A DNA stretch of 36,059 nt from a virus, in IMG/VR virus record IMGVR_UViG_3300021956_000037, positions 1 to 36,059 of that record. One strand, written 5' to 3'. The translations under genes and the position numbers were made by a program. This document shows positions 1 through 36,059 of this stretch, piece after piece (positions within the stretch are counted from its first letter, which is position 1; every line of letters begins with the position of its first letter). The notes under the pieces were generated by a model. That model ran no database searches. It saw only the letters and a list, made by a program, of their open reading frames with translations, and was not told the DNA's origin.

Positions 1-138
1 TTAGCTAACAACAGTGCTGTCTACGAGGTAAAGCCTGACGTTGGTCAGTTCATGCGTGAATGGTCTAACATCTATGAATCTCACTCCGGTGAGCGAGGAA
101 TCTTCAATCGTTATGCGTCAGAGCTTCAAGCAGAAAAG
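1..138. repeat. Terminal redundancy of the circular assembly (partner at 35922-36059)
   Basis: Bases 1-138 recur at 35922-36059 with a single difference (G at 117, T at 36038). The difference is the third base of an Ala codon (GCG/GCT) in nrdJ, so it is synonymous. Because the repeat lies inside an open gene and joining the ends restores a full-length protein, this is best read as overlap of a circular or circularly permuted map, not as a physical terminal repeat. Confidence 0.9.
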
Positions 139-1104
139 AATGGCCGTCGTAGCCTGGGTAAAGAATGGGGTACAAACCCTTGCAGCGAGATTATTCTTAG
201 ACCTTATCAATTTTGCAATCTTTCTTCCGTTATTGTTCGTAACGGGGATGATATGGATCGACTTCGTAACAAGGTACGCTTGGCAACGATTCTGGGCACT
301 TTTCAATCGACCATGACCCACTTCCCGTACCTGCGGAAGATCTGGCAGACCAACACCGAGGAAGAGCGTCTCCTCGGCGTGTCTATGACCGGTATTCTTG
401 ATAATCCGTTGCTGAACAGTGCCTACGACCTGGACCTGCCTAAGCGACTTGAGGAGTTGAAGAATGTTGCTATTGATACAAATGCTCGGATGGCTAACGA
501 TCTTGGCATCCCTGTGTCTGCCGCTATTACTTGCGTTAAACCGGAAGGCACTGTGTCTCAGCTCACGGGAACTGCTAGTGGTATCCATCCCCAGCATAGT
601 CAGTATTACATTCGCCGTGTGCGTTCTGACAACAAAGACCCTCTGACCAACTTCCTTAAGTCTCAAGGGTTCCCGTCTGAGCCGTGTGTGATGAAACCTG
701 ATTCAACCACTGTGTTTAGCTTTCCTCAGAAGGTGGGCGAAGGGGCGGTGTTACGGGAGGATCTAAGTGCTATTGAGCACCTGGACCTCTGGCTGGTATT
801 CCAGCGCCACTGGTGTGAGCATAAGCCTTCTGTGACCATTTCCGTGAACGAGAATGAATGGCCTAAAGTCGGTGCTTGGACTTGGGATCACTTCGATGAG
901 GTCACTGGCGTGTCTTACCTGCCCTACGATGGCGGTACGTATCGTCAGGCTCCCTACGAGGAGATCACTGCTGGTGAGTACCTCCAGATGGCTCTATCAA
1001 TGCCAGAAGACATCGATTGGGACGCATTCATCGAGGGAACTGATAACGTGGAAGGCGCTCAGATGCTATCCTGCACCGCTGGCGCTTGTGAGATTGCATT
1101 CTGA
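1..1104 (+). CDS. nrdJ: Adenosylcobalamin-dependent (class II) ribonucleotide reductase, 3' part of a gene split by the window ends
   Basis: This is the C-terminal 367 codons of a 635-residue protein whose first 268 codons start at 35118; the frame is continuous across the circular junction. The enzyme reduces ribonucleotides to deoxyribonucleotides using a B12-generated thiyl radical, supplying dNTPs for phage replication. Visible here are the active-site motif NPCSEI (Cys about 329 of the joined protein, catalytic Glu two residues later), the second redox Cys in FCNLSSV 11 residues on (about 340), and the C-terminal thiol pair in SCTAGACEIAF (about 626 and 631), which re-reduces the active site. 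These correspond to C408, C419, C731 and C736 of the Lactobacillus leichmannii monomeric enzyme. That enzyme has 739 residues, so this one is about 100 shorter. The last gene of the rightward unit except for a 49-codon ORF that starts on its stop codon. Confidence 0.93.
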   Translation, partial: LANNSAVYEVKPDVGQFMREWSNIYESHSGERGIFNRYASELQAEKNGRRSLGKEWGTNPCSEIILRPYQFCNLSSVIVRNGDDMDRLRNKVRLATILGTFQSTMTHFPYLRKIWQTNTEEERLLGVSMTGILDNPLLNSAYDLDLPKRLEELKNVAIDTNARMANDLGIPVSAAITCVKPEGTVSQLTGTASGIHPQHSQYYIRRVRSDNKDPLTNFLKSQGFPSEPCVMKPDSTTVFSFPQKVGEGAVLREDLSAIEHLDLWLVFQRHWCEHKPSVTISVNENEWPKVGAWTWDHFDEVTGVSYLPYDGGTYRQAPYEEITAGEYLQMALSMPEDIDWDAFIEGTDNVEGAQMLSCTAGACEIAF

Positions 1105-1253
1105 TGAATTGCAGTATCGACTTCATCCACGGACTCGTATTCGGTATCGCTCATGCGGACACCTTGTACGTTGAGGTTGACGAAGAAGAAATATATGAAA
1201 AGACAGGTATAGTGATATTACTTGGATTCGTTCAAATAACCTTCTTCTGGTAA
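1104..1253 (+). CDS. Small membrane protein coupled to nrdJ, unknown function
   Basis: This 49-codon ORF begins with an ATG whose A is the last base of the nrdJ stop codon (TGATG), a typical termination-reinitiation arrangement. The product has a hydrophobic start (SIDFIHGLVFGIAHA), an acidic middle (VEVDEEEIYE) and a C-terminal segment GIVILLGFVQITFFW that could span the membrane. It stops seven bases before the bidirectional terminator, so it is the final gene of the rightward unit. I do not recognise the family. The tight coupling, clean stop and hydrophobic end favour a real gene over chance, but there is no independent ribosome binding site. Confidence 0.55.
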   Translation: MNCSIDFIHGLVFGIAHADTLYVEVDEEEIYEKTGIVILLGFVQITFFW

Positions 1254-1256
1254 CTA

Positions 1257-1281
1257 AAAAGGCCCCTCACGGGGCCTCTTT
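1257..1281. terminator. Bidirectional Rho-independent terminator between convergent units
   Basis: A 7-bp stem (AGGCCCC at 1260-1266 with GGGGCCT at 1271-1277) and a TCAC loop are followed on the plus strand by CTTTTAT and on the minus strand by a run of five T. It can stop both the rightward transcript leaving nrdJ and the small ORF after it, and the leftward late transcript leaving the lysozyme gene. Confidence 0.9.
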
Positions 1282-1760
1282 TATGCACCTAAGAAAAGTG
1301 CTCTTTCATCGTTCCTTCGCTTCACCAGTCCAGGTAGTACCTTACCGCCTGCCTTGGTCCAGTCTAGGAAGCCTTCAGCGGCTCCTTCAATGTCCCCACG
1401 GTTATACTTCATCCGTATGGTAGACTTCTGGAGGTTCCCTAGCCCTACGTTAAAGCTAAAGCTAGTGAGAGCGTCAAGGTGGCCTTGGTTAGTAGCGCTA
1501 TTAGGACAGAGACGTAGAACACCTCTGACAAAAGACTCCAGATCCCTTCGTAATATTTCATTTACTTCCTCCATTGTAAGCTTCCTATCCCATCCGTCAG
1601 GAATAGCAAGTTGTTTACGTTGTTCTAAAGGTATTTTGATATGATTAGGGTCAATAACATGACCAACACCAACGGTCCACAGCAGAGCAGGACAACGATA
1701 TGGAAGCTGTCGAACTCCTTCATGGTGTTTAATCATCTCAATGGCTTTGTCGCTTATCAT
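1281..1760 (-). CDS. Endolysin, GH24 phage lysozyme (T4/P22 type)
   Basis: This 159-residue protein hydrolyses the N-acetylmuramic acid-N-acetylglucosamine bond of peptidoglycan at lysis. The glycoside hydrolase 24 signature is near the start: Glu14 in HHEGVRQLPY, Cys23 and Thr29 in LLWTVGVGH. Their spacing (E, +9, +15) matches Glu11-Asp20-Thr26 of T4 lysozyme, with Cys in place of Asp, a substitution seen in other GH24 phage enzymes. There is no signal peptide or signal-anchor segment, so export through a holin is expected. It is the last gene of the leftward unit and its ATG overlaps the stop of the upstream holin gene by four bases, forming a lysis cassette. The domain fills the whole protein. 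Confidence 0.93.
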   Translation of the reverse strand: MISDKAIEMIKHHEGVRQLPYRCPALLWTVGVGHVIDPNHIKIPLEQRKQLAIPDGWDRKLTMEEVNEILRRDLESFVRGVLRLCPNSATNQGHLDALTSFSFNVGLGNLQKSTIRMKYNRGDIEGAAEGFLDWTKAGGKVLPGLVKRRNDERALFLGA

Positions 1761-2272
1761 TTTCCAAAGGCCCGACCACCAAAGTGGAAAGCAATAATGG
1801 AAGCAAACAGCGCCTGAGTCTCATTATCCCACAACTGGTCTGCCAAAGTGGTGAAATCAACATTCTGCTTGAAGCCGTGCCAGAACAGAAGACAATCAAT
1901 CATAACCAGCAAGCCAAAGAAGCCATAGGTAATCAAGGGACGCACCAGAGCACGAAGGTTCTTAACCCACTGAGATGTGCCTTCATTTAAGCTCATATCG
2001 TGGGCATACAGGGCCTGCATCTCAGCCTGTTGAGCACCGATGATGGCCTGGGTGGTCTCAGCATTGCTGGAGGTCTTAATCTCGTCTAGGCGAATCTCTT
2101 CCACCTTGGCCTGTGCAGCGTAGCCCTTCTCAAGCATGGCAAGCTCACGCTCAGTCTGCATAGCAGCTAAGGCAAGCTCGTGTTTCTTGTCAGACCTGTC
2201 CTGGAAGAAGTCCAAGAGCTTAGGTAGGCCACCCATGAGGAAGCTGATAAGGGTAGACAATAAAGTTAACAT
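1757..2272 (-). CDS. Holin candidate, three-transmembrane type (GTA_holin_3TM-like)
   Basis: This 171-residue protein has an N-terminal hydrophobic segment (TLLSTLISFLMGGLPKLL), a long charged helical middle (about 25-100) and two hydrophobic C-terminal segments (LITYGFFGLLVMIDCLLFW and ALFASIIAFHFGGRAF). This layout, with SQWVKNLRALVRP before the second segment, matches the family called holin of three transmembrane segments known from gene transfer agents and many podophages. It would form the inner-membrane lesion that releases the lysozyme encoded immediately downstream with a four-base overlap. The family name is from recall and was not tested by a search. A second, XhlA-like candidate lies at 10112-10336. 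Confidence 0.8.
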   Translation of the reverse strand: MLTLLSTLISFLMGGLPKLLDFFQDRSDKKHELALAAMQTERELAMLEKGYAAQAKVEEIRLDEIKTSSNAETTQAIIGAQQAEMQALYAHDMSLNEGTSQWVKNLRALVRPLITYGFFGLLVMIDCLLFWHGFKQNVDFTTLADQLWDNETQALFASIIAFHFGGRAFGK

Positions 2273-2274
2273 AA

Positions 2275-2937
2275 TTAGTCCTTTCTACAGAAACTTGGGA
2301 GCATTGAGGTAGCTTGGAAGACCTTCCAGCACTCAGCATAATCAGGATCGTTGATCCATAGATATTCAAACTGTTTACGATCAAACTTATCTAGCAACCT
2401 ACGCTCCTGTGCATCTAGATAAAGACCATACATAAGAGTTGAGAAAACAAAGAACCAAAGAAAAACAGCTATGGATATAGCTGCTTTAATCTTGATCTTT
2501 TCTAGTTTCTTGGATCGTCTAGCCTCTTTTATTCGTCTCTCTTTTAGCTCTTGAGCCATCCTGTCTTCAAGTTCAATCGTAAGCCTATGCCTCTCAGCAG
2601 TGAACTCTTTCCAGACCCCAGGCATATCAAGCTCATAGATAAGCATCTCCCTGAGTTCAGTCTCCATCTTCTGTAACTCATGCCTACGCATGATGTTCTC
2701 AAAAGCCTGCGCTTGGATGCTCTTGGCAGGGTCTGGAGGAGCTAGTTTGGACTCAATCTCTATCTTCTGGAGCTTCTCAGTGCCCTCCATGAACTTACCG
2801 ACATGACCAGAGACTTCTGAGGCTATGTCAGCAACTTCTTTACCGGCTTGTTTGGCCTCTTTATATAGAGCCGTAAGTGCCCTTACACCTTTGATAGCTC
2901 CTTGAGCCAGCGCAAAAGCACTTACAGGGTCGATCAT
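2275..2937 (-). CDS. Membrane-anchored virion-associated protein, unknown function
   Basis: The product has 220 residues if read from the ATG at 2937, which overlaps the stop of the upstream gene as ATGA; a longer frame from 2979 is open but has no better start. The N-terminus (MIDPVSAFALAQGAIKGV) opens a glycine/alanine-rich helical part, followed by long charged helices (about 60-150, rich in E, R and K). One strong transmembrane segment follows (about 155-175, AISIAVFLWFFVFSTLMYGLYL), then a tail with two cysteines. Similar MIDP-starting proteins sit between internal virion and lysis genes in other short-tailed phages. It may be an ejected protein or a lysis accessory (spanin-like topology is possible, but no lipobox is seen). 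Function not known. Confidence 0.7.
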   Translation of the reverse strand: MIDPVSAFALAQGAIKGVRALTALYKEAKQAGKEVADIASEVSGHVGKFMEGTEKLQKIEIESKLAPPDPAKSIQAQAFENIMRRHELQKMETELREMLIYELDMPGVWKEFTAERHRLTIELEDRMAQELKERRIKEARRSKKLEKIKIKAAISIAVFLWFFVFSTLMYGLYLDAQERRLLDKFDRKQFEYLWINDPDYAECWKVFQATSMLPSFCRKD

Positions 2938-4433
2938 TGCCCTGGAGGATTCATAGCACCTGTAAGCAAGCCTCTCCAAGCTTGGTTCTCAGCAGGCATT
3001 GCCGTAGTTCCAGTAAGAAGACCGCTAATCGCTTGGTTAGCTTGGCGAGTACGCAAGGCTCGCTGAACAGCGTCAGCACCTAGACCACCAGCACCCAGGG
3101 TAACTGCCAAGGCAGGACTCTGAGTAGCAGTCAGTGCAACAGCACCCCGCCCCAGCTCACTACGGAATGGATTAAAACCACTGATAAATGACAGTAGGGA
3201 GTCCATAGAACCGCCTTTGGAGACGCTACGGATGGCATTCTGCTCTGCTTCCGTGAACAGACGCATCTTGTCTTTGTTAGCAGCAAGATTAATAAACCCT
3301 TTACGGATCAATTCAGCTTCAGAAGCCTTTGGGTTGTCAGCCTTGACAGCAGCAACGTCAAGAATATCTTCCAGCACATTGGCTCGGCTAAGATTACGCC
3401 AATCCTTACGGGCATCCATGACGTTCTTAACGGCTTCGTCTAGGTTGCCTTTACCAGCGATAATGTCCTTACCATTGAGGTTAGAGATATAATCATCAAT
3501 CTTAGACACCATCACTCCACCAAGTCGACGTACATTGGGATCAGTAGATCCTTTTACATCGTTGGCGAGGCTACGCATCTGTTCCAACTTAGTAAAAGGA
3601 ACACGCTTTTGACCAATAATGTCTTCAAACTTATCCAGGACAACCTTGATCTTTGCTTGACCAGGATCTTGAGGAAGATAGTTAGCCTTTTCCAGACTGT
3701 TACGAATATCATCAACCATGCCCAAGGCGCTCTGAGGTTTGATAGACACCCCGGCATCTTCCATAGCTGTGTAAGAGCGTTGAGCACGCTGTTTGACCTG
3801 CTCCATCGTGATTACAGGAGCTTTTTCAGCCGTTAGAGCGCCTGCAAGTCTACCTGCTCCCCCAGCAGCCACAGCACCTACGCCAATACCTGCAATCGTG
3901 GCAGCTATGTCACTGCCTGTGATCTCTTTGGCAGCTTCAGCGGCAGGCTGAGCCACTGTACCAGCCGCGGCAGAGGCAGGCAGAGCACGAGCCAGATCAG
4001 CGCCTAGGACAGTCTTGGGAGCTACAGTAGCGGGGATAGCGGCTCCCATAAGACCAGCTACACCGCCTTGAGCCACTTTCTCAGCGGTTGTCTCAGGCGT
4101 AGGCAGACCCATTTGAGTCAGTCCACGTTGCTGAACTTGAGTCATAGTAGGAACCCTGCTTTCAGAACCCAGCGCCTGAGCACCGAGATTATAAGCACCA
4201 GCAAGGAAGTCAGCCACAGCATTCACAGGTGCAGAGGCAGCTTCGATAGCTGTACGGGCAGTCAAGCCTGCCTGACGCTTAAGCTGATCCGTTGTAGAAG
4301 GGGCCTGAGCTTGTGCAGGAGCCTTTGAATAGTTCTGTTTTGCATATTCCAGAACCTGAGCCTCTGTAGCCCCTTCAGGAGCATTAATCTCATACGTATT
4401 ACCATCAGGGGCAGTAATTTGAAACTTAGGCAT
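2934..4433 (-). CDS. Large internal virion (ejection-type) protein
   Basis: This 499-residue protein starts with a small beta module (MPKFQITAPDGNTYEINAPEG, then TEAQVLEYAKQN), found at the start of many phage ejection proteins. An Ala/Gly/Pro-rich region with several hydrophobic stretches (about 125-200, for example GVAGLMGAAIPATVAPKTV) follows, then a charged helical region (about 205-400) and a second Ala/Gly-rich hydrophobic part near the C-terminus. Alternating amphipathic and membrane-seeking segments suit a protein stored in the head and ejected to form a channel in the host envelope. It is the third of three consecutive genes of this kind (with 4433-5650 and 5660-6778) and touches both neighbours. 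Role inferred from composition and position; no enzyme motif is visible. Confidence 0.72.
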   Translation of the reverse strand: MPKFQITAPDGNTYEINAPEGATEAQVLEYAKQNYSKAPAQAQAPSTTDQLKRQAGLTARTAIEAASAPVNAVADFLAGAYNLGAQALGSESRVPTMTQVQQRGLTQMGLPTPETTAEKVAQGGVAGLMGAAIPATVAPKTVLGADLARALPASAAAGTVAQPAAEAAKEITGSDIAATIAGIGVGAVAAGGAGRLAGALTAEKAPVITMEQVKQRAQRSYTAMEDAGVSIKPQSALGMVDDIRNSLEKANYLPQDPGQAKIKVVLDKFEDIIGQKRVPFTKLEQMRSLANDVKGSTDPNVRRLGGVMVSKIDDYISNLNGKDIIAGKGNLDEAVKNVMDARKDWRNLSRANVLEDILDVAAVKADNPKASEAELIRKGFINLAANKDKMRLFTEAEQNAIRSVSKGGSMDSLLSFISGFNPFRSELGRGAVALTATQSPALAVTLGAGGLGADAVQRALRTRQANQAISGLLTGTTAMPAENQAWRGLLTGAMNPPGQ

Positions 4434-5650
4434 TATTGAACCCTTTTAATAGACCATTCGCCAGTTCCTGTAGGAGCAGTCGAAGGAGTCAATGCACCAG
4501 CTCCAGGTTCAGTTCGCTTTTCTGCCGGGAGCTTACCAAGAGCTGCATCACGCCAGCGAGAATAATGAGTCTTGATTTGTTCCAAGTTATTACGAAGACG
4601 ATCAGGAGATTGATTCAAGTCTAGAGAAGATACTGAGGCTTGCAAAGCATCCAATTCCTTAACAGCAACCTGACCCAATGCACCACCGGTGGGAGAAGCA
4701 TCACGCATCTGCTGAAGACGATCAAAACCAAGGTTAGCCTTGATAGTTTCAATAGTGGAGCGAAGATTAGCTCCAGCAGTGCCAGGAATAAACGAAGTTA
4801 CAGAACCCAGGCCAGTGGTAAGACCTGACACCAAAGGCAAGGCTTCATCAACCTTACCAACGATACGATCAGCAGCTCCAACAGCACTCTCTGCTGCTGC
4901 AAGTTTCTTATCTGCACGATCAGCAGCTTTTTCCTTCAGGTCATCAATCTTCTGTTGAATCAGGGTACGCTGAAGATCGGTGTTAGACTGACGCAAAGAA
5001 GCTTGGAGACGAATCATTTCTTCTTTGAATGCACGATCACGCTCTTTTTCATCTGCACGCTGCTGCAATCTTTCTTTTTCCAATTCTTTTTTAGCTTCCA
5101 ATTCTGCTTTTTTCATGGAGCTACGCTCAAGACCAGCAACTGCGGCCTTAGGATCGCCATACATACGAAGGACTTTAAGAATATCGTCTTCTGTGGCGCC
5201 TTCAGGCAAAGCAGCCAGTTCAGCTTGTAGTTTATCCTCACGGCTATAGGCTTGCAACTCACGAGAAGTCTTCATGGCTGTCAAGGAAGCCTGAGCAGCT
5301 TGTTGTCTACGTGTTGATAAAACATCTCCAAGTTGAGCAGCTTCTGCTGCAAAACCAGCCTGGCTTAGACGGTTGGCATATTCGGTCAAACCATCAATGC
5401 TTTGAAAATTCAACCCTTGAGCCAATTGACGAAGAGCCATTTCACGTTTAATAGTAGGATCTTGTATTTCAACTCCAGATGCCTGTGCAAGACCTTGGCC
5501 CAATCGAGCTCCTGCCTCATAACCCATGCTAGCAAGACGCTGAGAAGGCGTAAGAGTTGCCTCTTTCATCGCCTGATCGCTAATCATCTGACGCTGCATT
5601 TCTTCAGCTGTCAGAGTTCCTGGGAAAAGTCGTGTGTAATCCGTAGCCAT
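4433..5650 (-). CDS. Internal virion protein with central coiled coil
   Basis: Read from the ATG at 5650 (MATDYTRLFPG), which has AGGAG five bases upstream; another ATG at 5653 is directly before it but too close to that site. The product has 405 residues. Residues about 165-250 are an uninterrupted charged helix (many E, K, R and Q, for example KKELEKERLQQRADEKERDR), a clear coiled coil. A Gly-rich, moderately hydrophobic part (LVSGLTTGLGSVTSFIPG) follows, then a conserved-looking C-terminal block (PTGGALGQVAVKELDALQ and NLEQIKTHYSRW). Position between two other ejection-type proteins suggests a DNA-ejection role, comparable to T7 gp14-gp16 or P22 gp7/gp16/gp20 in layout but not recognisably homologous. 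Confidence 0.72.
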   Translation of the reverse strand: MATDYTRLFPGTLTAEEMQRQMISDQAMKEATLTPSQRLASMGYEAGARLGQGLAQASGVEIQDPTIKREMALRQLAQGLNFQSIDGLTEYANRLSQAGFAAEAAQLGDVLSTRRQQAAQASLTAMKTSRELQAYSREDKLQAELAALPEGATEDDILKVLRMYGDPKAAVAGLERSSMKKAELEAKKELEKERLQQRADEKERDRAFKEEMIRLQASLRQSNTDLQRTLIQQKIDDLKEKAADRADKKLAAAESAVGAADRIVGKVDEALPLVSGLTTGLGSVTSFIPGTAGANLRSTIETIKANLGFDRLQQMRDASPTGGALGQVAVKELDALQASVSSLDLNQSPDRLRNNLEQIKTHYSRWRDAALGKLPAEKRTEPGAGALTPSTAPTGTGEWSIKRVQ

Positions 5651-5659
5651 CATTGCTCC

Positions 5660-6778
5660 TTAATCGTAACCAGTGATAAGATCGCCATTCTCATCAAAAT
5701 ATTTTGACATATCCTCAGTTTGAACATTTTTAAGGTTTAACCAATCAAAGGTATTTCCAAGAGGAGAACCAGTATAAGAACCACCAAGAGAGGCAATTAA
5801 CTGAGCGATGGGATCTGAGGCATACTTATTAAACCCCTTAGCCGCGCTAGTGAGTGCCTGTTGCTTCATTGTAGCAGCTTCTTGAGAAGGAACGTAGGCT
5901 CTTGCGGCAGCTTGATTAAGAATAGCTGCCACGTTAGCACCAGAAGTGGACTGCTGTGCTCCCAGCTTGGTAGATACATCCAACGGATTCTGGCCCAAGG
6001 CTTCAGCAGTGCTAGCACCAGTGAGGTACTGAGTATACGGAGCCAGAGCAGCCACTTGATAAGCAGGAACTTGACCAAGCAGATTAGCACCAGTGTTGAA
6101 CAAACCAGCACCGAAGCTAGTCTGTTGCTGACCTTGTTGCATTGCGTTAGCAGCCAACTGAGCATCCTGCTGAGCCAAGGCGTTATAGTAAGCCTGGAGC
6201 TGCGGGTTAGAAGCACCCATAGCCACGCTACCGCCAGCACCAGAGGTTCCACCAACGCCAAGACCAAGGCGACCCTGCTGGAACTGTTGGTTGGTCAATT
6301 GAGCCAACTGTTGCTCACGTCCTGGTTGCAGCAAAGACTGCTGTTGTTGCATCACTCGCTGAGCAGCCGCTTGCGGAGACTCTGCAAGGTATCCCTGACC
6401 AAGATTAAACAAACTCTGAGCAGCAGCGCCAACAGGAGCGATCTGACCAGCAGCTTGAGTGGCTTGTTCTAGGTTAGTACCTGCCTGACCGAGCAAACGC
6501 TCACGCATAGCAGCAACATCAGGAGCCACCTGATAACCTGCACCAGTGAGCCTACCTTGGTCATCATAGGTGAAGCCACTAGTGCCAAACCGGGAGGTAA
6601 CACCAACAGGACGGAACTGAGCAGCTTGAGCCGCCTGCTGACCTGTAGCCAATAGGTTCTGAGCTAATTGATTCTGCTGATTAGCTCCATACTGAGCAGC
6701 TCCTAGCGTACCGAGAGCACCAACGCCCCCACTAAGCAGACCGCTGACTGCCTTTTGTTCTTCTGGTGTGAGTGCCAT
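5660..6778 (-). CDS. Gln/Ala-rich internal virion protein
   Basis: This 372-residue protein is extremely rich in Gln, Ala and Gly. It has an N-terminal hydrophobic helix (VSGLLSGGVGALGTLGAAQYGA), several Gln clusters (QQQQSLLQPGREQQLAQL near 145-160) and a more ordinary acidic end (DWLNLKNVQTEDMSKYF). The start ATG at 6778 overlaps the stop of the fibre-anchor gene. In short-tailed phages genes with this composition directly after the nozzle encode small ejection proteins stored in the head; T7 gp14 is the functional analogue I have in mind. No catalytic motif is seen. The long minus and plus frames overlapping it are by-products of its repetitive Gln/Ala codons. Confidence 0.7.
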   Translation of the reverse strand: MALTPEEQKAVSGLLSGGVGALGTLGAAQYGANQQNQLAQNLLATGQQAAQAAQFRPVGVTSRFGTSGFTYDDQGRLTGAGYQVAPDVAAMRERLLGQAGTNLEQATQAAGQIAPVGAAAQSLFNLGQGYLAESPQAAAQRVMQQQQSLLQPGREQQLAQLTNQQFQQGRLGLGVGGTSGAGGSVAMGASNPQLQAYYNALAQQDAQLAANAMQQGQQQTSFGAGLFNTGANLLGQVPAYQVAALAPYTQYLTGASTAEALGQNPLDVSTKLGAQQSTSGANVAAILNQAAARAYVPSQEAATMKQQALTSAAKGFNKYASDPIAQLIASLGGSYTGSPLGNTFDWLNLKNVQTEDMSKYFDENGDLITGYD

Positions 6779-7008
6779 TAGTAAGTCCCTCCGTCTACGG
6801 TGGCAGTGAACGTGCCAGATACCGTTAAGTTAACCGCTGTAGCAGTACCCGTCAAAGCAGCGTTAGCTGCGTCTGCTTTAGAGGTGATTGCTGAAGCAAT
6901 ATTATCGAACTCTGTATTGAGTTCTGTTCCTTTAACCAGCTTCGAAGGATTACCTGATGCTAGGCTATCCTTGGTAGCAAAGTTCGTGCTCTTTACATAG
7001 TTACTCAT
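6778..7008 (-). CDS. Stand-alone fibre-anchor-like virion protein
   Basis: This 76-residue protein begins SNYVKSTNFATKDSLASG and continues KLVKGTELNTEFDNIASAI, which I recognise as the virion-attachment N-terminus of much longer tail fibres in aquatic phages. Here it stops after a short beta segment (ALTGTATAVNLTVSGTF) and ends VDGGTY. The 456-residue fibre at 13467-14837 also ends in GGTY. Both ends are clean ORF boundaries with one-base or ATGA-type overlap to neighbours, so the gene looks intact, not interrupted. It may be an independent collar or short-fibre subunit, or the remnant of a fibre that lost its distal part. Confidence 0.72.
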   Translation of the reverse strand: MSNYVKSTNFATKDSLASGNPSKLVKGTELNTEFDNIASAITSKADAANAALTGTATAVNLTVSGTFTATVDGGTY

Positions 7009-8546
7009 TACCGAGTCCTTCCTGCTTTACAGAATACGTCTAGTTTTTGAATTGAAAGCTCAAAATCACTGATGATTGTTTCAATACCTAATTGAATGAT
7101 ATTACCAGCCCCACCAACTTGAACCTTTTGATTATCAAACACAACACCAGCAGTATACTCACCGATGTTATATTCAGCGATACCATATTCAGCAGGATTA
7201 ACATCTCCTAACTGAAGGAACTGAGAGTTATAGTTAGAACTATAATCAAAGCCGTATTTAAGAACCACATCAGCTCCGTTACCACCAATGATGGTGAAAC
7301 TTATCTTCTTCAAGATCTTAATAGCTGTTGGAGAGCCTAGATCGAAGTAGTTGGTGTAATAACTCATCCGATAGGTGCTGGTATTGTCCAAGTGACCTGT
7401 GTAATATCCAATATATCCAGCAAAACCCATTAAGAACTCTTTTGCTCGGTTAGAGAACAATGCTCTAGGCACAAGAGTCCAAGTAGTGGCTCTAGCAGCT
7501 CCGTTAGGGAGAGTGCTTCTGAGGTCAAAGCAATAAGTGATTCCAGACACAGGCAATGTCAGGATATAGAAGGCATTGTTAGTAGAATAACCAGCTTTGA
7601 TGTCTGCCAATGTTTCAATATTAACAGCAGCTACCAAATCATCACGGACATTAGCACTAATATCCCGCAAAGGAGCAGATCTTTCCTGCACCACTCGCTT
7701 CATGGACATAACACCAGTATCGCTCAAGAAGATAATATCATCTCCAGTAACTTTTATGGAATCCCGAGCACAGCAACCAATACCGCTCACAGTATCAGCC
7801 AAAGACATATTAGTAGGGTCATTAGCTCCCTGGTAGATCAGAATCTGTCTACGACCAAAGATATACAAATAATTGTTATGAGCAGCTAAGCCTTGAATCT
7901 CATCAGCACCGGCAGGCCACACCTGAGCAACATTAAGTGACCCAGAAGAGCCGGTATTTAGCACATAACCAGACAAAAGGTCAGAGAACTGAATGGTGTT
8001 CTTATCTGTGCTCGTAGAAGCACTCCAGGTTCGTCCATATGCGCTCACAACGCAATTAGAACTCTGCACCGTGCCCAGGTATCCAGTCTTCTCAGAAACA
8101 CGCCTAAACGTGGTTGCAGACACCGCAGGATCGAAGATTAAAGGATCATGTCCTTCTTGATACAGGTATAGGATTCCGTTCAGCGGAGCCATCTGCCAAC
8201 GGTCATTGGTAATCGTTGGAGCACTACCGCCCCCGCCATAGGTCAGCAAAGACAGGGTGGAACCACTTAATTTAAATAATTTATTATTCCCAGCAGCAAC
8301 AATATACGAGGTTCCATCTGCTGCAATTAATTCACCGATTGCTTTAACATTAGCGGTGCTCAGATCAGCGTTAGAGGAGTGCTTGGGAAGCCAGCCCTTA
8401 CGTGCCCCAATACGTCCAAACTTATCGATGATGCAGTTAGAAGCAACAGTAGCGTAACCAGACTCCAATGCCACAGAGGAATCCTGGGTATTTACCCCCA
8501 TGAAGCCAGGGGCAGCAATACTGGAGGTAAGTAGTTGTTCAGACAT
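7008..8546 (-). CDS. Tail nozzle / head-completion protein (P22 gp10- or T7 gp12-like role)
   Basis: This 512-residue all-beta protein begins with a conserved block (GFMGVNTQDSSVALES then NCIIDKFGRIGARKG) typical of the long structural protein that follows the adaptor gene in podophages lacking a tape measure. The remainder shows repeating beta-propeller-like segments with aromatic-glycine turns (YIVAAGNNKLFKL, GILYLYQEGHDPLIF, NNYLYIFGRRQILIYQG). Its place after the adaptor (8546-9196, one-base overlap) argues for the nozzle that closes the portal channel. The assignment is by gene order and general sequence character; structure prediction against P22 gp10 and T7 gp12 would decide. Confidence 0.75.
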   Translation of the reverse strand: MSEQLLTSSIAAPGFMGVNTQDSSVALESGYATVASNCIIDKFGRIGARKGWLPKHSSNADLSTANVKAIGELIAADGTSYIVAAGNNKLFKLSGSTLSLLTYGGGGSAPTITNDRWQMAPLNGILYLYQEGHDPLIFDPAVSATTFRRVSEKTGYLGTVQSSNCVVSAYGRTWSASTSTDKNTIQFSDLLSGYVLNTGSSGSLNVAQVWPAGADEIQGLAAHNNYLYIFGRRQILIYQGANDPTNMSLADTVSGIGCCARDSIKVTGDDIIFLSDTGVMSMKRVVQERSAPLRDISANVRDDLVAAVNIETLADIKAGYSTNNAFYILTLPVSGITYCFDLRSTLPNGAARATTWTLVPRALFSNRAKEFLMGFAGYIGYYTGHLDNTSTYRMSYYTNYFDLGSPTAIKILKKISFTIIGGNGADVVLKYGFDYSSNYNSQFLQLGDVNPAEYGIAEYNIGEYTAGVVFDNQKVQVGGAGNIIQLGIETIISDFELSIQKLDVFCKAGRTR

Positions 8547-9196
8547 TACGGATTCACCCAGACCACTTCTTCAAGGTAACGATTACGCTCGATAGCCACA
8601 GCATCAGCCAAGGACAGACGATACAGTTGGTAAGCCTCAGAAGACAGAATACCTGAGTCCTCACCACGCTCAGCGATAGCCTTTGCATAAGCCAGCATGT
8701 TAACCAAGTGAGGAGCAATTAAAATACGATCATCATCAGCGGATAAATCTACTTGAGGTACAACTAGGTTAAATCGCAGAGTGTATACACCGTCAGGGAC
8801 AGGATAAACATCAACCTGAGTGTCTCCATTGGAATCAACACCGTTGAAGTTATAGTAAGCAGGAGCGCCTTTACCGCTATCAACCAATAAGAACTGTTTA
8901 TCCATCCATACCGTGGCAGCATACTTCATCTGAAAGTTGTTGGTATCATTAAGAACGTCAATGACACGAAAGCGTGTACCTGAACCAGTCAATACATAGT
9001 TAAATAAACTATCAGCAGTGGTAGCCGTAAGCGTAGTGGTCAAAGCATTCCAATCATAGGCATCTTCAACCTCTCGCTTAGCGTCATTGACATAAACACC
9101 AATCAGCTTGGAATAAGAGTTATCCTGCACAGAAGACACCGTAGGCTCACGGAGTCTGGTCAGTACATTATTGACCATATCAAGGTAGGTGGACAT
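8546..9196 (-). CDS. Head-to-tail adaptor (gp6/gp4-type connector, tail tubular A-like)
   Basis: This 216-residue protein starts STYLDMVNNVLTRLREPTVSS, a pattern shared by phage adaptor proteins that bind the bottom of the portal ring. Helix-rich ends (DAKREVEDAYDW; NMLAYAKAIAERGEDSG) flank a central beta part (YYNFNGVDSNGDTQVDVYPV). The size is close to T7 gp11 (196 residues). It lies immediately before the nozzle gene, the normal order for adaptor and nozzle. The role comes from this context and the N-terminal pattern; it was not tested by a search. Confidence 0.78.
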   Translation of the reverse strand: MSTYLDMVNNVLTRLREPTVSSVQDNSYSKLIGVYVNDAKREVEDAYDWNALTTTLTATTADSLFNYVLTGSGTRFRVIDVLNDTNNFQMKYAATVWMDKQFLLVDSGKGAPAYYNFNGVDSNGDTQVDVYPVPDGVYTLRFNLVVPQVDLSADDDRILIAPHLVNMLAYAKAIAERGEDSGILSSEAYQLYRLSLADAVAIERNRYLEEVVWVNP

Positions 9197-9532
9197 TTAG
9201 ATTCCTTCTTTCTTAATCTGCTCAAATGTGCAGATAATACTTATTGTGCTACCAGCCTCACTGGTGGCTTTAACAGTATCTCCTTCTTCTAGCACAAAAT
9301 AAGCATTACCATCAATCTGTTTGAAATCTTTGGTACTTACCGTATAAGCATCTAGCAAATAAATATCTGTGCTTGTGCTAGCATCTCTCCAAACAACCGT
9401 AATATGTTTAGAAGAGGCAGAACTGTTAGTTATATGCGTAAGATTCCACTTAGCATAGTAGCCAACAGGAACTGTATAAACAGTCGTCTGAGTAGCTGCT
9501 GTAAGGTTTAAGCCTACGCTGACTTCTCTCAT
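9197..9532 (-). CDS. Small beta-sandwich virion protein
   Basis: This 111-residue product is composed almost wholly of alternating hydrophobic/polar strands (NLTAATQTTVYTVPVGYYAK, HITVVWRDAS, STISIICTFEQI). It has no cysteine pairs or catalytic motif. The start overlaps the stop of the DUF6496-like gene by four bases, and the gene directly precedes the adaptor in the transcript. Small beta proteins in this position are often head-decoration or tail-collar components, which is an inference from context. No signal peptide or transmembrane segment. Confidence 0.68.
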   Translation of the reverse strand: MREVSVGLNLTAATQTTVYTVPVGYYAKWNLTHITNSSASSKHITVVWRDASTSTDIYLLDAYTVSTKDFKQIDGNAYFVLEEGDTVKATSEAGSTISIICTFEQIKKEGI

Positions 9533-9702
9533 TTCTTTTTCTTACCTTTTTTAGCCATTCCAGCTTCGCTTAATGCTATTGCAACGGCTTGTTTACGAGA
9601 CTTAACCACAGGACCACCTTTGCCACTATGCAGAGTACCTTCTTTGTACTCGTGCATAACTTTACCGACCTTTTTCTGACCTTTAGACATTTTAGTAGTC
9701 AT
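9529..9702 (-). CDS. Small basic protein, DUF6496-like
   Basis: Read from the ATG at 9702 (AAGGA seven bases upstream) the product has 57 residues; the frame is open to 9738 but without a better start. It is strongly basic with a lysine-only tail (GMAKKGKKKK) and the block KVGKVMHEYKEGTLHSG followed by SRKQAVAIALSEAG. I recognise this as the small conserved phage family listed as DUF6496. The charge suggests nucleic-acid or capsid-interior binding, but no role is established. It overlaps the downstream virion gene by four bases. Confidence 0.75.
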   Translation of the reverse strand: MTTKMSKGQKKVGKVMHEYKEGTLHSGKGGPVVKSRKQAVAIALSEAGMAKKGKKKK

Positions 9703-9704
9703 GA

Positions 9705-10115
9705 TTATTCCTTCGTGATAGGACCGCCTGATTTCCACGCATCACAGGTGCGGGAACCAGCACAGAGAAAATGAAACAATTCACAGAACCCAAGATTAGC
9801 TGCTTCCATGAATTGATCTTCATAAGCAAGTTCTTTCTCGTTCTCCATGTTACCTTCGATACCGGACTTGATACACTCCAGCATAGCAGGAGTCTGAATA
9901 AATGCAGAACAGTTACCACACCTCATGTTTTTAACGTCCTTAGTGGGAGCGTTATACATCTTGGCTTTCTTCATCCAGAACACCTCGTTAGGTAACGAAG
10001 GATCAGGAGGACCATAACCAAACTTCTTGAAGGCGTTATTGCGGTTCTTTAGATTAACCTGAATATCCTGAGTAGCTACAGGACAAACCTTACCGTTCAG
10101 TAAGCCTTCTTTCAT
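9705..10115 (-). CDS. Cysteine-rich protein, possible metal or Fe-S binding
   Basis: This 136-residue soluble protein has one Cys at about 11 and then six in an ordered pattern in the C-terminal half: CGNC, a third in MLECIKSG, and three in LGFCELFHFLCAGSRTCDAW. The spacing with aromatic residues next to the last cysteines recalls small Fe-S proteins of the high-potential type, but the match is loose and zinc binding is equally possible. The N-terminal half (FGYGPPDPSLPNEVFWMKKA) looks like a conserved phage block. The start overlaps the stop of the XhlA-like gene (ATGA) and AAGGTG is upstream. Its location among virion and lysis genes gives no direct hint of role. Confidence 0.7.
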   Translation of the reverse strand: MKEGLLNGKVCPVATQDIQVNLKNRNNAFKKFGYGPPDPSLPNEVFWMKKAKMYNAPTKDVKNMRCGNCSAFIQTPAMLECIKSGIEGNMENEKELAYEDQFMEAANLGFCELFHFLCAGSRTCDAWKSGGPITKE

Positions 10116-10336
10116 GGAGACACCTTGTGAGAAATTGCTGCATAAATAGCCCCAAAGAAGGCTCCAACGATCAGGATAGGTTTAACAGCCTTAGCCAGCC
10201 ACTCAAGCACCGTAAAAGCACCGGAGGCAGCATTAAATGCACCTACCATGTTCCTGGTGTTTGCATCAATGGTGTCTACCTTTTGTTCTACTTGAACAAG
10301 CCTATCGTAGATCTCTTTGTGGCTAACTTCGTCCAT
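10112..10336 (-). CDS. XhlA/holin-accessory-like small membrane protein
   Basis: This 74-residue protein has a charged N-terminal helix (VSHKEIYDRLVQVEQKVDTID), a short amphipathic link and one C-terminal transmembrane segment (AVKPILIVGAFFGAIYAAIS) ending in a basic tail. This is the plan of XhlA-type holin-associated proteins, where the N-terminal helix stays in the cytoplasm. GAGGAA precedes the ATG. It is separated by more than 8 kb from the holin-lysozyme pair at 1281-2272, so it could be a second holin, an antiholin or an unrelated membrane protein of the virion. Assignment is by topology only. Confidence 0.62.
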   Translation of the reverse strand: MDEVSHKEIYDRLVQVEQKVDTIDANTRNMVGAFNAASGAFTVLEWLAKAVKPILIVGAFFGAIYAAISHKVSP

Positions 10337-10492
10337 TTATTCCTCTTTTGGCTCTTCTTTAGGTATTTGAGCTTCTGCTTGTTCTTTGATCTTCATCGCC
10401 AGAGGATAAGCACCTGAGCTGGTGGGAAGATCTCCGAGAACCTTCAAAATACCTTGAACTTCATTAATATCCAGACTGAGGGTAATATTCAT
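10337..10492 (-). CDS. Small conserved phage protein, unknown function
   Basis: Read from the ATG at 10492 because AGGAG lies eight bases upstream; the frame stays open to 10528 without such a site. The 51-residue product (starting NITLSLDINEVQGILKVLGD) has a beta strand, an amphipathic helix and a Pro/Glu/Lys-rich tail (PKEEPKEE). I recall very similar short proteins in other phages just after the fibre genes but know no function. Its stop abuts the XhlA-like gene. Confidence 0.68.
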   Translation of the reverse strand: MNITLSLDINEVQGILKVLGDLPTSSGAYPLAMKIKEQAEAQIPKEEPKEE

Positions 10493-10529
10493 AGTAAACT
10501 CCTGGTTAAAACCAAGAGCATACCACAAA

Positions 10530-10820
10530 TTACCACGGAAGTCCAGTGGCTGCGGTGGGATTCTTCTCCGCAGCGATCTTTGCAGCCAAGGCAGCTTCAG
10601 TGGCTGCTTTGTCCACGCCAGAGGCCCACACCCAGGCCAGAACAGCTTCAGGAGTCAGGGAAGCATAAGGAACCGTAGGAGTCCCTTCTGTCCAACCAAC
10701 GGTGGAATAGATAGAGGCAGAGAAGTCTCCATCTACTGCCGTGGCAGTCCAGTGAGCAGCGGTAACGAAACCGTCAGAAGTACGGCGGTTTAAATCAGTA
10801 ATAGTCCAGGTTACGGTCAT
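10530..10820 (-). CDS. Conserved small protein downstream of tail fibres (DUF7936-like)
   Basis: This 96-residue protein starts TVTWTITDLNRRTSDGFV and continues with AAHWTATAVDGDFSAS. The middle carries YASLTPEAVLAWVW, then an Ala-rich helix and the end NPTAATGLPW. Related proteins occur directly after S74 fibre genes in many unrelated aquatic phages, so a structural or assembly role with fibres is plausible. The DUF number is from memory and uncertain. Its ribosome binding site (AAAGGAAA) lies in the last codons of the HNH gene, which matters for the insertion history of that gene. Confidence 0.7.
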   Translation of the reverse strand: MTVTWTITDLNRRTSDGFVTAAHWTATAVDGDFSASIYSTVGWTEGTPTVPYASLTPEAVLAWVWASGVDKAATEAALAAKIAAEKNPTAATGLPW

Positions 10821-10821
10821 T

Positions 10822-11427
10822 TCAGTTTCCTTTCAGTGCGGCTACGTCAGCCTTGAGTTGTTCAATGATGGCTTGCGAAAAAATCCAGCCTTTATACGGC
10901 TTACCTTCTCTGATGGCCTTGTCAACACAAGTTTGGCTGAAGCCCATCTGTCTTTTTTGTCTTGTTCCTGCCACCAAAACTTCTTCACCAGTATGAATAT
11001 TTTTAGCAAGAACGGGTTTAACCTTAGGGTTTGTAATTCCAAAAGCAGGTTTGTTTTTTGCAACATTCCCAAGCACTGCATAAGAGTGCAATCCGTTTTC
11101 TGATGCGGTAACCCACTCAAGATTTTCCATTCTGTTATCAGTTTTCACGCCGTTCTTGTGGTTGACTTGCGGTTTGTTTGATTGATTTTCAATAAATGCC
11201 CGAGCCACAAGACGATGAACATTGTGGTTTGACTTAACGCCATCAACGGAAAAACTGACCAAAAAATATCCTGATTTGCTTTTGCCCTGACGCAAAACTT
11301 TGCTAGGCGATTTTTTAAGGCCACCTTTTGCATGACTGACAAAACGCTCAATTGAACGCACATTGCCAAGATTACTCACCTCGTAATGAGTTTCAAAGCC
11401 AGCGCAAGGATGCCAAATTTCGTTCAT
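10822..11427 (-). CDS. HNH homing endonuclease (NUMOD4-HNH), free-standing
   Basis: A 201-residue protein with a NUMOD4 module at the N-terminus (NEIWHPCAGFETHYEVSNLG, then NVRSIERF), an HNH core (His71 in HRLVARAF, NHKNG at 89-93, ENLEWVTASEN at 101-111) and a NUMOD1-like C-terminal part (PVLAKNIHTGEEVLVAGT, QKRQMGF, GWIF). Such enzymes nick or cut a homing site near their own gene and spread by repair copying. The ATG overlaps the stop of the S74 fibre gene as ATGA. The final residues (AIIEQLKADVAALKGN) do not belong to this family; they resemble the coiled-coil end of the fibre itself. The gene also looks more AT-rich than its neighbours, fitting recent arrival. Confidence 0.9.
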   Translation of the reverse strand: MNEIWHPCAGFETHYEVSNLGNVRSIERFVSHAKGGLKKSPSKVLRQGKSKSGYFLVSFSVDGVKSNHNVHRLVARAFIENQSNKPQVNHKNGVKTDNRMENLEWVTASENGLHSYAVLGNVAKNKPAFGITNPKVKPVLAKNIHTGEEVLVAGTRQKRQMGFSQTCVDKAIREGKPYKGWIFSQAIIEQLKADVAALKGN

Positions 11428-13457
11428 TTGGCCTCCAATACAGCAACACGAGCCTGAAGGTCTTTAATCAAACCATGAGCCTCTTGTAAAGCCGCTGTAA
11501 GTGTTGCAACCAAGAAGCTGGTGTCGATACCTTGGTAGACAGGGTTACCTTCAGCGTCCACAGCGTCTTTCTCACCAGTTACGCATTGGGGCACAACTTC
11601 AGCCAGTTCATGGGCAATGAAGCCTTCACCGTCAGAGCCGTCAACTTTCCATTTGTAGGTGACAGGCTTGAGCGCAGCGACCTTTGCCAGCGCACCAGTC
11701 ATCGGCTGGATGTTTTCTTTCAGGCGGTAGTCGGAAGATGTGTTGTAGGCAGTGCTAGATCCGCCAGAAGTAATTGTTCCTACGGAGACAACACTAGAAT
11801 TAAAGAAACGTACTTGCACTGCTGCATTTGAACCTGAAGCATAGGCGTGATATACGGAAATCCCGTCCGCACTTGATGATGCAGAGCCTTGATTAAAAGT
11901 TCCAGCAACACCGCCGCTTGCGTAAACTCCAAATTTCTCACTAATAAAAGGAGAAGTACGCCCCACCAGCAAGTTACCGCTGGAGTCGATACGGGCGCGT
12001 TCGGTGGAGTTGGTGTACAACTTCAGATTGTTTGCGCCTAATGCGTAAATGTTCAAATCATTTGTCGCACCTGCTTGGAATACTGTACTGCCTTGAACGG
12101 TAATTTGCAGCGTATTTACATCGCTGTAATTTGTTTTGAACTCAGAGTAATAGCCTGAGTTTTCAGTCCTGCTTGATCGAATGACGCCATAGACATCAAG
12201 TTTTGAATTTGCGCTTGTAGCCCCAACTACCAAATTCCCACTCGCATCCAGCGTCATTGCCGAGGTAAATGAGAAAGTGCCAGACCCTGTCCCTGCGGTT
12301 TGCCAAGTATGTGCGCCTAGGTTTTGGTAATAGTTTGAAGCGTAGCCAGATACGATTTTGTTGTACCCGCCGCTGTAATACCAGTTTGCTCCAAAGTTGT
12401 TGTATTCACCAGAGGCAACAATTGCTTTGTTACTTCCCATTGCAATTTGACCGCCAGAACTCCAAGCACTCGGCGTAACCCCCAATCCGAGGTTACCGGA
12501 GGAGTCGAGGCGCATACGCTCAGTCAAAGCACCAGTAGTGACTGCTCTGGTGTTGAAAACCATATAGCCACCATCTGCGGTTGTAGCACCAGCAAACGCA
12601 CCATCAATAGCCGCTAAGCCGTTATTGCTTGTAGTACCTGTAAAAACAAGTCTTGCACCAACCCCTGCACCAACTGCTTGTGCGTTGTTCAACCAAATTG
12701 GCTCTTGAATACCAGCGCCCGATGTAGAAACATGCAGTTTTACACTAGGGCTGCTCGTCCCAATACCCAGCCCTGTGCTGGTTAGGCGCATTTGTTCGGA
12801 GGGGCTGCTGCCAACTCTAAATGCGAAATACGAGGAAAGCGAAGTTATTGGGACAAACGCAGAAGTGCTTCTGTTGTAGGCTTGAAAGTAAGGGCCGCTG
12901 TCTACGCCAGAAGGGTCTATCTCTAAACCTGCCGCCCCCGAAGCAGAAACAACAAACGGCAAAACTGGTGAACTTGTTCCAACACCCAAATTCGTCCCGT
13001 TAAACGTCAGCGCAGAACCAGTGGTGACTACCTTGGAGCCGTTGAGATACGCTACTCCGTTGGCTGTGCCGCCTGACAAAGTAGTTGTACTAGATGCACT
13101 CAAGGTCGTGAAAGAACCGGCAGCAGCAGCAGTGCCTCCAATGGCTGGCGGTGATGCCAAGTAAGTTGAAAAGCCTGTTCCAGACACTGTGGAAGAAGCC
13201 GATAGCGTGGTAAAAGCACCTGTAGAAGCCGTGGTAGCCCCCACAGTGGTTCCGTTGATAGAACCACCAGTGATAGCCACTGCGTTAGCTTCCTGGTTAC
13301 CTAATCCACCTACCAGCTTGACAACAGTGCCTCCGCTGTCTTTGGTGTATAGTTTCTTGTCAGTTACGTTAACCGCAAGTTCACCTTGAGTCAAGTCTCC
13401 AGAGACAGGAACCGCAGAAGCAGTGCTGGAGTTTTTAGTTACGATAGTAGAAGCCAT
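11424..13457 (-). CDS. Tail fibre/spike with C-terminal S74 intramolecular chaperone
   Basis: This 677-residue protein has a fibre-type N-terminal anchor (TQGELAVNVTDKKLYTKDSG), then repeated beta segments of the form RMRLDSSGNLGLGVTPSAW and ARIDSSGNLLVGRTSP, and ends with a peptidase S74 chaperone domain (about 574-677). That domain folds the trimer and then cleaves itself off; SSDYRLKENI contains the expected Ser and Lys six and one residues before the Glu, and EGFIAHELAEVVP is the other conserved block. The last 15 residues form a short coiled coil (LIKDLQARVAVLEAK). AAAGGAAAA precedes the ATG. It would bind the host receptor. The HNH gene is inserted directly after it. Confidence 0.92.
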   Translation of the reverse strand: MASTIVTKNSSTASAVPVSGDLTQGELAVNVTDKKLYTKDSGGTVVKLVGGLGNQEANAVAITGGSINGTTVGATTASTGAFTTLSASSTVSGTGFSTYLASPPAIGGTAAAAGSFTTLSASSTTTLSGGTANGVAYLNGSKVVTTGSALTFNGTNLGVGTSSPVLPFVVSASGAAGLEIDPSGVDSGPYFQAYNRSTSAFVPITSLSSYFAFRVGSSPSEQMRLTSTGLGIGTSSPSVKLHVSTSGAGIQEPIWLNNAQAVGAGVGARLVFTGTTSNNGLAAIDGAFAGATTADGGYMVFNTRAVTTGALTERMRLDSSGNLGLGVTPSAWSSGGQIAMGSNKAIVASGEYNNFGANWYYSGGYNKIVSGYASNYYQNLGAHTWQTAGTGSGTFSFTSAMTLDASGNLVVGATSANSKLDVYGVIRSSRTENSGYYSEFKTNYSDVNTLQITVQGSTVFQAGATNDLNIYALGANNLKLYTNSTERARIDSSGNLLVGRTSPFISEKFGVYASGGVAGTFNQGSASSSADGISVYHAYASGSNAAVQVRFFNSSVVSVGTITSGGSSTAYNTSSDYRLKENIQPMTGALAKVAALKPVTYKWKVDGSDGEGFIAHELAEVVPQCVTGEKDAVDAEGNPVYQGIDTSFLVATLTAALQEAHGLIKDLQARVAVLEAK

Positions 13458-13466
13458 AGTTTTCCT

Positions 13467-14837
13467 TTAATATGTGCCGCCATTAATAGTGCCAGTGATC
13501 TTAGATCCTGCCAAAGTAGTTAACCACGTTGGGTCAGAATAAGATCCAGTTGAATAAAGTCCGTTAGTGACCGTTGCAGCATTACCGCCAATAGACAAAC
13601 TAGAGGCAGTGCCAGTTAATCCAGTACCAGGACCACTGAACTGCGTAGAAGCCGTTATCGTAGTCCCGCTAACAGTTCCTACCGTGATGTTAGGAGTCCC
13701 TGACAAGCCTCCAGCAGTCCCTGTGGTGTTCTGATTCAGCGTAGGCACATCAGCGGCCTGAATAGCTGCCATCACAACGTTAGTACCATTACCACGCAAG
13801 TAATAACCAGACGTAGTAGCAGCAGCAAAAGCATTCATGGCTGCTTGCGCCGTAGTCTGCCCAGAACCACCATTAGCGATAGCTACTGTTCCAGTTACAT
13901 TGGCAGCATTACCGCTGATGTTTCCACTAACAATTGAACCAGAAATGGAAGTCAACCACGTAGGATTAGAATACGATCCGGTAGAATACAAACCATTCGT
14001 AACCGTAGCAGCATTCCCTGTAATCGATATACCCCACGTACCGCTAGTGCCTGTACCCGTCAAAGGAGCATAGGTGCTTGCAGCCGTTGCAGAGGTCAAA
14101 TAACCAGCAGAAGCATGATTACCCCAGCCGTAAGCCGTATCTGCTTTAGTTCCTTGAGCAGCCGTAGCATAATCCGTAGAAGCAGTCGTAGCCGCTGTCC
14201 CTAGACCTAGATTAGTACGCGCCGTAGACGCACTGGTTAAGTCTGAAAGATTACTAGCCTTCAACAACGAAGAACTTAACGTAGCAGAAGCACTGGCAGC
14301 ACTAGCAGCTGCATTAGACTCAGAGATGGCAGCATTACCGGCACTGGTGGAAGCACTAGAGGCACTAGAACTTGCACTAGAAGCGCTGGAAGATGCACTA
14401 GATGCACTCGTAGCAGCGTTAGATGCACTGGTGGACGCTGACGATGCACTAGAGCTGGCACTAGAGGCACTAGCAGACGCTTCTGAAGCCTTTGTAGTGG
14501 CTGTGCTAGCACTAGAGCTAGCACTAGAGGCACTAGAAGTTGCGCTAGAGGCACTAGAGGCAGCGTTAGTCTCGCTCACCAAAGCAGCAGCAGCCGAGGC
14601 AGCAGCAGCAGCCGCAGAAGAACTTACTCCAGAAGCGCTTGAAGCAGCAGAAGCAGCACTAGCGGCAGCGTTAGTGGCTGAGGTAGACGCAGAAGCAGCA
14701 TAACCAGCCGCTTCGTCAGTCTTCTGAATAATCAGTTCTGCTGCGTTTGCTGCATCATCAGTAGCATCTCCTGAGCCTCCAGGACCACGGTAGATCGCTT
14801 GCTTACGGTGCTTAAACTTCGGGAAGTCAGCCCACAT
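13467..14837 (-). CDS. Tail fibre with long Ala/Ser repeat shaft
   Basis: This 456-residue protein has a short anchor (WADFPKFKHRKQAIYRG, which occurs in other phage fibres), then about 140 residues made almost only of Ala and Ser in an SSASSAS-type repeat (about 47-190), as in lambda Stf-type fibres. Beta repeats follow: ASNLSDLTSASTARTNLGLG, YGWGNHASAGYL and two copies of GNAATVTNGLYSTGSYS (each followed by an Asn or Asp and PTWLT). It ends INGGTY. It lacks an S74 domain, unlike the next fibre. The repeat is visible in the DNA as many copies of GCACTAGA and related blocks at about 14280-14720. The role is receptor binding or an extending shaft. Confidence 0.87.
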   Translation of the reverse strand: MWADFPKFKHRKQAIYRGPGGSGDATDDAANAAELIIQKTDEAAGYAASASTSATNAAASAASAASSASGVSSSAAAAAASAAAALVSETNAASSASSATSSASSASSSASTATTKASEASASASSASSSASSASTSASNAATSASSASSSASSASSSASSASTSAGNAAISESNAAASAASASATLSSSLLKASNLSDLTSASTARTNLGLGTAATTASTDYATAAQGTKADTAYGWGNHASAGYLTSATAASTYAPLTGTGTSGTWGISITGNAATVTNGLYSTGSYSNPTWLTSISGSIVSGNISGNAANVTGTVAIANGGSGQTTAQAAMNAFAAATTSGYYLRGNGTNVVMAAIQAADVPTLNQNTTGTAGGLSGTPNITVGTVSGTTITASTQFSGPGTGLTGTASSLSIGGNAATVTNGLYSTGSYSDPTWLTTLAGSKITGTINGGTY

Positions 14838-16364
14838 TTAGACTCCAAACAATTTGTTAGAGATTGTCGTATCCGGTACATACTTAGTCTGATACCAGGA
14901 CTCCAATGGACCAGCAACATTGGCTGGAGTTGTTGGAAACAATCTGTTGTAATTCTGTTGCACTTGCTGGAAATAAGCAGCATCGTATGGATTCATGCCG
15001 CTATACGTGCCTGTAAAGGGCGTAGGAGCCTGAATTGACGGCATAGAAGAGCCCATCAAACCTCCTAAGGCTCCAGCTCCTCCTGTGAGTCCCTTAGCAG
15101 CCGCTGTTAAAGCTCCAGCACCGCCGAATAAACCAGCACCTAGTTTTAAAAGCTGATAAGCCTGCTTAGGAGTCAAATTCTTAGTTGCTTCTTGAGTTGA
15201 TTCTGGTACAGTTACTGTAGTTCCGGTAGGATTATCTGCTCCAGCAACACCAGCGCCTTCAGTAGCGGTAGTCTCTTCCATTCCACTCAGATAGTTAGCA
15301 CCGCCAGTGTACGTACCTGTAGGATTCTCAGCACCTGCTACACCAGCTCCCTCAGTAGCTGTGGTTTCTTCCATACCAGCAAGGAAAGGATTCTCTGGAG
15401 GAGCAACAGGTTGAATACCTTGACTCATGTCTTGTAAGAACGCAGTATCAAGAGTTTCTGAAACTTGGGGTGTTAAAGACTCAATACCTTGGCTCATGTC
15501 CTGCACAAAAGCTGTATCCATGCCTGCTGTTGTATCAGCCAAAGGACCAACAGTATCAAAAGCAGCAGCTACATCTTCAATTGGAAGTGCTCCGCCGTAT
15601 ACATCCTGAAATCCAGAAGTTGCTGCATTAAGGTCCACTTCAGGGGCTAATGCGCTAGTTCCTTGTTGAAGAATATAAGAAGTACCGGCTGCTTTCAAAA
15701 CATCGCCAAGATCTCCGCCTTGAATAGCTGTTTGAGCGCCTGTAACTAAAGGAAGGAACTGAGGAGCAAAGATAGCGGTAGCTATTGTTGGCAACGGGCC
15801 AAGATCAGAGATAAACTTTTGGAACGTTGTTTGGCTTGGTTTGCTCCACTGATAGGACTGACCATTTGGTAGAGTATAACTAAGATCTTTACCTTGCGTG
15901 TCGGTTCTTAAATAGGCAACACCATCTGGAGTGTTACCAACACCAACAATGCCACTTTCACCGTTTGGGCCTAAGTTGGCTCTTTGCCAGTTTTCAACAA
16001 CATTTTTTGTTGTGTCGTTAATCGGGACTAAATACCCTTTAGTAGATCGTCCAGCTGTAGTTAAATAATCCCCGTAAGTATTTTCTGCTTCAACATTTGG
16101 AACATTAGACAAATCAACATAAGTGCCTTTGTCTTTTAACTCTTGTTGAAATGTGCTGCTTAAAAACCCAGGATTAAAATAAGTTCCAGGTGATCTACCA
16201 AAATCACCGGAAGCAGTTACACCCTTTTGGATATAGTCTTGTGGAAGATAATAATAATCCTGTCCATTTATTTTTGTTTTTAAACCAGCAATATCAGATA
16301 ACTTAGGGCCAAAGTTAATAGTCCCCGTTAACTTAATATCAGGCATTGAAGTGAATTGAGCCAT
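14838..16364 (-). CDS. Large virion protein with internal tandem repeats, unknown role
   Basis: This 508-residue protein sits between the coat and fibre genes. The first 200 residues are beta-rich (DIKLTGTINFGPKLSDIAGL, NGQDYYYLPQDYIQKG, SGDFGRSPGTYFNPG). The middle contains two imperfect duplications, DTAFVQDMSQGIESL and DTAFLQDMSQGIQPV, then GMEETTATEGAGVAGAENPT and the same block with ADNPT. A Gly/Ala-rich hydrophobic part follows (KLGAGLFGGAGALTAAAKGL), then a Tyr/Pro-rich end. I do not recognise it as any named family. Position and size suggest a tail-associated or internal virion protein. AAGAAGAG precedes the ATG. Confidence 0.72.
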   Translation of the reverse strand: MAQFTSMPDIKLTGTINFGPKLSDIAGLKTKINGQDYYYLPQDYIQKGVTASGDFGRSPGTYFNPGFLSSTFQQELKDKGTYVDLSNVPNVEAENTYGDYLTTAGRSTKGYLVPINDTTKNVVENWQRANLGPNGESGIVGVGNTPDGVAYLRTDTQGKDLSYTLPNGQSYQWSKPSQTTFQKFISDLGPLPTIATAIFAPQFLPLVTGAQTAIQGGDLGDVLKAAGTSYILQQGTSALAPEVDLNAATSGFQDVYGGALPIEDVAAAFDTVGPLADTTAGMDTAFVQDMSQGIESLTPQVSETLDTAFLQDMSQGIQPVAPPENPFLAGMEETTATEGAGVAGAENPTGTYTGGANYLSGMEETTATEGAGVAGADNPTGTTVTVPESTQEATKNLTPKQAYQLLKLGAGLFGGAGALTAAAKGLTGGAGALGGLMGSSMPSIQAPTPFTGTYSGMNPYDAAYFQQVQQNYNRLFPTTPANVAGPLESWYQTKYVPDTTISNKLFGV

Positions 16365-16365
16365 T

Positions 16366-16527
16366 TTACTCTTCTTTAGCTTTGGTTTTCTTCTTCGGCT
16401 CTTCTTTTACTTCTTCAAATACTTCTTCCCACTCCGGGTTATCACGGAAACTCTTGATGTCCCCTTCCTGCACTACGACAGCGTAGCGATTGGGATCATC
16501 ATTGTGAATCATCTTAAATGTAGCCAT
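16366..16527 (-). CDS. Small charged protein after the coat gene
   Basis: A 53-codon gene too short for many gene finders. ATG at 16527 is preceded by AAGGAAA seven bases upstream. The product starts ATFKMIHNDDPNRYAVVVQE, continues GDIKSFRDNPEWEEVFEEV and ends in a Lys/Glu tail (KEEPKKKTKAKEE). The stop is one base before the ATG of the 508-residue gene, so the two are probably translated together. It lies downstream of the two hairpins that follow the coat gene. Function unknown; I consider it real because of the ribosome binding site, tight spacing and codon-like composition. Confidence 0.75.
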   Translation of the reverse strand: MATFKMIHNDDPNRYAVVVQEGDIKSFRDNPEWEEVFEEVKEEPKKKTKAKEE

Positions 16528-16544
16528 TCTGTTTCCTTTCTGAA

Positions 16545-16593
16545 AAGCCCCGTAGGGCTCTTTAAAAAGGACTCCATCCTTTTGAGATGGAGC
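16545..16593 (-). terminator. Two tandem hairpins after the coat gene (partial terminator)
   Basis: Reading leftward from the coat stop, the first hairpin has a 7-bp stem (16586-16592 with 16572-16578: CTCCATC/GATGGAG) and is followed by TCCTTTTTAAA, a Rho-independent terminator pattern. A second, 5-bp hairpin (AGCCC/GGGCT, 16546-16559) is followed by TTTTC. Distal late genes have no obvious new promoter here, so read-through is likely and coat transcripts should exceed downstream ones. Confidence 0.7.
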
Positions 16594-16625
16594 CTTAGGG
16601 GTGCAAGCTTAAGTCTTTGTTATAA

Positions 16626-17546
16626 TTAAGCCAGAACGATCAGCGGAACACAGTTCTTGTCGCGCAACTCAGACACACCATACAGCGTATCAGCGGTGAA
16701 CAACGTACCCAGGAATTCCTGCTTGTACTGCGTCTGCGAACGGATGCCCAGTTGCTCAACCAGAACAGCGAAGTCACGCTGGAACAGCAGAGCCACTTTG
16801 TCGGGAGTCGTAGCAGCGGTGGTATCGCAGTTCGTAGAAACGAACACTTTCACACCGTAGATGTCGCCGAACTCACCGTTCATCAGGGTAGAACCCGTGC
16901 CTTTGAAGGCTTGCTCGGTGAAACGAGCGATACCCAACATGCTGTTACGAGCAACCGGGGGAACAACCAAAGAACGACCGTCCATAGGAACATCGTTATC
17001 ATCCAACACTTGGATAGCCTTACGGATACCAGCGTCAGCGATAGCAGCAGCGTTAGACGAGCTGTAGGTGTAAGCAGCGCCGGTAGAACCGATCAGACCG
17101 CCAGAGTATTGCTGGTTAGCAGCGTTGGAACCGTTAGCGCCACGACCCAACTGGATCAGGCTGGTGTCAACTTGCTTAGCCAGAGCGTAGCCAGCATCTT
17201 CCGTGTAGAAACCACGCAGGCTCGACAGAGCTTGAGCTTCCACGATGTCCTCGATCAAACGAGAGTATTCGTAGTGGTTGTTGATAGACACAGAGATGTC
17301 GGTGTCGCTCTCAGCGATCAAGGTAACCGTGTTAGCAGCAGCCTTGGCAGAAGCAGAACCACGAGCGGGGCTAGGAATGTGAATCGTGTCACCTTTCTTG
17401 CCCTTGAAGTTCATCTTCTTAACCAGGTTAGCCATAACCAGGTTCTTCTTGTACGCAGCAACAATCTCATCACTCCATACTTCAGGAATAAAATTCGCTG
17501 CGCTGGTGGTGGTTACGGCATTTGCGCCGGAAAAAGTACTTGCCAT
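16626..17546 (-). CDS. Major capsid protein (HK97-fold type)
   Basis: This 306-residue protein builds the icosahedral shell. Features are an N-terminal Ala/Thr-rich arm, then FIPEVWSDEIVAAYKKNLVM, MNFKGKKGDTIHIPSP, the spine-helix region YTEDAGYALAKQVDTSLIQL and the domain RSLVVPPVARNSMLG, a pattern typical of P22 gp5/N4 gp56-like coats. The gene follows the scaffold by 23 bases, the usual scaffold-coat order. AGGAG lies ten bases before the ATG, and hairpin terminators follow. Codons look more biased to C/G in third positions than the surrounding genes, as expected of a highly expressed protein. A 287-codon open frame on the other strand is a by-product of that bias. Confidence 0.92.
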   Translation of the reverse strand: MASTFSGANAVTTTSAANFIPEVWSDEIVAAYKKNLVMANLVKKMNFKGKKGDTIHIPSPARGSASAKAAANTVTLIAESDTDISVSINNHYEYSRLIEDIVEAQALSSLRGFYTEDAGYALAKQVDTSLIQLGRGANGSNAANQQYSGGLIGSTGAAYTYSSSNAAAIADAGIRKAIQVLDDNDVPMDGRSLVVPPVARNSMLGIARFTEQAFKGTGSTLMNGEFGDIYGVKVFVSTNCDTTAATTPDKVALLFQRDFAVLVEQLGIRSQTQYKQEFLGTLFTADTLYGVSELRDKNCVPLIVLA

Positions 17547-17569
17547 TTTATAAAACTCCTAAAAATTGA

Positions 17570-18337
17570 TTATCGAACACGCCCTTCGGCGTATGCTTTC
17601 ATGATTTCTGGCTGAAGCTGTTCATAACGATCAGGATCAGTCATCTTTAGCCGGATTAGGTCAGCACGGCGATAGACTTTGGCTGAAGACTCTCCAGTAC
17701 CTCCAGTGTCAACGGATGCAGCCTTTAGATTCTGTTTAAGAACCTGTTTGCCTGCATCAGCGGTCTGCTTGGCTTTAACACCACGAATCTGCTTAAAAGT
17801 ACTCAACAATTCATCGGCAGCTTGAAAATCGTATTGACTGTCTGCCATAGCAAACATATTCAAACGAATCGGAGAGGCTTTAACCCACTCCTGGAACTCA
17901 CCATCCCCTACCACTTCTGCAAAATCAGGATGCTTCTGTTGAAGCAACTGCTGAGTCTGCATCTTCTTGAACTGTTGTGCAGCTTCACGAGCAGCGATAA
18001 TGTCTGGATGAGTCTCAACTGCTTTTTGAACCGCTGTTTTCGGATCTTCAAAGAAGTCAATCTCTGTTTCTTGTTTAGCAACTGGTTGCTCTTTATTGAG
18101 GTTCTGCTGAATTAGCTGGTCTGCGAGCTTACGCATCTCTCCTACTTCTTGTGCCTGCCTTCCAATCAGCTTTTCAGCCTCTTGGTGCATCTTCACAATA
18201 TCCTCCAGACTCTTGCCTGAGTATTTCTCAGGAATCTTGGGAACTTCAGGTTCAGGAGTTACCTCCTCTTGAATCTGCTTTTGCTCTTCAGCCTCGATCT
18301 CACTCGGCTTCTCAATTTCTTCGTCAATCAATGCCAT
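17570..18337 (-). CDS. Capsid scaffolding protein
   Basis: This 255-residue protein is acidic at the N-terminus (ALIDEEIEKPSEIEAEEQKQ) and largely helical, with coiled-coil stretches (DIVKMHQEAEKLIGRQAQEV, QQFKKMQTQQLLQQKH) and a short basic C-terminus (DRYEQLQPEIMKAYAEGRVR). This is the standard plan for podophage scaffolds, in which the C-terminal basic helix contacts the coat. It stands directly upstream of the major capsid gene and downstream of the portal. GGAGAGG precedes the ATG. No protease gene is apparent, so it is probably released intact, not cleaved. Confidence 0.86.
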   Translation of the reverse strand: MALIDEEIEKPSEIEAEEQKQIQEEVTPEPEVPKIPEKYSGKSLEDIVKMHQEAEKLIGRQAQEVGEMRKLADQLIQQNLNKEQPVAKQETEIDFFEDPKTAVQKAVETHPDIIAAREAAQQFKKMQTQQLLQQKHPDFAEVVGDGEFQEWVKASPIRLNMFAMADSQYDFQAADELLSTFKQIRGVKAKQTADAGKQVLKQNLKAASVDTGGTGESSAKVYRRADLIRLKMTDPDRYEQLQPEIMKAYAEGRVR

Positions 18338-18390
18338 ACTTACCTCTCCTGCCGATAAACGGTTCTAGGATAATTTATAGAATGGAACGA

Positions 18391-18633
18391 CTATATGTTT
18401 TCCGTTCCGTTTTGTTTGCGCTCAACAGCTAATTTCTCAGCCCTTTTACGCTCCCATGCGTCATAAGCTGTGGGGAATTGACCTGTAATCCCTTCCAACT
18501 TAAACATGGGTGTTGAGATTATGCGTTTAGCATCTTGTGAGCAGATTGGGCAAGCCCTTACTCGGATACTATCGTCCACATAAGCCTCGGTTACGTGATA
18601 ATCCTCACAGCAGAACTCAAACATTCTCTTCAT
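18391..18633 (-). CDS. Small zinc-ribbon protein (FmdB-like)
   Basis: I chose the ATG at 18633 (GAAGAG upstream; overlaps the preceding gene by 17 bases); the frame is open to 18660. The 80-residue product starts KRMFEFCCEDYHVTEAYVDD and has CPICSQDAKRIIS, the second knuckle of a zinc ribbon like the FmdB regulatory family; the first pair is the adjacent CC, less canonical than CxxC. The tail is basic-acidic and helical (WERKRAEKLAVERKQNG). Small FmdB-like proteins are common between portal and scaffold genes in phages, with no known function. Confidence 0.75.
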   Translation of the reverse strand: MKRMFEFCCEDYHVTEAYVDDSIRVRACPICSQDAKRIISTPMFKLEGITGQFPTAYDAWERKRAEKLAVERKQNGTENI

Positions 18634-18859
18634 GTTGTAGCTCTTCAAAGGCTTTCTCACATATTTCCTTACGCTGGAGAACCAGATTAAGAATATCTAA
18701 CTGTCCTTTACGGAAATAAAGATCTTGTGTGTCCGCGACAGTAGATAAATCGTTTAAACTAGCCTTCAATGCTTGGAAATCTTCCATCAACAATGACCAC
18801 CCTTTGGTAGCCATCATCGAAAACATCTCTTCGTAGTAAACTTGTAGTTCTTTGTCCAT
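18617..18859 (-). CDS. Small helical protein between portal and scaffold
   Basis: This 80-residue acidic protein is predicted by eye to be all-helical (DKELQVYYEEMFSMMATKGW, LMEDFQALKASLNDLSTVAD, QLDILNLVLQRKEICEKAFE). I have seen similar short proteins near the portal genes of aquatic phages but know no function. It is the first gene after the internal promoter at 18890-18918; the leader is only about 25 bases and no clear Shine-Dalgarno sequence precedes the ATG, in contrast with nearly every other gene here. It overlaps the zinc-ribbon gene. Confidence 0.7.
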   Translation of the reverse strand: MDKELQVYYEEMFSMMATKGWSLLMEDFQALKASLNDLSTVADTQDLYFRKGQLDILNLVLQRKEICEKAFEELQHEENV

Positions 18860-18889
18860 TAGGAGAACTTAGTAGTTAATAATAACGTT

Positions 18890-18918
18890 AATTTAACATA
18901 AAAGGACTACTTTGTCAA
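18890..18918 (-). promoter_or_regulatory. Internal sigma70-type promoter for coat-region genes
   Basis: On the minus strand TTGACA (18913-18918) is followed by exactly 17 bases and TAAATT (18890-18895). The TGA of the -35 hexamer is the stop codon of the portal gene. The same TTGACA-17-TAAA arrangement drives the whole leftward unit at 23044-23072. The start would be near 18883, giving a very short leader for the 80-residue gene. Confidence 0.6.
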
Positions 18919-20915
18919 GCCTTTTTTGCTCTATTCATCATTTGTAGGGTCGCAATACGCTCATTTGAGGCAATATCAGCGGCTTTTAGGTTAACTTGCT
19001 TCTCTTTTAGCATCACGTCAGCCAGTTTTAGGCGCTTTTCGAAGTCTCCGCCATTGTCCAGGTTCGTTGCCGCAGCCTGAATGATGTCAACTCGGTGTTT
19101 TTCAGGCAGGAGTTGAGCTTCAATCATGGTCTTTTGGGCCTCCGCCTGCTCTTTAGTGGCCTTAGCACTCAATTCCTGTGTCTGAGCCTGTTTCAATGCC
19201 ATATCCATCTGCTGAGCCTGCATAGCAGCCTGCTGAGCCTCAGGATTTGGCTGGCTCATCTGGTCCAAAGCCTGCACAAGTTCAGCCCTGTTGGACAGAG
19301 AACTGTTAGCCAGGATACCTTTCAGGATGATCGGTAGCACCGGAGTATCAGGCCCTAACGTCTGTAGCAGCCCGATGAGCTGTTGTTGCTCATATTCACG
19401 AGCCATAATCCCCAGATTACCTGTGGGGATGAAGTTCATATCCACAGAAGGATAACGCTCAGGATCAAACTGCATATAACGGAAGGCAGCTTTCTTGATG
19501 AATGGAATCAGGAAGTCTTCCTGGAAGTTACTCAAGGTACGCTTGTACTTCTTGATAATTCCAGCCAATACCATGCTCATGCCGCTAGCGCCAGCATCCC
19601 GAGGCACGTTAGAAGGCATTCCAGATGCGTCCACAGTACCTGTAGCCTGAAGCAGCATACGCTCAAAGTTCTGAGCTGCGGCAGCGTTGGTTCCGTCAGT
19701 GCGCCCAAAGTTGAACGGCATCAGGATTTCTGAAGGTGCTCCGTTGGTCAGGATTGCCTTACCAGGCCGTACTTCGAACTTAGCGCCACGAGGCAATCGG
19801 GTAGCGTCCATAGCCACCATAGGGGCGGTGGTCAAGGCCATAGAGTCCAACATAGAGCGATACTGGCTATCAATAGCCTTCTGCATGTTGTAAGCCTTCT
19901 CAGCCGTCCCACGACCCCAGAAGCGTCCAGGAACCGTATCGTCTTGATACGCCACTACGGGACGATCCTTCATCATGTACGGGTTTGCTTCAGCTTTCAA
20001 CAGGATACCGTCATTGGCGATCACCACAATGGCTTCCACCAGATCGGCATAATCCTCAGCTTCTGATCCTTCAGGGAACAGCTCCTCAAATTCACCTTCT
20101 TGCTCGCCCTCAAGATACTCACGGGGAACCAGACCATAATACGTCAACAGCTTGACCTTATCATCCTGGTACTGAGTCTCGTCTTGAGTAGGTTCCAATT
20201 CTTGTAGACCATAATCAGAACCAATGTCAACCTTCTTATAGGTTCCATTCTCCATGTTCTGAACCACTTTGTGGATGGAGACATACTTCTCAATTGCCAC
20301 TCCGAGCGCATCCTCGATGCTGTCCGCATTAGGGTCAATCAGGAAGTTACGGGGATTAACCGGCTTCAGCGGAACACTGATGCGCTTGTATTCCTCAACA
20401 CCGATAGCCGCTGTACCAGCCACGCCAGGAATCGGTTTAGTAGCAGGACGGAAGGCAGTTACTTCCTTGACAAGAATCTCACCAATGCCAGTGCCATAGA
20501 TCTCAGCCATGAGTTCAACAGCATCAATAGCTTTGATAATTTTGTCTTGTTTAAAATCTTCATTCAGTTTTGCTTTGATATCTTCTACATCAAGAGGATT
20601 ACCATTCACATCCATGATGTCGTCTTTGATGTCAAAGAACTCGCCTTGACCAAAGATGGCTTCCATGACCTCAGCGTGCCTGGTCTCGATAGCCTGCTGC
20701 GTTGCAGGAGACACCAGACGACTACGCTCAGTTTCTTTCGTCTTATCAAGAGCACTCCAGCGACCACGGAAGATACGCTCGTACTCGTCCCAGTCAGCTA
20801 GAAAGTTAGTGTCACGGTAGTCACGCCAACGGTTGGTATGCTCGATAACAAAATCTACCAGACCGTTCTCTTCTTCGGTCGGTTCCTCGTAGCCTTCGTA
20901 TTCATTTTCTTCCAT
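18915..20915 (-). CDS. Portal protein
   Basis: This 666-residue protein forms the dodecameric ring at one capsid vertex through which DNA is packaged and ejected. It begins with an acidic tail (MEENEYEGYEEPTEEENGLV), then WRDYRDTNFLADWDEYERIF, ERSRLVSPATQQAIETRHAE and the segments VNPRNFLIDPNADSIEDALG and RFWGRGTAEKAYNMQKAIDS that I associate with large podophage portals. The C-terminal 130 residues are a Gln/Ala-rich helix (AQQAAMQAQQMDMALKQAQT), the barrel-type extension of P22-like portals. The gene lies two genes after TerL in the transcript. AAGGAAA precedes the ATG. Confidence 0.9.
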   Translation of the reverse strand: MEENEYEGYEEPTEEENGLVDFVIEHTNRWRDYRDTNFLADWDEYERIFRGRWSALDKTKETERSRLVSPATQQAIETRHAEVMEAIFGQGEFFDIKDDIMDVNGNPLDVEDIKAKLNEDFKQDKIIKAIDAVELMAEIYGTGIGEILVKEVTAFRPATKPIPGVAGTAAIGVEEYKRISVPLKPVNPRNFLIDPNADSIEDALGVAIEKYVSIHKVVQNMENGTYKKVDIGSDYGLQELEPTQDETQYQDDKVKLLTYYGLVPREYLEGEQEGEFEELFPEGSEAEDYADLVEAIVVIANDGILLKAEANPYMMKDRPVVAYQDDTVPGRFWGRGTAEKAYNMQKAIDSQYRSMLDSMALTTAPMVAMDATRLPRGAKFEVRPGKAILTNGAPSEILMPFNFGRTDGTNAAAAQNFERMLLQATGTVDASGMPSNVPRDAGASGMSMVLAGIIKKYKRTLSNFQEDFLIPFIKKAAFRYMQFDPERYPSVDMNFIPTGNLGIMAREYEQQQLIGLLQTLGPDTPVLPIILKGILANSSLSNRAELVQALDQMSQPNPEAQQAAMQAQQMDMALKQAQTQELSAKATKEQAEAQKTMIEAQLLPEKHRVDIIQAAATNLDNGGDFEKRLKLADVMLKEKQVNLKAADIASNERIATLQMMNRAKKA

Positions 20916-20924
20916 TGTGTTTCC

Positions 20925-21176
20925 TTACCATTTAACTTTGTTGGCCCAGTACGCCGCACTCATGCGCCCCTTGGCGATATTCTGTGCGTGTCGAGCCTTG
21001 AAAGCCTTGTTACGGGCCGATCCTTCAGGAGAACCTTGTACGCCTTGTTGACCAAAGCGAATTAATTTAATTTCATCTCCATCCTTAGCGAGCACAGCAT
21101 GAGACTTGCTCGGATGGCCTGGAGTACGTTTGGGCTTGTTATAGCCCTCAAATTCTTCTTTACCACGTTTAATCAT
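20925..21176 (-). CDS. Small conserved protein between TerL and portal (DUF6321-like)
   Basis: This 83-residue basic protein has a conserved C-terminal block (IRFGQQGVQGSPEGSARNKA, FKARHAQNIAKGRMSAAYWA, NKVKW). I recognise it as a small family found in many phages next to packaging genes, listed as DUF6321; the number is recalled and uncertain. The ATG is two bases before the end of the TerL gene's stop (TGACATG context), so translation is probably coupled. High Lys/Arg content would fit DNA or RNA binding, but no role is known. Confidence 0.75.
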   Translation of the reverse strand: MIKRGKEEFEGYNKPKRTPGHPSKSHAVLAKDGDEIKLIRFGQQGVQGSPEGSARNKAFKARHAQNIAKGRMSAAYWANKVKW

Positions 21177-21177
21177 G

Positions 21178-22434
21178 TCAATATCCGCTTATAGGGTCAA
21201 GAACTTCAAACTCATCTTCCTCATAATCAGCGTTGTAGTTAGCAACCGCGAGCTGATCCACATAACTCAAAGCATCCACTAGGTCATCATGCACACCATT
21301 GGTAGGGAACATGATGAGTTGATCCCTAAACTCAGTCCAATCTTCATCCTCGTTAAAGGTAATTCGACCATGCTCCAAGCGTCCTTGTAGTGACCAGATA
21401 ACTCTGTCCACTTTCTTTTTGTTTCCATGAGTAAGATCATGTATATGGGCATAGATGTTATTCTTCCTCATCAAGTCGTTTAAGTAAGGTAAGACAGCAT
21501 TCTTCAATGCTCCTCGCTCAATACCGATTGCACTCGGTTGGAAATCCCTTATGGTTTTTAGAATATTGACAGCAGTCTGCCTAATGTCCCATCGACCATG
21601 CTCAATACTATGAACCCACCAATCACCGTTATCCAAAAGCTTAACAATAGCAATAGCAGTTTCATCTAATCGTTTCTTGGATGCCCCAGCATTCTTAGCC
21701 ACATCCTCAAATCCAGCCAAGTCCACTGCAACATAATAAGCCCCGAACTGAGGTTCTTCCGCTTCCTTAAACCATTCTTCCTTGAATACGTCAGCTCCTG
21801 CGGTATCGAAGGAACTTAGGTATTCCTGCTTAAAGGCAAAAGAGCTGAGAGTCTTCTGAGCAGCCTCAATTTCCTTCGGATCAATGGTTTCATTGTCCTT
21901 GGTGGTAAAGTGCCAACTCTTCCACTCCTCATCTTCCTCTTGTCCCAGCTTGAACACATCGTAGAACCAGTTTCTGCCAGAAGGAGTAGAAATAAACAAT
22001 GCTCTACCCTTTTTGTCAGACAAAGAAGCTCGGATAATCTTTTCCCATACATCCTGCTTAACGAATGCACACTCGTCCAAGACCACATAAGTCAGAGACA
22101 TACCACGCAAAGAGTCAGGATTATCAGCGCCTCGTACAAGAATCTTTCGTCCGTTTACCAACGTGATCTCAAGGTTGTTCACGTGACTGGACTTAATCAC
22201 TGGCCTACCAAGCTCGTGTAGTAAATCCCAGATAATCGATCTAGCCTGTCCCAGCGTTGGGGCGATATACATCACCGCTGAACCGTCAGGACAATTCAAA
22301 CCCTCAATCAACAAGGTTACAGCAGACAACCGGGACTTACCACATCGACGACCTGCTGCTACAACCTTAAACCGCTTCTTAGACCCAAAGACCTCTTGTT
22401 GCCACCGGAGCAAAGCGAAGTTAAGTTCAGTCAT
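21178..22434 (-). CDS. terL: Terminase large subunit (packaging ATPase-nuclease)
   Basis: This 418-residue motor drives DNA into the prohead and cuts the concatemer. ATPase part: Walker A AAGRRCGKS at 26-34, Walker B VVLDECAF with Asp120 and Glu121, and the coupling motif STPSGR at 149-154. RNase H-like nuclease part: Asp238 in YYVAVDLAG, Glu306 in GIERGA, and Asp383/384/387 in HDDLVDALS. All core residues are present. It is short compared with most TerL proteins (about 450-600). The ATG overlaps the stop of the small subunit gene as ATGA. Packaging mode cannot be told from sequence; no fixed termini are seen, which would fit headful packaging. Confidence 0.95.
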   Translation of the reverse strand: MTELNFALLRWQQEVFGSKKRFKVVAAGRRCGKSRLSAVTLLIEGLNCPDGSAVMYIAPTLGQARSIIWDLLHELGRPVIKSSHVNNLEITLVNGRKILVRGADNPDSLRGMSLTYVVLDECAFVKQDVWEKIIRASLSDKKGRALFISTPSGRNWFYDVFKLGQEEDEEWKSWHFTTKDNETIDPKEIEAAQKTLSSFAFKQEYLSSFDTAGADVFKEEWFKEAEEPQFGAYYVAVDLAGFEDVAKNAGASKKRLDETAIAIVKLLDNGDWWVHSIEHGRWDIRQTAVNILKTIRDFQPSAIGIERGALKNAVLPYLNDLMRKNNIYAHIHDLTHGNKKKVDRVIWSLQGRLEHGRITFNEDEDWTEFRDQLIMFPTNGVHDDLVDALSYVDQLAVANYNADYEEDEFEVLDPISGY

Positions 22435-22859
22435 TTTTCCTTAACCTCAACATCCGTGATGTCTTCTACGACCGTAATAGGCTCGTGCAGGCTGCTAGAA
22501 GCCCCTACAAGGCCCGAAACGTTAATTTGAATGGTCGGAGTACCTCCACCTTGTTTAGCAGCCTCAAAAGCCGATATAGGCAGAATACGCTCACCAGCAA
22601 ACTTCAATGCAGCCATTTGACCTGGATGCTCGTCATTCATGGCAATTTCAATAATCTTGGTTATAACCTTATCTCCGGTGGTTCCAAGCAACCTTGCCTT
22701 AAATTCATTAATCCTTGCCGCATCCCCGGCGGGACGACCAACCAACCCACGATTCCCCTTCTTTTTGGAGACAATATCTGATTTTTTTGGTCTACCTAAG
22801 CGCCCACCTTTGGACCCTACCTTAACGGTAGACAAATCATCCTTAGTTTCTACATCCAT
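22431..22859 (-). CDS. Terminase small subunit candidate
   Basis: This 142-residue protein is the first gene of the leftward unit and overlaps terL. The basic N-terminal part has two GRP motifs (KGGRLGRPKK and GLVGRPAGDA), AT-hook-like, which could contact packaging-site DNA. The middle is helical (KVITKIIEIAMNDEHPGQMA, ALKFAGERILPISAFEAAKQ) and the C-terminal part is beta-like and acidic (TIQINVSGLV; EDITDVEVKEK), the part expected to touch TerL. AAGGAT precedes the ATG. The assignment rests on position, size and domain plan. Confidence 0.82.
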   Translation of the reverse strand: MDVETKDDLSTVKVGSKGGRLGRPKKSDIVSKKKGNRGLVGRPAGDAARINEFKARLLGTTGDKVITKIIEIAMNDEHPGQMAALKFAGERILPISAFEAAKQGGGTPTIQINVSGLVGASSSLHEPITVVEDITDVEVKEK

Positions 22860-22908
22860 CTTTATCCTTCAAGGAGATGTTAAGACAAAAATCTTAGAGT
22901 ACCCTATA

Positions 22909-23034
22909 TCTTTAATGTACTTTAATGTATATCTTATATATTTATTAATAATTAATATTTAACATTAAAGTTACTTTAACGCATTAGAGTACATTAAAGT
23001 ATACATTAATGCTTTAAAGTACATTAAAGTATAC
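22909..23034. repeat. AT-rich iterons ACATTAAAGT
   Basis: The 10-mer ACATTAAAGT occurs on the plus strand at 22962, 22991 and 23021, and on the minus strand at 22919-22928, with a 9/10 copy at 22909-22918. Two copies are part of a perfect 17-bp direct repeat (22988-23004 and 23018-23034) spaced 30 bp, about three helix turns. The block lies between the late promoter and terS, so it could be an operator for late transcription or an unwinding element of an origin. Confidence 0.75.
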
Positions 23035-23043
23035 TCTAAAGAT

Positions 23044-23072
23044 ACTTTAGCATACTTTTGTGCACTTGTCAA
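23044..23072 (-). promoter_or_regulatory. Sigma70-type promoter of the leftward late unit
   Basis: On the minus strand TTGACA (23067-23072) is followed by 17 bases and TAAAGT (23044-23049). The start would be near 23037, giving a leader of about 180 bases that contains the iterons. It matches the internal promoter at 18890-18918 in both hexamer and spacing. Confidence 0.6.
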
Positions 23073-23345
23073 GCTTTTTATGTAAATATTTATCTTTTAT
23101 TGTTTAGGTCTTCACTTTAAAGTCCCGCTTCCAGGGTGCACGGATGCCCTCCAAAGTACATCCTTTCTTATCTTTCAGCTTCTGTGCTCTTTTTTGTCTA
23201 TTTGTCTTTATTTTTCAATAACTTACATTATTCTGTCTAGCACCTTTTTAGTGCATAATTATGTTAAATTATTACTTTTTTGTGAACGCTAGAGGTATCC
23301 GCAAAAGTAAACACTAAAGCCACGCCCCTCCCCCCTATGTCGATT

Positions 23346-23447
23346 GCTAGTAAGTACTCACTAGTGACACGCTATAGGTAGTGTGTGCTCACTTACCAGG
23401 ACACTATAGGTAGTGTGTCAGTACTTACTCACAAGTTACTGACTAGC
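23346..23447. repeat. Inverted repeat enclosing two 15-bp direct repeats
   Basis: Arms GCTAG (23346-23350) and CTAGC (23443-23447), and the longer arms AGTAAGTACT (23349-23358) and AGTACTTACT (23420-23429), are exact reverse complements. Between them CTATAGGTAGTGTGT occurs twice (23372-23386, 23404-23418; 32 bp apart, about three helix turns). The 8-bp palindrome CACTAGTG is at 23359-23366. This symmetrical design suggests a multi-site protein-binding locus. Confidence 0.75.
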
Positions 23448-23470
23448 GGGTCAATAGTGCATGAAACTTT

Positions 23471-23490
23471 AATGAGAATTGTTCTCAATT
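23471..23490. promoter_or_regulatory. Fur-box-like palindromic operator
   Basis: TGAGAA-TTG-TTCTCA (23473-23487) is a perfect 6-3-6 palindrome. It matches the 7-1-7 Fur pattern TGATAATNATTATCA at 11 of 14 defined positions, and the common proteobacterial variant TGAGAATNATTCTCA at 13 of 14. Binding by a host Fur protein is plausible; a phage repressor site with this symmetry is the alternative. Confidence 0.5.
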
Positions 23491-23517
23491 GGCACATGTG
23501 AGGGGCGGTGTAGGTGC

Positions 23518-23575
23518 CTATAACGTACACCTGGGTGGCTAGGGGTAAACCCTATACTGTACAGCTATATAGTAC
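23518..23575 (+). repeat. Three CTATA-NN-GTAC motifs, two in abutting palindromes
   Basis: CTATAACGTAC (23518), CTATACTGTAC (23552) and CTATATAGTAC (23565) share CTATA, two variable bases and GTAC. CTGTACAG (23557-23564) and CTATATAG (23565-23572) are touching 8-bp palindromes. Two more CTATA copies, followed by GGTAG, are in the 15-mers at 23372 and 23404. TATAAC and TATACT would serve as -10 elements for rightward transcription, though no good -35 is spaced for them. An inverted repeat GGTGTA/TACACC (23507-23512, 23526-23531) overlaps the first. Confidence 0.6.
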
Positions 23576-23596
23576 CATGCAAGATCTATGCCTAAG

Positions 23597-23665
23597 ATAT
23601 CCACAGGTTATCAGTCTTATATAAGACCTAAGACTGTGGACAAGTACCACTACTGGTGTGGATAA
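23597..23665. other. Putative replication origin: three DnaA boxes around a palindrome
   Basis: A perfect DnaA box TTATCCACA is read on the minus strand at 23657-23665. An 8/9 box TTGTCCACA is on the minus strand at 23635-23643, and an 8/9 box ATATCCACA on the plus strand at 23597-23605. Between the first two from the left lies the perfect 14-bp palindrome GTCTTATATAAGAC (23614-23627), AT-rich at its centre. Three boxes in 69 bp directly before the replication unit suggest DnaA-assisted initiation or host-DnaA control. Confidence 0.6.
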
Positions 23666-23730
23666 CTATTTTTGATACCAGGGTAGCCTGAACCCTGAAA
23701 AACGCTCTAAGGGCGTTTAAATCGGTCTAA

Positions 23731-23750
23731 TGTAAAGATATGTAAAGATA
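23731..23750 (+). repeat. Tandem 10-mer TGTAAAGATA x2
   Basis: Two perfect copies of TGTAAAGATA follow each other without spacing, one helix turn apart. They lie upstream of the early leader, so a regulator of rightward transcription could bind them side by side on one face of the DNA. A 5-bp hairpin TAGGG/CCCTA (23759-23772) follows. Confidence 0.65.
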
Positions 23751-23791
23751 GGCAAACCTAGGGTTTTCCCTAATGTGCAGTCCTGGAAGGG

Positions 23792-23833
23792 GGTGTTACA
23801 GTAGAACCAATGACAGAGCACAGGGTTCTGTCA
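23792..23833 (+). promoter_or_regulatory. Possible extended -10 promoter and 5' leader stem-loop of the early unit
   Basis: TGTTACAGT (23794-23802) fits an extended -10 (TG-N-TACAGT); the -35 position holds only TGTGCA, a weak match. A start near 23809 would place a 7-bp stem (TGACAGA 23811-23817 with TCTGTCA 23827-23833) at the very 5' end of the mRNA, where it could protect the transcript. The ribosome binding site AAAGGA follows at 23841. Confidence 0.4.
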
Positions 23834-23853
23834 GACATGCAAAGGATCCGCAC

Positions 23854-24045
23854 ATGAACCGCACTCAAGCTATCCAGTCCCTGACCGCTCAGGAAACCAT
23901 CATCAATGTGCTCAATGAGCAATATGCCACACTAAACCGCAAACTGGCCTGGGCTGTTGGTGACGAGTATGACGAAACCAAAGCACTCATGCGCTCTGTC
24001 AGTCGTGCCCTGGCGTACGCATATCGTCTCAATAACCAAGGGTAA
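23854..24045 (+). CDS. Small early protein, unknown function
   Basis: First gene of the rightward unit. Read from the ATG at 23854 because AAAGGA lies seven bases upstream and the extra upstream codons (to 23773) cross the leader stem-loop. The 63-residue product is helical (NRTQAIQSLTAQETIINVLN, EQYATLNRKLAWAV) with a basic C-terminal helix (KALMRSVSRALAYAYRLNNQ). No family recognised. First position in the early unit is typical of host-takeover proteins, but nothing in the sequence proves that. Confidence 0.7.
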   Translation: MNRTQAIQSLTAQETIINVLNEQYATLNRKLAWAVGDEYDETKALMRSVSRALAYAYRLNNQG

Positions 24046-24052
24046 ACACCTA

Positions 24053-24080
24053 TTGTCAGCCCTTCAGGGCTGGCTACAAT
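24053..24080 (+). promoter_or_regulatory. Promoter with inverted repeat in its spacer
   Basis: TTGTCA (24053-24058) and TACAAT (24075-24080) are each 5/6 to consensus and 16 bp apart. The spacer is a hairpin: CAGCCC (24057-24062), loop TTCA, GGGCTG (24067-24072). The same design is seen before the SSB gene at 31103-31131. The repeat can serve as operator, or alternatively the hairpin acts in the RNA of an upstream transcript. Confidence 0.5.
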
Positions 24081-24105
24081 GAAACCATCACCAACGGAGC
24101 AAACC

Positions 24106-24201
24106 ATGAAAGAATCCATCCTAGACTACATCCTAGCCGTCGCCATTGGCCTCTGCCTGACAATGGCGGCTCTGGCTTACTTTGACATTCTAACCAAGTG
24201 A
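24106..24201 (+). CDS. 31-residue single-pass membrane protein
   Basis: ATG at 24106 with GGAG eight bases upstream; an in-frame ATG at 24079 has no site. The product starts MKESILDYILAVAIGLCL and is one transmembrane helix (about 5-27) with a short polar end (DILTK). The next gene's ribosome binding site overlaps the stop codon. Tiny membrane proteins of early phage regions often target host membrane enzymes; the role here is unknown. Confidence 0.65.
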   Translation: MKESILDYILAVAIGLCLTMAALAYFDILTK

Positions 24202-24209
24202 GGGAAACC

Positions 24210-24416
24210 ATGACCACAATGACGATTTATTACGGTAAAACCCTTCCGATCAAGGCGGTGGGTAAACACCAATGCAAACTGTTGAGCTTTGCTAGCACCT
24301 ATCGTGGGTGGCATACATTTGCACAGGATCGTGATACAGTCCGTGCAGTTGAGGGACTTAAGCGAAAAGGGTGTCTTGAAGTGATAGGGGATCAATTTCG
24401 GTTTATCTACCCTTAA
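24210..24416 (+). CDS. Small early protein, winged-helix-like
   Basis: ATG at 24210 with GAGGGAAA upstream; an in-frame GTG at 24198 is less likely. The 68-residue basic product (TTMTIYYGKTLPIKAVGKHQ, CKLLSFASTYRGWHTFAQDR, DTVRAVEGLKRKGCLEVIGD, QFRFIYP) reads as helix-helix followed by a short beta hairpin, the plan of a small winged helix. I recall similar early-region phage proteins without a function. DNA binding is a guess from the fold impression only. Confidence 0.65.
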   Translation: MTTMTIYYGKTLPIKAVGKHQCKLLSFASTYRGWHTFAQDRDTVRAVEGLKRKGCLEVIGDQFRFIYP

Positions 24417-24497
24417 CTGACAGGTCAACTGATAGTCTCTGATGGGGGCTATCGGGTGCGCTGTTGCACCGATTCACACTTATCGAGGATTGATACC

Positions 24498-24764
24498 ATG
24501 ACACATTTTTTTGTTGAAATCACCGATACCTTTGGAGGCGAGGCGAACTATTCTTGGGTCACACGCCATAAGGTCAAAGCCTCCACAATTCGGGGCGCTG
24601 TTGTCCGAATCAATCGGGATTCTGGATTAGGCTTTCGTAAAACCCATGATATGGGGGATTCAACCCGCTATGATAGCCATTCTGGGGCTACTTGTGCATT
24701 CATTGAACAATGGGACGATTCAACCCACAATGAAGCATTCCACGTTAACCACACCCTCGCATAA
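24498..24764 (+). CDS. Small early protein, unknown function
   Basis: ATG at 24498 with GAGG upstream; codons before it (to 24456) run through a leader with two hairpins and are unlikely to be translated. The 88-residue product is His-rich and acidic (THFFVEITDTFGGEANYSWV, TRHKVKASTIRGAVVRINRD, SGLGFRKTHDMGDSTRYDSH, FIEQWDDSTHNEAFHVNHTL). I have seen similar small phage proteins starting with a beta strand and FGGEANYSWV. No function known. The 81 bases before it hold GATAG/CTATC and GGTGC/GCACC stem-loops. Confidence 0.68.
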   Translation: MTHFFVEITDTFGGEANYSWVTRHKVKASTIRGAVVRINRDSGLGFRKTHDMGDSTRYDSHSGATCAFIEQWDDSTHNEAFHVNHTLA

Positions 24765-24788
24765 TTCACACTTGCAAAGGATATGCAC

Positions 24789-25079
24789 ATGAGCGATAAA
24801 ACCTACAATGGATGGACAAACTACGCTACTTGGCGGGTTAACCTGGAGATTTTCGATGGATTCGACCCTTACGATTATTTCAGCGACAATCAAGCAGACA
24901 TGGAAGACCTCTTGCCTGAAAACCTGAAAGAATACACCGAAGGCCTCATTTATGACATGGGAGGAGGAGAGGGTAATATTGCCGTTGACTATGCACTCGC
25001 TTTCTTGAAGGAGGTTAACTGGTACGAAATCGCCAAACATATGATCGAAGAATATGCTGAGGAGACCGACAATGCTTGA
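24789..25079 (+). CDS. Conserved early phage protein (YNGWTNYATW family)
   Basis: I use the ATG at 24789, not that at 24783, because the leader TTGCAAAGGATATGCACATG repeats the leader of the first early gene, whose start is the second ATG position. The 96-residue acidic product begins SDKTYNGWTNYATWRVNLEI, a motif I recognise from a widespread small phage family (possibly DUF7249, from memory). The rest is helical (QADMEDLLPENLKEYTEGLI, NWYEIAKHMIEEYAEETDNA). Function unknown. It overlaps the next gene by eight bases. Confidence 0.75.
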   Translation: MSDKTYNGWTNYATWRVNLEIFDGFDPYDYFSDNQADMEDLLPENLKEYTEGLIYDMGGGEGNIAVDYALAFLKEVNWYEIAKHMIEEYAEETDNA

Positions 25080-25338
25080 TCTTACAGAAGAACAGACCCG
25101 CAAATTGACTGTATGGGCTTATGAGCGCCTTTGGGATATGATGGACAGGGGATCATATGAGGGTGACAACTGGTTCACGATGGACGACTCTATCCCTGAA
25201 CTAGAGGGCAAGATTGACGTTAACATATGGGATGACGGGGAAAACGGCTCATTCGTCCAAGCCGCCGCCTATGAAATTATAACCCTGCCTGATGGCGTAC
25301 AGCATACTGTATGCGATTCATGGGCTAAATTGTTTTAG
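25072..25338 (+). CDS. Small acidic early protein, unknown function
   Basis: ATG at 25072 with GAGGAG upstream inside the previous gene; an upstream in-frame ATG at 25054 has no site. The 88-residue product has a helical start (LDLTEEQTRKLTVWAYERLW), a Gly/Asp-rich centre (GDNWFTMDDSIPELEGKIDV, IWDDGENGSFVQAAAYEIIT) and CDSWAKLF at the end. Strong acidity could indicate DNA mimicry, but the charge is not organised in an obvious helix pattern. No family recognised. Confidence 0.68.
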   Translation: MLDLTEEQTRKLTVWAYERLWDMMDRGSYEGDNWFTMDDSIPELEGKIDVNIWDDGENGSFVQAAAYEIITLPDGVQHTVCDSWAKLF

Positions 25339-25353
25339 TTGGAGAATTGAACC

Positions 25354-25653
25354 ATGAAAATAAACGAATTAAACGGAGATGCTTTGGATCTAGCAGTTGC
25401 AAACTGTGAAGGACTAGCATTAAAAAAGGATGAAACCTGGGCCGAATATTCGACAGACTGGGCATATGGTGGCCCTATCATTGAGAGGGAAAAGATCGAG
25501 ATATTTCTGCGGGATGAGCAGTGGTTCGCTTATTCGTCTTTTTCTCTCCCTATGGATTTTCCTGGCGATAGTCCATTAATAGCCGCCATGCGGTGCTATG
25601 TTGCAGGCATGCGAGGTTCACATATTGAATTGACAGGAGCAGAGCATGACTGA
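25354..25653 (+). CDS. DUF2591 family phage protein
   Basis: This 99-residue protein matches the DUF2591 pattern I know from enterobacterial and other phages: an opening KINELNGDALDLAVANCEGL, then YSTDWAYGGPIIEREKIEIF and, near the end, DSPLIAAMRCYVAGMRGSHI. Members are small soluble proteins in early or accessory phage regions with no established function. GGAGAA precedes the ATG. It overlaps the next 34-codon gene by eight bases. Confidence 0.82.
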   Translation: MKINELNGDALDLAVANCEGLALKKDETWAEYSTDWAYGGPIIEREKIEIFLRDEQWFAYSSFSLPMDFPGDSPLIAAMRCYVAGMRGSHIELTGAEHD

Positions 25654-25750
25654 TCCCTATTGGCCCTTCCCTACTCAACCCCTGAAACCCTACCAAGACC
25701 CTAAAGGTTTTGTCCCTTATCCATCAGACGCTGAGGATTCACCTATATGA
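25646..25750 (+). CDS. 34-residue proline-rich protein
   Basis: ATG at 25646 has AGGAG seven bases upstream within the DUF2591 gene. The product, TDPYWPFPTQPLKPYQDPKG and a short acidic end, is one fifth proline with aromatic residues between, so it is probably unstructured or binds through short linear motifs. The stop overlaps the next start as ATGA. Overlaps at both ends argue that it is translated. I do not know a relative. Confidence 0.6.
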   Translation: MTDPYWPFPTQPLKPYQDPKGFVPYPSDAEDSPI

Positions 25751-26004
25751 ACACATTAAATACTGTAATCTTTGAATGGACACCGCCAGACCTCAATTCT
25801 CCGGTGGATGTCACTATCGCCTTTGAGTACCATTGGCGATATGATGCAAAATGCAACAGCGAATATGAATGGGCAGACCCGTACGTTGAAGCTATCTACG
25901 TTGGAAACGTTGACATTATGCCTGTCATGGATACTATCTACGTTGATATGGCCTTGGATGCCTACCTTAAACACATTGAAAGGGAACGGAATGAGCAATA
26001 CTGA
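25747..26004 (+). CDS. Small acidic early protein, unknown function
   Basis: This 85-residue protein begins NTLNTVIFEWTPPDLNSPVD and has VTIAFEYHWRYDAKCNSEYE, ADPYVEAIYVGNVDIMPVMD and a helical end (MALDAYLKHIERERNEQY). It is rich in Asp, Glu, Tyr and Trp, beta first and then helix. No family recognised. The start overlaps the previous stop (ATGA) and the 3' end overlaps the next gene by 14 bases. Confidence 0.68.
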   Translation: MNTLNTVIFEWTPPDLNSPVDVTIAFEYHWRYDAKCNSEYEWADPYVEAIYVGNVDIMPVMDTIYVDMALDAYLKHIERERNEQY

Positions 26005-26251
26005 GCAAACTATCTGGCTTTTGGGGTCTGTCACTGCCGTAGCCCTGTCCGGGGTCATTGGATACCGATTGAGTACCCATTTCAATGATATTGAGAACCA
26101 GGGAGCACAATCCCGATGCTATTCGACTAAGCACTCGGACGCCTATGTTGCCAAGGTTGGCCCAGATGACTTTGTGTGCTTCCGGGAAGACTATCATCGC
26201 AAGAAAATCACCAAGTCTCTGATTGTCATGCCCGATAGGGCTCTAGAATAG
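25991..26251 (+). CDS. Small membrane-anchored early protein
   Basis: ATG at 25991 has AAGGGA upstream; a longer open frame from 25772 only overlaps the previous gene in another frame. The 86-residue product has an N-terminal transmembrane helix (about 8-27, IWLLGSVTAVALSGVIGYRL), then a hydrophilic part (QGAQSRCYSTKHSDAYVAKV, DDFVCFREDYHRKKITKSLI). It probably sits with a cytoplasmic or periplasmic tail of about 55 residues. A 5-bp hairpin (GGCCC/GGGCC, 26260-26275) follows without a T run; the 109-base gap to the next gene holds no other gene. Confidence 0.65.
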   Translation: MSNTEQTIWLLGSVTAVALSGVIGYRLSTHFNDIENQGAQSRCYSTKHSDAYVAKVGPDDFVCFREDYHRKKITKSLIVMPDRALE

Positions 26252-26360
26252 CCCAGGAAGGCCCTTAAACGGGCCCAGGAGCGATTATTTTGAGGTGGTT
26301 AAGGGGTGGGTAGCCACAACGCCTAAAAACGGCTAAAATCGAGGATTTTGAGGAGACACT

Positions 26361-26609
26361 ATGCGTTGTCAATGCTGTAATGAAATTTTAACTGATTTTG
26401 AATCAACCAGGAGGATAAGACACACCAGCGTGTATTTTGACCTTTGCAACCCCTGTTTTGTGTCAATTGACACCCATCTGCCGGTCTCAGAACGTAAAGA
26501 CCTTGCTACTGTAGGGGACTTTGATGACCATCTGAGCACCGAAGGGACAGAAGACGTACTATATAATAACTATAGAGTACTTAGAAGCATAGAAGACATC
26601 AATGATTAA
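26361..26609 (+). CDS. Small zinc-ribbon-like early protein
   Basis: This 82-residue protein has an N-terminal cysteine set (CQCC at 3-6, CNPC at 29-32) spaced as a zinc ribbon: RCQCCNEILTDFESTRRIRH, then VYFDLCNPCFVSIDTHLPVS. The second half is acidic (DFDDHLSTEGTEDVLYNNY). Such a pair of knuckles fits binding to RNA polymerase, ribosome or nucleic acid, a common plan for small phage regulators, but no relative is recognised. GAGGAG precedes the ATG. The stop codon lies in an AT-rich hairpin (AATGATT 26601-26607 with AATCATT 26612-26618). Confidence 0.68.
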   Translation: MRCQCCNEILTDFESTRRIRHTSVYFDLCNPCFVSIDTHLPVSERKDLATVGDFDDHLSTEGTEDVLYNNYRVLRSIEDIND

Positions 26610-26663
26610 TAAATCATTAATGTTTATTGTCTTAAATTAACTTTAAAGATAAAGGGGTACACC

Positions 26664-26846
26664 ATGGAAAACGAAAGCACTGATGAATTGATGCAATTGA
26701 TTGAAGAATCATGGTATTGGTCTACAATCAATGATATTGTCGATATTTTTGACAAATACGGCATGGATAACGTCCTTGCAGACGTTGGAAACATGAAAAT
26801 CCAGAGAGAAGAAGCCAAGGGTAACAAATTAGAGGAAGACATCTAA
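26664..26846 (+). CDS. Small acidic helical protein, unknown function
   Basis: This 60-residue product (ENESTDELMQLIEESWYWST, INDIVDIFDKYGMDNVLADV, GNMKIQREEAKGNKLEEDI) is all-helical by eye and strongly acidic. AGGGG precedes the ATG. No family recognised. A hydrophobic 18-codon frame (26846-26902) starts on its stop codon and ends in a perfect palindrome, see that entry. Confidence 0.62.
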   Translation: MENESTDELMQLIEESWYWSTINDIVDIFDKYGMDNVLADVGNMKIQREEAKGNKLEEDI

Positions 26847-26888
26847 TGTTGTTGTCTTTCTTTGTTTTTGTCTTAACCATCATTAAAC

Positions 26889-26904
26889 TGTCACTTAAGT
26901 GACA
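26889..26904. promoter_or_regulatory. Perfect 16-bp palindrome, probable operator
   Basis: TGTCACTTAAGTGACA is fully self-complementary and lies 11 bases before the next ATG, directly upstream of its GGAG site. It covers the last codons and stop of an 18-codon hydrophobic frame (MLLSFFVFVLTIIKLSLK, 26846-26902). As DNA it fits a dimeric regulator; as RNA it could mask the ribosome binding site. Confidence 0.55.
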
Positions 26905-26915
26905 CTGGAGTACTT

Positions 26916-27101
26916 ATGAAAGTCATCATGGAATACACATTGCCGGAGGAATCTTTCCTGCTGAAGTGTGCCGAGGAAGCGGTGAGCAATAGAATGCTCC
27001 TAGAATCGATTAAAAGCACCCTAGGATCGCATGAAAACTATGGGGTAGGGGCAGAGATAGTCCTACAGGAAATAAAGGCTCAAATGAGGGGATTTAAGTG
27101 A
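26916..27101 (+). CDS. Small protein upstream of the primase-helicase
   Basis: This 61-residue product (KVIMEYTLPEESFLLKCAEE, AVSNRMLLESIKSTLGSHEN, YGVGAEIVLQEIKAQMRGFK) has a short strand and then helices. Its stop overlaps the GTG codon of the helicase frame (GTGA), so the two may be coupled. GGAG lies eight bases before the ATG, directly after the 16-bp palindrome. No family recognised; position before the helicase suggests a replication-related role at most. Confidence 0.65.
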   Translation: MKVIMEYTLPEESFLLKCAEEAVSNRMLLESIKSTLGSHENYGVGAEIVLQEIKAQMRGFK

Positions 27102-28777
27102 CCATAACAGCCCAGGGATGGCGCAAGCGACAGATCGCTGACGCTATCGAGGCGAATACTCAAGGAATTAATATGCTACATGAAACAACCTCAGAATTCG
27201 TTAGGCATATCGCCTGCGAGCACTGCGGCTCCTCTGACGCCAATGCTCTCTACAGTGATGGCCACACCTACTGCTTTGCCTGTGGAGTGATAGAATCTGA
27301 ATCCTCCCACGAGGATAAAGAACGATGGAAAGAAGCAATTAACCGAGCGAATGCCATGAAAACAGAAGGCGAAGTTAAACCGATCCCAGACCGAGGGATC
27401 ACCAGGGACACCTGTGAGCACTACAAGGTCACTCAGACGGGTCAGAAGCATATCTATCCGTATGCTGATGAGACTGGCGCTTATGTGGCCTCCAAGGTGC
27501 GTACAGTGGCTAATAAGACCTTCTCGGTGGAGGGACATTGGGGTAAATCTACCTTGTTCGGTCAATCCCTGTTCCACAAGGGAGGCAAGTACGTCACGCT
27601 GGTGGAGGGTGAACTGGACGCACTAGCGGCCTTCCAGATGCTAGGCAGCAAGTGGCCTGTGGTATCGATCAAGAATGGTGCTCAGAGTGCCCTGAAGGAC
27701 TGTAAGGCTAACTTTGAATGGCTGGACTCCTTTGATAGCGTGGTGATCTGCTTTGATGCTGATGAGCCTGGGAAGAAGGCCGCAGAGGAGGTAGCTGAAC
27801 TGTTCGGTGTTAAGGCTAAGATTGTTAAACATATTCAAAACTGTAAGGATGCCTGTGATTATCTTAAATCTGGTGAAACGAAGTCTTTTGTCGATTCTTG
27901 GTGGAAGGCTGAGACGTATGTCCCTGACGGAATTGTTGCTGCCTCGTCACTCTGGGATGAAGTAAGCAAACCAGAGCAACCTGCGGAGGCTCTGTATCCC
28001 TTCAAGGGACTGAACTCTCTGCTGTATGGGTTCCGTCCTGCTGAACTCGTTACAGTCACCGCAGGCTCTGGACTGGGTAAGAGTCAGTTCCTGCGAGAGA
28101 TCCTCTACCATATTCTGAACACCACGAAGTGGAACATTGGCGGTATGTTCTTGGAGGAATCTGTACGAAAGACTGCCAGGAGCATTATGAGTCTCAGAGC
28201 TAACAAGCTCCTGCACCTGCCAGACACCAAAGTATCAACAGAGGAGTTACACGATGCTTTCCAGCATACTCTTGGGACTGATCGTATTTATCTTTTTGAC
28301 CATTTCGGTAGCACTTCTGCTGATAACATTATTAATCGCATCCGGTACATGGCAAAGGCTTGTGATTGTCGGATTGTATTTCTCGATCATTTATCTATCA
28401 TCATTTCTGGTCAAGATAACGGAGACGAGCGCAAGGCCATTGATGTAATGATGACTCGCCTGCGTACACTGGTGCAGGAACTTAACATTACTTTGATTGT
28501 TGTATCTCACCTGAAGCGTCCTAACGGCAACCAAGGCCACGAAGACGGGCAGGCGGTGTCTCTAAGCCAGCTGCGAGGCTCAGGAGCCATTGCACAGCTC
28601 TCAGACGCTGTGATTACCCTAGAACGTAACTCCATGAGCGCAGACGCTACTGAGAGGCACACCACTAAGGTAGCAGTAGCGAAGAACCGCTACAGCGGTC
28701 TCACTGGGCCAGCCTGTGACCTGCGCTATGATGTGGATACTGGTAGAATGTTTGAAGTTAAACTGGAGGATCTATGA
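27098..28777 (+). CDS. T7-type DNA primase-helicase
   Basis: This protein, 559 residues from the GTG, unwinds DNA at the fork and makes primers. Its domains are a zinc-binding primase ribbon (C40, C43, C59, C62 in CEHCGSSDANALYSDGHTYC), a TOPRIM core (E170, E172, D174 in VEGELDALAAFQ; D220 and D222 in VICFDADEPG) and a RecA-like hexameric helicase with Walker A AGSGLGKS (322-329) and Walker B RIVFLDH (D430). Length and order match T7 gp4 (566 residues). GTG at 27098 overlaps the previous stop; ATG at 27173, with AAGGA before it, gives an N-terminus closer to T7 gp4, so the true start may be there. All catalytic motifs are intact. Confidence 0.95.
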   Translation: MTITAQGWRKRQIADAIEANTQGINMLHETTSEFVRHIACEHCGSSDANALYSDGHTYCFACGVIESESSHEDKERWKEAINRANAMKTEGEVKPIPDRGITRDTCEHYKVTQTGQKHIYPYADETGAYVASKVRTVANKTFSVEGHWGKSTLFGQSLFHKGGKYVTLVEGELDALAAFQMLGSKWPVVSIKNGAQSALKDCKANFEWLDSFDSVVICFDADEPGKKAAEEVAELFGVKAKIVKHIQNCKDACDYLKSGETKSFVDSWWKAETYVPDGIVAASSLWDEVSKPEQPAEALYPFKGLNSLLYGFRPAELVTVTAGSGLGKSQFLREILYHILNTTKWNIGGMFLEESVRKTARSIMSLRANKLLHLPDTKVSTEELHDAFQHTLGTDRIYLFDHFGSTSADNIINRIRYMAKACDCRIVFLDHLSIIISGQDNGDERKAIDVMMTRLRTLVQELNITLIVVSHLKRPNGNQGHEDGQAVSLSQLRGSGAIAQLSDAVITLERNSMSADATERHTTKVAVAKNRYSGLTGPACDLRYDVDTGRMFEVKLEDL

Positions 28778-28983
28778 GCAAGTCAGATGGTGGTAAAGGC
28801 AGCAGTCCTCGTCCATTCAGCATCTCGGAAGAGGAATACGCACGTAGGTGGGATGCTGTCTTTGGTAGAGAAGACGTAGAGAAGATCGTGGATGATGCCA
28901 GGAAGTATCTGGAAGAATCAAAACGGACAGAGAAAAGCATCCAAGGATTAGAACAACGATTGAAAGACAATCAAAATGATTGA
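28774..28983 (+). CDS. Small conserved protein after the helicase
   Basis: This 69-residue product starts SKSDGGKGSSPRPFSISEEE, a Gly/Ser-rich opening that I recognise from a small family found beside replication genes in many phages. A charged helix follows (RRWDAVFGREDVEKIVDDAR, KYLEESKRTEKSIQGLEQRL). The ATG overlaps the helicase stop (ATGA). No function is known. Confidence 0.75.
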   Translation: MSKSDGGKGSSPRPFSISEEEYARRWDAVFGREDVEKIVDDARKYLEESKRTEKSIQGLEQRLKDNQND

Positions 28984-29122
28984 ACACATCATTGTAGGGG
29001 CTACAGGGGTGGGCTACGCTATCGTAGGTACTCTCCAGTGGCTCAAGGGGGATCTACCTAACGGTATGATCTGGGTTGGTTACGCTTTTGCTCAGGTGGG
29101 GCTATGGATGAACCTAAAATGA
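28976..29122 (+). CDS. 48-residue membrane protein
   Basis: ATG at 28976 overlaps the end of the previous gene by eight bases; the stop overlaps the next gene by 19. The product has two hydrophobic segments (IEHIIVGATGVGYAIVGTLQ and MIWVGYAFAQVGLWM) joined by a short polar loop (WLKGDLPNG), a hairpin-like membrane topology. Too short for most gene finders, but it fills the only gap between two real genes. Function unknown. Confidence 0.6.
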   Translation: MIEHIIVGATGVGYAIVGTLQWLKGDLPNGMIWVGYAFAQVGLWMNLK

Positions 29123-29307
29123 TGACACTCGATCAACTCGTAGGAAGAATGATGGATCTAGAATCCAAGTATTATGAGTTACAATCGAAGTATCAGACTC
29201 TTATCCATCAATACGAAGAACTGAAAGCATCGCATGAAAGTTGCGCTGGACATAGAAACGAACCTGTCACACAATACGATCCATTTGTGCGTCACAAAAC
29301 ACCTTGA
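29104..29307 (+). CDS. Small coiled-coil protein before the DNA polymerase
   Basis: This 67-residue product has a near-perfect heptad helix (LVGRMMDLESKYYELQSKYQ, TLIHQYEELKASHESCAG) and a polar tail. GGTGGGG precedes the ATG. It overlaps the polymerase gene by 74 bases, so its last 24 residues are encoded in the polymerase start region in another frame. Probably oligomeric. No family recognised. Confidence 0.62.
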   Translation: MDEPKMMTLDQLVGRMMDLESKYYELQSKYQTLIHQYEELKASHESCAGHRNEPVTQYDPFVRHKTP

Positions 29308-30949
29308 AACTGGAGAAGTTAAAGTATGGAAAAATCCAAATGGCCTAAACGACTATCTAAGCAAGGCTACACTCCTGATAGCTCACAATGGGATCGCCTT
29401 CGATTTCTTTCACTTGAACAGGTTATGGAAGACGAGGATCGGATTGAAGAGAACATACGACACATTAGTAGCAAGCAGGCTCTTAGAGCCAACGAGAGAG
29501 AGCGGACACAGCTTGGAAAGCTACGGAAAGCAGAGCGGTATTCCAAAGATTGACTATGCTGCTGTGTGGTCTTGGATGATGGACAGACGAGAGGAGTATC
29601 CCGGTGAATGTTTTGATAAACCCATTGACAGTCTTTTGGTACATTATTGCAAGAGAGATGTTGACGTTTTGGAAAAAACGTATGAGTTTCTGACACAAGA
29701 GCTAGAGAAGAAGGGATTCTCTCCAGAGTCCCTGGAGCTAGAGCATCAAGTAGCAGCAATCATTGCTCAACAAGAGCGTAACGGATTCAAACTGGACACA
29801 ATCCATGCAACCTGTTTACTTACTGACCTCAAGACAAAACTGGCTGGAATATATGAAAAGATGCAAGAGAGATGGCCTCCCAAAGTCACCACAGGACGAG
29901 TCCACAAACGTAACGGCAAGCCTCTTGACGACATTATCGAACCCTTCAACCCAGGATCACGAAAGCAGATCGGAGAAAAGCTCCAAGAGCTAGGATGGAA
30001 GCCCAAGAAGTTCACTGAGACAGGACAACCAATCGTTGATGAAGTTGTACTGATGGATGTGAATATACCTGAAGCTAAACTGATTGCAGAATACTTGTTG
30101 CTTCAGAAGCGAATTGCTCAGGTAGAATCGTGGTTAGAGGCTATGGGACCAGACGGACGAGTACACGGTAAGGTCATCACCAACGGGGCGGTGACAGGAC
30201 GCATGACTCACTCTAAGCCTAACATGGCTCAGATTCCTAATGCTGGTAGCTTGTATGGCCCTGAATGTAGACAATGTTGGACGGTAGAAAACGGTAATGT
30301 ATTGGTTGGCTGTGACGCTAGCGGTCTTGAGCTACGTATGCTTGCACATTACATGAAGGATGATAATTATGTAAAGACAGTTACCGAAGGTTCATCAAAG
30401 GATGGGACTGACATCCATACTATTAATCAGAAAGCAGCAGGACTTCAGACGAGGGATCAAGCAAAGACATTTATTTATAGCTGGATGTACGGCGCAGGTG
30501 ATTCAAAAATCGGTTCTCTTGTTGGAGGTAGTGCTAAAGACGGTGCATTATTGAAAGAGAAATTTCTTAAACAGACACCTGCGCTAGGACGATTGATGAA
30601 TACTGTATCAAAATATGCAGTTAAAGGTTATGTTCCAGGGCTTGATGGACGTAAGATTTGGGTACGGTCTGAACACGCAGCCCTTAACAGTCTCCTACAA
30701 GGAGCAGGGGCTATTGTGATGAAGAAAGCACTGGTGATTTTTAATGATAAAATCAAGCTCAACAAGTGGCCTGTGAAGCTAGTCGCCAATGTCCACGATG
30801 AGTTCCAATTCGAGGTTCCTGCTCAGTTGGCTGAGGTGACTGGAGAGGCTGCAAAGCAGTCCATCATTGAAGCTGGTGTCTTTTACAAACTACGTTGTCC
30901 TCTGGACGGAGAATACAAATATGGAGCCAACTGGCGAGAAACCCACTGA
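29234..30949 (+). CDS. Family A DNA polymerase with 3'-5' exonuclease (T7 gp5-like)
   Basis: This 571-residue replicase has a proofreading domain with Exo I DIET (D6, E8), Exo II HNGIAFD (D57) and Exo III YCKRDVDV (D142). The polymerase domain shows motif A CDASGLELRM (D361), motif B RDQAKTFIYSWMYGAG (R407, K411, Y415) and motif C NVHDEF (H521, D522). Y415 takes the place of T7 Tyr526, the residue that admits dideoxynucleotides. It is about 130 residues shorter than T7 gp5 (704) and I see no thioredoxin-binding insertion, so processivity must come otherwise. The ATG is the only start that keeps Exo I at the usual distance; its ribosome binding site is weak. Confidence 0.95.
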   Translation: MKVALDIETNLSHNTIHLCVTKHLETGEVKVWKNPNGLNDYLSKATLLIAHNGIAFDFFHLNRLWKTRIGLKRTYDTLVASRLLEPTRESGHSLESYGKQSGIPKIDYAAVWSWMMDRREEYPGECFDKPIDSLLVHYCKRDVDVLEKTYEFLTQELEKKGFSPESLELEHQVAAIIAQQERNGFKLDTIHATCLLTDLKTKLAGIYEKMQERWPPKVTTGRVHKRNGKPLDDIIEPFNPGSRKQIGEKLQELGWKPKKFTETGQPIVDEVVLMDVNIPEAKLIAEYLLLQKRIAQVESWLEAMGPDGRVHGKVITNGAVTGRMTHSKPNMAQIPNAGSLYGPECRQCWTVENGNVLVGCDASGLELRMLAHYMKDDNYVKTVTEGSSKDGTDIHTINQKAAGLQTRDQAKTFIYSWMYGAGDSKIGSLVGGSAKDGALLKEKFLKQTPALGRLMNTVSKYAVKGYVPGLDGRKIWVRSEHAALNSLLQGAGAIVMKKALVIFNDKIKLNKWPVKLVANVHDEFQFEVPAQLAEVTGEAAKQSIIEAGVFYKLRCPLDGEYKYGANWRETH

Positions 30950-31106
30950 GGATTTTGATGCTAGAATCATCATTGATGTCACCGAAGATAGCTTCAAAGT
31001 GTCTCATACTGCTAATCTTGATCTGGAGCAAATCTATCTTATTTTTGCAGCAGCATTGAATTACATGGAGTCTTTGGGGGAAGAACCTCCGAAGTTCCTG
31101 AATTGA
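30921..31106 (+). CDS. Small protein after the DNA polymerase
   Basis: ATG at 30921 (GGAG nine bases upstream) lies in the end of the polymerase gene; the frame is open to 30867 without a better start. The 61-residue product (EPTGEKPTEDFDARIIIDVT, EDSFKVSHTANLDLEQIYLI, FAAALNYMESLGEEPPKFLN) is acidic with one strand pair and one amphipathic helix. No family recognised. Its stop codon is part of the -35 element of the SSB promoter. Confidence 0.65.
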   Translation: MEPTGEKPTEDFDARIIIDVTEDSFKVSHTANLDLEQIYLIFAAALNYMESLGEEPPKFLN

Positions 31107-31131
31107 CAGCCTGGAAAGACAGGCATTTTAT
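31103..31131 (+). promoter_or_regulatory. Promoter with spacer palindrome upstream of the SSB gene
   Basis: TTGACA (31103-31108, its TGA being the stop of the upstream gene) is 17 bp from TTTTAT (31126-31131, 4/6). GCCTG (31109-31113) and CAGGC (31120-31124) form an inverted repeat within the spacer. Alternatively the same hairpin, followed by ATTTTATT, is a weak terminator of the upstream transcript. The arrangement resembles 24053-24080. Confidence 0.5.
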
Positions 31132-31153
31132 TAACTTTCAAAGGAATTGAAAA

Positions 31154-31588
31154 ATGAGTGATCTTAAACCCGTTAAAATCTCTGGAGAGCTATTCTGGTC
31201 TAAGTGGATGGCTGAATTCAATAAAGCTTTTAATGAGGACAATGACCGTTACGAGTGTACCATCGGTAATATCTCTGACGCTGACGTAGCCAAGCTTACG
31301 GGCCTGGGTATCCGAGTCAAGTACAAGGACTCCCAAGGTAACTACATTGTTGTCAAGAGCAAGTTTTTGTTTAAACCCACTGACGCTGATGGTAACTTTA
31401 TTGCTGTTGATGCTTTGGGCAATGGCTCCAAGTGCGAGGCACTGGTGACTGCATACAAGCACAAGATGAGTGCTAAGTTCGGTCTCTCACCGAGCATCGT
31501 GGGTAACTCTGAGAAGACTGCCCTGAAGGTTACTGAGGTGAAGACCTACGTACCTGATGCTAAGCAAGAAGATGACGATCTCATCTGA
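31154..31588 (+). CDS. Single-stranded DNA-binding protein (T7 gp2.5-type)
   Basis: This 144-residue protein would coat the lagging strand and recruit polymerase and helicase. The core reads as an OB fold (LFWSKWMAEFNKAFNEDNDR, YECTIGNISDADVAKLTGLG, NYIVVKSKFLFKPTDADGN). The C-terminus is the acidic tail typical of phage SSBs (DAKQEDDDLI), which binds partner enzymes. It follows a promoter of its own and has AAGGAA before the ATG, consistent with the high level needed. It is followed by the exonuclease with a 17-bp overlap. The family call is from context and the tail. Confidence 0.83.
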   Translation: MSDLKPVKISGELFWSKWMAEFNKAFNEDNDRYECTIGNISDADVAKLTGLGIRVKYKDSQGNYIVVKSKFLFKPTDADGNFIAVDALGNGSKCEALVTAYKHKMSAKFGLSPSIVGNSEKTALKVTEVKTYVPDAKQEDDDLI

Positions 31589-32369
31589 GCTTCCTAAGTT
31601 AGCTCTTATAGACGCAGACGTTATCGTTTATCGGGTAGCGTTTGCGTCTGAAGAAGAGACAGAGGAAATCTGTTTTGCAAGAGCTAAAGAACTCATCTTT
31701 GAAATAGTTTTTACGGAACTAAATTGCGATGACTATAAAGCCTATCTCACCGGCAAGGGGAATTTTCGACAAATGGTGGCGACCACAGCCCCATACAAGG
31801 GAAACCGAAAAGACTTCCAAAAGCCCAAACACTACGATGCCCTCAGAGCCTACCTCCAGCGACTCGGAGCAGAACTCGTCGAAGGACAAGAAGCCGATGA
31901 CGCAATCGCCATCGAAGCCACGAAAGAGCAGGACAAATGCTGGATAGTCTCGATTGATAAAGACTTCGATCAGGTCCAAGGCTGGCACTATAACTTCGTC
32001 AAGAAGGAAAAGTACTATGTCACGGAAGAGGAAGGAATCCGTAGTTTTTACACTCAGATTCTGACCGGAGATCGAACAGACAATATCCTCGGGATCAAGG
32101 GGATTGGGCCTGTAAAAGCGGCTAAAATACTGGAAAACTGCACGACCGAAAGGACTTTTTATGATGCTTGTGTTAAAGCGTATGATGGTAATATTGAGCG
32201 AGTTACCGAAAACGGTGTACTGTTATGGTTAAGACGACACCCAAACCAGCTGTGGCTTCCTCCTTTACCCTCGCAGGATTCGACTGGACAGTCAGGTACG
32301 TTGAGGGAATTACCGAGTACGGACTCTGCAATCCAGGAACCCAAGAAATCATCATCCGATCAGGAATGA
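31572..32369 (+). CDS. 5'-3' exonuclease (FEN/T7 gp6-like)
   Basis: From the ATG at 31572 (AAGAAG upstream; preferred over 31557, which has none) the product has 265 residues. FEN-type metal sites are visible: LALIDADVIVYR, TAPYKGNRKDFQKPKHYDAL, VEGQEADDAIAIEA, WIVSIDKDFDQV, and the helix-hairpin-helix-like part LTGDRTDNILGIKGIGPVKA. It would remove RNA primers and degrade host DNA. The last recognisable domain residues (LLWLRRHPNQLWLPP) end near 32261; the final 34 or so residues (rich in S, P, Q and E) are read from DNA that also encodes the start of the next gene in another frame. Confidence 0.9.
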   Translation: MTISSELPKLALIDADVIVYRVAFASEEETEEICFARAKELIFEIVFTELNCDDYKAYLTGKGNFRQMVATTAPYKGNRKDFQKPKHYDALRAYLQRLGAELVEGQEADDAIAIEATKEQDKCWIVSIDKDFDQVQGWHYNFVKKEKYYVTEEEGIRSFYTQILTGDRTDNILGIKGIGPVKAAKILENCTTERTFYDACVKAYDGNIERVTENGVLLWLRRHPNQLWLPPLPSQDSTGQSGTLRELPSTDSAIQEPKKSSSDQE

Positions 32370-32509
32370 ATGAGCAGATGACTCAGCAGACCTTTTGCCA
32401 CGAGCTGGTTCATGCAATCCTGTTCACGATGGGTAAGACTAACCATGATGAAGAATACACTGATGCTTTTGGATCGTTGTTGCATCAATACGAGAGGACT
32501 AAAGCTTGA
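32225..32509 (+). CDS. Mini zinc metallopeptidase-like protein (HExxH, ImmA/IrrE-like)
   Basis: This 94-residue protein carries FCHELVHAILFTMGK, a zinc-binding HELVH (59-63), followed by HDEEYTDAFGSLLHQYERT, where an acidic residue can give the third ligand. The first half is a beta part (FTLAGFDWTVRYVEGITEYG, TQEIIIRSG). The size is far below full ImmA/IrrE proteins, but such mini forms occur in many phage replication regions. A true protease target is unknown; ImmA-type enzymes cut repressors. The gene overlaps the exonuclease by 145 bases. The ATG at 32225 has only a weak ribosome binding site. Confidence 0.78.
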   Translation: MVKTTPKPAVASSFTLAGFDWTVRYVEGITEYGLCNPGTQEIIIRSGMNEQMTQQTFCHELVHAILFTMGKTNHDEEYTDAFGSLLHQYERTKA

Positions 32510-32862
32510 AAACCAGTAGCGCAAAGGCAAAGGGAAGGAACCTACAGAAGTGGGCAGCAGCAAGGCTCCTAGAACACGCTCCAGAGCTTGAAGGGGACGA
32601 TGTTAAGTCTACCTCAATGGGAGCCTCTGGAGAGGATGTTATGCTGTCTCCTGCGGCTCGTAAGATCTATCCCTGGCAGATTGAATGTAAGAGTTATGCT
32701 CGTATTGCCGTGTATGACTTCTATAACCAAGCCTGCTCACACGGGACGCATGAGCCTGTTGTCTTTATTAAACAGAACCAGTGTAAACCTCTTGTTATCG
32801 TTGATGCTGATTATTTTATAAGGAGTTTTAGAAATGGAATTCAAACTAGTCAAGGAAAATGA
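32506..32862 (+). CDS. PD-(D/E)XK nuclease, putative Holliday junction resolvase
   Basis: Read from TTG at 32506, which overlaps the previous stop (TTGA) and has GAGAGG upstream; no ATG is available. The 118-residue product has KAKGRNLQKWAAARLLEH, then SMGASGEDVMLSPAARKIYP and WQIECKSYAR. Asp44, Glu60 and Lys62 form the D-x15-E-x-K active site of this fold. VVFIKQNQCKPLVIVDADYF is the typical final strand pair. In T7-like replication sets an endonuclease at this place resolves branched DNA before packaging; that role is inferred. It overlaps the next gene by 29 bases. Confidence 0.8.
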   Translation: MKTSSAKAKGRNLQKWAAARLLEHAPELEGDDVKSTSMGASGEDVMLSPAARKIYPWQIECKSYARIAVYDFYNQACSHGTHEPVVFIKQNQCKPLVIVDADYFIRSFRNGIQTSQGK

Positions 32863-33103
32863 AGATGGATCAGCAGATTATACCCTGCACCTATCTTCAG
32901 AAGAAACATCAGACATTATTCGTACTGTAATTATGAAAGCACTGATTTTAGCAGCGCAAGAAGGATCAAACTATGACCCAGGTAAACTTGATATGGTTGA
33001 CTCCCCAAGCGGAGGAGAAGATAGCGTACATGGCTCGGGTGAGCAACCCAGCGAACCAGAACAACCCTCAGACGGCTTCAAAACTTCTCAAGTACTTGGT
33101 TAA
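32834..33103 (+). CDS. Small protein overlapping thyX
   Basis: ATG at 32834 with AAGGAG upstream starts an 89-residue product. The first half is an ordinary folded-looking domain (EFKLVKENEDGSADYTLHLS, SEETSDIIRTVIMKALILAA). The second half (about 45-89: GGEDSVHGSGEQPSEPEQPS and more) is low-complexity and is read from the same DNA as the start of thyX in a different frame (131-bp overlap). I recall similar small phage proteins for the first half only; no function known. Confidence 0.68.
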   Translation: MEFKLVKENEDGSADYTLHLSSEETSDIIRTVIMKALILAAQEGSNYDPGKLDMVDSPSGGEDSVHGSGEQPSEPEQPSDGFKTSQVLG

Positions 33104-33623
33104 GAACAAGCACTGGAGTCCGTTCGAGATGGTCAATGTCTGCATGGAGATTGAAACCACCAGGGACATTGCTCGTCAGATACTGAGACATCGGAGCTTT
33201 AGCTTTCAGGAGTTCAGCCAGCGTTATGCTACGGCAGAGGCTTTTGAGACTCGTGAGTGCCGTAAGCAGGACATGGTTAATCGCCAGAATAGCCTAGCCC
33301 TAGACATCTATGGCAACGAGAATGATCGTTATCTAGCCACTTGGTGGGATGGAGTGCAGCAACGACTGACCAAGGAAGCTGAGTTTCTGTACGAGGCTGC
33401 TCTCAATAAAGGTATCGCTAAAGAGGTAGCACGAGCACTTCTGCCAGAAGGTCTCACAGGTTCTAAACTGTACATGAATGGAACCCTGCGTAGCTGGATT
33501 CATTACATTGAGATTCGTTGCGATAAAGCAACACAGAAGGAGCATCGTGAGGTAGCGGAACAATGTCGAGATATAATCTTTGAACATTTTCCTTCGCTAG
33601 AGGAGGTACTTAATGGAGCTTGA
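32973..33623 (+). CDS. thyX: Flavin-dependent thymidylate synthase ThyX
   Basis: This 216-residue enzyme methylates dUMP to dTMP using methylenetetrahydrofolate and FAD/NADPH. The ThyX motif RHR-x7-S is present (R72, H73, R74 and S82 in RHRSFSFQEFSQRYA), as are ARALLPEGLTGSKLYMNGTL and RSWIHYIEIRCDKATQKEHR, the nucleotide-binding C-terminal part. Length is normal for the family. Together with class II ribonucleotide reductase and the DUF3310 protein nearby it supplies dNTPs. AAGGA lies nine bases before the ATG. It overlaps its neighbours on both sides. Confidence 0.95.
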   Translation: MTQVNLIWLTPQAEEKIAYMARVSNPANQNNPQTASKLLKYLVKNKHWSPFEMVNVCMEIETTRDIARQILRHRSFSFQEFSQRYATAEAFETRECRKQDMVNRQNSLALDIYGNENDRYLATWWDGVQQRLTKEAEFLYEAALNKGIAKEVARALLPEGLTGSKLYMNGTLRSWIHYIEIRCDKATQKEHREVAEQCRDIIFEHFPSLEEVLNGA

Positions 33624-34002
33624 AGACTATTTTCATCAAATTCAACAGGAGAAACCTATGAACCAAAAAGACACCACTGTAAGTATCAGCATAGACCAAG
33701 ATAACTCTGATCTGTCTGATTTCCCTGACCAATACATCCAGCAACGTATGAGCTATTCTTGTACTACATGGATGCAGATGCTAGAAGATCTCATCAAGGT
33801 GCTAGAACTGCATTATGGCTACTCGATCAGAGAAAACGTATTCTATGCGGTTAACTTCCCGATGTTTGACCATGATGTTTCACCAGCTCCTGGGCGTGAA
33901 CTAAAGAAAAACGATTTTCTAAAACTTCTGGCTGAGCACCCAGAGCTTAACAATGGCGGTGAGCATCAACCTCAAGAAATATTTTCCCATTACGAAGAAT
34001 GA
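33613..34002 (+). CDS. Hypothetical protein with two plausible starts
   Basis: ATG at 33613 is preceded by AGGAGG and overlaps the thyX stop by 11 bases; ATG at 33658 is also preceded by a good AGGAG. Full length is 129 residues. Polar start, then a helical block (RMSYSCTTWMQMLEDLIKVL), and a C-terminal part (VSPAPGRELKKNDFLKLLAE). No family recognised. The stop overlaps the next gene as ATGA. Confidence 0.7.
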   Translation: MELEDYFHQIQQEKPMNQKDTTVSISIDQDNSDLSDFPDQYIQQRMSYSCTTWMQMLEDLIKVLELHYGYSIRENVFYAVNFPMFDHDVSPAPGRELKKNDFLKLLAEHPELNNGGEHQPQEIFSHYEE

Positions 34003-34799
34003 GAATCCTTGTTATACCGGATTGTCAAGTCAAGCAAGGTGTTCCTCTGGAGCATCTTACTTGGGCTGGTCAGGCTATTACGGATTACCGGCCTGACGTT
34101 GTTGTTAACCTCGGGGACTTTGCTGATATGCCTAGTCTGTCTTCCCACGATATTAAAGGCTCCAAGTATTTTGAAGGGCTTAGGTACAAGTCTGATATCG
34201 ACATTGCGAAGCAGGCTATGAAAATGTTACTAGATCCTCTTAAGTACCTACAAAATCGTCAAAAAAAGAACAAAGAGAAGGTCTACAAGCCTCGAATGGT
34301 TCTGACTCTGGGCAACCATGAGAATCGTATTGATAGGGCTGTTAACAACAATCCCACCCTTGAAGGGTTGATCTCAACAAAGGACTTAGGCTATGAATCT
34401 GACTGGGAAGTACATGGGTTCTTACATCCTGTTTTCATTAATGGTGTTGGTTTTAACCATTACTGGCCTGTCGGTGCTATGGGCAGACCTGCATCGTCTC
34501 CTGCTGCTATTATCAGTAAGCTACATATGTCGTGTGTTGCTGGACACCAACAAGGAAAGCAAGTCGCCTATGGTAAACGAGCTGATGGGCGACCTATCAC
34601 AGCTATTGTGGTTGGTAGTTATTATCTGCACGATGAGAGTTATATGGATCAGCTTAGTAACCGTCATTGGCGGGGCCTTCTCGTGATGAACGAGGTTCAA
34701 GATGGACACTTTGATGAAATGTTTCTAAGCATTGAATACTTGGAGAAGAAATATGGACAGTTGGACACCAATACACTCCACAACAGTTCAGGAGATTGA
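33999..34799 (+). CDS. Calcineurin-like metallophosphoesterase
   Basis: This 266-residue enzyme has the metal-site motifs in order: IPDCQ (D8, the DxH motif with Gln in place of His, usual in this phage branch), NLGDFADM (D40), LTLGNHENR (N106, H107, E108), and later VAGHQQGKQVAYG with a metal-ligand His. The fold hydrolyses phosphomono- or diesters; phage members have been suggested to act on nucleotides, RNA ends or DNA, and the substrate here cannot be told. It lies in the nucleotide-metabolism cluster between thyX and nrdJ. The ATG overlaps the previous stop and the 3' end overlaps the DUF3310 gene. Confidence 0.88.
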   Translation: MRILVIPDCQVKQGVPLEHLTWAGQAITDYRPDVVVNLGDFADMPSLSSHDIKGSKYFEGLRYKSDIDIAKQAMKMLLDPLKYLQNRQKKNKEKVYKPRMVLTLGNHENRIDRAVNNNPTLEGLISTKDLGYESDWEVHGFLHPVFINGVGFNHYWPVGAMGRPASSPAAIISKLHMSCVAGHQQGKQVAYGKRADGRPITAIVVGSYYLHDESYMDQLSNRHWRGLLVMNEVQDGHFDEMFLSIEYLEKKYGQLDTNTLHNSSGD

Positions 34800-35082
34800 G
34801 GACTATATGCGATCACTTGGTTTACCGGAAAAGAAAGAACAGTACGATACTGTTGAAAAACCCAGGCACTATATGCTTTTTGAGGAAAAAGGCATTGAAG
34901 TGCGGGATGTCATTGAAAAACTGACTCAAAAGTTTGAACTGTCATCTATGGGACACTCTTATATGTTTGCAGCCGATTATGTTCAAATGATGCAGTATTT
35001 GATGCGTTTTATGGACAAAAACGGTAAAGAAGACCTAAAGAAAGCCCGCTGGTATCTTGACAAAATGATCGAAGCCTATTAA
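34753..35082 (+). CDS. DUF3310 protein (T7 gp1.7 nucleotide-kinase family)
   Basis: ATG at 34753 has GGAGAAG upstream and lies in the end of the phosphoesterase gene (47-bp overlap); ATG at 34807 after that stop is an alternative with GAGG. The 109-residue product has YDTVEKPRHYMLFEEKGIEV and GKEDLKKARWYLDKMIEAY, the two conserved ends of DUF3310. In T7 the related gp1.7 phosphorylates dTMP and dGMP. That fits its neighbours ThyX and ribonucleotide reductase. Between the motifs is AADYVQMMQYLMRFMDKNG, a variant of the family's KYLWR block. Confidence 0.83.
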   Translation: MDSWTPIHSTTVQEIEDYMRSLGLPEKKEQYDTVEKPRHYMLFEEKGIEVRDVIEKLTQKFELSSMGHSYMFAADYVQMMQYLMRFMDKNGKEDLKKARWYLDKMIEAY

Positions 35083-35117
35083 AATACCTGTCCCCTAAAA
35101 ATAACATAAGGAATAAA

Positions 35118-36059
35118 ATGACACAGATGAATAGTTACCAAGAATATATCTCGAAGAGCCGCTATTCACGGTTCCTAGACGATAAAGGACGACGAGAGCA
35201 CTGGCCTGAAACAGTTGAACGGTATTTCAACTTTATGGAAAAACATCTTGAGGATAAGCATCAATATAAGATGAATCCAGCACTTCGACACGAGCTTCAA
35301 ACTGCAGTTGAAAACCTAGAAGTCCTCCCTTCTATGCGGTCAATTATGACTGCTGGCGAGGCTCTGGAGCGCCAGAACATTGCTGGTTATAACTGCTCGT
35401 ATCTGCCCATTGATGATCCCAAAGCCTTTGACGAGGCTATGTACATCCTCTTGTGTGGCACAGGTGTGGGCTTTAGCGTGGAGCAGAAATATGTTAACAA
35501 ACTACCAGAGATTCCTGAAAAGCTGTACGACAGCAATACTACTATTGTTGTTAAAGACTCCAAGGAAGGATGGGCAAAGGCTCTCCGTCAGATCATTGCT
35601 CTCCTCTACGCCGGTGAGATCCCGAAGTGGGATGTTTCCGCAGTTCGTCCTGCCGGTACACGCCTTAAAACCTTCGGTGGACGGGCAAGTGGACCCGAGC
35701 CTTTGGTGGAGTTGTTTAAATATGTTATCTCCAAGTTCAAAGGAGCTGTGGGGCGTAAGTTACACACCATCGAGTGTCATGATATTCTCTGTAAGATCGG
35801 GGAAGTTGTCGTCGTGGGCGGAGTGCGCCGTAGTGCTATGATCTCCCTGTCTGACCTCGGCGATGACCGTATGGCTCACGCTAAGGCAGGCAACTGGTGG
35901 GACGGTAACGGGCAACGAGCCTTAGCTAACAACAGTGCTGTCTACGAGGTAAAGCCTGACGTTGGTCAGTTCATGCGTGAATGGTCTAACATCTATGAAT
36001 CTCACTCCGGTGAGCGAGGAATCTTCAATCGTTATGCTTCAGAGCTTCAAGCAGAAAAG
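35118..36059 (+). CDS. nrdJ: Adenosylcobalamin-dependent ribonucleotide reductase, 5' part (continues at base 1)
   Basis: The N-terminal 268 unique codons (35118-35921) join in frame to base 1; 35922-36059 repeat the start of the window. AAGGAATAAA precedes the ATG. The product begins TQMNSYQEYISKSRYSRFLD and contains the first redox cysteine (Cys92 in GYNCSYLPID, the counterpart of C119 in the Lactobacillus enzyme) and the barrel segments LCGTGVGFSVEQ, VSAVRPAGTRLKTFGGRASG and VVVVGGVRRSAMISLSDLG. The distance from Cys92 to the active-site Cys329 is 237 residues, compared with 289 in the Lactobacillus enzyme, so part of the shortening is in this interval, where that enzyme carries its allosteric insertion. 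Nothing suggests an intein or intron. Confidence 0.93.
   Translation, partial: MTQMNSYQEYISKSRYSRFLDDKGRREHWPETVERYFNFMEKHLEDKHQYKMNPALRHELQTAVENLEVLPSMRSIMTAGEALERQNIAGYNCSYLPIDDPKAFDEAMYILLCGTGVGFSVEQKYVNKLPEIPEKLYDSNTTIVVKDSKEGWAKALRQIIALLYAGEIPKWDVSAVRPAGTRLKTFGGRASGPEPLVELFKYVISKFKGAVGRKLHTIECHDILCKIGEVVVVGGVRRSAMISLSDLGDDRMAHAKAGNWWDGNGQRALANNSAVYEVKPDVGQFMREWSNIYESHSGERGIFNRYASELQAEK
35922..36059. repeat. Terminal redundancy, second copy
   Basis: Identical to bases 1-138 except T at 36038 for G at 117. See the first copy. The joined sequence is a circle of 35,921 bp. Confidence 0.9.

Follow-up and report, generated by a model that had tools for sequence, protein, structure and literature searches.

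A NUMOD4-HNH gene behind a phage S74-fibre gene that appears to supply a substitute fibre end and to read through the displaced native one

Homing genes must not harm the gene they enter, and introns, inteins and intergenic sites are the well-known solutions to this problem. The locus described here resides in a viral stretch of DNA of 36,059 nucleotides (hereafter the window) and raises the question of how an HNH gene located directly behind a fibre gene came to end in residues which resemble a fibre terminus, and of what became of the fibre's own end. A sequence-only reading of the window had suggested that the HNH gene entered just before the original fibre terminus, whereby the fibre received a replacement end and the old end was fused to the endonuclease. 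The features of the locus are as follows.

11424..13457, minus strand: fibre gene, 677 aa, with a C-terminal Peptidase_S74 (intramolecular chaperone) domain (PF13884, E 1.8e-13, residues 575-626)
11427..11481, minus strand: replacement fibre tail, i.e., the final G of a GAG codon plus AHGLIKDLQARVAVLEAK, delimited by the end of homology to HNH-less fibres
11424..11427, minus strand: ATGA overlap of fibre stop and HNH start, with shifted reading frame (direct sequence)
10822-11427, minus strand: HNH ORF, 201 aa (direct sequence)
10876..11427, minus strand: HNH endonuclease proper, residues 1-184, without a stop codon of its own (Pfam domains)
10825..10875, minus strand: displaced native fibre end QAIIEQLKADVAALKGN, now the HNH C-terminus (identical DNA ends the fibre in L003 and L011)
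10825..10833, minus strand: AAAGGAAAC, putative ribosome binding site of the next gene, within the displaced tail (direct sequence; same position in the HNH-less L003 and L011)
10822..10824, minus strand: native fibre stop codon borrowed by the HNH gene, 1 nt before the next start (direct sequence)
10530..10820, minus strand: downstream DUF7936 gene (PF25590, E 3.8e-23)
10876..11481, minus strand: presumed mobile unit, 606 nt, i.e., replacement tail, stop and HNH ORF (empty-site comparison L001/L145)

Within the HNH ORF, NUMOD4 (PF07463) was identified at residues 3-59 (E 1.3e-12, 48.2 bits, Pfam cut-off 23.4) and HNH_3 (PF13392) at residues 70-112 (E 8e-10, 38.6 bits, Pfam cut-off 24.8); with both cut-offs passed, the protein belongs to the NUMOD4-HNH endonuclease proteins, and the S74-fibre gene is the host gene of the HNH element. 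The ORF reads in frame through the displaced native tail up to the native stop and the start context of the next gene, a gap of one base separating its end from the DUF7936 ATG, and DUF7936 homologues directly follow the fibre gene in many HNH-less relatives. The same arrangement recurs, at 100% identity over 6250 bp, in a second IMG/VR contig (L001), which speaks against an artefact of assembly, provided that the two records do not derive from the same reads. At the far end of the window (52-1104), what appears by eye to be the C-terminal part of a ribonucleotide reductase-like protein is cut by the window's left end.

The origin of the HNH C-terminus was revealed by comparison with the HNH-less loci L003 and L011, whose fibre genes end in the same residues, followed by the stop, one base and the DUF7936 start. 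Starting at CAAGCC and running through the ATG into DUF7936, the window and L003 share 66 identical bp and remain ~95% identical across 274 nt, and L011 likewise matches the 3' end of the window HNH gene from CAAGCC on. The expectation that HNH-less fibres should end in IIEQLKADVAALKGN right before the DUF7936 gene was thus borne out at the DNA level at two loci, and the other tail, far from having left no trace in HNH-less relatives, is present there, which identifies the HNH C-terminus as the old fibre end. The native origin proposed for its last 18 residues therefore stands, with their number to be corrected to 17, as the shared block starts at Q185; the ribosome binding site-like motif said to lie within the displaced-tail codons was found in the sequence and in the same place in both HNH-less loci, its function being putative.

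Placement of the insertion just before the fibre terminus and provision of a replacement end were likewise confirmed, whereas the assumption that solely the last residues of the fibre were changed has to be given up. The backbones flanking the fibre in the window and L003 are ~94-96% identical (window 15974-13313 on one side, 10875-7003 on the other), but from 13.3 to 10.9 kb the fibre body is for the most part different, so that in this lineage the HNH gene arrived in company with another distal fibre, which was joined onto the native tail. Between 13457 and 10875 only short conserved blocks are left amid ~95% identical backbones, the distal fibre having been exchanged, and by this comparison the region appears to be a fibre-swapping hotspot. 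Neither L003 nor L131 makes a good single empty site for the window, owing to a different S74 type or a different tail; L145, with an uninterrupted HNH-less fibre gene of the window's S74 type and nearly the same tail, serves better.

Comparison of occupied and contiguous empty sites (13 comparisons, 12 HNH loci) places the insert at one point, namely the Gln-Glu codons (CAAGA^R) which close the conserved A-A-I/L-Q-E motif of the S74 domain, and hence occupied and empty alleles at a precise site, as characteristic of a free-standing homing endonuclease gene, exist for 12 HNH loci. Left homology stops in or just before the Gln-Glu codons, running into shared bases just past them in two pairs, and right homology is back after 0-12 bases, corresponding to lost target bases. 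The net inserts (515, 605, 443, 452, 590, 410, 440, 440, 437, 437, 437, 602 and 464 nt) are all 2 mod 3, as is expected if fibre translation ends in one frame, that of the HNH begins in an overlapping one and the displaced tail is read in the latter. The cleanest pair is L050/L153, where a 605-nt insert lies between CAAGAG and CAACAAGCC with no bases lost, a right flank 100% identical over 60 nt and 2 kb upstream at 84%. The flanks of L098/L192 are 92.7% (left) and 95.6% (right) identical and the right flank of L091/L141 is 86% identical over 1957 bp; these three pairs and L077/L129 are colinear well past the junction, further pairs being L096/L018, L056 and L076/L139, L087 and L090/L138, L088/L009 and L064/L182. 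For L001/L145, S74 homology ends at CAAGA, four target bases are missing and homology resumes at CAAGCC, which yields a unit of 606 nt and a net insert of 602 nt, and homology of the window to the HNH-less fibres of L018, L131, L145 and L155 stops at CAAGA/CAAGAG (window 11482/11481). The third position of the Glu codon preceding the junction is G in 28/34 HNH-bearing fibres and A in 73/96 HNH-less ones (Fisher p about 8e-10, relatedness ignored), which would fit either an element that starts at this G or a target site that has changed synonymously. Other HNH or HNH-AP2-like ORFs were seen by eye at this fibre/DUF7936 junction in other phages (L002 and L024-L026, before 4001; L178, after 3354; L098, after 4504), and endonuclease genes seem to have a hotspot on the 3' side of these fibres.

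Scans with the window HNH protein yielded 38 non-redundant close relatives, so that the event read from this phage, correct as to site and tail swap, is to be regarded as one instance of a widespread family and not as its first origin. An S74-type tail is present on all 38 and lies in frame in 37, the sole exception being L074, whose tail matches better in another frame. Automatic detection found an S74 ORF immediately upstream in nearly all of them, the exceptions being L071 (upstream ORF with an S74-like tail below threshold) and L069 and L094 (at or near a contig edge). Stop-start overlaps (ATGA or TAATG) occur in nearly all relatives, and in most the native stop lies at most 20 nt from the next start. 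When the last 20 residues of the 38 HNHs were compared with 97 native S74 tails (BLOSUM62 local), the mean score was 58 in the correct frame, as against 19 and 18 in the two remaining ones, and 57 distant NUMOD4-HNH proteins scored 19 on average and 28 at most, whereby chance likeness of the tails is excluded. The distant proteins carry no S74-type tail and none has an S74 gene upstream; the tail is hence atypical of the wider family, as had been claimed, and did not turn up on these HNH relatives away from the S74 site. A scan of genome contigs returned only distant NUMOD4-HNH proteins, 0 of them S74-adjacent. Whole-core matches in named phage isolates are ~52% identical at best among the matches listed; a short-motif search of these isolates gave ~70% matches in Staphylococcus phages, and where an overlapping annotation exists, ribonucleotide reductase is among the genes named, not a fibre. 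The displaced tails vary among the HNH copies (LKAEFDAYKATHP, LKARLDAANL, QQALIAALQADVAALKGQA, TARITALESA, NDLKARIETLEAK and others). The part between HNH domain and tail (window 10876-11060; L061, L078, L082, L098) exists in three versions, of which one is long ('GFSQTCVDKAIREGKPYKGWTF' type), one is NUMOD3-like ('NKGKTLPKFSDERKAQISERMK' type) and one consists of almost nothing, as if DNA-binding modules had been swapped; in those tested, no domain was recognised in this variable region by Pfam with a loose threshold.

As to what moves, the mobile unit would comprise the replacement fibre tail, the stop and the HNH ORF without a stop of its own. Replacement-tail distances correlate with those of the HNH core (Mantel r 0.40, p 2e-4) and not with those of the fibre's own S74 domain (r 0.07, p 0.21), p values which overstate independence as the sequences are related; HNH core and displaced tail give r 0.29, i.e., not zero. 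Mapped onto the weakly supported HNH tree, replacement-tail classes require 12 changes versus a shuffled mean of 20.4 (minimum 16), and displaced-tail classes at least 17 versus 22.6 (minimum 19). The replacement tail thus follows the HNH and not the S74 domain. In L166 (3266-3340) the fibre carries an AHGLIK replacement-type tail without an HNH gene, and the ATGAC which elsewhere starts the HNH constitutes the DUF7936 start. This locus looks like a cured copy, in which recombination at the ATGAC repeat precisely removed the HNH and left a scar, an ancestral HNH-less state being a possible alternative. Several replacement tails open with the same QQALI codons as empty sites, and the idea that the replacement tail alone renders occupied alleles immune is unsupported, since some tails share these codons with empty sites.

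Taken as a whole, the locus is most likely occupied by a free-standing homing endonuclease gene of the NUMOD4-HNH kind which has specialised in the 3' ends of S74-fibre genes in phages, a reading drawn from sequence comparison. It has to be weighed against the idea that ordinary homologous recombination swaps distal fibre ends, with an HNH gene fixed behind some fibres travelling along and the junction marking the crossover point. The similar backbones of the window and L003 around a largely different fibre body as well as the mosaic nature of native S74 tails would fit such a passenger role. Against it, left homology breaks off at an unchanging codon position in one pair after another, also where both flanks are colinear; the replacement tail goes with the HNH instead of the S74 domain, and the junction bears the GAG footprint. 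The passenger role is hence rather unlikely, even though some junctions may result from ordinary recombination, the native S74 tails being mosaic.

It was further considered that the HNH protein itself uses an acquired coiled-coil tail, e.g., to oligomerise or to bind the fibre chaperone, so that selection for the protein would account for the fusion being in frame in 37/38 relatives. This is very unlikely, as the tail is shortened or lost in several copies (ELKASHP in L054/L057, TIKARLDAAGL in L048, NISALEQA in L061, a frameshift in L074), its type varies freely and the frame is explained more simply by borrowing of a native stop which usually lies at most 20 nt from the next start. A merely convergent likeness between S74 tails and a C-terminal coiled coil native to the HNH, both being short heptad-type helices by sequence, has a negligible probability: identical bases run for 66 positions into the next gene, the 60 nt shared by L050 and L153 match completely and the 57 control HNHs lack the tail, and DNA-level identity rules convergence out. 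An intein is excluded, as a stop codon closes the fibre frame ahead of that of the HNH and net insert lengths are 2 mod 3; likewise, a group I intron would have to be removed to restore the host product, whereas the fibre has its own stop and needs no splicing.

The closest parallel to the homing gene proposed here was identified in fungal mitochondria, where endonuclease ORFs come with a foreign C-terminus which takes the place of the displaced native one, as reported for Allomyces atp6 and for Glomus atp6, atp9, cox2 and nad3 (PMC3630166). Like these mobile ORFs, the phage element lies near the 3' end of a gene, continues the frame of the host gene into a substitute C-terminus and has the native C-terminus displaced 3' of the endonuclease, the substitute end being foreign to the host lineage and following the element (r 0.40 versus 0.07; 12 changes versus 20.4). 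Unlike them, it encodes an HNH enzyme instead of a LAGLIDADG or GIY-YIG one, is not mitochondrial, occupies one fixed site in one protein domain, carries the displaced end fused in frame where theirs is a downstream remnant, and shows the stop/start overlap (PMC3630166). Excerpts of a review of T4 homing endonucleases describe elements between genes or splitting a gene (Aeh1 nrdA by mobE; T4 gene 60 by mobA), and the free-standing homing endonucleases mobA-E and segA-G share with the present element that they are phage-borne, lie between phage genes, in some cases overlap stop-to-start with the upstream gene and are expected to co-convert their flanks, whereas none is described in these excerpts with a replacement gene end (PMC2988022). 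The I-HmuI-like HNH endonucleases of lactococcal Skunavirus resemble it as phage HNH enzymes with variable C-terminal regions and fixed insertion locations; in the excerpts of that report, however, C-terminal variation is ascribed to DNA binding and displaced host-gene ends are not described (PMC12724721). No phage precedent for a C-terminus-replacing endonuclease gene was found in the open-access papers searched. By analogy, the mechanism is thus like that of the mitochondrial elements without membership among them, and by protein family the enzyme is a NUMOD4-HNH free-standing phage endonuclease.

Cleavage and homing by the HNH protein are inferred. The endonuclease would cut an empty site near CAAGA, and repair from the occupied allele would rely on conserved S74 codons to the left and on tail or downstream sequence to the right, a process expected to copy the substitute tail and the HNH gene into the recipient, often together with more of the distal fibre. 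The fibre would tolerate the insert, since the C-terminal helix after the S74 domain becomes swapped for a similar coiled-coil-like one and the chaperone should still work. A solved-structure search with the S74 region returned weak matches only, the best (E 0.028) being a tail-fibre chain ending in a similar VATLVKAVQELRSQVDALKAQV stretch. The next gene would keep its start signals, and as the fibre keeps a coiled-coil-like end the element could spread at little cost. The displaced tail, truncated or frameshifted in L048, L054, L057, L061 and L074, probably has no role in the HNH protein and is probably a passenger which mainly supplies a stop codon and translation coupling.

The locus would represent a phage solution, otherwise found only in fungal mitochondria, in which a homing gene brings a spare end for its host gene and takes over the old end, the stop and the start signals of the next gene. 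As a practical consequence, annotation should consider that neither these HNH proteins nor the fibres preceding them have native ends, and the many natural empty and occupied alleles render the model directly testable. The target is the chaperone of tail fibres, proteins which decide on host range, and the element may push fibre modules between phages. More tentatively, and with the odds rather against it, these genes could constitute a class of homing elements found across phages which swap C-termini and are devoted to the S74 chaperone domain; by cutting the conserved chaperone site and co-converting its flanks, they would drive the exchange of distal fibre (host-range) modules.
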